Assembly: GCF_014203715.1 (NCBI RefSeq)
Contig: NZ_JACHJP010000008.1
Span: 248,001-312,000 of the forward strand
Direction: 5' to 3'
DNA from: Streptosporangium saharense
GTDB taxonomy: Bacteria; Actinomycetota; Actinomycetes; Streptosporangiales; Streptosporangiaceae
DNA: 64,000 nt
Positions 1 to 64,000 of this stretch are shown piece after piece; within the stretch, counting starts at the first letter, position 1; each line of letters begins with the position of its first letter. A program made the position numbers and the translations under genes. The notes beneath the pieces are model-generated. The model worked only from the letters and a program-made list of their open reading frames with translations, searched no databases and had not been told where the DNA came from.

Positions 1-3000
1 CTGAACGACGAGAACAGCACGAAGGCGTCCAGCTTCCGATCGAGCGTCAGCTCGTGCAGGTGGCGGGCGGCGACGGCCTTGGCCCGCAGGACACCGGCGA
101 TCCTGCCGGGGGTCAGCGCGTCCAGCACGCCGTCGTCGAGCACCCCGGCCGCGTGCACCACCGAGGTCACCGGGTGCTCGGCCAGCAACGCCGCGAGCTG
201 CTCGCGGTCGGCGGCGTCGCAGGCGGCGACGGTGACCTCGGCGCCCAGCGCGGTGAGCTCCCCGGCCAGCTCCGCAGCGCCCGGGGCTTCCGGCCCACGG
301 CGGCTGGTGAGCAGCAGTTTCCGGACACCGCGCCCGGCCAGGTGACGGGCGAGCCGAGCGCCGAGCGCGCCCGTGCCACCGGTGACCAGGACGGTGCCGT
401 CCCAGGTGGGGGCATCGCCGCGTCGTCCGACCGGCGCGGGGACCAGGCGTCGCCCGTAGAGGCCGTCTGGCCGTACGGCGACCTGGTCCTCGCCGTCGAG
501 GCCGTGCAACGCTTTGGCGAGCCGGTCTCCTGTTCTGGCGTCGAGGGTTTCCGGCAGGTCAACCAGGCCGCCCCAGCGGTCCGGGTGCTCCAGCGCGGCC
601 ACCCGGCCAAGGCCCCACAGCGCGGCCTGCGCCGGTTCCGCGACCTGTTCGCCAACGGTCACGCCGCCCCGGGTCGCGCACCACAGCGGGGCGTCCAGGC
701 CCAGGTCACCGAGGGCCTGGAGCAGCGCGACCGTACCCGTGGTGACCGCGTGCTCGTCGGCGTCCGCGAGCGCCAGCAGCGACAGCACGCCCACCGGGGT
801 CGTCCCGTCCAGCTCAAGCCGCAGCAGGTCAGCCAGCGCGGCACGGTCCGGCTCACCCACGCTCACCCGCCTCACGTCCGCGCCGTGCCGTACCAGAGAG
901 GCCAGGAGACCCTCCGGCGCGGCCTCGCCCTCGGGCAGGACGGCAAGCCAGGTGCCCGGCAGCGGGGCCGTCTCGGGTTCGGCGAGCCGCTGCCACTCGA
1001 TCCGGTAGCGCCAGGAGTCCAGGAGTGAACGGTCACGGCGTTCCCGTCGCCAGGACGACAGCGCGGGCAGGAGTTCACCCAGTGACCGTCTGCCGGACTC
1101 GTCGATCCGCAGGGTCTTGGCGACGGTTGGGAGGTCCTGTTCCTCGACGGCGTCCCAGAAGGCGGTGTCCACCGGATCGGCCACCGGCTCGGGGCCGTCG
1201 AGCCAGAAGCGTTCGCGTTGGAAGGCGTAGGTGGGCAGCGACATCCGGCCTGTCCCGGCCCCGGTGAAGAAGGCCGGCCAGTCCACCTCCGCCCCGAGCG
1301 TGTGGAGCGCGGCGACCGCGCGGACCACGGCCTGGGCCTCCGGCCTGTCCCTGCGCAGCGTGGCCAGCAGGGTGACGTCCCCGGTCAGGCAGTCCTGGCC
1401 CATCGCGGTCAGCACGCCGTCCGGTCCCAGTTCGAGGAACCTGGTCACGCCCTCGGCGGCCAGCCGTTGGAACACGTCGTGGAACCGTACGGCGTCGCGG
1501 ACGTGCCGCACCCAGTACTCGGGGTCGGTGACCTCGGCGGTCATCTGGATCGTCGGCGCGTGGTAGGTCAGTGACCCGGCGATCGCCCGGAACTCGTCCA
1601 GCATCGGGTCCATCAGCGGCGAGTGGAAGGCGTGGCTGACCCGCAACCGTTTGGTACGGCAGCCGCGCCCGGACAGCCGTTCCCCGGCCCGCAGCACGGC
1701 CTGTTCCGCACCGGCCAGCACGATGGCGCGCGGGCCGTTGACGGCGGCCACCACCACCTGCCCGTCGAGAAGCGGCAGCACCTCGTCCTCGGTGGCCTCG
1801 ACCGCCATCATGGCGCCGCCCGCCGGAAGCCGCTGCATGAGCCTGCCGCGTGCGGCGACAAGGCGGGCGGCGTCGGGGAGGTTCAGCACCCCGGCGACGT
1901 GCGCGGCGGCCAGTTCGCCGATCGAATGGCCCGCGACGAGGTCGGGCCGTACGCCCCAGGACTCGACGAGGCGGTAGAGGGCGACCTCGATGGCGAACAG
2001 CGCGGGCTGGGTCCAGCCGGTCTGGTTGAGCGCTTCCTCGTCGTGGAGGATGACGTCGCGCAGGGGTCGTTCGAGGTGCCTGTCGAGTTCGGCGCACACC
2101 TCGTCGAAGGCCGTCGCGAACACCAGGAAGGTGTCGTGGAGCTCGGCGCCCATGCCGACGCGCTGGGCGCCCTGGCCGGTGAACAGGAACGCCGTCCTGC
2201 CCGTGCCCGCCGTACCGCGAACCACCTCGGGTGACGACCCACCGGCCGCGAGCGCGGCCAGTCCGGCGCGCAGGCCCTCGGCGTCCTCGGCGACCACGGC
2301 CGCCCGGTGGGCGAACCGCGACCGCGACAGGGCCAGTTCGCGGCCCAGCACGGACAGGTCCGTGTCGTCGTCGAGGTGCTCGCGCAGCCGCCCGGCCTGG
2401 GCGCGCAGCGCCTGCTCGGACTTGCCGGAGAGCAGGAAGGGAACCGGGCCGGTCTGCTCGGACGGCTGCGGCTCGGGGGTCTCGGGGGCCTGTTCGAGGA
2501 TGACGTGGGCGTTGGTGCCGCTGACGCCGAAGGAGGAGACCCCCGCCCGGCGAGGCCGTCCCGTCTCGGGCCACTTCTGCGCTTCGGTGAGCAGTTCCAC
2601 GGCGCCGGTCGTCCAGTCCACCTCGGAGGTGGGCTGGTCCACGTGCAAAGTGCGAGGCAGCACGCCGTACCGCATGGACAGGATGGTTTTGATCACGCCA
2701 CCGACTCCTGCGGCGGCCTGGGTGTGGCCGATGTTCGACTTCAGCGAGCCGAGCAGCAACGGCTGTGAGCGGTTCTGGCCGTAGGTGGCGAGGAGTGCCT
2801 GGGCCTCGATGGGGTCGCCGAGGCGGGTGCCGGTGCCGTGGGCCTCCACGGCGTCGATGTCGCCTGTCGTGAGCCCGGAGGCGGCCAGCGCCTGGCGGAT
2901 GACCCGCTCCTGGGCGGGGCCGTTGGGCGCGGTCAGGCCGTTGGAGGCGCCGTCCTGGTTGACGGCGCTGCCCCGGATGACCGCCAGGATCGGGTGCCCT

Positions 3001-6000
3001 TGGCGCTGGGCGTCGGAGAGGCGCTCCAGCAGCAGGACTCCCACGCCCTCGCCCCAGCCGGTACCGTCCGCGGCGTCGGCGAAGGCCTTGCAGCGCCCGT
3101 CGGGCGCGAGCCCGCGCTGACGGCTGAACTCGACGAACGAGCCCGGCGTCGACATCACCGCGACGCCACCGGCCAGCGCCAGCGAGCACTCGTCACGCTG
3201 GAGCGCGGCGACCGCCAGGTGCAGGGCGACCAGCGAGGAGGAGCAGGCAGTGTCCACCGAGACGGCCGGACCCTCAAGGCCCAGCGTGTACGCCACCCGG
3301 CCAGAGGCGACGCTGGCCGAACTGCCGTTGCCGAGATAGCCCTCGACCTCCTCGGGAACTGTCGTGAACCGGGCCGCGTAGTCGTGGTAGGAGATGCCGG
3401 TGAACACGCCCGTCCTGCTGCCCCGCGCCGACCGCGGGTCGATTCCGGCCCGCTCGATGGCCTCCCAGGAGGTCTCCAGGAGGAGCCGCTGCTGCGGGTC
3501 CATGGCGAGTGCCTCACGCGGGCTGATCCCGAAGAACGCGGCGTCGAACTCGGCAGCGTCGTACAGGAACCCGCCCTCCGAGGCGTAGCAGGTGCCCGCC
3601 TGCTCCGGGTCGTCGCTGAACAGCGCGGCGGTGTCCCAGCCACGGTCCGTCGGGAAGCCGCCGATGGCGTCCCGGCCCTCGGCGACCAGCCGCCACAGCT
3701 CCTCGGGCGTACGCACCCCGCCGGGGTAGCGGCAGCTCATCCCGATGACGGCGACCGGCTCGTCGGCGACCGGCTTCGAGGTATGTGTCTCCTCGTGGGG
3801 GGCATCGCCAAGGAGCTCGCCGAGCAGCCGGGCGGCGACCGCCTCGACCGTCGGGTGGTCGAACAGCAGGGTGCTCGGCAGTCGCACCCCGGTCGAACGG
3901 CCGAGACGGTCGCGCAGCTCAACCGCCGTCAGCGAGTCGAAGCCCTGCTCCTGGAACGAACGGGACACGTCGATCCCGTCGGCAGTCGGGTGGCCCAGCA
4001 CCTCGGCGGTCAGGCCGCGCACCAGCGTCACCAGGGTGCGCGTGCGTTCGGCGACCGGCAGGCCGACGAGCCTGGCCCGCAGTGTGGAGGTCTGATCCGA
4101 CTGTCCCGCGGTGTCCTCCAACGCCCGCACCTCGGGCAAATCGGCCAGCAGCGGGCTCCGCCGTACGGCGGTGAAGCCCGGCTGGAACCGCGACCAGTCC
4201 ACCTCGGCGACCGTCACGACGGTCTCGTCCCGGTCGAGCGTCCGCTGGAGCGCGGCCACCGCGAGGTCGGGCGGGAGCGCGCCGAGGCCCATCCGCCGCA
4301 GCGGCTCCTCCTGCCCCGCCGACATACCCTCCCCGGCCCACGGCCCCCAGGCCACCGAGGTGGCCTTCAGTCCTCGTGTACGGCGTCGCTCGGCGAGGGC
4401 GTCCAGATAGGCGTTGGCCGCGGCGTACCCGGCCTGGCCGCCCCCGCCCCAGACCCCGGTGACGGAGGACATCAGCACGAAGGCGTCGAGTTCCTGGCCG
4501 TCCAGCAGCTCGTCCAGGTGCGCCGCGCCGGTTACCTTGCCCGCGGCGGAGGCGGCCAGCCCGTCCGCGTCCAGCTCGCGCAGCGGCGCCATCACCCCCG
4601 TCCCGGCCGCGTGCACCACGGCGCTCAGCGGCCCGACCTCCGCCAGCAGTACGGCCAGCGCGTCACGGTCGTCCACGTCGCACGCGGCGATCGTGATGCG
4701 GGCTCCAAGCCCGGTCAGTTCGGTCTCCAGCGCGGCGGCCCCGGTGGCCTCCGGTCCCCTGCGGCTGGTCAGCACCAGGTGCTCGGCGCCGTTGCCCGCC
4801 AGCCAGCGGGCAACGTGCGCACCGAGCGCGCCGGTGCCCCCGGTCACCAGTACGGTGCCGCGCGGGCGCCACTCGCCGCTTGTGCCACCGTCCGCTGCGG
4901 GGACCAGGCGTCGCACGTACAGGCCGTCTGGCCGTACGGCGACCTGGTCCTCACCGTCGAGGCCGTGCAACGCTCTGGCGAGCCGGTCTCCTGTTCTGGC
5001 GTCGAGGGTTTCCGGCAGGTCCACCAGGCCACCCCAGCGCGCGGGATACTCCAGCGCGGCCACCCGGCCAAGTCCCCACAGCGCGGCCTGCGCGGGCTCG
5101 ACGCCCTGCTCGCCGATCTTTACGCCGCTCCGGGTCGCGCACCACAGCGGGGCGTCCATCCCGGCCTCGTCCAGGGCACGCAGTAGCAGTACGGTTCCGG
5201 CCAGTACGGCGGGCACTCCGGGACGCGTCTCACGGTCATTCAGTGCCAGCAGGGAGAGCACCCCGGTTGGCCGTCGCCCGTCGAGGGCGTCCAGGAGGCG
5301 GGTGTGGTCTGCGGTCTCCGTGACGGTGACCACCTCGGCGCCGCGCTCCCGCAGGGCGGCGACCACGCTTTCGGCTTTCTCGGACAGGTCCTCGTTCAGG
5401 CTTTTGGGCAGGCTTTTGGGCAGGATGACCAGCCAGCAGCCGGTCATCGTCGTGGTGCCGACGGGGTCGGCGAGCCGCTGCCACTCGACCCGGTAGCGCC
5501 AGGTGTCCAGGAGTGAACGGTCACGGCGTTCCCGTCGCCAGGACGACAGCGCGGGCAGCAGCTCGCCCAGTGACCGCCTGCCGGACTCGTCGATCCGCAG
5601 GGTCTCGGCGACGGTCGAGAGGTCCTGTTCCTCGACGGCGTTCCAGAAGGCGGTGTCCACCGGATCGGCCACCGGCTCCGGCCCGTCCAGCCAGAAGCGC
5701 TCACGCTGGAAGGGGTAGGTGGGCAGGTCGACGGGGGTCGCGGGGGGCAGGAAGGCGGGCCAGTTCACGGGGATGCCGTGGAGGTGGAGGTTGGCCAGGG
5801 CGGTGGTGAGGGCGGTCTGTTCTGGCTGGTCGCGGCGTTGGGTGGGGATGGCGCCTTGCGGCAGGAGCGGGGTGAGGGCGGCGTCGGGGCCGATCTCAAG
5901 GAAGGTGGTGACGCCGTGGCCCAGCAGGGTGGTGACGGCGTCGTGGAAGCGGACGGGCTGGCGGGCGTGGTGGACCCAGTAATCAGGGTCCGGGGTGAAG

Positions 6001-9000
6001 AGCTGTCCGGTGAGGGTGGAGACGATGGGGATGGTCGGCGGGTGGTAGGTCAGTGACTCGGCGACCCGCTGGAGTTCCTGGAGAACGGGGTCCATGAGGG
6101 GGGAGTGGAAGGCGTGGCTGACGCGTAGCGGCCGGGGATTGGTGAAATTTCGGGCTATTTCGTGGACTGCGGTGCTTTCTCCGGCGATGACGAGGGAGTT
6201 TGGCCCGTTGATCGCCGCGATGGAGACGTGCTCCCCCAGATAAGGCTGGATGGTGTCTTCGTCGGTGCGTAGGGCGATCATGGCGCCGCCCGGAGGAAGG
6301 TCCTGCATGAGGCGGGCCCGGGCGGTGATGAGCCGGGCCGCGTCAGGCAGGCTCAAGACTCCGGCGACGTGGAAGGCGGCGACCTCACCGATGGAGTGTC
6401 CGGCGAGGTAGTGAGGTTTGACGCCGAAGGACTCGACGAGGCGGTAGAGCGCGACCTCGATGGCGAACAGCGCTGGCTGGGTCCAGCCGGTCTGGTTGAG
6501 CGCCTCCTCGTCGTGGAGGATGACGTCGCGCAGCGGCCGCTCCAGGTGCTTGTCGAGCTCGACGCACACCTCGTCGAACGCCGCCGCGAACACCGGGTAG
6601 GCGTCGTGGAGTTCGGCTCCCATGCCGACCCGCTGGGCGCCCTGCCCGGTGAACAGGAACGCGGTCTTACCGTTCACCGTCGTGAACGTCGGCCCGTCCT
6701 CGGCCAGCTCGGCCAACCCCGCGAGAAGCTCGTCCCGGTCGGCCGCGACCACCGCCGCCCGGTGCGCGAAGTGGGCCCGGGTGGTGGCCAGCGAGTACGC
6801 CAGGCCGTTCAGGTCCACCCCCGGATCCGCGTCGACCCGAACCCGCAACCGAGCCGCCTGCTCCCGCAACGCGGGCACGGTCTTCGCCGACAACAGGTGC
6901 GGGACGACAACGCGCGCGGGTCGCGCCTTCTCCTCGTACGGTTCCGGCCCGGTCTTCGGCGACGGCGGGTGGGGGGTGGCGGCGTGTGCGGGCTCGCAGG
7001 GCGCCTGTTCGTGTAGCGCGTCGGTCTTCGTTGACGGCGGGTGTGGGGCGACGGTGGGTGCGGGGTGCGGCTTCTCCTCGTGCGGTTCCGGCGCGGTTTT
7101 CGCTGACGGCGGGTGCGGGGTGGGCTGCTCGTGTGGTGCGGGTGTGGTCTTCGCCGATGGCAGGTGGGGAGTGGCGGCGTGCGCCGGGCCTGGCTTCTCC
7201 TCGGCGAGCGCCTGCGGCTCCTGCTCACGTTGCGCGGGCACGGTCTTCGCCGACGGGGGGTGCGGGGTGGGTCGCGTGGGGACCTGCGGCTTCCCGTCGC
7301 GCAGTGCGGGTGCGGTTTTCGCTGACAGCGGGTGTGGGGCGACGGTGGGCGCGGGGCGTGGTTTCTCCTCGCGTGGTTCTGGTACGGCCTTCGCCGACAG
7401 CGAGTGCGTGAGGACCTGCGGCGTCTGCTCGGGTGGTGCGGGTGCGGTCTTCTCCGACGGCGGGTGGGGAGTGATGGCGTGCGTCGGGCCTGGCCTCCCC
7501 TCGGCGGGCGTCTGCTCGGGCGGGGTCTTCTCCGACGGCGGGTGCGGTGTGATGGAGCGTGCCGGTTGCGGTACGGCCTTCGCCGACATCGGGTGCGATG
7601 TTGACTGCGTGGGGACCTGCGGCTTCTCGCCGCGCAGTGCGGATGCTGTCTTCTCCGACGGCACGTGCGGAGTGAGTACCTCCGGTGCCTGTTCGATGAT
7701 GACGTGGGCGTTGGTGCCGCTGACGCCGAACGACGAGACGCCCGCCCGGCGTGGACGTCCCGTCTCGGGCCATGCACGGGCCTCGGTGAGCAGTTCGATC
7801 GAACCGGCCGTCCAGTCAACCTCGGGAGTCGGCTCGTCCACGTGCAGGGTGCGGGGCAGCACGCCGTACCGCATGGCCTCGACCATCTTGATGATGCCGC
7901 CGACGCCCGCCGCCGCCTGGGTGTGGCCGATGTTCGACTTCAGCGAGCCGAGCAGCAACGGCTGTGAGCGGTTCTGGCCGTAGGTGGCCAGCAGCGCCTG
8001 CGCCTCGATCGGGTCGCCGAGCCGGGTGCCGGTGCCGTGTGCCTCGACCACGTCCACCTCGGCCGGGGTGAGCCCAGCGCTCTCCAGTGCCTGCCGGATG
8101 ACCCGCTGCTGGGCGGGGCCGTTCGGCGCGGTCAGGCCGCTGCTGGCGCCGTCCTGGTTGATGGCGCTGCCCCGGACGACCGCCAGCACCCGGTGCCCGT
8201 TGCGTTCGGCGTCCGACAGGCGCTCAAGCAGCAGCACGCCAACGCCCTCGCCCCACGCCGTGCCGTCAGCGGCGGCGGCGAACGACTTGCACCGGCCGTC
8301 CGGCGCCAGGCCGCGCTGACGGCTGAACTCGACGAACCCGGCCGGGGTGGAGAGCACCGTGACACCACCGGCCAGCGCCAAAGAGCATTCACCGTTGCGC
8401 AACGCCTGACTTGCCAGGTGCAGCGCGACCAGCGAGGACGAGCACGCGGTGTCCACGGTCACCGCGGGACCCTCAAGGCCCAGCGTGTACGCCACCCGGC
8501 CCGAGGCCACGCTGCCCGCGCTGCCGTTGCCCAGGTAGCCCTCGACCTCCTCGGGGACGGACTGGAAGCGGGCCGCGTAGTCGGCGGTGGCGATCCCGGC
8601 GAACACCCCGACCCGGGTGCCGCGCACCGAGGTCGGCGCGATTCCGGCCCGCTCGAACGCCTCCCAGGAGGTCTCAAGCAACAGTCGTTGCTGCGGGTCC
8701 ATGGCCAGCGCCTCGCGGGGGCTGATCCCGAAGAACGCCGCGTCGAACTCGTCGGCGCGGTGCAGGAACCCGCCCTTGCGGACGTAGGTGGTGCCGGGCC
8801 TGTCGGGATCCGGGTCGTAGAGGGCCTCGACGTCCCAGCCACGGTTGGCGGGGAAGTCGGAGATCGCGTCACCGCCCCGCTCGACCAGCTGCCAGAGCTC
8901 CTCCGGCGAGGTCACCTCGCCCGGGTAACGGCAGGCCATGCCCACGACGGCGATCGGCTCACGACCGGCGTCCGCCAGCCGCCGGTTCTCCCGGCGCAAC

Positions 9001-9062
9001 CGCTGGATCTCCTTGAGGGAGTCCCGCAGGGCCGCGACGACTTCCTGGGGTGCTGCGTCCAT
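1..9062 (-). CDS. Modular type I polyketide synthase, two modules, C-terminus beyond left edge
   Basis: The frame is open from ATG 9062 to the window edge; I checked it at KS, AT, KR and ACP landmarks and all lie in one frame. The N-terminus ([20 protein letters not shown]) is a typical coiled-coil docking segment. Domains in order by nucleotide: KS about 8955-7690, repeat-filled linker 7690-6890, AT 6720-5740 (FTGQGAQ, HAFH, so malonyl-CoA), KR 5690-4380, ACP 4080-3820 (GFDSL), KS 3760-2490, AT 2210-1210 (GHSIGE, HAFH, malonyl-CoA), KR from 1100. The first KR has no LDD and has Trp before GQAGY, an A1-type pattern giving an L-hydroxyl. The second KR has TGGTGALG and LDD, B-type; its catalytic Tyr lies off the window. 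No DH in either module. The start lies 30 nt after the stop of the upstream PKS gene, so the two are co-transcribed and should pass the chain on through docking domains. The offloading domain is not in view. Confidence 0.95.
441..569. repeat. KR-region duplicate block, copy 1 (partner 4902-5030)
   Basis: 129 bp nearly identical and equal in length to 4902-5030, in the linker part of the KR domains of the two modules of the left PKS gene. Similarity drops on either side, as expected of gene conversion between modules. Confidence 0.75.
1021..1238. repeat. Post-AT/KR duplicate block, copy 1 (partner 5509-5726)
   Basis: 218 bp encoding the end of AT and the start of the KR structural subdomain ([20 protein letters not shown] region). 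It is equal in length and mostly identical to 5509-5726. Confidence 0.75.
4902..5030. repeat. KR-region duplicate block, copy 2 (partner 441-569)
   Basis: Matches 441-569 over the same 129 bp with only a few substitutions; see that entry. Confidence 0.75.
5509..5726. repeat. Post-AT/KR duplicate block, copy 2 (partner 1021-1238)
   Basis: The partner of 1021-1238, same length, few differences; lies in the first module of the left PKS gene. Confidence 0.75.
5941..6500. repeat. Malonyl-AT duplicate block, copy 1 (partner 9955-10514)
   Basis: 560 bp of AT coding sequence covering the HAFH and GHSIGE region. It aligns end to end with 9955-10514 in the other PKS gene without net length change, and by eye more than 90 percent of bases agree. 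The silent positions also match, including the rare AT-rich run gaaatttcgggctatttcgt, so this is recent copying and not only protein-level constraint. Confidence 0.8.
6890..7690 (-). repeat. Degenerate tandem repeat in KS-AT linker (PHPPSxKT repeats)
   Basis: Between the KS end ([14 protein letters not shown]) and the genuine start of the KS-AT linker ([19 protein letters not shown]), I count about 11 imperfect copies of a 16-30 residue unit built on TPHPPSxKTxP followed by Glu/Lys/Pro-rich spacer. The last, functional copy is the normal linker start, so the array looks like repeated duplication of that element. It stays in frame throughout. Typical modules have a few residues here. Confidence 0.85.
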
Positions 9063-9092
9063 CAGCTCTTTCTCCGTCTTTCAAGGTGCGGT

Positions 9093-27128
<18,036 letters not shown>

Positions 27129-27136
27129 GTCAACGG

Positions 27137-27143
27137 CTCCTTT
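27137..27143 (-). promoter_or_regulatory. Ribosome binding site deciding the PKS start
   Basis: AAAGGAG on the minus strand, 8 nt before ATG 27128. It favours this start over GTG 27182, which would add 18 residues with no similarity to AMP-ligase N-termini. Confidence 0.8.
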
Positions 27144-27336
27144 GGCGTGCGCCGACGGCACGTGAGGCGGGACACGGAACACGCGTCATAGGTGTCTCGC
27201 GAAAGTCTTGCCGAGCCGTCGGCGGGGGCCGCACCCCTACGTTTCCCCTACGTGCCCTTGTCCCCGTCCGGGCCCACTGAGGGGTTGTCCATGTATCCGG
27301 CCTGCCTCAGCCTCTGATTGAAACAGCCCCAAACAG

Positions 27337-27350
27337 CTCCCGATCGGGAG
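27337..27350. promoter_or_regulatory. Perfect 14-bp palindrome in the divergent PKS/thioesterase control region
   Basis: CTCCCGATCGGGAG lies 14 nt before the thioesterase start, in the 236-bp gap between the divergent PKS and thioesterase genes. A perfect palindrome here could be an operator or an mRNA hairpin near the thioesterase ribosome site. No regulator gene is nearby to match it with. Confidence 0.4.
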
Positions 27351-27364
27351 AGCGACGGAGCATC

Positions 27365-28141
27365 ATGACGCTCACCAACGGCGCGGCTGACACCTGGATC
27401 CGCCGCTTCCATCCGGCCCCGGCCGCCAGGGTCCGCCTGGTCTGCCTGCCCCACGCGGGTGGTTCGGCCAGTTACTGGTACCCGATGTCCACCGCCGTCG
27501 TCCCGGACGTCGACGTCCTCGCGGTGCAGTACCCCGGCCGGCAGGACCGCCGCCACGAACCCTGCGTCGAGACCATCGAGACGCTGGCCGACCTGGTCAC
27601 CGAGGCGCTCCTGCCGTACCGCGACCTGCCCGTGGCGTTGTTCGGCCACAGCATGGGGGCGGTGGTCGGCTTCGAGGTGGCCCGCCGCCTTGAGGCGCTC
27701 GGCACCCCCGCGGCGATCCTGTTCGCCTCAGGGCGCCGCGCGCCCTCCCGGCACCGTGACGAGGACGTCCACCTGCGGGGAGTGGACGGGCTCGTCGCGG
27801 AGCTTCGGAAGCTGGACGGCACCAACCCGCGCGCCCTCCAGGACCCGGAGCTGCTGCAGATGATCCTTCCCGCGGTCCGGGCCGACTACAGGGCGGTCGA
27901 GACCTACCGCTACCGGCCGGGACCGCCGCTCTCGTGCCCGATCCACGCCCTGGTCGGCGACGACGACGAGAAGGCGACCGTCGAGGAGGCCCGAGCCTGG
28001 CGCGAGCACACCGTCGGCGGTGCCGAACTTGACGTGTTCCCCGGTGGCCACTTCTACCTGACCCAGCACCAGGCGGCGATCGTCCGCCTGGTCACCGACC
28101 GTCTGCTGTCCCCGATGGCCTCGTCGACCGGACAGCGGTAG
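27365..28141 (+). CDS. Type II thioesterase
   Basis: 258-aa alpha/beta hydrolase of the discrete editing thioesterase family that removes stalled or misprimed acyl groups from PKS carrier domains. The N-terminal LVCLPHAGGSASYW is the family signature. The nucleophile is Ser96 in GHSMG, and His229 in GGHFYL completes the triad with an Asp, probably in the VGDDDE region. Length is normal for the family. GGAG precedes ATG 27365. It is transcribed away from the PKS genes and starts a plus-strand run leading into the precursor-supply genes. Confidence 0.93.
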   Translation: MTLTNGAADTWIRRFHPAPAARVRLVCLPHAGGSASYWYPMSTAVVPDVDVLAVQYPGRQDRRHEPCVETIETLADLVTEALLPYRDLPVALFGHSMGAVVGFEVARRLEALGTPAAILFASGRRAPSRHRDEDVHLRGVDGLVAELRKLDGTNPRALQDPELLQMILPAVRADYRAVETYRYRPGPPLSCPIHALVGDDDEKATVEEARAWREHTVGGAELDVFPGGHFYLTQHQAAIVRLVTDRLLSPMASSTGQR

Positions 28142-28191
28142 CAGCGCCGTACAGCAGTCGTGCGGCGAGCCGTACAGCAAAGGAGAGATCC

Positions 28192-28428
28192 ATGCCCCAG
28201 AGCCAGCCGGCCGTCATCCTGCGCCCGAACGTCGTCCTCCGCGGCGGGTCCGTGCCGAGCATCCCGGAGGAGCAGCGCACCCGTCACGTCTTCGACCCCA
28301 GCCAGCCGTTCACGCTGCCCATCGCCAACCGCTACGAGCACTTCGAGCCGACCGGGGAGACGGTCTCGCTGGACGGCCTCGAACTGCGGGTCATGCAGTG
28401 GGTGAGCCGCACGTACGTGGCGGAGTGA
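28192..28428 (+). CDS. Small DUF5988-like biosynthetic cluster protein
   Basis: 78 aa with a strong ribosome site (AAAGGAG) before ATG 28192. The sequence contains ILRPNVVLRGG, EEQRTRHV, NRYEHFEPTGE and ends RTYVAE. From memory this fits the DUF5988 small proteins often found in actinomycete PKS and NRPS clusters; no function is known to me. No signal peptide, membrane segment or cofactor motif is visible. It sits between thioesterase and methylmalonyl-CoA mutase on the same strand. Confidence 0.8.
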   Translation: MPQSQPAVILRPNVVLRGGSVPSIPEEQRTRHVFDPSQPFTLPIANRYEHFEPTGETVSLDGLELRVMQWVSRTYVAE

Positions 28429-28450
28429 ACCCCCGGACACCCCGAATCGG

Positions 28451-30121
28451 ATGATCAACGTGGACAGTGCAGGAACGACGGCGTACGAGCGCTGGCGGGA
28501 ACTGGCCCTGGGGGTGCTCGCCAAATCAGGGCTGCCGCAGGAGGCGCTCACCACCACGACCTACGACGGCGTCCCCGTCGCGCCGCTCTACTGGGAGGCG
28601 GGTCCGTGGGCGCTCACCCCGCAGGGGCGGGCCGGGGAGTGGGACGTCAGGCAGCGGCACGCCGGTCCCGACCCGGCCGCCGCCCGCGAGGCGGTCCTCG
28701 CCGACCTGGAGAACGGCGCGACGTCACTGTGGCTGGTCACGTCCGGGTCGGCCGGGATCACCCCGGCCGACCTGCCCCGGGTCCTGGACGGCGTGCTGCT
28801 CGACCTGGCCCCCGTCGTGCTCAAAGGGCCGGGCGCGGAGGTCCTGCTGGGGCTGCTGCCCGGCGAGACCCCCGGCGGCACCCTCGGCCTCGACCCGGGT
28901 GACCCGCTGGTACCGCGCGTGGCGAGGGAGTTCCGTGGGCTGCGTTCCGTCGTGATCGACGCGCTGCCCGCGCACGACGCGGGCGGCAGCGAGGGTGAGG
29001 AACTCGGCTGCTCGATCGCCGAGGGGGTGGCCGCGCTGCGCACCCTGACGGCGGCGGGACTGAGCGCGCAGGAGGCGTACGGCCAGCTTGAGTTCCGCTA
29101 CGCGGCGGACACCGACCAGTTCCTCACCGTCGCCAAGCTCCGCGCCGCGAGAAGGCTCTGGGCGCGGGTCGGCGAACTCGTCGGCGCGGAAGGACCGCAG
29201 CTCCAGCACGCGGTGACGTCGTCGGCGATGATGACCGCCCGCGACCCGTGGGTGAACATCCTGCGCACGACGGTCGCGTGCTTCGCGGCCGGTGTCGCCG
29301 GGGCCGACGCGGTCACGGTGCAGCCGTTCGACGCCGTTCTCGGCGCGCCGAGCGCCCTGGCCAGGAGGCTCGCCAGGAACACCCAGACGATCGTCATGGC
29401 GGAGGCGCACGCGGCCAGGGTCGCCGACCCCGCGGCCGGGTCGTGGTACGTCGAGGAACTCACCGCCGAACTCGCCACCCGGGCCTGGGCCTGGTTCCAG
29501 GAGATCGAACGGGCGGGCGGCCACGCCACGGCGGCGGAGAAGCTGATCCCCGAACGCCTTGCCGAGACCAGGGCCGCCAGGCTGGCCGACCTGGCGCACC
29601 GGCGCCGCCCGATCACCGGCGTGTCGGAGTTCCCGAACCTGGAGGAGGTCCCGCCCACACCCGGCGGGCCGGGGCCGGGACTCGCCTCCCTGGGGTTCCG
29701 GCGTGCCGAGCCGTACGAGGAACTGCGTGACCTGGCCGACGCGGCCGTCGCGCGGACCGGGGTCCGCCCCGCCGTCTTCCTGGCCGCGCTCGGCTCCCCG
29801 GCCCGGCACGCCGCCCGGGTCGGTTTCGCCACCGGCCTGTTCCAGGCGGGCGGGTTCGCCACCCCCACCGCGACCGGCGCCCCCGCGGAACTGGCCGCCG
29901 CGTTCACGGCCTCGGGCGCGCGGGCGGCCTGCCTGTGCGGCGACGAGCGTGACTACGCCGGTACGGCGGAGCGGACGGTCGTGGCGCTGCGCGCGGCCGG
30001 TGCGACCACGGTGATGCTCGCCGGGAGGGCCGACATTCCCGGCATCGACCGCACGATCTTCACGGGCTGCGACGCGCTCGGCGTCCTCCAGGACCTGCAC
30101 GGCAACGGAGCCACCCCATGA
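28451..30121 (+). CDS. mutA: Methylmalonyl-CoA mutase small (beta) subunit
   Basis: 556 aa. Partner of the catalytic large subunit in the adenosylcobalamin enzyme that interconverts succinyl-CoA and methylmalonyl-CoA. It has the mutase barrel fold ([26 protein letters not shown], then [27 protein letters not shown]) but lacks the DxHxxG cobalamin-binding motif in its C-terminal domain, as expected for the structural subunit. Its stop overlaps the ATG of mutB by 4 bp (ATGA), so translation is coupled. In this cluster it likely feeds methylmalonyl-CoA to the PKS AT domains. Confidence 0.95.
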
Positions 30122-32232
30122 TCCCCAACTTCTCCGACCTCCCGCTCGACGGTGATCTCGCGGTACGGCTTCCGCCCGGCGACGGGCAGGGCTGGACGAC
30201 GCCGGAGGGGATCACCGTGCGGACCCGCTACACGGCGGCGGACACGGCCGGATGCGCGTCGCCGGGGTTCCCCGGGCTCGCGCCGTTCACCCGGGGCCCC
30301 TACCCGCTGATGTATACGACGCGGCCGTGGACGATCAGGCAGTACGCCGGGTTCTCCACCGCCGAGGAGTCCAACGCCTTCTACCGCCGCAACCTCGCGG
30401 CCGGGCAGAAGGGGTTGTCGGTCGCCTTCGACCTGGCCACCCACCGTGGCTACGACTCCGACCATCCTCGGGTCGCCGGGGACGTCGGGATGGCCGGGGT
30501 GGCGATCGACTCGATCTACGACATGCGGCAGCTCTTCGACGGTATCCCGCTGGACCGGATGAGTGTGTCGATGACCATGAACGGTGCCGTGCTTCCGGTG
30601 CTGGCGCTCTACATCGTGGCGGCCGAGGAGCAGGGGGTGGCGCCCGAGCAACTGGCCGGGACCATCCAGAACGACATCCTCAAGGAGTTCATGGTCCGTA
30701 ACACCTACATCTACCCGCCCGGTCCTTCAATGCGGATCATCTCCGACATCTTCTCCTACACCAGCGAGCGGATGCCGAAGTTCAACTCCATCTCGATCTC
30801 CGGGTACCACATCCAGGAGGCCGGGGCCACGTGCGATCTGGAGCTGGCCTACACCCTGGCCGACGGCGTGGAGTACCTGCGCGCCGGGGTGGCGGCCGGG
30901 CTTGACATCGACCGCTTCGCCCCACGTCTGTCGTTCTTCTGGTGCATCGGCATGAACTTCTTCATGGAGATCGCCAAACTCCGGGCCGCCCGGCTGCTCT
31001 GGGCCGAGATCGTGGCCGGGTTCGGCGCCAAGAACCCCAAGTCGCTGTCGCTGCGCACGCATTCGCAGACGTCCGGCTGGTCGCTGACCGCGCAGGACGT
31101 CTTCAACAACGTGGTGCGCACCTGTGTCGAGGCGATGGCCGCGACCCAGGGCCACACCCAGTCGCTGCACACCAACGCCCTGGACGAGGCGCTGGCCCTG
31201 CCCGGTGACTTCTCCGCCAGGATCGCCCGCAACACCCAGCTCCTGCTCCAGCACGAGTCGGGCACCTGCCGGGTGATCGACCCGTGGGGCGGCTCCTACT
31301 ACGTCGAACGCCTCACCCATGAACTGGCCGCCAAAGCCCGCGACCACCTCCGGGAGGTCGAAGCCGTCGGCGGCATGGCGAAAGCCATCGACCAGGGGTT
31401 GCCGAAGCTGCGCATCGAGGAGGCCGCGGCCCGCACCCAGGCCCGCATCGACTCCGGGCGCCAGCCGGTGATCGGCGTCAACAAGTACCGTCCCGACGCC
31501 GAGGAGCCCATCGAGGTCCTCAAGGTCGACAACAGCGCGGTGCGCGACCGGCAGCTCGACAAGCTCCGCAGACTGCGCCAGGAACGCGACGGCGGCGCGG
31601 TCGCCGCCCGCCTGGCCGCGCTGACCGAGGGAGCGGCGGGTACGGCGAACCTGCTGGCGCTCACGGTCGAGGCCGTCAAGGTAGGGGCGACCGTGGGTGA
31701 GGTCTCCGAGGCGTTGGAGAAGGTCTTCGGCAGGCACGCGGCGCGGGTCCAGACGATCTCCGGTGTCTACCGGCAGGAGGTGGGTTCCGGCGTGGAGGAG
31801 GTCCGTACGGCCTGCGCCGAGTTCGAGCGGTCGGAGGGCCGCAGGCCCCGCATCCTGGTCGCCAAGATGGGGCAGGACGGCCACGACCGGGGGCAGAAGG
31901 TGATCGCGACGGCCTTCGCCGACCTCGGGTTCGACGTGGACGTCGGCCCGCTGTTCCAGACGCCCGAGGAGGTCGCCCGCCAGGCCGTCGAGGCGGACGT
32001 GCACGTGGTGGGGGTTTCCTCGCTGGCGGCGGGGCATCTGACGCTGGTGCCCGCGCTGCGGAAGGCGCTGGCGGAACTCGGCGCGGAGGACATCATGATC
32101 GTCGTCGGGGGAGTGATCCCGCCCGGCGACGTCGCCGAGCTGCGCGCGGCCGGTGCCGCCGCGGTCTTCCCGCCGGGCACGGTGGTCACCGAGGCCGCGC
32201 TCGCCCTGCTGGCCAGGCTCGACGGGAACTGA
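30118..32232 (+). CDS. mutB: Methylmalonyl-CoA mutase large (alpha) subunit
   Basis: 704 aa, catalytic subunit of adenosylcobalamin-dependent methylmalonyl-CoA mutase. N-terminal barrel with [20 protein letters not shown] carrying substrate-binding residues. C-terminal cobalamin domain with [10 protein letters not shown]; His589 is the predicted lower cobalt ligand. It follows mutA with a 4-bp overlap and is followed by the epimerase, so the set can turn succinyl-CoA into (2R)- and then (2S)-methylmalonyl-CoA, the isomer used by type I PKS AT domains. Confidence 0.97.
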
Positions 32233-32265
32233 CCCTTGTGCGGGAACCCAGAGGAGGTGGGACGC

Positions 32266-32718
32266 GTGTTCGTACGAATCGATCATGTCGGCATCGCCGT
32301 ACACGACCTGGAAGAGAAGATCGAGTTCTTCACGAAGACCTTCGGGCTGACGGTCGTCGCGCGCGAGGTCAACGAGGAGCAGGGCGTCAAGGAGGCGATG
32401 CTGCGCGTTCGCGACGGCAACTACATCCAGTTGCTGGAACCGCTGACCCCCGACTCGCCCGTGGGTAAGTTCCTGGCCAGGCGGGGCGAGGGGGTGCACC
32501 ACGTGGCGTTCGGAGTCCCGGACGTCGCCGAGGCGATGCGGGTGATCGACGCCAGGGGAGTCCGGCTGCTCGACGAGCGGCCCCGGCACGGTTCGATGGG
32601 GTCGTCGATCGCGTTCCTGCATCCCAAGGACGTCACCGGCGTGCTGACGGAGCTCGTGCAGAGCGATCATCCGAGTCGGCCTTTGTTTCATGGAAACAAC
32701 GATTCTCCGGAGGGATAG
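32266..32718 (+). CDS. mce: Methylmalonyl-CoA epimerase
   Basis: 150 aa from GTG 32266, preferred over TTG 32236 because AGGAGG lies 8 nt upstream and the family begins at the IDHVGIAV strand. Vicinal-oxygen-chelate fold: RIDHVGIAVHDLE near the N-terminus, LLEPL and GVHHVAFGVPD in the second half, and Glu in the C-terminal strand region supply typical metal ligands. It links mutase output to the (2S) isomer. Positioned 33 nt after mutB, probably in the same transcript. Confidence 0.93.
   Translation: MFVRIDHVGIAVHDLEEKIEFFTKTFGLTVVAREVNEEQGVKEAMLRVRDGNYIQLLEPLTPDSPVGKFLARRGEGVHHVAFGVPDVAEAMRVIDARGVRLLDERPRHGSMGSSIAFLHPKDVTGVLTELVQSDHPSRPLFHGNNDSPEG
32683..32699. promoter_or_regulatory. 17-bp AT-rich inverted repeat before the carboxylase gene
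   Basis: TTGTTTC-ATG-GAAACAA, a perfect inverted repeat with a 3-nt centre, lies in the last codons of the epimerase gene, about 165 bp before the carboxylase start. Such an AT-rich palindrome is unusual in this sequence and resembles a repressor operator. The cognate regulator is not identifiable here. Confidence 0.35.
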
Positions 32719-32863
32719 TGGCTTTTCATCGGTTTCTTTCTCCCGGGTCCGCCGTACGATCGGATGCGCTGTTCATCGCATGACAGTCAGTGTCCGCACT
32801 GCGGGGTGGAATGTGGGCACGGGGTGTAATTCCCTCTGGTGCAGGAGATGAGAGGTCGGTCGA

Positions 32864-35800
32864 GTGTTCCGCCGTATTGTGATCGTCAACCGTGGAGAGG
32901 CCGCGATGCGGCTCATCCACGCAGCCCGGGAACTGGCCGCGGAGACAGGGAGCACGATCGAGACGGTCGCCCTGCATACCGACGTGGACCAGTCCGCGAT
33001 GTTCGTCCGTGAGGCCGACATCGCCTACAACCTGGGTCCTGCGGCGGCTCGGCCGTACCTCGACCTGAAGGTGCTCAGGCGCGCACTGGTGGAGACCGGG
33101 GCGGACGCCGCCTGGGTCGGCTGGGGGTTCGTCGCCGAGGACCCGGCGTTCGCTGAGCTCTGCCAGGACATCGGGGTCACCTTCGTCGGCCCGAGCGCCG
33201 AGGCCATGCGCAAGCTCGGCGACAAGATCGGCGCGAAGCTGATCGCGGAGGAGGCCGGGGTCCCTGTCGCGCCGTGGAGCCGGGGGGCCGTGGAGTCCCT
33301 GGACGCCGCCCTCGCCGCCGCGGCCGAGGTCGGCTACCCGCTGATGCTGAAGGCCACCGCGGGTGGCGGCGGGCGGGGCATCCGGGTGATCACCAACGAC
33401 GCCGAGCTGGCCGACGCCTACGAGCGCACCAGCCAGGAGGCCGCGCGGGCGTTCGGCAGCGGCGTCCTGTTCCTTGAGCGCCTGATCACCGGCGCTCGGC
33501 ACGTCGAGGTCCAGGTGATCGCCGACGGCCAGGGCACCGCGTGGGCGCTCGGCGTCCGTGACTGCTCGGTGCAGCGGCGCAACCAGAAGATCATCGAGGA
33601 GTCGGCCTCCCCGGTGCTCAGCGCCGAGCAGAGCGCCGAGCTCAAGGCCTCCGCGGAACGGCTGGCCGTCGCGGTCGGCTACTGCGGCGCCGCGACCGTC
33701 GAGTTCCTGTACCACCCCGGCGAGAGGATCTTCGCCTTCCTTGAGGTCAACACCCGCCTCCAGGTCGAGCACCCGATCACCGAGTCCACCACCGGGTTCG
33801 ACCTCGTCAAGGCCCAGTTGTGGGTGGCGGCCGGGAACCGGCTGGTGGGGGAGCCGCCGGTGGAGCGCGGGCACGCCGTCGAGGCCCGGCTCAACGCCGA
33901 GGACCCCGACCGGGACTTCGCGCCCTCCCCGGGCCGCATCGCACGCCTGAACCTGCCCGCGGGACCCGGCATCCGGGTGGACACCGGGGTCGGCGAGGGC
34001 GACACCATCCCCGCCGACTTCGACTCGATGATCGCGAAGATCATCGCCCACGGCCGTGACCGTGGTGAGGCCCTCGGCCGGTTGCGCCGGGCCATGGCCG
34101 AGACCACGGTGATCATCGACGGCGGCACGACCAACAAGAGCTTCGTGCTCGACCTTCTCGACCAGCCGGAGGTCATCGACGCCAGCGCCGACACCGCCTG
34201 GATCGACCGGGTCCGCGGCGAGGGACGGCTCGTGTCCCACCGGCACTCCGCCGTCGCCGTGGCCGCCGCCGCCATTGCGGTGTACGAGGATGAGGAGCAC
34301 GTCGAGCAGCGGCGCCTGCTGTCCACGGCCTTCGGCGGCCGTCCCCAGGTGCAGCACGAGAGCGGCCGACGGCTGAAGCTCAAGTTGCGTGGCGTCGGCT
34401 ACCAGGTGCGGGTCGCCAGGGTCGGCGCCCACCGGTTCCAGATCGTCATCGAGACGGGCGAGGACGTCCGTACCGTCAACGTCGAGCTGAACCGCATCGA
34501 CCGGCACACCGGGCAGATCGTGGTCAACGGCGCCAAGTATCGCCTGGTCACCGGCACCCACGGCGCCGTGCACCTGGTGGAGGTCGACGGCGTCACCCAC
34601 CGGGTCAGCCGTGACGAGGGCGGCGTGCTCCGCTCACCCGCCCCCGCGCTGGTCGTCGCCACCCTGGTCGAGGTCGGCGCCGAGGTCGAGGCCGGGGCTC
34701 CGGTGCTGGTCCTGGAGAGCATGAAGATGGAGACGGTGCTGCGCGCGCCGTTCCGGGCCCGGCTCAAGGAGTGCATGGTCACCCTGGGCAGCCAGGTGGA
34801 CACCGGAGCCCCGCTGCTGCGGCTCGACCCCCTCGCCGACACCGAGGACACCGAGACCGTCGAACGGGTGGAGCTCGACCTGCCCGCCGCGCCGAAGGAG
34901 ACCCCGGCCCGCGACCGTGTACGGCGTGGCCTTGAGGACCTGCGCAGCCTGCTGCTCGGCTTCGACGTGGACCCGCACAACGAGGGCCGGGTGCTGGAGG
35001 ACTACCTCGCCGCCCGGCAGGCCGTGGTCGAGGACGGCCACAGCCCCCTCGAAGCGGAACTGCGCCTGCTGACCGTGTTCACCGACCTCGCCGAGCTGAG
35101 CCGTAACCGCCCACCCGGCGAGGAGGTCGGCGGCGAGAGCCACGTGCACAGCGCCCGCGAGTACTTCCACACCTACCTGCAGAGCCTCGACGTGGAACGC
35201 GCCGGGCTGCCGACGACGTTCCAGGACAAGCTGGCCAGGGTGCTCGGCCACTACGGCGTCACCGACCTGGAGCGCACCCCGGAGCTGGAAGCCGCGGTTT
35301 TCCGGATCTTCCTGGCCCAGCAGCGGACGTCGACAGACGCCGACGTCATCGCCTCCCTGCTGCAGGTCTGGCTGCGCGAGTCGCCGCCCGCCGAGGCGCT
35401 GCGCGAGCCCGTCGGTCTCGCCCTGGAACGCCTGCTGTCCGCGACCCAGGTCCGCTTCCCCGTGGTGTCCGACCTGGCGCGTGGCGTGGTGTTCGCCTGG
35501 CTCGGCCTGCCGCTGCTGCGCCGTAACCGGGCCCGCGTCTACGCCGACGTCCGCAAGCACCTGCGCTACCTGGACGCGAACCCGGACGCCCCCGACCGCG
35601 CCGAGCGGGTCGCCGAGATGGTGCGGGTCACCGAACCCCTGGTCCGGCTGCTCAGCCAGCGCCTCGCGCACAAGGACCTCGACAACACGACCATGCTGGA
35701 GGTGCTGACCCGGCGCTACTACGGCAACAAGCGCCTCGTCGGCATCCGCACCGGCAGGCACGCCGACTGCGCCTTCGTGTTCGCCGAGTGCACCGACTTC

Positions 35801-38314
35801 ACCGTGGTGTCCACCGCCGTCGGCTTCCACGCGCTTGGCGACGCGCTGCGCGGCCTGGCCGAGCTGGCGACCGGTGAGGAGCCCCTGGACTCCGACATCT
35901 ACCTGGTCTGGGAGGACCAGCCGGAGGACTTCGCCGACGTGGCCGCAGAACTGGGCAAGGTCGTCGGCGCGCACCCGCTGCCCCCGCAGGTCCGCAGGCT
36001 CACCCTGACCGTCGCCGGTCGCGGCGGCGCGGCCATGCACCACCACGTCACCTTCCGCCCCTCCGACACCGGGATGGTGGAGGACCGGCTGATCCGCGGC
36101 CTGCACCCGTACATCGCCCAGCGGATGCAGATGGAACGGCTGCGCAAGTTCGACCTCACCCGCCTGCCCTCCTCCGACGAGGACGTCTACCTGTTCCGCT
36201 GCGTGGCGAAGGAGAACCCCTCCGACGACCGTCTGGTGGCGTTCACGCAGGTCAGGAACCTCGTGGAGCTGCGTGAGCACGACGGTCGCCTGGCCGCCCT
36301 GCCCACCGCCGAGGACGCGCTGGCCGCCTGCCTGGACTCCATCCGCCGCGTCAGGGCCCAGCGGTCCTCGGCGCCCCGCTTCCTCACCAACCGCGTCGTG
36401 ATCTACGTCTGGCCCCCCAGCGACATCACCCGCGCCGAGCTGGAACTGCTCGCCAAGCGGGTGCTGCCGACCACCATAGGCGCCGGGCTGGAGGAGATCC
36501 TGATCATCGCGCGGCAGCGCGACCACGGCACCGGTGAGCTCAAGAAGATCGCCGTGCGCGTCTCCTTCAGCCTCACCGGCGGCACGGAGCTGCTCATCGG
36601 CGAGCCGTCGGACGAGCCGGTCGAGCCGGTCGACGACTACCGGCAGAAGGTGCTGCGCGCGAGCAGCCGCAACACGGTCTACCCCTACGAGCTGACCGGC
36701 CTGCTCGGCGACTTCGTCGAGTACGACCTCGACGGCGACGCGCTGGTGCCGGTCGAACGGCAGAAGGGACGCAACACCGCGGCGATCGTCGCGGGCGTGG
36801 TCACCACGCCGACCACGCGGCACCCGCAGGGCGTCACCAGGGTCGTGCTGCTCGGAGACTCGACGAAGTCGCTCGGCGCGCTGTCCGAGCCGGAGTGCCG
36901 CCGGGTGATCGCCGCCCTGGATCTGGCCGAACGGCTGCGGGTGCCGCTGGAGTGGTACGCGCTGTCCGCCGGGGCCAGGATCTCCATGGAGTCCGGCACG
37001 GAGAACATGGACTGGGTGGCCGCCGCGCTCAAGCGGATCGTCGAGTTCACCCAGGACGGCGGCGAGATCAACGTCGTGGTCGCGGGCATCAACGTCGGCG
37101 CGCAGCCGTACTGGAACGCCGAGGCCACCATGCTGATGCACACCAAGGGCATCCTGGTGATGACGCCTGATTCGGCGATGGTGCTCACCGGCAAGCAGTC
37201 GCTCGACTTCTCCGGTGGCGTGTCGGCGGAGGACAACTTCGGCATCGGCGGCTACGACCGGGTGATGGGCCCGAACGGGCAGGCGCACTACTGGGCGCCG
37301 AACCTCACGGCCGCCAGGAACCTGCTGATGTCGCACTACGACCACACCTACGTCGCGCCCGGCGAGGACGCGCCGAGGCGGGCCAGGACGACCGACCCCG
37401 TTGACCGGGACATCTCGGACTTCCCGCACACCCTGGACGGCAGCGACTTCACCCGGGTGGGGGAGATCTTCTCCGCCGAGGCCAACCCGGACCGCAAGAA
37501 GCCGTTCGACATCCGGACCGTGATGCGGGCGCTGTCCGACCAGGACCACCCGGTGCTCGAACGCTGGGCGGGCATGGCCGACGCGGAGACCGCGGTGGTG
37601 CAGGACGCGCACGTCGGCGGCATCCCGGTCTGCCTGCTGGGCATCGAGTCCCGCTCCGTGCCCAGGCGCGGCTTCCCGCCCACCGACGGCCCCGACACCT
37701 ACACCGCGGGCACGCTGTTCCCGCAGTCGTCGAAGAAGGCCGCGCGGGCGATCAACGCGGCCAGCGGCAACCGGCCCCTGGTGGTGCTGGCGAACCTGTC
37801 GGGCTTCGACGGCTCCCCGGAGTCGATGCGGAAGCTGCAGTTGGAGTACGGCGCGGAGATCGGCCGGGCGATCGTGAACTTCCGTGGGCCGATCGTGTTC
37901 TGCGTCATCTCGCGCTACCACGGCGGCGCGTTCGTGGTGTTCTCCAAGGCGCTGAACCCCGGCATGACCGTGCTGGCCCTGGAGGGCTCCTTCGCCTCGG
38001 TGCTCGGTGGCGCCCCCGCCGCCGCGGTGGTGTTCTCCGGCGAGGTCGCGGCCAGGACCGCGGCCGACCCACGGGTGCGTGACCTGGAGGCCCGGGTCGC
38101 GGCCGCCGTCGGCGGTGACCGGGCCGCGCTGAGCGCCGAACTCGACCAGCTCCGCGCCACGGTCAGGTCGGAGAAGCTCGGCGAGGTGGCCGGGGAGTTC
38201 GACCGGGTGCACAACATCGAACGCGCGGTCGAGGTCGGCTCGGTGGACGCGGTGATCCGCGCCGCCGAACTCCGCCCCCGAATCATCGAGGCCATCGAAG
38301 CCCGCCTCAGATAA
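32864..38314 (+). CDS. Single-chain acetyl/propionyl-CoA carboxylase (BC-BCCP-central-CT)
   Basis: 1816 aa, starting GTG 32864 (RIVIVNRGEAAMR). Biotin carboxylase about 1-480 with the ATP-grasp glycine loop (KATAGGGGRGIR) and FLEVNTRLQVEHPITE. Biotin carrier about 585-655 with ESMKMET, biotinyl Lys621. A long central region about 680-1280 has no obvious catalytic motif. Carboxyltransferase about 1300-1780 includes GARISMESG, VMGPNGQAHYWAPN, LANLSGFDGSPESMRK and VISRYHGGAFVVFSK. The order and the central domain match the eukaryotic acetyl-CoA carboxylase layout, unlike the usual separate AccA/AccB/PccB subunits of actinomycetes. It makes malonyl-CoA or methylmalonyl-CoA; which one cannot be read reliably. 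It sits after the mutase genes and plausibly supplies extender units. Confidence 0.92.
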   Translation: MFRRIVIVNRGEAAMRLIHAARELAAETGSTIETVALHTDVDQSAMFVREADIAYNLGPAAARPYLDLKVLRRALVETGADAAWVGWGFVAEDPAFAELCQDIGVTFVGPSAEAMRKLGDKIGAKLIAEEAGVPVAPWSRGAVESLDAALAAAAEVGYPLMLKATAGGGGRGIRVITNDAELADAYERTSQEAARAFGSGVLFLERLITGARHVEVQVIADGQGTAWALGVRDCSVQRRNQKIIEESASPVLSAEQSAELKASAERLAVAVGYCGAATVEFLYHPGERIFAFLEVNTRLQVEHPITESTTGFDLVKAQLWVAAGNRLVGEPPVERGHAVEARLNAEDPDRDFAPSPGRIARLNLPAGPGIRVDTGVGEGDTIPADFDSMIAKIIAHGRDRGEALGRLRRAMAETTVIIDGGTTNKSFVLDLLDQPEVIDASADTAWIDRVRGEGRLVSHRHSAVAVAAAAIAVYEDEEHVEQRRLLSTAFGGRPQVQHESGRRLKLKLRGVGYQVRVARVGAHRFQIVIETGEDVRTVNVELNRIDRHTGQIVVNGAKYRLVTGTHGAVHLVEVDGVTHRVSRDEGGVLRSPAPALVVATLVEVGAEVEAGAPVLVLESMKMETVLRAPFRARLKECMVTLGSQVDTGAPLLRLDPLADTEDTETVERVELDLPAAPKETPARDRVRRGLEDLRSLLLGFDVDPHNEGRVLEDYLAARQAVVEDGHSPLEAELRLLTVFTDLAELSRNRPPGEEVGGESHVHSAREYFHTYLQSLDVERAGLPTTFQDKLARVLGHYGVTDLERTPELEAAVFRIFLAQQRTSTDADVIASLLQVWLRESPPAEALREPVGLALERLLSATQVRFPVVSDLARGVVFAWLGLPLLRRNRARVYADVRKHLRYLDANPDAPDRAERVAEMVRVTEPLVRLLSQRLAHKDLDNTTMLEVLTRRYYGNKRLVGIRTGRHADCAFVFAECTDFTVVSTAVGFHALGDALRGLAELATGEEPLDSDIYLVWEDQPEDFADVAAELGKVVGAHPLPPQVRRLTLTVAGRGGAAMHHHVTFRPSDTGMVEDRLIRGLHPYIAQRMQMERLRKFDLTRLPSSDEDVYLFRCVAKENPSDDRLVAFTQVRNLVELREHDGRLAALPTAEDALAACLDSIRRVRAQRSSAPRFLTNRVVIYVWPPSDITRAELELLAKRVLPTTIGAGLEEILIIARQRDHGTGELKKIAVRVSFSLTGGTELLIGEPSDEPVEPVDDYRQKVLRASSRNTVYPYELTGLLGDFVEYDLDGDALVPVERQKGRNTAAIVAGVVTTPTTRHPQGVTRVVLLGDSTKSLGALSEPECRRVIAALDLAERLRVPLEWYALSAGARISMESGTENMDWVAAALKRIVEFTQDGGEINVVVAGINVGAQPYWNAEATMLMHTKGILVMTPDSAMVLTGKQSLDFSGGVSAEDNFGIGGYDRVMGPNGQAHYWAPNLTAARNLLMSHYDHTYVAPGEDAPRRARTTDPVDRDISDFPHTLDGSDFTRVGEIFSAEANPDRKKPFDIRTVMRALSDQDHPVLERWAGMADAETAVVQDAHVGGIPVCLLGIESRSVPRRGFPPTDGPDTYTAGTLFPQSSKKAARAINAASGNRPLVVLANLSGFDGSPESMRKLQLEYGAEIGRAIVNFRGPIVFCVISRYHGGAFVVFSKALNPGMTVLALEGSFASVLGGAPAAAVVFSGEVAARTAADPRVRDLEARVAAAVGGDRAALSAELDQLRATVRSEKLGEVAGEFDRVHNIERAVEVGSVDAVIRAAELRPRIIEAIEARLR

Positions 38315-38320
38315 CCAACC

Positions 38321-38348
38321 GCCGGGCACGGTGTTCACCGTGCCCGGC
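38321..38348. terminator. Hairpin terminator between convergent genes
   Basis: GCCGGGCACGG, loop TGTTCA, CCGTGCCCGGC: a perfect 11-bp stem between the carboxylase stop and the convergent acetyltransferase stop. It can serve both directions; no U-tract, as is common in high-GC actinomycetes. Confidence 0.75.
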
Positions 38349-38356
38349 ACCTACGC

Positions 38357-38875
38357 TCATTCCCCGTTCAGGACCTGGTAGAGAATGTGTTCCTGCCATT
38401 CTCCGGCGATTCTGAGGTACTGCGGGGCGATTCCGTAGGGGATGAATCCGTTGCGTCTCAGGACTCGTTGGGATGCCGTGTTGTGGGCGAGTGTTTCGGC
38501 CTGGAGGCGGTGCAGGCCCAGTTCTGTGAAGGCGATCTCCTTGGTTTCGGACACGGCTTCGGTGGCGATTCCCCGGCCGTTGTGGGACTCGCTGACCCAG
38601 TAACCGACGCTGCCCGACTGGAAGGCGCCCCTGGTGATGCCGCTGATGTCGATCCTGCCGACGAGGGCTCCGGCGCCGTCGAGGATCGCCAGCGGCAGCA
38701 TCGTGCCTTCGGAGTGTGCCCTGAGCGCCTTCTCAAGGAGGTCGCGCTGCGCGGCGACGGTGAAGAAGTCGTCGGTGCGGGCGGGAACCCACGGGGCCAG
38801 GAAATCGCGGTTCTCACGCAGCCGTTCCGCCAGCAACGGCGCGTCGTCCACAGAAACAAGTCGCGTACTGCTCAT
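38357..38875 (-). CDS. GNAT family N-acetyltransferase (RimJ/RimL type)
   Basis: 172 aa from ATG 38875 (MSSTRLVSVDDAPLLAERL), with GGAGG just upstream; the TTG at 38944 would add 23 residues outside the family. It shows the SVGYWVSESHNGRGIATEAV acetyl-CoA pyrophosphate-binding signature and the HRLQAETLAHNTASQRVLRRNGF C-terminal strand-helix, as in ribosomal protein or amino-acid N-acetyltransferases. Substrate unknown. It faces the carboxylase gene and is probably unrelated to the polyketide cluster. Confidence 0.9.
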   Translation of the reverse strand: MSSTRLVSVDDAPLLAERLRENRDFLAPWVPARTDDFFTVAAQRDLLEKALRAHSEGTMLPLAILDGAGALVGRIDISGITRGAFQSGSVGYWVSESHNGRGIATEAVSETKEIAFTELGLHRLQAETLAHNTASQRVLRRNGFIPYGIAPQYLRIAGEWQEHILYQVLNGE

Positions 38876-39087
38876 GATCCTCCGCGTGCGGAAACCCACT
38901 TCGCCGGTGACGTACGGCGGGCGCACCGAACCGGTTGTGACCAAGGGAAAGCCGCTGATTCACCGGGTCGCATACACGACATGCGGAGATCCAGCCTCGC
39001 GGAGAATTTCCAAAAATCTCCACGGTGTTTATAAGGCAAATAGAGCAGCAAACTCCGGGCACCCATTAGAACGCCGAGGGGACCTCC

Positions 39088-39546
39088 ATGTCCACCAGCA
39101 GAACGTTTCGGATTCTCCGCCGCACCATCCTGACCATCACGGCGGTGATGGTGCTGTTCGCCACGAATCTCACCGGCGCGTCCGCGACGCGGGCCCTGAC
39201 CGGCTGGGCCTGTTCGACGCCGCCGGGCTATGTCTACGACGAGGTCCAGTACAGCTACCAGTGCAGCCAGTCGAGCTGGACCTCGCCCGTCTACCACGTG
39301 CTCGCCCCCTACGACGGCCTCACGGCCTGCGTCAGCGCGACAGGCTGGACCTACGACCAGATCACCTACACCTCCGGCTGCAGCTTCCTGGGCACCACGG
39401 CCACGACCTTCCATCTCAGGCAGCCGGTCGACGGACTGTGGGCCTGCGTCGTGCCCAGCGGCTGGTCCTACACCGCGACCGCCACGACCTTCGACTGCAG
39501 CTACACCACCGGCGTTCCGTCGACCAAGTTCCAACTGGTCCACTGA
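39088..39546 (+). CDS. Secreted Cys-containing triple-repeat protein of unknown function
   Basis: 152 aa with GAGGGG before ATG 39088. Residues 1-33 form a signal peptide: basic start, hydrophobic stretch ILTITAVMVLFATNL, probable cut after ASA. The mature part has three repeats of about 40 residues, each built as GW(A/T)xDxxC...Y-x-C: WACSTPPGYVYDEVQYSYQC, then LTACVSATGWTYDQITYTSGC, then LWACVVPSGWSYTATATTFDC. Two Cys per repeat suggest one disulfide each. Rich in Tyr, Trp, Thr and Ser. I do not recognise the family. Isolated between the acetyltransferase and the sulfur operon control region. Confidence 0.85.
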   Translation: MSTSRTFRILRRTILTITAVMVLFATNLTGASATRALTGWACSTPPGYVYDEVQYSYQCSQSSWTSPVYHVLAPYDGLTACVSATGWTYDQITYTSGCSFLGTTATTFHLRQPVDGLWACVVPSGWSYTATATTFDCSYTTGVPSTKFQLVH

Positions 39547-39578
39547 CCCCGGGGCAGCACTGGCCGGGTGCGGCGTCG

Positions 39579-39597
39579 CTGACACGGTGGCCGTCAG
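39579..39597 (+). terminator. Possible terminator hairpin after the secreted repeat protein
   Basis: CTGACACGG, loop TGG, CCGTCAG with one bulged A, 33 nt after the stop. Weak stem without a U-tract. Confidence 0.3.
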
Positions 39598-39633
39598 GTG
39601 TGTGGGTATTTCATGTACAACTGGTAGGGAGTG

Positions 39634-39662
39634 TTGACTTTAGTTAGTTTGGCACCTAAATT
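39634..39662 (+). promoter_or_regulatory. Sigma-70-type promoter for leaderless leader peptide
   Basis: TTGACT at 39634-39639, 17-nt spacer, TAAATT at 39657-39662. Both boxes are close to the housekeeping consensus. Transcription would start about at ATG 39669, giving a leaderless mRNA that begins with the first leader peptide. Confidence 0.7.
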
Positions 39663-39668
39663 GGGGTT

Positions 39669-39743
39669 ATGCGCAAGGATGTTCCCCTTACCCGGCGTCA
39701 CCACGTGGACTTCGGCCACGTCAAAAGCGCACAGTGTCGCTGA
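39669..39743 (+). CDS. Leader peptide 1 with Cys codon before stop (AQCR)
   Basis: 24 codons: MRKDVPLTRRHHVDFGHV followed by KSAQCR and TGA. ATG lies 7 nt after the -10 box, so it is probably translated without a leader. It shares RR-H-(V/L)-x-(F/L)GH-x-x-x-AQCR-stop with the peptide at 39798. Short ORFs of this kind, basic and ending near a Cys codon, stand before sulfur-assimilation operons in actinobacteria. Cysteine-responsive attenuation by leaderless Cys-rich short ORFs is established in mycobacteria. Here ribosome stalling at the Cys codon is the inferred signal. Confidence 0.65.
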   Translation: MRKDVPLTRRHHVDFGHVKSAQCR

Positions 39744-39797
39744 TCGCACTCGTCTGATGCGGTGGCATCGCCGCCGGATTCCCCCCTATCGCCGCCC

Positions 39798-39854
39798 ATG
39801 AGCCGGCGCAGGCACCTGCACCTCGGCCACCTTCCGACCGCGCAGTGTCGCTGA
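39798..39854 (+). CDS. Leader peptide 2 with Cys codon before stop (AQCR)
   Basis: 18 codons, MSRRRHLHLGHLPTAQCR, then TGA. The last 12 bp before stop and the bases after it (gcgcagtgtcgctgatcgc) repeat those of leader 1, so one arose by duplication of the other. It begins 54 nt after leader 1 ends and about 255 nt before the flavin reductase start, suggesting two attenuation steps in series. Confidence 0.6.
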   Translation: MSRRRHLHLGHLPTAQCR

Positions 39855-40108
39855 TCGCGCCCATCCGATCTGGACAAGATCACTGCCGCTTTCCGGCCCC
39901 TGTCCCCGTCCCCGGGGGAGGCCGGAGGCTGCGATCGCCTTGGTTGAACCCATGTGCCGACGACGGTTCCGTCTTCGCGGAGCCGAGAAGCGGCATGAGC
40001 GCCCGAGGGGGCTCAGATGAACATCGAGATGTTGGCAGGCGACCCACGGACGGCTTCCCACAGACCGGACGCCGGACGGATGGACCTCGGCGGGAAGGGA
40101 GCCGGACG

Positions 40109-40615
40109 GTGACCGAAATCCTTCCCGGAAGGACCGTGGACGGCGAACGGTTCAGGAGGGCACTCGCGGCGCACGCCGCGGGAGTCGTGGTGATCACCGC
40201 TCGGGACGAGGGAGTCCCCGTCGGCCTGACCGCGACGTCGTTCTCGTCGGTCAGCCTGGAGCCACCGCTGGTCTCCTTCTACGTGGACCAGGGCTCGACC
40301 ACCTGGCCCCGGCTGCGCTCGGCCGGTCACTTCGCCGTCAACGTGCTCACCAGCGACCAGCACGAACTCGCGACCCGGTTCGCCCGTAAGAGCGTCGACC
40401 GCTTCGCCGCCCCGACCCGCTGGCATTCCGGCCCGTACGGCGCGCCGCTGCTGAGCGACGCGTCGGTGCACCTGGTCTGCCTGCCGTACACGACGCTGGA
40501 AGTGGGGGACCACGTGCTCGTCATCGGCTCGGTGGCCGAGGCGACCGTGCACGGCACGGGTCGGCCCCTGCTCTACCACCAGGGCCGTTTCGGCCAGTTC
40601 CTTCCTCACCCCTGA
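40109..40615 (+). CDS. FMN-type flavin reductase
   Basis: 168 aa from GTG 40109, AGGGAG 7 nt upstream. Flavin reductase-like split-barrel family: GLTATSFSSVSLEPPLVSFYVD flavin-binding strand region, HFAVNVLTSDQ and the C-terminal GRPLLYHQGRFGQF are typical. It supplies reduced FMN to two-component luciferase-like monooxygenases, four of which lie downstream on the same strand. First protein gene after the leader peptides. Confidence 0.92.
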   Translation: MTEILPGRTVDGERFRRALAAHAAGVVVITARDEGVPVGLTATSFSSVSLEPPLVSFYVDQGSTTWPRLRSAGHFAVNVLTSDQHELATRFARKSVDRFAAPTRWHSGPYGAPLLSDASVHLVCLPYTTLEVGDHVLVIGSVAEATVHGTGRPLLYHQGRFGQFLPHP

Positions 40616-40856
40616 TCCTTCTCTCCCCCTTCTCGCCGCCGTCGGCGGTATGTCTCTCCGGCACGGAGACCGGTCCTCGGACGCCCGGATTCCCGTGACA
40701 CCTCACCTCTCCACCTCTCTGTTCTTCGGTCCGTCATTCCCCTGTGCGCTCACCGTGCGTGACAGCTCTCGTACGCCTATGCCCGATGCCGAACATTCGC
40801 CGACCTCGGTGAAGCGCGGCTCCGTTCCCGAGCCACCGCTTCGAAAGGAAACCCCC

Positions 40857-41954
40857 GTGACAACGAACCGCCGACGCCACAGATGGCTCACCTCCGGCGT
40901 CGCCCTGCTGGCCGTCTCCACCATGCTCGCCGGATGCGGCAACGACTCCCCGGCGTCGGCAGACCCCGCCGGCACCGCCGTACCGGCCCTGGATCCCGCG
41001 AATCCGGTGACGGTCAAGGTGATCAACACCTCGACCGCCTTCAACGTCGCGCTCGCCAAGGACTACGGCTTCTTCAGGAAGTACGGCCTGGACATCCAGG
41101 AGAGCCAGCTCGCCAACGGCACCCAGGTGCTCGCGGCGCTGCAGGGCGGGAGCGGTGAGATCGGCTACGCCGACCTCTACGCCGGCATCAACGCCAAGGC
41201 GCAGGGCTTCGACATCAAGCTGGTCGCCAACAACAACACCAACGCCGAGGAGTTCCCGATCCTGGTCAAGGCGGACGGCCCGATCAAGTCGCCCGCCGAC
41301 CTCGCGGGCAGGAGCATCGCCCTGCCGCCGGTGCCGCAGCACACGGTCAACCTCCGCGGTTTCCTGAAGTCCAACGGGGTCGATCCGAACGCGGTCAAGT
41401 ACACGATCGTCCAGTCCCAGTCCGCCGCCCCCCAGGCGCTGGCGGGCGGGTCCGTCGACGCGTTCTTCGGCCAGTGGATCCAGGCGTACTCCAACGAGGG
41501 GCAGCCGGGCGCCTACGACTTCCGCGTCCTGGGCGACCCCGACTCGTCGAAGTGGTCCAACCTGAAGGCGACAACGGCGGCGTTCTGGGTCACCGGCGAC
41601 TGGCTGAAGGACCCGAAGAACCAGGCGGTCGCCTACGCCTTCGACAAGGCGCTGCACGCCTCCTACGTCTGGTTCAAGACGCTGAAGCCGGAACAACTCC
41701 AGCCGATCCTGCTCAGGTACCAGAAGACGGACCTGCAGAAGATCACCGGCAACGACCCCAAGAAGGTCCACAACCTCCTGACGAACACGCAGACCGGGCC
41801 GTTCGACTTCGACGCCACCCAGTCCTGGTACCAGCTCGGCCTTGAGTACGCCCCCGACAAGATCCAGAAGGGCGTCGACCTGCGCCAGCTCGTGTACGGC
41901 TCGGCACTGCAGCCCGCCCCCGAACTGATCCAGCCGCCGGAGAACCCGAGCTGA
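40857..41954 (+). CDS. ABC transporter substrate-binding lipoprotein (sulfonate/taurine type)
   Basis: 365 aa from GTG 40857 with AAGGAA upstream; the ATG at 40650 only extends it with non-signal sequence. Lipoprotein signal RRRHRWLTSGVALLAVSTML followed by AGC, lipid-modified Cys. The mature part is an NMT1/THI5/SsuA-like periplasmic fold: VTVKVINTSTAFNVALAKDYGFFRKYGLDI, SPADLAGRSIALPP, GSVDAFFGQW. It binds the imported ligand outside the membrane for the ATPase and permease that follow. The operon content suggests an aliphatic or aryl sulfonate. Confidence 0.9.
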   Translation: MTTNRRRHRWLTSGVALLAVSTMLAGCGNDSPASADPAGTAVPALDPANPVTVKVINTSTAFNVALAKDYGFFRKYGLDIQESQLANGTQVLAALQGGSGEIGYADLYAGINAKAQGFDIKLVANNNTNAEEFPILVKADGPIKSPADLAGRSIALPPVPQHTVNLRGFLKSNGVDPNAVKYTIVQSQSAAPQALAGGSVDAFFGQWIQAYSNEGQPGAYDFRVLGDPDSSKWSNLKATTAAFWVTGDWLKDPKNQAVAYAFDKALHASYVWFKTLKPEQLQPILLRYQKTDLQKITGNDPKKVHNLLTNTQTGPFDFDATQSWYQLGLEYAPDKIQKGVDLRQLVYGSALQPAPELIQPPENPS

Positions 41955-42017
41955 GCACGGATTCTCCGGCGCGGCGGCAGCCGTCGAGCCACGAACCACC
42001 ACGGGTGAGGTCCCCAC

Positions 42018-42854
42018 ATGACAAGCACAACCGAGGCCCAAGCGGCCGCCCTGACCGGCGGCGTCCATCAGGAGATCATCACCGTCGAAGGCGCGGGAAA
42101 GGACTACCTCGCCCTTGACGGGAACGTCGTACGCGGACTCTCGCCGGTGGACCTGACGATCGAACGGGGCGCATTCGTGTCACTCGTCGGCCGTTCCGGC
42201 TGCGGCAAGTCCACGTTCCTCCGCCTCGTCGCCGGACTGGAGAAGCCGACCTCCGGCACGATCCGCATCGGCACCGAGCGGGTGGACGGGCCGCCAGACA
42301 GCGCCCGCTACGTCTTCCAGAACTACAACGAGTCGCTGCTGCCGTGGCGCACGGTCGGCGACAACATCCGCTTCGGGCTGCGGCACGGGCACGGCGCCGC
42401 CCGCGCGTCCTCCAAGGCGCAGGAGAACGAGCTGATCCAGGAACACCTCGAAGAGGTCGGGCTCGGCGGAACCTTCAACCGCTACCCGGGCGAACTCTCC
42501 GGCGGCATGCAGCAGCGGGTCGCCATCGCCCGGGCCCTGGCCGCGCTTCCCGAGCTGCTGCTGCTCGACGAGCCGTTCAGCGCGGTCGACGCGCTCAGCC
42601 GGAGCACGCTGCAGGACCTCATCCTGCGGATCTGGCAGGAGCACGGCCTCACCGTCCTGTTCGTCACGCACGACATCGAGGAGGCCCTCTACCTGTCACA
42701 GCGCGTGATCGTGCTCCGTGAGAAGGGCGGCGGCGTCGAACGCGACGTCACCGTCGACATCCCGTACCCGCGCAGGCAGGTCGACTTCCGCGAGGACCCC
42801 CGCTATCTCCGCCTTCGCCGTGAGGTTCTCGGCCTCGTCCTCGGCACCGAGTGA
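42018..42854 (+). CDS. ABC transporter ATPase (SsuB/TauB-like)
   Basis: 278 aa. Walker A GRSGCGKST at residues about 58-66, Q-loop VFQNYNESLLPWRTV, signature LSGGMQQRVAIARAL, Walker B LLLLDEPFSAVD, switch His in VTHDIEEAL. The LPWRTV Q-loop context is characteristic of the nitrate/sulfonate/taurine import family. Works with the lipoprotein before it and the permease after it (10-nt gap). Confidence 0.95.
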   Translation: MTSTTEAQAAALTGGVHQEIITVEGAGKDYLALDGNVVRGLSPVDLTIERGAFVSLVGRSGCGKSTFLRLVAGLEKPTSGTIRIGTERVDGPPDSARYVFQNYNESLLPWRTVGDNIRFGLRHGHGAARASSKAQENELIQEHLEEVGLGGTFNRYPGELSGGMQQRVAIARALAALPELLLLDEPFSAVDALSRSTLQDLILRIWQEHGLTVLFVTHDIEEALYLSQRVIVLREKGGGVERDVTVDIPYPRRQVDFREDPRYLRLRREVLGLVLGTE

Positions 42855-42864
42855 AGGACCAGTC

Positions 42865-43728
42865 ATGCCCGACACCATCGTGACCGGAACAGAGGCGCGG
42901 GAAGCCGAAAGGAAACCCCCGGCGAGCGGGATCAGGCCCGTCGGCAGGGCGCGCAGGAACGCGCGCCGCTACTTCCGCAGCCGGGTCTCCGGCTGGACGC
43001 TGGTCGCCCTGGTCGTCGTCCTCTGGGAGCTCTACTCCAACGTCGACTACGACCCCACCATCTCCTCACCGAGCCGCATCGCCGAGACGTGGTGGGGGGA
43101 GGCGACCACGGGCGACCTGCTGAACCAGTTGACGATCACCCTGCGGACGATGGCCGAGGCCCTCGCGCTCGCCGTACCGCTCGGGGTCGGCATCGGCTTC
43201 CTGATGGGCCGCTCGCAGGTGATCTGGGGGCTGCTTGAGCCGCTCGTCGAGATCCTGCGGCTCACCCCGGCCACCGCGATCCTGCCGATCTACATCCTGT
43301 TCCTCGGTCTCGGCGACCAGATGAAGGTCGCGGTGTTCCTCACCGGGGGGATCTTTCCGATGATCATCAACTCCTACGCCGGTGCCCGGGGCGTGTCGAA
43401 GATCCTCTCCGAGACGGCGCAGACGTTCCGCCTGTCGTGGCTGCAGACGCAGCGGGAGATCGCCCTGCCGTTCGCGATGCCGTACATCCTCGTCGGCATG
43501 CGGCAGTCGCTGGGCATGTCGCTCGTGCTCGCGGTCGTCATCGGCATGCTCGCGGGCAACGACGGCATCGGCTACTACCTGATGTTCGCCCAGCAGAACT
43601 TCAACCTGAGGCAGTTGCTCGCCGGGGTGCTCACGGTCGCGTTCGTCGGCTACGTGTTCAACGCGGTCTTCCTGCTGCTCGAACGGCGCGTCACCCGGTG
43701 GCGGCGCAGCCAGACGGGTGCGGCGTGA
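42865..43728 (+). CDS. ABC transporter permease (SsuC/TauC-like)
   Basis: 287 aa from ATG 42865, with AAGGACC upstream; longer in-frame starts overlap the ATPase gene. Six hydrophobic segments, starting with WTLVALVVVLWELYSN. The EAL..G permease motif appears as ETAQTFRLSWLQTQREIALPFAMPYIL, which contacts the ATPase. Ends with GTGA overlap with the next monooxygenase, so all are one transcript. Confidence 0.94.
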   Translation: MPDTIVTGTEAREAERKPPASGIRPVGRARRNARRYFRSRVSGWTLVALVVVLWELYSNVDYDPTISSPSRIAETWWGEATTGDLLNQLTITLRTMAEALALAVPLGVGIGFLMGRSQVIWGLLEPLVEILRLTPATAILPIYILFLGLGDQMKVAVFLTGGIFPMIINSYAGARGVSKILSETAQTFRLSWLQTQREIALPFAMPYILVGMRQSLGMSLVLAVVIGMLAGNDGIGYYLMFAQQNFNLRQLLAGVLTVAFVGYVFNAVFLLLERRVTRWRRSQTGAA

Positions 43729-44798
43729 GCCCGGCCGCGGCGCGCGAGCCGCTCAAACTGGGGTTCTTCACTCATGTACGGTCCTCCTCCGGGCGGGCGG
43801 AGGCCCACGAGGAGCTCGTCCGCCTGTTCGTGGGCGCTGAGCGGCTCGGCTTCGACGTCGGGTTCGTGGCCCAGCACCTGCTGGCCGACGGCGAGGAGGG
43901 CTCGACGCCGTCACCGCTGATCTCCCTCGCCCCGGTCGCCGTGTCGACCGAGCGGATCGGGCTCGGCGTCTCAGTGGTGACGCTGCCGGTCACGGACCCC
44001 GTCCAGCTCGCCGAGGACGCGCTCACCCTGGACGCGATCTCGCGGGGGCGCCTGGAACTCGGTCTCGGAACCGGCAACGCCAACATCGACAGGTACCCGG
44101 CCTTCGGACACGACGGGGCGCGGGCGACGGAGCTGTTCGACGAGAACCTCGCCGTGCTGCAGGCCGCCCTGGCGGGCCACCCGCTGCGCGGCACCGGCCT
44201 GACCCTGCCGGTGGACGGCACACCGTTGCTGCACCGCCTCTGGCGCACCCCGGGCAGCGTCGCCTCGGCCCGCCGCGCCGCACTCACCGGTGTCGGCGCC
44301 CTGTACGGCACGGCGACCCTCGACGCCAGGACCCGGCAGCGGCCGATCATCGACGCCTACCTGTCCCAGTGGGCGGAGACCGGCCCGAGCCAGGCCCCGG
44401 CCGAGGTGGCGGGCAGTCTGCGGCCACGGCTCGGCGCGATCCGGATGATCTATCCCTCCGACTCCTACGAGACGGCGCTCGCGGAGCTGGCCCCGTTCGT
44501 GCGGGCAGGCCGTACCCGGCTCGCGAAGGCCAACGGGACCGACCCCGGTGAGCTGGACGACGACGAGGTCCTGGCGTCGATGAACGTCAAGACCGGCTCG
44601 CCGCGACAGACGGCGCGGGCCCTCCGGGACGACGTCGCGCTGCTGCCCGAGGCGGACTACCTCATCGCCGTCACCAACGTCATCGAGGACGCGGAGGCCG
44701 GGTCCGGCGGGAAACGCGCCGTGGACGCCGCGCTGCGCGGCCTGGAGCGGATCGCGGCCGAGGTGGCGCCCGAGCTCGGATGGACGCCGAAGAAATGA
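43725..44798 (+). CDS. Luciferase-like FMN-dependent monooxygenase (first of four)
   Basis: 357 aa from GTG 43725, overlapping the permease stop by 4 bp. LLM-class TIM barrel: LKLGFFTHV at the N-terminus, LGLGVSVVTLPVTDPVQLAEDALTLDAISRGRLELGLGTGN flavin-binding region. Such enzymes use reduced FMN and O2, often to cleave C-S or C-N bonds. Its place directly after the permease suggests action on the imported compound. Substrate not readable. Confidence 0.9.
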   Translation: MSPAAAREPLKLGFFTHVRSSSGRAEAHEELVRLFVGAERLGFDVGFVAQHLLADGEEGSTPSPLISLAPVAVSTERIGLGVSVVTLPVTDPVQLAEDALTLDAISRGRLELGLGTGNANIDRYPAFGHDGARATELFDENLAVLQAALAGHPLRGTGLTLPVDGTPLLHRLWRTPGSVASARRAALTGVGALYGTATLDARTRQRPIIDAYLSQWAETGPSQAPAEVAGSLRPRLGAIRMIYPSDSYETALAELAPFVRAGRTRLAKANGTDPGELDDDEVLASMNVKTGSPRQTARALRDDVALLPEADYLIAVTNVIEDAEAGSGGKRAVDAALRGLERIAAEVAPELGWTPKK

Positions 44799-46285
44799 GC
44801 CAGGACAGGACGGACGACAGGGCGCGCTGGCGGGCCCTGTACGTCGCGTCGATCCTCTCGGGATTCCTCCTGCTCGGCATCGGCGACGCCAACGTGGCGC
44901 TGCCGGCGATCGCCGACGCGCTGCACATCGGCCCGACCAGCCTCCAGCTTGTCTCGGCGGGCTATGTCGTGACCTTCGGCCTCACCCTCGTGCCCTTCGG
45001 GCGCCTGGGGGACCAGGGCCACCGGCGCAGGTTGATCTTCATCGGCCTTTCGGTCTACGTCGTCTCCAGCCTCGTCTGCGGCCTCGCCGCGGACTGGCGG
45101 ACGCTCATCGCGGGACGCGTCCTGCTCGGCGTCTCGGCCGGGATCCTCATGCCGCAGACGATCGGCGTGATCCAGCAGCTTTTCAGCGGTGCCGAGCGGG
45201 GCAGGGCCTTCGCCGACTACGGCGTGATGACCGCCATCGCGACCGCGCTGGGACCGAGCGTCGGCGGCCTGCTCGTGACCCTGGGCGGGCAGGCCCAGGG
45301 GTGGCGGTGGATCTTCCTGATGAACGTCCCCATCGGTGTCGCGCTGTTCGCCGCGGGCCTCCGCTACCTGCCCAGGACCCAGCCGGTCGCCGCGACCGCC
45401 AACCGCAGCCTCGACCCGTTCGGCGCCGTGCTTCTCGGCGTCACCGTGCTCCTCGTGCTGTATCCACTCGTGCTGACCACCGGCCTGCCGGGCGACAGCG
45501 CGGCGCGGTGGTACACGCTCCTCCCCGCCGCCGTCTTCGGCGTGCTGTTCTGGCGGTGGGAACGCCGCTACGCGCGCCGGGGCTCGCTTCCGCTGCTGGA
45601 CGGGGACCTGCTGCGTACCCGGTCGTACCGGATCGCGATGCTCGTCGCCGCGTCGTGGCTGGCCACCGGGCCCGCGGTGAGCCTGGTGCTGATGCTCTAC
45701 CTTCAGTTGGCGCTCGGACTCTCCCCGGTCCTCGCCGCCCTGGTCCTGCTGCCGTCCGCCGCGGCCTCCGCCTTCGGCGCGCGCTGGGCGGCGCGGCGCG
45801 TGCTGCTCAGGGGCCGGGTCATCACGCTGACCGGGCTGTTCATGTCCGCCGGAGGCATCCTCGTCTCCGCCCTGGCCGCGAACCTCCTGCCGCCCCACCC
45901 CGCGATAGCCGTGATCACGGTGGCGCAGGTCCTCAACGGAGTGGGCAACGGCATGGTGATCTCACCGAACCACGTGCTGCTGCTGATCGACGTGCCGAAG
46001 GAGAAGGGCGGCCTCGCCGCCTCGATCGGCCATCTGACACAGCGCATCGGCAACTCGCTCGGCGTGGCGGCCACCTCGGCGGCCTTCTACGCCGTGATCT
46101 ACGGCCAGGCGGGGGGCCTGACGAACGCGCGGCGGTCCACCTACGACAGCGCCCTCACCGCCGGGGTGGTCACCGCCGGGATCTTCTTCGTGCTCGCCGT
46201 GTGGGCCTCGGTGGTGGACCTCCTCCGGATGCGGCGAGCACGCGCGGTCCCGCCATCGGCCGCACTGGCCACCCCCCTGAAGTGA
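44795..46285 (+). CDS. MFS transporter, DHA2-like (14 TM)
   Basis: 496 aa from ATG 44795 (ATGA overlap with the preceding gene); ATG 44780 is an alternative five codons earlier. Motif A-like GRLGDQGHRRRLIFIGL after TM2, RVLLGVSAGILMPQTIGVIQQLF in TM4/5, and about 14 hydrophobic segments, fitting the drug:H+ antiporter-2 family. It may export a toxic by-product or the desulfurised remainder of the imported substrate. An antibiotic exporter role is possible but the operon argues against it. Confidence 0.9.
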   Translation: MSQDRTDDRARWRALYVASILSGFLLLGIGDANVALPAIADALHIGPTSLQLVSAGYVVTFGLTLVPFGRLGDQGHRRRLIFIGLSVYVVSSLVCGLAADWRTLIAGRVLLGVSAGILMPQTIGVIQQLFSGAERGRAFADYGVMTAIATALGPSVGGLLVTLGGQAQGWRWIFLMNVPIGVALFAAGLRYLPRTQPVAATANRSLDPFGAVLLGVTVLLVLYPLVLTTGLPGDSAARWYTLLPAAVFGVLFWRWERRYARRGSLPLLDGDLLRTRSYRIAMLVAASWLATGPAVSLVLMLYLQLALGLSPVLAALVLLPSAAASAFGARWAARRVLLRGRVITLTGLFMSAGGILVSALAANLLPPHPAIAVITVAQVLNGVGNGMVISPNHVLLLIDVPKEKGGLAASIGHLTQRIGNSLGVAATSAAFYAVIYGQAGGLTNARRSTYDSALTAGVVTAGIFFVLAVWASVVDLLRMRRARAVPPSAALATPLK

Positions 46286-46319
46286 TCGACGAAGCAGGAA
46301 ACGAGCAAGGAGTGCAAGC

Positions 46320-47717
46320 GTGAGTGAGAAGCGTCAGGTGAAGCTGGGGCACTCGATCTGGCCGGAAGGGCGCCACGGCACGGGCTGGCGGCGCCGTCGC
46401 CACCACAAGGTGCTTGAGGGCGACCCGGACTTCTACCGGGCGACGGCGCAGACCGCCGAACGAGGGCTGTTCGACTACTTCTTCCTCGGCAACGGCGAGG
46501 CTGCCCGGCTGCCCGGCAAACCGGGACCCGGCAACCGGGAGTGGTCGGCGGACACGGCGGCCAACGGCGTGGTGAACATCGCCGACGGCGAGCACTACTG
46601 GACCCCCAACGGCCTGTTCAAGCTCGACAGCTTCACCGCCAACGCCTACGTCGCGGCGCTGACGTCGCACATCGGGCTGGTCTCGACGTTCAACACGACC
46701 TACCAGCATCCGTTCAACGTGGCCCGGCAGACCGCCACCCTCGACCACCTCAGCCGGGGCCGCGCCGCGATCAACATCGTGACCGGGCGCAGCGACGACG
46801 CGGCGCGTAACTACGGGTTCGAGGAACAGCCCGACGGCGACGCCCGGTGGGACCGCGCCGAGGAGTTCGTCCAGATCCTCTGGTCGCTGTGGGACGGCTG
46901 GCAGGACGGCTGGTACGTCGGAGACCGGGAGGGCGGGCGGTTCCTCGACCTCGACAAGATCCACCCGACCGCCTTCCGCGGCAAGCACTTCAGCGTCGAG
47001 GGACCGCTCAACATCCCGCCGTCCCCGCAGCGCCGTCCGCCGCTGATCGTGGCCGGCACGTCCCAGCGGTCGTTCGAGTTCGGCGCCAAGTATGCCGACG
47101 TCCGCTTCATCCCCTTCGCCGACAAGCAGGCCGAGTACTACCGGAAGCAGAAGGAACTGGCCGCCCAGTACCACCGCGACCCGGACGACTACCACCTGCT
47201 GCCCGGCATCACCTTCTACGTGGACGAGACCTCGACCGCCGCCCACGCCAGGTTCCGCGAGATCCAGGACCTGTCCGTCGTGCCGTTCGACGCGGACGCG
47301 CTCGGGCGGGTGCTCGGCGTGGACCTCGGCGGGGCCGGGCCGTACGACAAGGTGAAGGACGTCGTGGACGTCGCCGCGCACCCCGGGTCCGCCTGGCTGG
47401 TGAAGGACGCGTTCCTCGGCTTCGGGGACGAGGACATCACGCTCGCCGACCTCGACCACTTCGTCGCCAACGGCCCCGCCAACCAGGTGCCGGTCGTCGG
47501 TTCCGGGCAGGAGGTGGCCGACTGGATCGAGGAGAACTTCGAGGACCGCAAGCTCGACGGCGTCGTGGTCTTCCCGCCCTACCAGCCGGGCTCGCTGGAC
47601 GCGTTCGTCGACCTGGTGGTGCCTGAGCTGCAACGACGCGGTCTTTTCCGTACGGCCTACACCGGCACGACGTTCCGGGAGCACCTCGGCCCGTCTGCCA
47701 CCGCGAAGACGGCCTGA
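46320..47717 (+). CDS. NtaA/DszA-type FMN-dependent monooxygenase (second of four)
   Basis: 465 aa from GTG 46320. Features of the NtaA/SnaA/DszA branch: FYRATAQTAERGLFDYFFLGNG, GLVSTFNTTYQHPFNVARQTATLDHLSRGRAAINIVTG, then NYGFEE, DRAEEFVQIL, AFRGKHFSVEGPLNIPPSPQRRPPLIVAG. Members oxidise compounds such as nitrilotriacetate and dibenzothiophene sulfone with FMNH2 from a separate reductase, matching the reductase at the head of this operon. Confidence 0.92.
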   Translation: MSEKRQVKLGHSIWPEGRHGTGWRRRRHHKVLEGDPDFYRATAQTAERGLFDYFFLGNGEAARLPGKPGPGNREWSADTAANGVVNIADGEHYWTPNGLFKLDSFTANAYVAALTSHIGLVSTFNTTYQHPFNVARQTATLDHLSRGRAAINIVTGRSDDAARNYGFEEQPDGDARWDRAEEFVQILWSLWDGWQDGWYVGDREGGRFLDLDKIHPTAFRGKHFSVEGPLNIPPSPQRRPPLIVAGTSQRSFEFGAKYADVRFIPFADKQAEYYRKQKELAAQYHRDPDDYHLLPGITFYVDETSTAAHARFREIQDLSVVPFDADALGRVLGVDLGGAGPYDKVKDVVDVAAHPGSAWLVKDAFLGFGDEDITLADLDHFVANGPANQVPVVGSGQEVADWIEENFEDRKLDGVVVFPPYQPGSLDAFVDLVVPELQRRGLFRTAYTGTTFREHLGPSATAKTA

Positions 47718-47726
47718 GGTCCCCCG

Positions 47727-48734
47727 ATGGAGATCGGGATCTTCAGCACCGGCAACCTCGCCGGAGACCCGTCGGTCGGGGCGACCACCACCGAACGCCT
47801 GCGCGGTCTGGTGAGGCTCGCGCAGCGCGCGGAACAGGCTGGTTTCGATGTGTTCGCGGTAGGCGAGGCGCACAAACCACCGGCGACCGTCAGCTCGCCC
47901 GCCGTACTGCTCGCCCATATCGCCGCGGTCACCTCGACCGTTCAGCTCTCGACGGCGGTCTCACTGATAACCGTCAACGACCCGGTCAGGCTCGCCGAGG
48001 ACTACGCGACCGTGCAGCACCTGGCCGACGGGCGGCTCGGGCTGATGTTCGGCCGGGGTGTCGATCCCGGCATCTACCGCTGGTACGGCCTCGACCCCGC
48101 AGAGACCGTCGAGATCGCCTCGGAGCGCTACGACCTGTTCCGGCGGCTGTGGAGTGAGGAGAGCGTTGACTGGACGGGGAGGTACCGGCCGCCGCTTGAG
48201 GGGTTCACCGTCGTTCCGCGCCCGCTGACCGACCGGCTGCCGCTGGTGTGGCAGACCTCGATCAGGACCAGGGCCCTCGTCGAACAGACAGCCCGCTACG
48301 GCGACGGCTTCTTCGCCAACTACGTGTTCTTCTCCGCGGAACAGGCGGCGCCGCACGTGCGGTACTTCCGTGAGCGCTACGCGGCGTACGGCCACGGCAC
48401 CGCGGAGTCCGCGCCGGTCGGCTCGGGTGCGAAGGTGCACGTCAGGCTCCGCTCCCAGGACGCGCTGCGCGAGTTCGAGGCGCAGGGCTACGACCTGTCC
48501 GCGTGGCCGTACGACACCCTCGACGAGGCGATCCGGCACAGCGCGCTGACCGTGGGCAGCCCGGCCCAGGTCCTGGACAAGATCGCCCATTTCCAGGAGC
48601 AGTACGGCGGCTACCGGCGGCAGCTCTTCTCCATCGACCTGCCCGGCGGCACCGTCGACCAGATGCTCGAACAGGTCGACCTCCTCGGGGAGCACGTCCT
48701 GCCGTCCCTGCGCGCGACTTACGCGCACGCCTGA
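47727..48734 (+). CDS. Luciferase-like monooxygenase (third of four)
   Basis: 335 aa. EIGIFSTGNLAGDPSVG start, FDVFAVGEAHKPP, STAVSLITVNDPVRLAEDYATVQHLADGRLGLMFGRG: a canonical LLM barrel of the luciferase alpha/beta branch. Begins 9 nt after the previous gene, without room for its own promoter. Substrate unknown; likely another step in the same breakdown route. Confidence 0.9.
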   Translation: MEIGIFSTGNLAGDPSVGATTTERLRGLVRLAQRAEQAGFDVFAVGEAHKPPATVSSPAVLLAHIAAVTSTVQLSTAVSLITVNDPVRLAEDYATVQHLADGRLGLMFGRGVDPGIYRWYGLDPAETVEIASERYDLFRRLWSEESVDWTGRYRPPLEGFTVVPRPLTDRLPLVWQTSIRTRALVEQTARYGDGFFANYVFFSAEQAAPHVRYFRERYAAYGHGTAESAPVGSGAKVHVRLRSQDALREFEAQGYDLSAWPYDTLDEAIRHSALTVGSPAQVLDKIAHFQEQYGGYRRQLFSIDLPGGTVDQMLEQVDLLGEHVLPSLRATYAHA

Positions 48735-48764
48735 GTCGCAACCCCCTGAAAGGAAGCAGAAACG

Positions 48765-50228
48765 ATGAGCAAGCAAGATGACGTCGACCGGGCGGCACAG
48801 GAGTCGCTGCGCCTGCTCGGCGCCGACCCGGCCAACTGGGTCCTCCCGACCCCGGGCGTGGACCACGACGTCGCGGTCATCGGCGGCGGGCAGAGCGGCG
48901 TGACCATCGCGTTCGCGCTGCGCCGCGCCGGTGTCTCCAACGTCACCGTCCTTGAGGCCGCCGACCGGGCGACCACCGGCGTGTGGCGGACACGGGCGCG
49001 GATGAACACCCTGCGCACACCGAAGACGCGCTCAGGTCCCGAGCTTGGCAACCCGGCGCTCGGCTTCCAGGCCTGGTACGAGGGACTGTACGGCCAGGCC
49101 GCCTACCAGGCCATCGGACGCATCGCCCGTACCGACTGGGCCGACTACCTCGACTGGTTCCAGCGTCAGGTCGGCGTGGAGGTCCGCTACGGAACCAGGG
49201 TCGTGGACGTCGAGCCGGTCGAGGGCCTGCTGCGGCTGCACCTGGACACGGACGGACGGCGGCACACCGAGGTGGTGCGCAAGCTCGTCCTCGCGAACGG
49301 TGTCGAGGGAACCGGCGGCCCGAGCATCCCCGCGATCTTCGAAGCGCTCCCGGAACACCTGTACGCCCACACCGGCGACGAGATCGACTTCGCCGCGCTG
49401 AACGGTAAGAAGGTGGGCGTCCTGGGCGCCGCCACCTCCGCGCTCGACGCCGCCGCCGTCGCGCTGGAGTCCGGAGCCGACGAGGTGCACGTCTTCTCCT
49501 ACCGCGCCGAGCTGGTCATCCAGCCCAGCGGCGGGAACGTGCCCAACCCCGGCGCGCAGGAGAACTTCCACCTGCAGCCAGACGCGGTGCGCTGGAAGAG
49601 CCGGTGGGCCCAGGCGAGCAAGGGTTCGACCAGCCCGCTGGACACCGTGCTGCGCGCGGTCGCCTTCCCCAACCTGCGGCTCCACTTCAACGCGCCCTGG
49701 ACGTCGTTGCGCGCGGAGGACGGCAGGGCCGTCGTCGAGGCGGCCGACGGCACCCACACCTACGACTTCGTGATCGCGGGAACCGGCTACCGGTACGACC
49801 CGCGCACCCGCCCCGAACTGCGGCGAATCGCCGAGGACGTGGCGCTGTGGCGGGACGTGTACGACCCCCCGGCCGACCTCCGCTCCGAGGTCCTCGGCGC
49901 CTTCCCCTACCTGGGGAAGGGCTACGAACTGACCGAGCGGGTGCCCGGCTCGGCCCCGTGGCTGCGCGACATCCACCTGTTCAACGCCGCCGCGTCGCAC
50001 AGCTTCGGCCGTCCGGTGGGGGACATCCCGAGCCTGCGGACCGGCGTGCCGCGCCTGGTCGAGGCGATCAGTCATGACCTTTTCTTCGCCGACCAGGGGC
50101 GGCCGAAGCCGGTCACCGCTGCCGCCGGGGAGTCCTTCGTCGAGCACTACGCCCACGCCGTGTGGCGTCCCGACGCCGAGGGTGTCGGGGACGTCGAGGG
50201 TGTCGGGGTGGAGGCGACAGTCGGCTGA
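48765..50228 (+). CDS. FAD/NAD(P)-dependent monooxygenase
   Basis: 487 aa with AAAGGAAG before ATG. The first Rossmann fold VAVIGGGQSGVTIAFALRRAG binds FAD; the second, GVLGAATSALDAAAVAL, binds NAD(P)H. GTGYRYDPRTRPEL resembles the ATG-containing segment of flavin monooxygenases. Unlike the luciferase-like neighbours it reduces its own flavin. It may oxidise sulfur or nitrogen, or hydroxylate the carbon skeleton. The last 15 residues are a small Gly/Val/Glu repeat without similarity to the family. Confidence 0.88.
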   Translation: MSKQDDVDRAAQESLRLLGADPANWVLPTPGVDHDVAVIGGGQSGVTIAFALRRAGVSNVTVLEAADRATTGVWRTRARMNTLRTPKTRSGPELGNPALGFQAWYEGLYGQAAYQAIGRIARTDWADYLDWFQRQVGVEVRYGTRVVDVEPVEGLLRLHLDTDGRRHTEVVRKLVLANGVEGTGGPSIPAIFEALPEHLYAHTGDEIDFAALNGKKVGVLGAATSALDAAAVALESGADEVHVFSYRAELVIQPSGGNVPNPGAQENFHLQPDAVRWKSRWAQASKGSTSPLDTVLRAVAFPNLRLHFNAPWTSLRAEDGRAVVEAADGTHTYDFVIAGTGYRYDPRTRPELRRIAEDVALWRDVYDPPADLRSEVLGAFPYLGKGYELTERVPGSAPWLRDIHLFNAAASHSFGRPVGDIPSLRTGVPRLVEAISHDLFFADQGRPKPVTAAAGESFVEHYAHAVWRPDAEGVGDVEGVGVEATVG

Positions 50229-50347
50229 GCCGACCGGGACCGGACGCCCACGACGCCACGCGGCCGGGCCGTACCGGACCTCGGACACTCGCCCGCTTCC
50301 GCGCGCCCGAACCACCATGACAATCCACCGACCGAGGCGGTACGACC

Positions 50348-51664
50348 ATGACGGAACCCACCCGTGAACTGCATCTGAACCTGTTCGGCAACTGGTACGG
50401 CAACCACCGGGCCGCGTGGCGGCACCCCGGCGTCGATCCGCACCAGCTCTGGGACATCGACTTCAACATCCGTACCGCCAGAACTGCGGAGCGCGGGCTG
50501 TTCGACGCGGTGTTCTTCGCCGACGGACCGAATCTCGGCCCCGTGCAGCCGACCAGCGGACAGACCAAGCCCGAGCCGATCACGCTGCTGTCGGTGCTCG
50601 GCGCGGTCACCACCCACCTCGGGCTGGCCTCGACGGTGTCGACGACCTACTCCGAGCCGTACAACACGGCGCGGCAGATCGCCTCCCTCGACCTGCTCAC
50701 CGGTGGCCGCGCCGGGTGGAACGCCGTGACCGGATCGAGTGCCGCGGCCGCGTCGAACTTCGGCCCGGCCTCCCACCCCGAGCACGCCCTGCGCTACGAG
50801 CGGTCTGAGGAGTTCCTCCAGATCGTCAAGGCGCTCTGGGAGAGCTGGGAACCGGGCGCGGTGATCGCCGACCAGGGCACCGGGGTGTTCCTGGACCCGG
50901 GCAAGGTGCACCGCGTCCCCTTCCGGGGCAGGCACTTCCAGATCGACGCGGTGTTCAACGTGCCCCGCTCCCCGCAGGGGCGGCCGCTCATCTTCCACGC
51001 GGGCGACTCCGACTTCGGCCGGTCGCAGGGCGCCCGTCACGCGGACGCCATCTTCACAGCCCAGCCGACGATCGAGGCGGCGCGGGAGTTCTACCGCGAC
51101 TTCAAGCGCCGGGTCGCCGAGGCGGGGCGGAACCCCGCGTACGCCCACGTCATGCCCGGCTACCTCGCCGTGGTCGGCAGCACGGAAGCGGAGGCGAAGG
51201 CCGCGTTCGACGAGCTGAACCGGTTGATCGACATCGAGGGAGCGATCGAGGAGGTCGCGCGCGGCGACGGGCTTGACGTGTCGGGTGTCGACCTCGACAG
51301 ACCGATTCCGGACTCGCTGTGGGAGCACTCGATCGCGACCAGCACCTTCAGGAGCCGGGTCGAGGCGCTGCGCACCAAGGCGGCCGAGGCAAGGCTCACC
51401 GCCCGCCAGGTGATCGAGTGGGACATCGCGGCGCACGGCCACTACGTGTTCGTGGGGACGCCGGAGCAGGTCGCCGACGACATCGAACTGTGGTTCACCA
51501 CCGGTGCCGCCGACGGATTCAACTACAAGGCGCCGACGTTCCCCGACGGTCTGGAGATCTTCGTCGACCACGTCGTGCCGCTGCTGCAGAAGAAAGGCGT
51601 CTACCGCAGGGAGTACACCGCGACGACGCTACGTGGCCACTACGGCCTGCCGTACCCGAACTGA
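50348..51664 (+). CDS. NtaA/DszA-type FMN-dependent monooxygenase (fourth of four)
   Basis: 438 aa. LHLNLFGNWYGNHRAAWRHP start, TARTAERGLFDAVFFADGPNL, GLASTVSTTYSEPYNTARQIASLDLLTGGRAGWNAVTGSS, and FRGRHFQIDAVFNVPRSPQGRPLIFHAGDS, all typical of the NtaA/SnaA/DszA branch. The 119-bp gap before it has no clear promoter. It is a paralogue of the gene at 46320, not a recent copy. Confidence 0.92.
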   Translation: MTEPTRELHLNLFGNWYGNHRAAWRHPGVDPHQLWDIDFNIRTARTAERGLFDAVFFADGPNLGPVQPTSGQTKPEPITLLSVLGAVTTHLGLASTVSTTYSEPYNTARQIASLDLLTGGRAGWNAVTGSSAAAASNFGPASHPEHALRYERSEEFLQIVKALWESWEPGAVIADQGTGVFLDPGKVHRVPFRGRHFQIDAVFNVPRSPQGRPLIFHAGDSDFGRSQGARHADAIFTAQPTIEAAREFYRDFKRRVAEAGRNPAYAHVMPGYLAVVGSTEAEAKAAFDELNRLIDIEGAIEEVARGDGLDVSGVDLDRPIPDSLWEHSIATSTFRSRVEALRTKAAEARLTARQVIEWDIAAHGHYVFVGTPEQVADDIELWFTTGAADGFNYKAPTFPDGLEIFVDHVVPLLQKKGVYRREYTATTLRGHYGLPYPN

Positions 51665-51692
51665 GTGACCCCACCGAGATCGGAACCATGAC

Positions 51693-52646
51693 ATGACGAC
51701 CCTTGCCGATGCCGGTCTGATCGACATCCACACCCACTACCGGCCGGTCGGCTGGCAGGTGCCGGGCGGCGAACGCCCCCGCCCTGTCGCCGGATTCGCC
51801 AAGGAGAAGCTGGAGAACCTTCCGGGGCTGGCCCAGGAGAGCATCGACGGCGGTGTCGGCCTGCGTGCCCTCAGCGCACCGGTCGAGCAGCTTTTCGGTC
51901 TGGACGGCCCGGTCGAGACGGCTGCGGTCAACACGGTGAACGAGTACCTCGCCGACGCCGTCCGGGAACGGCCCGAGGTGTTCCTCGGCCTCGCCACGGT
52001 AGACGCCTTCTCCGGTGAGGCCGGGGCTGAGCAGACCCGCTACGCGATCGAGGAACTCGGCCTGCACGGCATCGTGCTCGACTCCTCGCGCGACGACCGG
52101 TTCCTCAGCTCGCCCGAGGCGTTCCCGACCCTGGAACTGGCCGCCCGGCTCGGCGTTCCCGTCTTCGTGCACCCGGTGGCGGCGCCACAGGCGGAGGCAC
52201 TGGTGAAGGCCGCGGGACGTCCCGGCAACTCGATCGGCCGCGGCCTGCAGAACGGCGCGAGTTTCCTGTCGGCCCTTCATGCCGACCTGCCGACCCGGCT
52301 GCCCGACCTGCACCTGGTGTTCACGGCGCTGGGCAGCGGCGCGCTGTACTTCGTCACCGAGGAGCTGGCGGCCTACCGGCAGAGATCCGCGGACGGCGCC
52401 CCCGCGAACATCTACTTCGACACGACACGGCTCAACCCGTGGCTGATCCGCTACTACGCCGACGTCATCGGCGTCGAGAGGATCATCGTCGGCAGCGACT
52501 GGCCGGGCCGCCCGATCTCCGCCGAACTGGTGCGCGACGCCCTGGACACCGCCGGGTTCGACCCGGCCGCTCAGGAGCGGATCCGCGTCGGCAACGCCCG
52601 TCGGCTCTTCGAACTGCGCGCCGCGAAGAACGCGGAAGCCGCCTGA
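51693..52646 (+). CDS. Amidohydrolase family metal hydrolase
   Basis: 317 aa. Metal-binding IDIHTHY at the N-terminus, FVHPVAAP in the middle and IIVGSDWPGRP near the C-terminus match the amidohydrolase-2 (ACMSD-like) barrel. Likely hydrolyses or decarboxylates a product of the monooxygenases. 28 nt after the previous gene, same strand. Confidence 0.9.
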   Translation: MTTLADAGLIDIHTHYRPVGWQVPGGERPRPVAGFAKEKLENLPGLAQESIDGGVGLRALSAPVEQLFGLDGPVETAAVNTVNEYLADAVRERPEVFLGLATVDAFSGEAGAEQTRYAIEELGLHGIVLDSSRDDRFLSSPEAFPTLELAARLGVPVFVHPVAAPQAEALVKAAGRPGNSIGRGLQNGASFLSALHADLPTRLPDLHLVFTALGSGALYFVTEELAAYRQRSADGAPANIYFDTTRLNPWLIRYYADVIGVERIIVGSDWPGRPISAELVRDALDTAGFDPAAQERIRVGNARRLFELRAAKNAEAA

Positions 52647-52682
52647 ATCCCCATCGTCGAGAGAAAGCACGAGAAAACCACC

Positions 52683-53480
52683 ATGACCGCGACGTCCCCG
52701 GTGATCACCGCCGAGAAACTGCGCCACAAACTGGCAGACGGCGAGAAGGTCGTCCTGCTGGAGATCCGCCGTGAGCTGGACCCCGACCAGGAGGAGCCCG
52801 GGCGGCTGCCCGGTGCGCACGTCGTCGAGTTGGTGTCCCAGCTCGCCGGTCGGCGCCACGAGGGGTCGGGCAACAACCCGTTGCCGGGCGAGGAACAGAT
52901 CCAGGAGTCGGTACGCCGCTGGGGCATCGACGAGGACTCGACAGTCGTCGTGTACACCCGCGAGAACCCGGCCATCGCCACCCGCGCCTGGTGGACGCTG
53001 AGGTGGGCGGGGGTCCCGGACGTGCGCTACCTCGACGGCGGCGTCGCCGCCTGGCAGGCCGCCGACGGCCCGCTCAGCACCGACCCGCCCAAGGACGGCG
53101 ACGGCGCCTTCGTCGTCAGGGTGGGGTCCCTTCCCACCCTCGACGCGGAGCAGGCCGCCGCGCTCGCCCGCTCCGGCGTGCTGCTCGACGCCCGCCCGGA
53201 GGCCGCCTACGCCGACGGGCACATCCCCGGCGCGCTGAGCCTGCCGAGCGCGGTCAACCTCGGCGCGGACGGGCTGCTGAGGAGTGACGACGACCTGCGC
53301 GCCCGGTATGTCTCCCTCGGCGCCGACGGCGAGCGGCCCCTCGGCGTCTACTGCGGCGGTGGCGTCGGCGCCACGTTCGACATCCTCGCCCTCACCAAAC
53401 TCGGCATCCCCGCCGCCCTGTATCCCGGCTCCTGGTCGGCCTGGACCTCCGACCCGGCCCGCCCCGTCGAACAGGGCTGA
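52683..53480 (+). CDS. Two-domain sulfurtransferase (rhodanese)
   Basis: 265 aa, two rhodanese domains. The N-terminal domain has VVVYTRENPAIATRAWWTLRWAGV, with no Cys in the active loop, so it is structural. The C-terminal domain has LLDARPEAAYADGHIPGA and active loop YCGGGVGAT with the catalytic Cys. It transfers sulfane sulfur and fits handling of thiosulfate, sulfite or sulfide released upstream. Last gene of the operon. Confidence 0.93.
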   Translation: MTATSPVITAEKLRHKLADGEKVVLLEIRRELDPDQEEPGRLPGAHVVELVSQLAGRRHEGSGNNPLPGEEQIQESVRRWGIDEDSTVVVYTRENPAIATRAWWTLRWAGVPDVRYLDGGVAAWQAADGPLSTDPPKDGDGAFVVRVGSLPTLDAEQAAALARSGVLLDARPEAAYADGHIPGALSLPSAVNLGADGLLRSDDDLRARYVSLGADGERPLGVYCGGGVGATFDILALTKLGIPAALYPGSWSAWTSDPARPVEQG

Positions 53481-53520
53481 CCTCGGCGCGAGCACGTTGA
53501 CCAACCGGACGACCGGTGTC

Positions 53521-54165
53521 TCAGGCGAGACCCGCGTCGTGGGCGAGAAGTGCGATCTGGGTGCGGTTGTCCAGGTCGAGCTTGGTGAGGATGTTGGAGA
53601 CGTGGCTCTTCACCGTCGTGATGCCCATGGCGAGTTCGGTGGCGATGTCGGCGTTCGTCCTGCCCCGCGCGATGGCGAGGGCCACCTCGTGCTCTCGCGG
53701 GGTGAGGGTGGCCAGTACGGCACGGGCCCGTTCGTAGGCGTCGGTATGGGCGAGCGTGCGCTCGACCAGCCGCCGGGTGACGCCGGGGGACAGGATCGGA
53801 TCGCCCGCCGCGACCCGGGTGACCGCCTCGACGATGAGCGCGGGCGAGGTGTCCTTGAGCAGGAACCCGCTGGCGCCCGCGCGCAGCGCGTGCAGGATGT
53901 TCTCGTCGGTGTCGAAGGTCGTCAGCACGATCACCTCCGGTGGCCGCGCGCGGGCGCGCAGCCGACGGGTGGCGGTGATGCCGTCAACCCGCGGCATCCG
54001 CAGGTCCATGAGGACGACGTCGGGGGCGTGGGCGTCGGTCGCGGCGATGGCCTCCTGGCCGTTGGACGCCTCCCCGACGACGGTGATGCCCGCGGTGCCG
54101 TCCAGCATCATGGACAGCCCGGCGCGGACCAGGGCGTCGTCGTCGACCAGAAGCACGCGGATCAC
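53521..54165 (-). CDS. NarL/LuxR-family response regulator
   Basis: 214 aa from GTG 54165 (MIRVLLVDDDALVRAGL), whose GTGA overlaps the kinase stop; ATG 54174 or 54183 would add 3 or 6 residues. Receiver domain with DDD acidic pocket and phospho-acceptor Asp54 (VVLMDLRMP). C-terminal LuxR helix-turn-helix LTPREHEVALAIARGRTNADIATELAMGITTVKSHVSNIL. Cognate partner of the kinase just upstream. Target genes are unknown; see the GGGAC boxes nearby. Confidence 0.92.
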   Translation of the reverse strand: MIRVLLVDDDALVRAGLSMMLDGTAGITVVGEASNGQEAIAATDAHAPDVVLMDLRMPRVDGITATRRLRARARPPEVIVLTTFDTDENILHALRAGASGFLLKDTSPALIVEAVTRVAAGDPILSPGVTRRLVERTLAHTDAYERARAVLATLTPREHEVALAIARGRTNADIATELAMGITTVKSHVSNILTKLDLDNRTQIALLAHDAGLA

Positions 54166-55268
54166 CCGGGCCATGGTAGCCACGCCCGGATCCTGAACTG
54201 CCCATCGGAGCCGTGGTGGTCGAGTCGCCCGCCCGCCAGCCGTACCCGCTCGGTGAGGCCGACCAGCCCGACGCCGCTCGCGGGCGAGGTCGGCGCCGCG
54301 CCCGGTGACGGCAGCGGGTTGGTGAGGGTGATCGTCAGGCGGGAGCCGGGGGAGCCGCGCAGCAGCACCTCGACCGGTTGGCCGGGGGCGTGCTTGCGGG
54401 CGTTGGTCAGCCCCTCCTGGACGACGCGGTAGCCGGTCCTCCCGACGGCGGGCGGGGTCTCGCCGTCCGTCTCGTCAGCGACGTACACGCTCTGGCCCGC
54501 CTGCCGCGCCTCGTCGATCAGGTGCGGCAGGTCGGCCAGCGTGGGCGCGGGCTCCCGCTCGTCCAGGAGGTCGTCCTCCTCGCGCAGCAGGCCGATGACC
54601 TGGCGCAACTCCTCAAGTGCCTGGTGCACCCCGGAGCGGACCACCCCCGCGGCCCTGGCGAGCTGCTCGGGAGAGGAATCGGGGCGATACTCCAACGCCC
54701 CGGCGTGCGTGGCCACCAGCGACAGGCGGTGGGCCAGCACGTCATGCATCTCCCTGGCCAGTTTGCGACGCTCGGCCGTACGCGCCTCGGCGACCCGTCT
54801 GCCCTGCTCGGCCTCGGCGCGGCGGGCACGCTCGTGCAGCGAGATGAGCAGGGCGCGGCGGGAACGGGCCAGCGCGCCCCACCCCAGGAGCGCGCCGTAC
54901 GCGGCACAGATCAGCAGCAACCACCAGCCGAGGGAGATACCGGAGTTCGGCCGCCACAGCCCCTGGACCAGATGGGCCGCGACCCCCGCCGCCGCCACCC
55001 CGGCCGCGAGGGGGAAGCGCCTGCGCTGGGCCACCTGGAGCGCGCCCGCTGTCGCCGCGGGCGTCGCCACGGGGGAGATCACGGCCAGCGCCGTGGCGGC
55101 GAGCGTCCCGGAGACCGGCCACCACAACTGGGCGAGCGCGGCGGCCAGGCTCACCACCGCGACCACGACGTCCACCGCCCCGCCGCCCAGCCCCCACAGC
55201 GTCGCGGCGGTCAGCGCGCCCACCCCGAGGGCCACGACGCCCGCCGCCACCGCCTGCTTCTCACCCAT
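54162..55268 (-). CDS. NarL-type sensor histidine kinase
   Basis: 368 aa. Four to five N-terminal membrane segments, then the HisKA_3 box AEARTAERRKLAREMHDVLAHRLSLV with phospho-acceptor His175, and an ATPase domain with VVQEGLTNARKHA and SGVGLVGLTERV. No GAF, PAS or large external sensing domain, so the signal is probably read by the membrane part. The gene overlaps the response regulator. Confidence 0.93.
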   Translation of the reverse strand: MGEKQAVAAGVVALGVGALTAATLWGLGGGAVDVVVAVVSLAAALAQLWWPVSGTLAATALAVISPVATPAATAGALQVAQRRRFPLAAGVAAAGVAAHLVQGLWRPNSGISLGWWLLLICAAYGALLGWGALARSRRALLISLHERARRAEAEQGRRVAEARTAERRKLAREMHDVLAHRLSLVATHAGALEYRPDSSPEQLARAAGVVRSGVHQALEELRQVIGLLREEDDLLDEREPAPTLADLPHLIDEARQAGQSVYVADETDGETPPAVGRTGYRVVQEGLTNARKHAPGQPVEVLLRGSPGSRLTITLTNPLPSPGAAPTSPASGVGLVGLTERVRLAGGRLDHHGSDGQFRIRAWLPWPG

Positions 55269-55399
55269 CGGCCCAGGCTATTCACCGGTACGGCGCGGCC
55301 GTCACCTCCCAAAGTCGGAGCCGCCCCCCACCCGGGGAGGACCGGTCGCGGCCACACGCCGGATGTGGTGCCCCACCCCCGCGGACCAGGCTGGACGGC

Positions 55400-55783
55400 A
55401 TGAACACCTCCCTCAGAAGAACCCTCACCGTGCTCGCCGCCCCGGTGGCCGCCCTGTCCGTATGGATCCTGGCGGTGCCGGTGGCCGGGACGACGCTGAA
55501 CGTGCGGATGGGCGACGCGACGCAGACGGTCGAAGCGGTTCCGGTGGCCGTGTCCAGCCTGCTGGCCGGGCTCGCGGGCTGGGCGCTCCTGGCCATCCTG
55601 GAACGACTGACCTCCCGGCCCCGCCGCGTCTGGACGACCATCGCCGTGACCGTGTGGATCCTGTCCCTCCTCGGCCCCCTGAACAGCGCCGTCGCCACCC
55701 CGGCCACCCTCGTCCTGCTCCTGATGCACCTGACCGTCGGCGCGATCGTCATCCTGGGGTTCTCGGTGTGGGGACGACGGTGA
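55400..55783 (+). CDS. DUF6069-like four-helix membrane protein
   Basis: 127 aa with four hydrophobic segments: TLTVLAAPVAALSVWILAVPVAG, AVPVAVSSLLAGLAGWALLAIL, VWTTIAVTVWILSLLGPL, LVLLLMHLTVGAIVILGFSV. The layout and the GPLNSAVATPATLVLLLMHL segment resemble DUF6069 proteins of actinomycetes, from memory. Function unknown. Divergent from the two-component pair with a 131-bp shared gap, so it may be its target. Confidence 0.82.
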   Translation: MNTSLRRTLTVLAAPVAALSVWILAVPVAGTTLNVRMGDATQTVEAVPVAVSSLLAGLAGWALLAILERLTSRPRRVWTTIAVTVWILSLLGPLNSAVATPATLVLLLMHLTVGAIVILGFSVWGRR

Positions 55784-55854
55784 TGCCCCGGGCGGAAGCT
55801 CTGGAGATGAACGACGTCGCCGTTGAGGGGCTGCCAACCGAGGTCCCACGTACC

Positions 55855-55869
55855 GGGGACTTTGGCCCC
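55855..55869. promoter_or_regulatory. GGGAC-type box before nitroreductase gene
   Basis: GGGGACTTTGGCCCC, 134 nt before the nitroreductase start. It resembles the DosR/DevR-type (NarL-family) hypoxia box, core GGGAC-N4-GTCCC, which often controls Acg-like nitroreductases and stress proteins in actinobacteria. A similar box is at 59340. Confidence 0.5.
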
Positions 55870-56002
55870 TGCCGGGTTTGAGGGCTGGGGCGGGAGTCTG
55901 GATCCGTGTCCGTTGCTACCTCTGTGGCGGGGAGAATCCAATGACCGATGTCGACCTGTTGCCTTCTGTCCACCCGCGTCACGCCGGGCGGGTGAGCGGA
56001 CG

Positions 56003-56968
56003 ATGAACCCCTTCGCCACTCCCGCCGGTCTGCACCGGGTGGTCGTCGCGGCCAGCGCTGCCCCCTCGGTGCACAACACCCAGCCGTGGCGCTTCCACCG
56101 GGTCAGCGGTGACACGCTGGAGATGTACGCCGACCTGAGCCGGTTGCTGCCGGTCATCGACCCGCTGGGACGCGCACTGGGCATCAGCTGCGGAGCCGCC
56201 CTGTTCAACCTGCGGCTGGCCGTACGGATGGTCGGCCACGAGGCGCGGATCACCCCGCTTCCCGCGCTCGACGAGCGTCCCGACCTGCTGGCCACCATCC
56301 ACACAACGCCGGGCGCGCCCACCTCGACCGGCGAGAGCCTCCTGTACGACATGATCAGGCGCCGCCGTACCAACCGGTTCCCCTTCGACGGCAGGTCGCT
56401 GCCCGCGGACGTCGTGGTCGACCTGGTCGACGCCGCCCACGAGGAGGGCGCCACACTGGTCGTGCTCACCGGGCGGGCCGCGCGGCGGGTGCTCGACCTG
56501 GTCGCCGCGGCCGACGCGACGGTGGCCGGGGAGGAGGACTACGACGCCGAGCTGGCCCGCTGGACCCACCTCGGCTCCCGCGACGACGGTGTTCCCCTGT
56601 ACGCGATCGGTCCCCGCCCTCGCCACCGGGGGCTGCCCATACGGGACTTCGCCCCCGAGTGGCCGGGCCGTCCCGGTGCCGACTTCGAGCAGAACCCGCA
56701 GATCGCGGCGCTGTTCACCGACGGGGACGGGGCACACGACTGGCTGCGGGCCGGGCAGGCGCTGCAACGGGTGCTGCTCACCGCGACCGCGCACGGGGTG
56801 TCGGCCTCGCCGTTCAGTCAGCCGCTGGACCTGCGGGGCCCGGAGTGCCCCGGCAGCCTCGACGACGCCCCGCTCGGGTGCCCGCAGATGTTCCTCAGAC
56901 TGGGGTACGGCCAGCCGGTCCCGCACACTCCCCGAAGGCCGGTCTCCGAGGTCCTCAGGGGAGTGTGA
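56003..56968 (+). CDS. Acg-family nitroreductase-like protein
   Basis: 321 aa from ATG 56003; the longer frame from 55823 crosses the GGGAC box and is not family-like. AASAAPSVHNTQPWRFHR at the N-terminus is the FMN-binding signature of Acg-type nitroreductases. RRRTNRFPFDGRSLP starts the second half, and ALQRVLLTATAHGVSASPFSQPLDL is near the end. The family in mycobacteria is part of the DosR dormancy response and thought to sequester FMN; enzymatic substrate unknown. The upstream box fits such control. Confidence 0.88.
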   Translation: MNPFATPAGLHRVVVAASAAPSVHNTQPWRFHRVSGDTLEMYADLSRLLPVIDPLGRALGISCGAALFNLRLAVRMVGHEARITPLPALDERPDLLATIHTTPGAPTSTGESLLYDMIRRRRTNRFPFDGRSLPADVVVDLVDAAHEEGATLVVLTGRAARRVLDLVAAADATVAGEEDYDAELARWTHLGSRDDGVPLYAIGPRPRHRGLPIRDFAPEWPGRPGADFEQNPQIAALFTDGDGAHDWLRAGQALQRVLLTATAHGVSASPFSQPLDLRGPECPGSLDDAPLGCPQMFLRLGYGQPVPHTPRRPVSEVLRGV

Positions 56969-56979
56969 TCACGGGCGGG

Positions 56980-57678
56980 TCAGGGACGGCCGATGCGGAC
57001 CTTCCAGACCGTCGGCCCGGACTCGACGTACCGCCAGGTGAACGCGCCGGGGTGCTCGGCGGCGAACTGGTAGTAGAGCGGCTTGGGGTCGTGGTCGTTG
57101 ACCAGCACGAACGCCGATCCCGCCGCGAGCCGCCCGTAGGCGGCGAAGATCTGCTCGTGGCGCTGGGCCGGAATCAACCGGCGCACGTCGAGCTCGTCGA
57201 CCTGCTCGGGGTCCGCCGCGCCGTCGCCTCCGAGGATCTCGTGCGTGTCCCCCAGTACGGCCGCCAGGTCGACGCCGCCGGAGACGAGCGCGGGCAGCAG
57301 GATCTCGTTCTCCTTCTGCAGGTGCGTCTGGAGCACGGCGTTCAGCGCGGCCGACGCGCTCACGATCTCCCCCAGGGTGACCGCCGCGACCAGGTCGTCG
57401 TTCAACGCCTGCAGGGTGGCGTGCTCGTCGCGCAGCACGCTCACCAGCAACTGGGTTGCGGGCAGCTCGGAGGCGACCGCGTACAGCGTGTTCTCCTCGG
57501 CCGTGGCGTGCGACAACACCTCCTCGGCGCAGAACAGCGCCATCGTCTCCCGCCGGGCGGCCGGGGAGGTCAGACGGTCGACGGAGCGGGCGATGGTCGT
57601 GGCGTGGTCGGCCATCGTCCGGCCGAGCTGGTCGTGGTGGGCGCGGATCCGTGCCAGCGTGGCGCTCTGGTCCTTCAT
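56980..57678 (-). CDS. Hemerythrin-like protein with C-terminal DUF2249 domain
   Basis: 232 aa, AGGAG before ATG 57678. Hemerythrin-like four-helix part residues about 1-140 with spaced His/Glu ligands (RAHHDQL, EEVLSHATAEENTLY, RDEHATL, HLQKENEILLPAL), probably a di-iron site for O2 or NO. Residues about 160-230 form DUF2249: LDVRRLIPAQRHEQIFAAYGRL, LVNDHDPKPLYYQF, VWKVRIGR. Such fusions occur in nitrosative and low-oxygen stress settings. Convergent with the nitroreductase gene, 11 nt apart, without room for a long terminator. Confidence 0.9.
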   Translation of the reverse strand: MKDQSATLARIRAHHDQLGRTMADHATTIARSVDRLTSPAARRETMALFCAEEVLSHATAEENTLYAVASELPATQLLVSVLRDEHATLQALNDDLVAAVTLGEIVSASAALNAVLQTHLQKENEILLPALVSGGVDLAAVLGDTHEILGGDGAADPEQVDELDVRRLIPAQRHEQIFAAYGRLAAGSAFVLVNDHDPKPLYYQFAAEHPGAFTWRYVESGPTVWKVRIGRP

Positions 57679-57762
57679 GGAAGGGGCTCCTCTCGTGGTT
57701 CCTGCGGGGTGGAAAACGACGGAAAACGCTGGGTGGCGGAAAGCCGTACGAGGTGGAAAGTC

Positions 57763-58686
57763 CTAGGCGGTGAAAAGAGGGGTGCTGAGGTAGCGCTCGC
57801 CGGTGTCGGGGAGGACGACCACGACGAGCCGTCCCGCGTTCTCCGCGCGGGCGGCGACGGTCTGGGCGGCGTGCAGGGCCGCGCCGCCGGAGACGCCCGC
57901 GAGGATGCCCTCGGTGCGCGCCAGGCGCCGTGCCGTCTCCCTGGCCTGCTCCACGTCCACCCGCACCACCTCGTCGTATACGCCGGTGTCCAGGACATCG
58001 GGGACGAACCCGGCGCCCAGCCCCTGGATGCCGTGCGGCCCCGGGGCCTGACCCGACAGCACCGCGGACTCGGCGGGCTCGACGGCGACCACGCGGACCT
58101 GCGGTTTCTTCTCGCGCAGGAAGCGGCCCACCCCGGTGATGGTGCCGCCGGTGCCGACGCCGCAGACGAGCAGGTCGATCTCGCCGCCCGTGTCACTCCA
58201 GATCTCCTGCGCGGTGGTCCGCAGGTGGACGTCGGGGTTCGCGGGGTTGGCGAACTGCTGGAGCATGAACCAGCCGGGCTGGGCGGCCAGCCGTTCGGCC
58301 TCCGCGATGGCGCCCTTCATGCCGAGCGCGGCGGGCGTGAGGACGAGTTCGGCGCCGTAGGCGGTGAGCAGCGCCCGTCGTTCGGCGCTCATGCTCTCCG
58401 GCATGGTCAGCGTCAGCCGGTATCCCTTGACGGCCGCCACCATGGCGAGCCCGATGCCGGTGTTTCCGCTGGTCGGTTCGACGAGGTGGGACTCGGGCGT
58501 CAGGAGCCCCGCGTCCTCGGCGGACTCGATCATGGCGCGGGCGATGCGGTCCTTGACGCTGCCCCCGGGGTTGGCCGACTCCAGCTTGGCGGCGATCCTG
58601 GCCGTGAGCCCCGCGCCGAAGCGGGACAGGCTCACCAGCGGGGTGGAACCGACAAGGGACAGGACGTCGGCGTGGATGTCGGGCAT
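57763..58686 (-). CDS. cysK: Cysteine synthase A from internal start (alternative product)
   Basis: 307 aa beginning at internal ATG 58686, with AAGGAG 7 nt before it. This is the normal length and start ([18 protein letters not shown]) of a stand-alone cysteine synthase. The same frame continues upstream as the acetyltransferase, so both a 479-aa fusion and this protein may be made, the shorter one by re-initiation or direct binding. Confidence 0.7.
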
Positions 58687-59202
58687 CGGTTGTCTCCTTG
58701 GGAGGGCGGGCGGCACGTGGACCCGGACGCCCGCGGGAACGTCGGTGAGAACGAGGGCGTGGGCACCGATCGAGGCGTCGTCACCGACGTGGACGCGACC
58801 GAGGACGGAGGCGCCGACGCCGACGGTGACGCGGTCGCCGAGCACGGGATGGCGGGGCGTCCCCTCGCGGTCGCACTGGAAGCCACGGCCCCCGAGGGTG
58901 GTCTGCTGGTAGAGGGTGACGTCGTCACCGATGACGGTGGTCTCCCCGATCACGACCCCCGTGCCGTGGTCGATGAACAGCCGCCGCCCGATGCGGGCAC
59001 CGGGATGGATCTCGATTCCGGTCAGGGCGCGGGAGAGCTGCGAGATCAGGCGGGGGACGAAGGGCACCCGGTGGCGGTGCAGCAGGTGGGCCAGCCGGTG
59101 CGTCCAGACGGCCCAGACGCCCGGGTAGAGGATCGCCTCCGGCCGGTGACGGCCGTGGAGGGCTGGGTCACGCCGTACGGCAATGCGCAGGTCTTCGAGC
59201 AT
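57763..59202 (-). CDS. cysE-cysK: Serine O-acetyltransferase fused in frame to cysteine synthase
   Basis: 479 aa from ATG 59202 (GAGG 10 nt upstream). Residues 1-172 are a short serine acetyltransferase: [10 protein letters not shown]-like helix, [39 protein letters not shown] with catalytic His and hexapeptide-repeat helix. It makes O-acetylserine. Residues 173-479 are cysteine synthase [10 protein letters not shown] with PLP Lys217 (Lys45 of the separate protein), [26 protein letters not shown], which makes cysteine from O-acetylserine and sulfide. No stop codon separates them: the acetyltransferase reads [12 protein letters not shown] straight into MPDIHADV. The normal acetyltransferase tail, which in classic enzymes docks in the synthase active site, is replaced by this junction. 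An internal ribosome site can also yield free synthase. Confidence 0.82.
58694..58699 (-). promoter_or_regulatory. Internal ribosome binding site for cysteine synthase
   Basis: AAGGAG on the minus strand, 7 nt before ATG 58686 and lying inside the upstream acetyltransferase reading frame (codons CCA AGG AGA CAA). Confidence 0.7.
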
Positions 59203-59242
59203 GGGTCCGTGTCCTCGACAAGGTTGTGGTCGACGCCGATGG

Positions 59243-59302
59243 TCAGACCGTGGGACAACGCTCGTCGAAGGCACGCCGTACGCGGAGGCCGGTGGGGTAC
59301 AT
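59243..59302 (-). CDS. Candidate Cys-containing leader peptide before cysE-cysK
   Basis: 19 codons, [19 protein letters not shown], then TGA, 40 nt before the fusion gene. A TANNNT -10 box (TAGCGT, 59310-59315) lies 7 nt before the ATG, so it would be leaderless like leader 1 at 39669. It is basic and has a single Cys codon near its end. It shares no clear homology with the AQCR peptides. It fits cysteine attenuation by position, but could be chance. Confidence 0.35.
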
Positions 59303-59312
59303 GACCGAGACG

Positions 59313-59810
59313 CTATGCCCCGGCTACGGTCTGTTTCGAGGGACTTTGGACCCGTCCTTGGAGGCCGTTCGGCACCCCGGTCGTGTCCGGCGTGATGCGG
59401 TCCCAGGCGTCGAACGGCAGCATGATGACCGCCGCGGGGAACAGGCCGTGCTCCTCGTGGTCGATGTGCTCGCGCAACAGATCCAGCGCGGCCAGTACGG
59501 CGGGCCAGTCGGGTGCGGCCGGGTCGATCGCGCCGAGCACGCCGTGGATGTCGTCGTGCTCGGCGCAGAGCCGGTCCACCTCGTCGGCCAGCGTCCCGTC
59601 GGCGCGCAGCTCGGCGAACAGCCCGCTCTCCTCGGTGGCGGTGTGCGGGACCAGCAGGGCGAGCAGCTCGGCGAGGAGTTTCACGGCGTCGTCGTGTCGG
59701 CCCTCGCTGACGGCGCGGCGCAGCGCTCCCGCGCACTCGTTGATGTCCCAGTGCTCCTGGGACAGGGAGCCGATCAGCGGGAACTGGCGGCAGCCGCAGT
59801 AGTTGCACAT
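59313..59810 (-). CDS. Hemerythrin-domain protein with N-terminal CNYCGC motif
   Basis: 165 aa from ATG 59810 (AGAGGA 7 nt upstream); the longer frame to 59906 is not family-like. It begins [21 protein letters not shown], a Cys cluster followed by the first hemerythrin His. More ligand residues follow: [38 protein letters not shown]. Probably a di-iron O2/NO- or redox-responsive protein; the Cys cluster could bind metal or sense redox. It lies upstream of the cysE-cysK fusion, same strand. A partial GGGAC-like site (GGGACCTTCGAC, minus strand) is at 59868-59879. Confidence 0.9.
59340..59353. promoter_or_regulatory. GGGAC-type box upstream of cysE-cysK
   Basis: GGGACTTTGGACCC, in the 3' part of the hemerythrin gene and 25 nt upstream of the -10 box of the candidate leader. 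Closely matches the box at 55855. Confidence 0.45.
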
Positions 59811-59953
59811 GGTCACGTCCTCTGGAATAGGTTTCCAGCCTGCGCGTCCCGTGGCGTCCCCGGCAGAGTCGAAGGTCCCGACCGGGTTGACCTCAACGTT
59901 TCTCAAGGTTCTACGGTGCTCTCAGTAACGGTCATTCTCCGGGGGGTTCCACC

Positions 59954-60415
59954 ATGACGATCCAGCACGACTCCGACGCCGCCCTCGCCGCGCAGCCCGC
60001 CGCCTACTGGACCAGGCTGGCCTACGAGGCTCTCATCTCGTTCACCCGGGCGCGGCAGGCCGAGCTGGGCTTCACCCAGCCCCAGTTCTGGCTGCTGCGC
60101 AACCTGTCGAAGAACGACCTCTCACCCGACGGCCACGGCATGACCGTCCCCGAGCTCCAGCAGGCCATGAGCTCCTACATCAAGCCCGAGGACGACCTGC
60201 GGGCGGAGGCGGAGGTCCTGCTGGAGCGCGGCTGGCTCACCCGTGACGCCGGGGAACGGCTGTGGATCACCGAGGAGGGGGAGGCGGCCCGCCTCCGCCT
60301 CAAGGAACACGCACCGGCGATCCGGGCACTGATCCACCGGGACATCGACGACGCCGACTACGTCACCACCGTGAAGGTGCTCCAGCGGCTGATCGAGAAC
60401 ACTAGCGGGGCGTGA
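59954..60415 (+). CDS. MarR-like winged-helix regulator
   Basis: 153 aa, GGGGGG run before ATG 59954. RLAYEALISFTRARQAELGFTQPQFWLLRNL is the MarR dimer helix and first winged-helix part; MTVPELQQAMSSYIKPEDDLRAEAEVLLERGWLTRDAGERLWITEEGEAARLRL covers recognition helix and wing. Ligand unknown. Divergent from the hemerythrin gene and may regulate it. Its last codons overlap the convergent gene at 60402 by 14 bp. Confidence 0.85.
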   Translation: MTIQHDSDAALAAQPAAYWTRLAYEALISFTRARQAELGFTQPQFWLLRNLSKNDLSPDGHGMTVPELQQAMSSYIKPEDDLRAEAEVLLERGWLTRDAGERLWITEEGEAARLRLKEHAPAIRALIHRDIDDADYVTTVKVLQRLIENTSGA

Positions 60416-60860
60416 CGCGGGTGGACCGCATGATCCAGTTGGTCTCCCAGGACTTCCCGTCGTCGTAGGAGAACGCCTGCTCCCAGTGGCAGGAGTCCTG
60501 TGTGATCTCCGACCAGGTGAACCGCACCCGGATCGGGCGCCCGTCGTCGGTGTCGTCGGCCTCGAAGACGCCGATCCCGTCGGCGAACCGGCCGACAACG
60601 GGAACCGGGTCGAGACCGCGCTCACTGTTGATCCAGTAGAGGGACCACTCGTCCCGGGCGGCGTCGTACAGGCGGAGCGTCGCGCCGTCGAAGCCCTTGG
60701 TCGGGAAGGTGATCTCGTCGAAGTTGCCCCTGCCGCCGAACACGCTGTGCGCGACGGACCTTCCAGGGAACTCCTCCCACTCGTCGCCGCCGACACCGCG
60801 CTCCAGGAGCCTGCGGTTGGCCACGTCCCAGGTGCCGACGTAGAAGTCGAAGTCGTTCAC
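60402..60860 (-). CDS. Calycin-like small protein (DUF1579-like), function unknown
   Basis: 152 aa from GTG 60860, whose GTGA overlaps the stop of the upstream small gene. FDFYVGTWDVANRRLLERGVG starts a probable beta-barrel; RLYDAARDEWSLYWIN and FTWSEITQDSCHWEQAFSYDDGKSWETNWIM follow. The pattern (FYVGTWDV near the start, YSDDGKTWE-like near the end) resembles DUF1579/lipocalin-like proteins. No catalytic residues are evident. Confidence 0.85.
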   Translation of the reverse strand: MNDFDFYVGTWDVANRRLLERGVGGDEWEEFPGRSVAHSVFGGRGNFDEITFPTKGFDGATLRLYDAARDEWSLYWINSERGLDPVPVVGRFADGIGVFEADDTDDGRPIRVRFTWSEITQDSCHWEQAFSYDDGKSWETNWIMRSTRVTPR

Positions 60861-61117
60861 CGGCCCACCGGTCCTTCCTGGCGCGTGTCGGCGAGGTAAC
60901 CGTCGAGATCGGGGGTGTCGGGGACGAACATGTGGCGGACCCAGGCGGCCCGCTCGTGTTCGAGCGCGGGGAGCTCCCACACGCATCCGGCCCACCGCCG
61001 TGTCTCCGGCACGAAGTGCGAGGGGTCCTCGTCCGGGCAGCCGATGGCGGGCTGCCCGGCGGTGGCCGTGTGCACCTCGATCGGAGATCTAGGGCGCGGG
61101 CCCCTGGCTTCAGTCAT
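60857..61117 (-). CDS. Small hypothetical protein
   Basis: 86 aa from ATG 61117 with AAGGG upstream. Contains TATAGQPAIGCPDEDPSHFVPETRRWAG in the middle and ALEHERAAWVRHMF, then DLDGYLADTRQE at the end. No family recognised. The stop overlaps the next gene by 4 bp, so the pair is translationally coupled. The transposon at 61148 sits just upstream and may have cut off its native promoter. Confidence 0.65.
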   Translation of the reverse strand: MTEARGPRPRSPIEVHTATAGQPAIGCPDEDPSHFVPETRRWAGCVWELPALEHERAAWVRHMFVPDTPDLDGYLADTRQEGPVGR

Positions 61118-61180
61118 GGGGGTAAGCCCTTCTCTCGAATCTTTGAGCGATAGACAGCGAGAAGCTGTATAACGATCGTT

Positions 61181-61579
61181 GTGGCCGTGACCCTCCGCAC
61201 GAACAGCAACATCGCGTTCCAGTGCGCGTTCCACGTCGTGTGGTGCCCCAAGTACCGGCGGCGCGTTCTCGGCGGACGGATCGAGACGCGGCTGAAGGAA
61301 CTGATCCGCGAGGTGATCACCGAGAAGCAGGCGTGGCTGATCGAGCTGGAGGTCATGCCCGACCACGTCCACCTGCTGGTCGAGGTGGACCCCCAGTACG
61401 GCATCCACCGTCTGGTCAAAGCCATCAAGGGCCGCTCCTCGCGGGTGCTGCGACAGGAGTTCCCCAGCTTGACCTCGAAACTGCCGACCCTGTGGACCAA
61501 CTCCTACTTTGTCGCCACCGTCGGCGCTGCGCCACTGGACGTGGTCAAGCGGTATGTCGAGAACCAGAAGAACCGGTGA
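61181..61579 (+). CDS. tnpA: IS200/IS605 transposase TnpA (Y1 HUH)
   Basis: 132 aa from GTG 61181. AFHVVWCPKYRRRVL at the start, HUH metal motif HVHLL (His62, His64), and catalytic Tyr125 in VKRYVENQK. Cuts and joins single-stranded DNA at the hairpin ends of the element. Full length with all catalytic residues, so probably active. Starts right after the palindrome AACGATCGTT (61171-61180). Confidence 0.95.
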   Translation: MAVTLRTNSNIAFQCAFHVVWCPKYRRRVLGGRIETRLKELIREVITEKQAWLIELEVMPDHVHLLVEVDPQYGIHRLVKAIKGRSSRVLRQEFPSLTSKLPTLWTNSYFVATVGAAPLDVVKRYVENQKNR

Positions 61580-61585
61580 GCGGCC

Positions 61586-62875
61586 ATGCTGACCGGACGT
61601 AAGTACCGCCTGGACCTGACCGCCGAGCAGACCGCGTTCGCCGAACGAATCGGCGGCGCGTGCCGCAGCGTGTGGAACACCGCCCTGGAACAACGCCGCA
61701 CCTACCGCAGGCGGGATGCTTGGATCGGCTACCACGAGCAGGCACAGCAACTGGTCGAGGCCAAAACCGAGTTCGGTTGGCTGGCCGAAGTGCCCGGCCA
61801 CTGCCTCCAACAGACCCTCATTGACCTGGACCAAGCCTGCTCGCGGCACGGCACGTGGAAAGTCCGCTGGAAGTCGCGGGCACGCACCGCGCCGTCGTTC
61901 CGCTTCCCCGAAGGCGGCAAAATCACCATCGAGCGACTCAACCGGCGCTGGGCGCGGGCCAAACTGCCGAAACTCGGCTGGGTGCGGTTCCGGATCACCC
62001 GACCGCTGGGCGGGAAGGTGAAGAACGCCACCGTCAGCCGCGACGGCGCGCACTGGCACATCAGCTTCCTCGTCGAGGACGACATCAGCCCGCCCGAGCG
62101 GCACGCCCATCCGGGAAGCGCGGCCGGGATCGACCGGGGCGTGGTCAAGGTCGTCACCCGCTCGGACGGAGTGTTCCACCATCAGGTGTTCGCCACCGAC
62201 CGGGAAGTCGAGCACGCCGCTGTCCTGCAGCGGCGCCTGGCCCGCACCCGTAAGGGATCGGCCCGCCGCAAGAAGGCCGCCGCCACGCTGGGCAGGGCGT
62301 TGGCCAAGGTCCGGCGACGCCGCGCTGACTTCGCCGCCAAGACCGCATGCGTGCTGGCCACCAGCTTCGAGCTGATCGTCTTCGAGAAGCTCGCCATCCG
62401 CAACATGACCGCCACCGCGAAACCCAAGCCGGATGCCGACCAGCCGGGCAGCTACCTGCCCAACGGGGCGGCGGCCAAGTCCGGCCTCAACAAGGCCATC
62501 TTGGACAAGGGCTGGCACCGCATCGAACTGGCCGCCCGCAGCAAGGCCCGTCAAACCGGTAGCCACGTCATCACCGTCAACCCGGCGTACACGAGCATCA
62601 CGTGCCGCGTGTGCAGCGTGGTGGACCCGAAGTCCCGCGAGAGCCAAGCGGTCTTCCGGTGCACCTCCTGCGGACACACCGAGCACGCCGACGTGCACGC
62701 CGCCAACAACATCCTCACCGCCGGGAGGGCGGAGTTCGCGCAACCCAGACCGGGTGCGCGAGCTGGGGCGCGCAAACCACGCAACCGCGTGGGCCGGAAG
62801 GCAAACCGCCAAGCAACAGCAGCTCAGGCCACCGCGCAGACGGAGGCCGAGCTGGCTGGAATCCCCCGGCTTTAA
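61586..62875 (+). CDS. tnpB: TnpB RNA-guided nuclease (IS605 OrfB)
   Basis: 429 aa. RuvC-like catalytic residues Asp183 (GIDRGV), Glu267 (FEKL) and Asp369 (HADVHAANNIL) are all present, as is the zinc finger CRVC...CTSC. The N-terminal part (YRLDLTAEQTAFAERIGGACRSVWNTAL) is the standard OrfB entry. The known family function is cleavage of the empty donor site guided by an RNA from the right end, which favours retention of the element. Begins 6 nt after tnpA. Slightly longer than average because of a basic, Ala-rich C-terminal tail. Confidence 0.95.
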   Translation: MLTGRKYRLDLTAEQTAFAERIGGACRSVWNTALEQRRTYRRRDAWIGYHEQAQQLVEAKTEFGWLAEVPGHCLQQTLIDLDQACSRHGTWKVRWKSRARTAPSFRFPEGGKITIERLNRRWARAKLPKLGWVRFRITRPLGGKVKNATVSRDGAHWHISFLVEDDISPPERHAHPGSAAGIDRGVVKVVTRSDGVFHHQVFATDREVEHAAVLQRRLARTRKGSARRKKAAATLGRALAKVRRRRADFAAKTACVLATSFELIVFEKLAIRNMTATAKPKPDADQPGSYLPNGAAAKSGLNKAILDKGWHRIELAARSKARQTGSHVITVNPAYTSITCRVCSVVDPKSRESQAVFRCTSCGHTEHADVHAANNILTAGRAEFAQPRPGARAGARKPRNRVGRKANRQATAAQATAQTEAELAGIPRL

Positions 62876-62893
62876 CCGTGGAGAGCGCTTCAA
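62740..62893 (+). ncRNA. Predicted omega/reRNA scaffold of TnpB
   Basis: In this family the guide RNA overlaps the 3' end of tnpB and the right end, with its guide read from flanking DNA. The segment ends in the right-end hairpin and TTCAA at 62893. The guide would then be about 62894-62913 (gaacaccatgaactgaccgt). The 5' limit is a guess. Confidence 0.4.
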
Positions 62894-62925
62894 GAACACC
62901 ATGAACTGACCGTACGGCGCATCCG

Positions 62926-62942
62926 CTGACACGTATTGTCAG
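62926..62942. promoter_or_regulatory. Inverted repeat before the WYL regulator
   Basis: CTGACA-N5-TGTCAG ends 3 nt before ATG 62946. Position suggests an operator for autoregulation, or an RNA hairpin occluding the start. Confidence 0.45.
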
Positions 62943-62945
62943 TGG

Positions 62946-63920
62946 ATGCGAGCTTCCCGGCTGTTGTCCATCCTCCTGCTGCTCCAGTCACGCGGCCGCC
63001 TGACAGCCCGGCAACTCGCGGACGAACTCGAGGTCAGCGTCCGCACGATCTACCGCGACGTCGGTTCACTGCACACCGCGGGCATCCCCCTGTACGGCGA
63101 AGCCGGGCATGAGGGTGGTTACCAGCTTCTCGCTGGCTTCCGTACCAAACTCACCGGACTGACCGCCCAGGAGGCCGAGGCGCTCTTCCTGGCCGGAATG
63201 CCCGGACCGGCCGCCGAACTCGGTCTCGGCACGCTGGCCGCGGCTGCCGAACTCAAGATCGAGGCCGCCCTCCCACCGGCCTTCCGGGAGGGGGCCAGAC
63301 GGGTCCGGGAGCACTTCCATTTCGACGCGCCCGGCTGGTACTACGACGGTGACCAGCCGCCTCACCTCCCCGAGGTGGCCAAGGCCGTCTGGAACAAGCG
63401 GGTTCTCCACGTCCTCTACCGGCGCTGGGCCGCGCCGTCCGAGGTCGAGAGAAGGCTGGAGCCGTACGGACTGGTCCTGAAAGGGGGGAAGTGGTATCTC
63501 GTGGCCCGATGTGAGGGCGCGATGCGGACCTACCGGGTCAGCCAGATCCTCGACCTGCGGGTGGCGGCCGAGACCTTCGAGCGTCCTGACGGCTTCGACC
63601 TGGCCGAATACTGGCGCGAGCACCTGGCGGACTTCCGCTCACGGTTGTTCCAGGGCCACGCGGTGATCCGGCTCTCCCCGGAAGGGCGGCAACGGCTCTC
63701 CGACCTGATGAGCTCCGCCGTGATCAGCGCCGTGGAGGAGACAGCCGGTACCCCCGACAACGAGGGCTGGATCACGGCCACGGTGCCCATCGAGTCACTG
63801 ACCCACGCCCAATCTGAGTTCCTCAGACTGGGCGCCGAAGTGGAAGTCCTGGACCCCCCAGACCTCCGCCAGAAACTAACCCAGACCACCAAATCCCTGG
63901 CAGCCCTCTACCCGGCGTGA
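62946..63920 (+). CDS. YafY-type WYL-domain transcriptional regulator
   Basis: 324 aa. DeoR-like helix-turn-helix at residues about 1-60 ([38 protein letters not shown]), then [17 protein letters not shown], the WYL domain ([41 protein letters not shown]) and a WCX C-terminal part. Such proteins act as activators or repressors of neighbouring genes, often oxidoreductases. Here the gene ends 10 bp before the convergent oxidoreductase gene. Confidence 0.94.
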
Positions 63921-63930
63921 AGTGACGCCC

Positions 63931-64000
63931 TCAGACGGAGATGACGACCTTGCCGGGGGCGTGGCCCTTCTCCAGGTAGGCGATGGCCTCGGGGATCTCC
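63931..64000 (-). CDS. Zinc-type alcohol dehydrogenase/quinone oxidoreductase, C-terminal end only
   Basis: The last 23 codons of a minus-strand gene entering from the right: EIPEAIAYLEKGHAPGKVVISV then TGA. The AIAYLEKGHAxGKVVI ending is typical of NADP-dependent medium-chain dehydrogenase/reductases. Convergent with the WYL regulator, which may control it. Confidence 0.75.
   Translation of the reverse strand, partial: EIPEAIAYLEKGHAPGKVVISV

Follow-up and report, generated by a model that had tools for sequence, protein, structure and literature searches.

Three NCBIfam families describe actinobacterial leader peptides: NF042934 (cis_reg_atten, putative leader peptide), NF042936 (Ms4527A) and NF042933 (Ms5788A). 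According to the available text of the relevant articles, leaderless short ORFs with a run of Cys codons (poly-Cys ORFs) head cysteine and sulfur operons in mycobacteria (Shell et al. 2015, PMC4633059; PMC9031893, PMC9094748, PMC13236596), and translation attenuation has been reported for those of M. smegmatis (PMC4633059; PMC9031893, PMC9094748, PMC13236596, citing Canestrari et al. 2020). Cys leader peptides before cys genes were also described in Mycobacterium, Propionibacterium acnes and Bifidobacterium longum by Seliverstov et al. 2005 (PMC1262725); in the available text of that article these contain runs of Cys codons and, like the locus considered here, are without terminators, and no mechanism is found there. 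In Rhodobacterales the uORFC-8-2 motif before cysS (PMC8632094) likewise has Cys codons in an upstream ORF as the presumed sensor. As far as the accessible part of that source goes, it differs in having an intrinsic terminator and in being dominated by UGC, whereas UGU is invariant in the leaders described below.

The window analysed here (the whole stretch of 64,000 nucleotides) contains two short ORFs in front of a series of genes presumably concerned with sulfur acquisition. A preliminary description had noted that these ORFs share a motif and matching DNA, and that the first is leaderless behind a near-consensus promoter. Both ORFs exist as described, within a tandem repeat, and the promoter is placed as proposed. 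The features of this region are:

39608-39639, + strand: conserved promoter-proximal element ATTTCATGTA...GGTAGGGAGTG, running into the -35 box; candidate activator site
39634-39639, + strand: -35 box TTGACT, with a 17-nt spacer to the -10 box
39657-39662, + strand: -10 box TAAATT, ending 6 nt before ATG 39669; leaderless start predicted from the sequence
39669-39743, + strand: leader peptide 1 (ORF 1), MRKDVPLTRRHHVDFGHVKSAQCR and stop, 24 codons; match to its own profile with E 2.2e-15
39735-39737, + strand: Cys codon TGT of leader 1, candidate regulatory codon, TGT also in relatives
39684-39797, + strand: imperfect tandem duplication, first unit (local alignment)
39795-39911, + strand: imperfect tandem duplication, second unit (local alignment)
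39798-39854, + strand: leader-like ORF 2, MSRRRHLHLGHLPTAQCR and stop; a duplicate with neither -10 box nor Shine-Dalgarno
39846-39848, + strand: Cys codon TGT of ORF 2

The head-to-tail repeat is approximately 114 nt long. Its local alignment score of 81, against a maximum of 42 in 2000 shuffles, means that the likeness of ORF 1 and ORF 2 is not due to chance and reaches beyond the ORFs. TTGACT-17-TAAATT is the sole promoter-like site in 39500-40200 (1 found, 0.1 expected), and a search of 39000-40700 for riboswitches and T-boxes of Rfam 15 gave no match (best score 19.4 bits, gathering score 60). The suggested likeness to mycobacterial cysteine attenuators is supported: a leaderless start, predicted for leader 1 though not for ORF 2, is common to both. 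The mycobacterial ORFs carry a Cys run; the leaders considered here have one or two Cys, and each window ORF has a single Cys codon with no run in either. Both of these codons are TGT; the 13 longer window ORFs that were counted contain 16 TGC and 0 TGT.

A DNA search with 39600-40115 matched 35 of 198 related genomes, and the same peptide could be read at these loci. The pattern HVD....AQC, which allows both TGT and TGC, was scanned over the DNA of 84,980 species genomes. This yielded 105 stretches and 106 matches, of which three without a leader layout (L108, L123 and L143) were dropped. The 103 kept matches, which bear out the expected conservation of the peptide, form what we call the AQC branch, with the consensus MSQGxxLTRRxHVDFGHVASAQCR and stop. 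Among the matches listed (80 of the 105 stretches), they come mainly from Nonomuraea, Planobispora, Planotetraspora, Sphaerisporangium, Streptosporangium and their kin; a family look-up places Nonomuraea in the Streptosporangiaceae and Actinocorallia in the Thermomonosporaceae. Particular tests used those with enough upstream sequence for the promoter test (102 leaders), those with 240 nt downstream (99 loci), or those with 24 nt upstream after removal of identical ones (97 distinct leaders).

The layout of leader 1 is general in this branch. TANNNT lies 6-7 nt before the in-frame start in 100 of 102 related leaders, with TTGAC upstream in 99 and GTAGG[AGT]A in 100. A profile match at E<=0.001 was obtained in 13 of the 16 genomes of the genus, and the source genome has five. 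ORF 1 is among the best scores of the AQC family against its own profile; ORF 2 has no match at this threshold and is not among the five.

The AQC branch and the three NCBIfam families have a common layout, [RK]R.[HA]VD[LF]..V..[AC].C near the stop and before sulfur genes. The branch differs in having G/C-H instead of the usual x-R, and AQC instead of A[LIV]C or CLC. The alignment of leader 1 with NF042936 covers positions 1-20 of 21 and scores 15.8 bits (cut-off 45; E 0.0077), and NF042934 does not match it, while other members of the branch align to positions 3-19 of the 19 of NF042934. The curated cut-off of these families was reached by 0 of 10 AQC-branch peptides, and ORF 2 matched none of the three. 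A terminal TGT, our own criterion of membership, is present in the AQC branch and in both window copies. NF042934 is found above its cut-off six times in the source genome and in 96 of 148 genomes of the class, compared with 0 of 14 control genomes; five such leaders elsewhere in the source genome precede genes for a luciferase-like monooxygenase, a sulfatase, a sulfite/nitrite reductase, an NMT1-type binding protein and TauD. Judged by layout and alignment, the AQC leaders thus belong with the cysteine leader peptides already known from actinobacteria, as a divergent branch which the current family cut-offs miss and which can now be described. The preliminary description had considered the peptides unlike the poly-Cys type. 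This holds for GH and Q, which are special to the branch, but the body HVDxxxV.SAxC is common to canonical Cys leaders. Neither the AQC branch nor the UGU rule given below was described in the open-access literature searched; Canestrari et al. 2020 could contain part of it.

At the 99 loci, the 16-nt segment that follows the Cys codon was compared with the 240 nt beyond it, with 20 shuffles. The best complementary run scored at least 19 in 66 loci, compared with a mean of 18.5 (maximum 27) after shuffling the leader segment and 16.5 (maximum 19) after shuffling the downstream segment. More specifically, in 54 of 99 loci such a run includes a start codon preceded by a Shine-Dalgarno (shuffled mean 1.85, maximum 4). 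The typical partners are UGAUCACG, which begins with the leader stop codon, and CGUGAUCA, which holds a GUG start. If the stop region pairs with the next start, stalling of the ribosome at UGU would expose this start, which amounts to translation attenuation. This complementarity of the stop region itself sets the branch apart from the mycobacterial poly-Cys ORFs and points to a compact switch, leader stop region against next start codon.

In 61 such loci the start GTGATC heads 25 short and 36 long ORFs (for example, substrate-binding proteins and flavin reductases). Since it heads such unlike ORFs, the motif is not kept for the protein. In 23 of the 25 short ORFs the stop overlaps the start of the gene that follows (ATGA or GTGA), which points to a relay start under the control of the leader. 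Short GTGATC relay ORFs of 8-46 codons lie just 3' of the leader in L052, L053, L078, L080, L088, L099 and others.

Folding calculations point the same way, although they are not independent because the loci were chosen for complementarity. Where the start is less than 90 nt away, a stall at the Cys codon raises its accessibility in 25 of 25 loci (median 0.00 to 0.47). Far starts are opened in 21 of 35, with a gain of at most 0.2 in the other 14. With the ribosome placed 12 codons earlier, opening occurs in 2 of 25 near and 6 of 35 far loci. Covariation between stop region and start gave no useful signal (at the adjoining pair 43 of 59 match, 39.6 expected), and the 8-bp core varies too little to be able to show it. 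In canonical leaders the start-pairing test is weak (9 of 64 against 3.6 expected, at most 7). In several CLC-type leaders (L158, L170, L171, L201, L202 and L212) the stop region reads ..UCCUGAC.., complementary to the Shine-Dalgarno GUCAGGAG.

Leader 1 is probably a leaderless cysteine leader peptide acting by translation attenuation. RNA polymerase would begin at ATG 39669 or right beside it, and the 24 codons would be translated. With ample Cys-tRNA the ribosome would pass the single UGU and leave at UGA, and the freed stop region (UGAUCRC...) would silence the next ORF by pairing with its translation-initiation region. With scarce Cys-tRNA it would wait with UGU in the A site and cover the stop region, so that the next start stays open; translation would then be handed by overlapping stop and start codons to the flavin reductase, sulfonate-uptake and monooxygenase genes. 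The leaderless layout, peptide conservation, UGU invariance and complementarity are drawn from comparison with relatives; from these we infer stalling, cysteine as the signal and the direction of the switch. In ermC-type translation attenuators with an arrest peptide, a stalled ribosome similarly opens a sequestered start, but the signal there is an antibiotic.

The codon at which the ribosome would wait is itself constant. It is TGT in 97 of 97 distinct AQC leaders, compared with a TGT share of 0.20 in the long ORFs of the same loci, and the base that follows is C or T in all 102 AQC leaders with a base there. The same is true of 69 canonical NF042934 loci (L155-L183, placed by motif with one per locus, and the next 40 among the matches listed): the terminal Cys codon is TGT in 69 of 69, whereas elsewhere in these matches Cys is encoded by TGC in 73 of 81 codons and by TGT in 8 of 81 (Fisher p 4e-34, uncorrected for kinship). 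In bacteria UGU is read through wobble, by a single tRNA-Cys whose anticodon is GCA. The simplest reading is therefore that terminal UGU has been selected as a weakly read codon, and its invariance argues that the codon is read as well as the peptide. This gives a testable sensing codon for a large set of actinobacterial sulfur operons.

The preliminary description also suggested that the nascent peptide itself may matter. In this alternative the body LTRRxHVDFGHVxSAQC would arrest or slow the ribosome from within the exit tunnel, acting together with the Cys-tRNA signal, which would explain why one UGU codon suffices. It is a plausible proposal, although we lean against it. Leu at -5 is kept in 97 of 97 leaders with three different codons and Arg at -3 in 85 of 97 with five, and across the wider family this body is found again ahead of genes of different kinds. 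The core positions were fixed by the search pattern and their constancy is thus partly by design, but LTRR lies outside the pattern and has a pN/pS of 0.30, against 0.93 in the codons before and 0.97 in the codon after. Synonymous change is also reduced there (pS 0.31, against 0.49-0.53 in neighbouring codons), so that some of the constraint falls on the nucleotides, and, as the invariant UGU shows, the peptide is not all that matters. The peptide body of AQC leaders thus appears to be under amino-acid selection to some degree, and to that degree the suggestion stands. Separately, the Ser before Ala (core codon 8) is AGC or AGT in 97 of 97 AQC leaders, even though two thirds of the Ser codons in the same loci are TCN; this restriction looks like a constraint at the nucleotide level.

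Returning to attenuation at UGU, a single rule for actinobacterial Cys leaders can be put forward as a speculation: the sensing codon would be one terminal UGU followed by a pyrimidine, the weakest Cys codon because it is read by wobble, the conserved nascent VDxxxVxSAxC would tune the ribosome to make this one codon sufficient and, in the AQC branch, the stop codon would form part of an 8-nt anti-start for the next GUG. If this were true, changing UGU to UGC alone should blunt the cysteine response across the operon set.

In the window, the parts that correspond to this switch are altered. These and the genes that follow, together with a second AQC-type leader of the source genome, are:

39741-39748, + strand: leader 1 stop region TGATCGCA, homologue of TGATCACG, which pairs with the next start in relatives
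39924-39928, + strand: GGAGG
39930-39937, + strand: TGCGATCG / UGCGAUCG, best complement of both leader stop regions (scores 18.5 and 17.0), between GGAGG and TTG 39940
39940-40020, + strand: possible relay ORF B, TTG start; stop overlaps ATG 40017 (ATGA)
40017-40112, + strand: possible relay ORF C, MNIEML...GKGAGR and stop; stop overlaps GTG 40109 (GTGA)
40109-40615, + strand: flavin reductase (PF01613, 134.8 bits, cut-off 27)
40650-41954, + strand: sulfonate/taurine-type ABC substrate-binding protein, start uncertain (PF09084, above cut-off)
42018-43728, + strand: ABC ATPase and permease, sulfonate/taurine type
43737-53480, + strand: remaining presumed operon (luciferase-like monooxygenases, MFS transporter, flavin monooxygenase, amidohydrolase, rhodanese)
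G000:C7:339995-340057, minus strand: L237, second AQC-type leader of the source genome, MGLYLTRCAHVDFCRVFSAQCP

ORF 2 appears from these comparisons to be a recent duplicate whose function is doubtful. Between RR and the stop it differs from ORF 1 in nine codons, seven nonsynonymous and two synonymous, so that the 'strictly kept' body of the preliminary description applies to the relatives of ORF 1 but not between the two copies. The tandem cysteine sensor proposed there is not supported: this duplicate, as noted, has no -10 box, Shine-Dalgarno or profile match, and no second leader was found behind any of the 99 related leaders by a test which does detect ORF 2 in the window. The count was likewise 0 behind 15 AQC motifs of same-genus loci, and BLAST pieces over the ORF 2 stretch from unrelated genomes (L034, L035, L036 and L038), read in six frames, contained no leader peptide.

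The window stop regions read UGAUCGCA and UGAUCGCG, and no GTGATC follows within 400 nt. There is weak support for a shift of the target to 39930-39937, upstream of the TTG start, which the stop region of ORF 2 may share with that of leader 1. The duplex energies are -15.6 and -17.0 (median of intact relatives -14.2), but the pairing is not significant (shuffle fractions 0.114 and 0.094). Sister loci L094, L129 and L145 similarly show no significant pairing at the starts tested (0.14-0.71); L010 gives 0.08 and 0.04. In the global fold GGAGG at 39924 is closed in all four ribosome states, and the minimum free energy fold of the window with a ribosome at either Cys codon leaves the nearest Shine-Dalgarno unchanged; the leader-2 pairing does form when the fold begins at the second Cys codon. 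Altered, non-significant pairing and an unresponsive global fold suggest that the window switch is either rewired or decaying. L237, which keeps the standard TGATCACG...GTGATC pair, would be the natural intact reference. By eye, the GAGR-stop ending of ORF C recurs in L094, L129 and L145. A conserved ORF B peptide was considered and rejected, as its MCRRR-like start does not stay in frame in L129, L145 and L010.

If the window copy were decaying, its promoter and leader 1 would persist while duplication and loss of the GTGATC start had broken the switch, leaving control to the promoter. The missing GTGATC, the non-significant pairing and the excess of nonsynonymous differences in ORF 2 would all fit; leader 1 nevertheless keeps its strong profile match and both copies retain TGT and the stop region, and we consider decay rather doubtful. 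Rho-dependent transcription attenuation, in which Rho would bind the uncovered untranslated stretch unless a stalled or coupled ribosome protects it, has been proposed for mycobacterial cys leaders in the available text of Seliverstov et al. 2005 (PMC1262725). It would suit the absence of any intrinsic terminator in 39500-40200 but would leave the start-codon complementarity of the 54 relatives unexplained, and is unlikely. That the TGATCA-containing repeats are instead a DNA- or RNA-binding site for a protein is very improbable: TGATCA is palindromic and the core hardly varies, but one copy always starts at the stop of the leader and its partner, 50-231 nt away, at the start codon of ORFs that are unlike one another, whereas an operator pair would hold its spacing.

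Under translation attenuation, the genes controlled by leader 1 would be those from the flavin reductase onwards. The preliminary description placed a Cys-codon leader before a sulfur operon, and such a leader before sulfur-acquisition genes is supported. Within the window, two luciferase-like monooxygenases pass the NtaA/DmoA cut-off; transporter and rhodanese models were matched under theirs, the substrate-binding protein reaches 71.3 bits with SsuA_fam (cut-off 163.5), and the MFS transporter, flavin monooxygenase and amidohydrolase were named by reading. On this basis we infer, with good grounds, that the genes after leader 1 form a sulfur operon. A Cys-rich, secreted-looking small ORF of 152 aa (39088-39546) lies just 5' of the promoter, with no visible relation to the operon.

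The conserved element at 39608-39639, ATTTCATGTAAAACCAGTAGGAAATRTTGACTT, which extends into the -35 box, is also found upstream of the L050-L154 leaders. It looks like the site of a sulfur-responsive activator. GGTAGGA also precedes the canonical leaders L002, L004 and L005 of the same genome.
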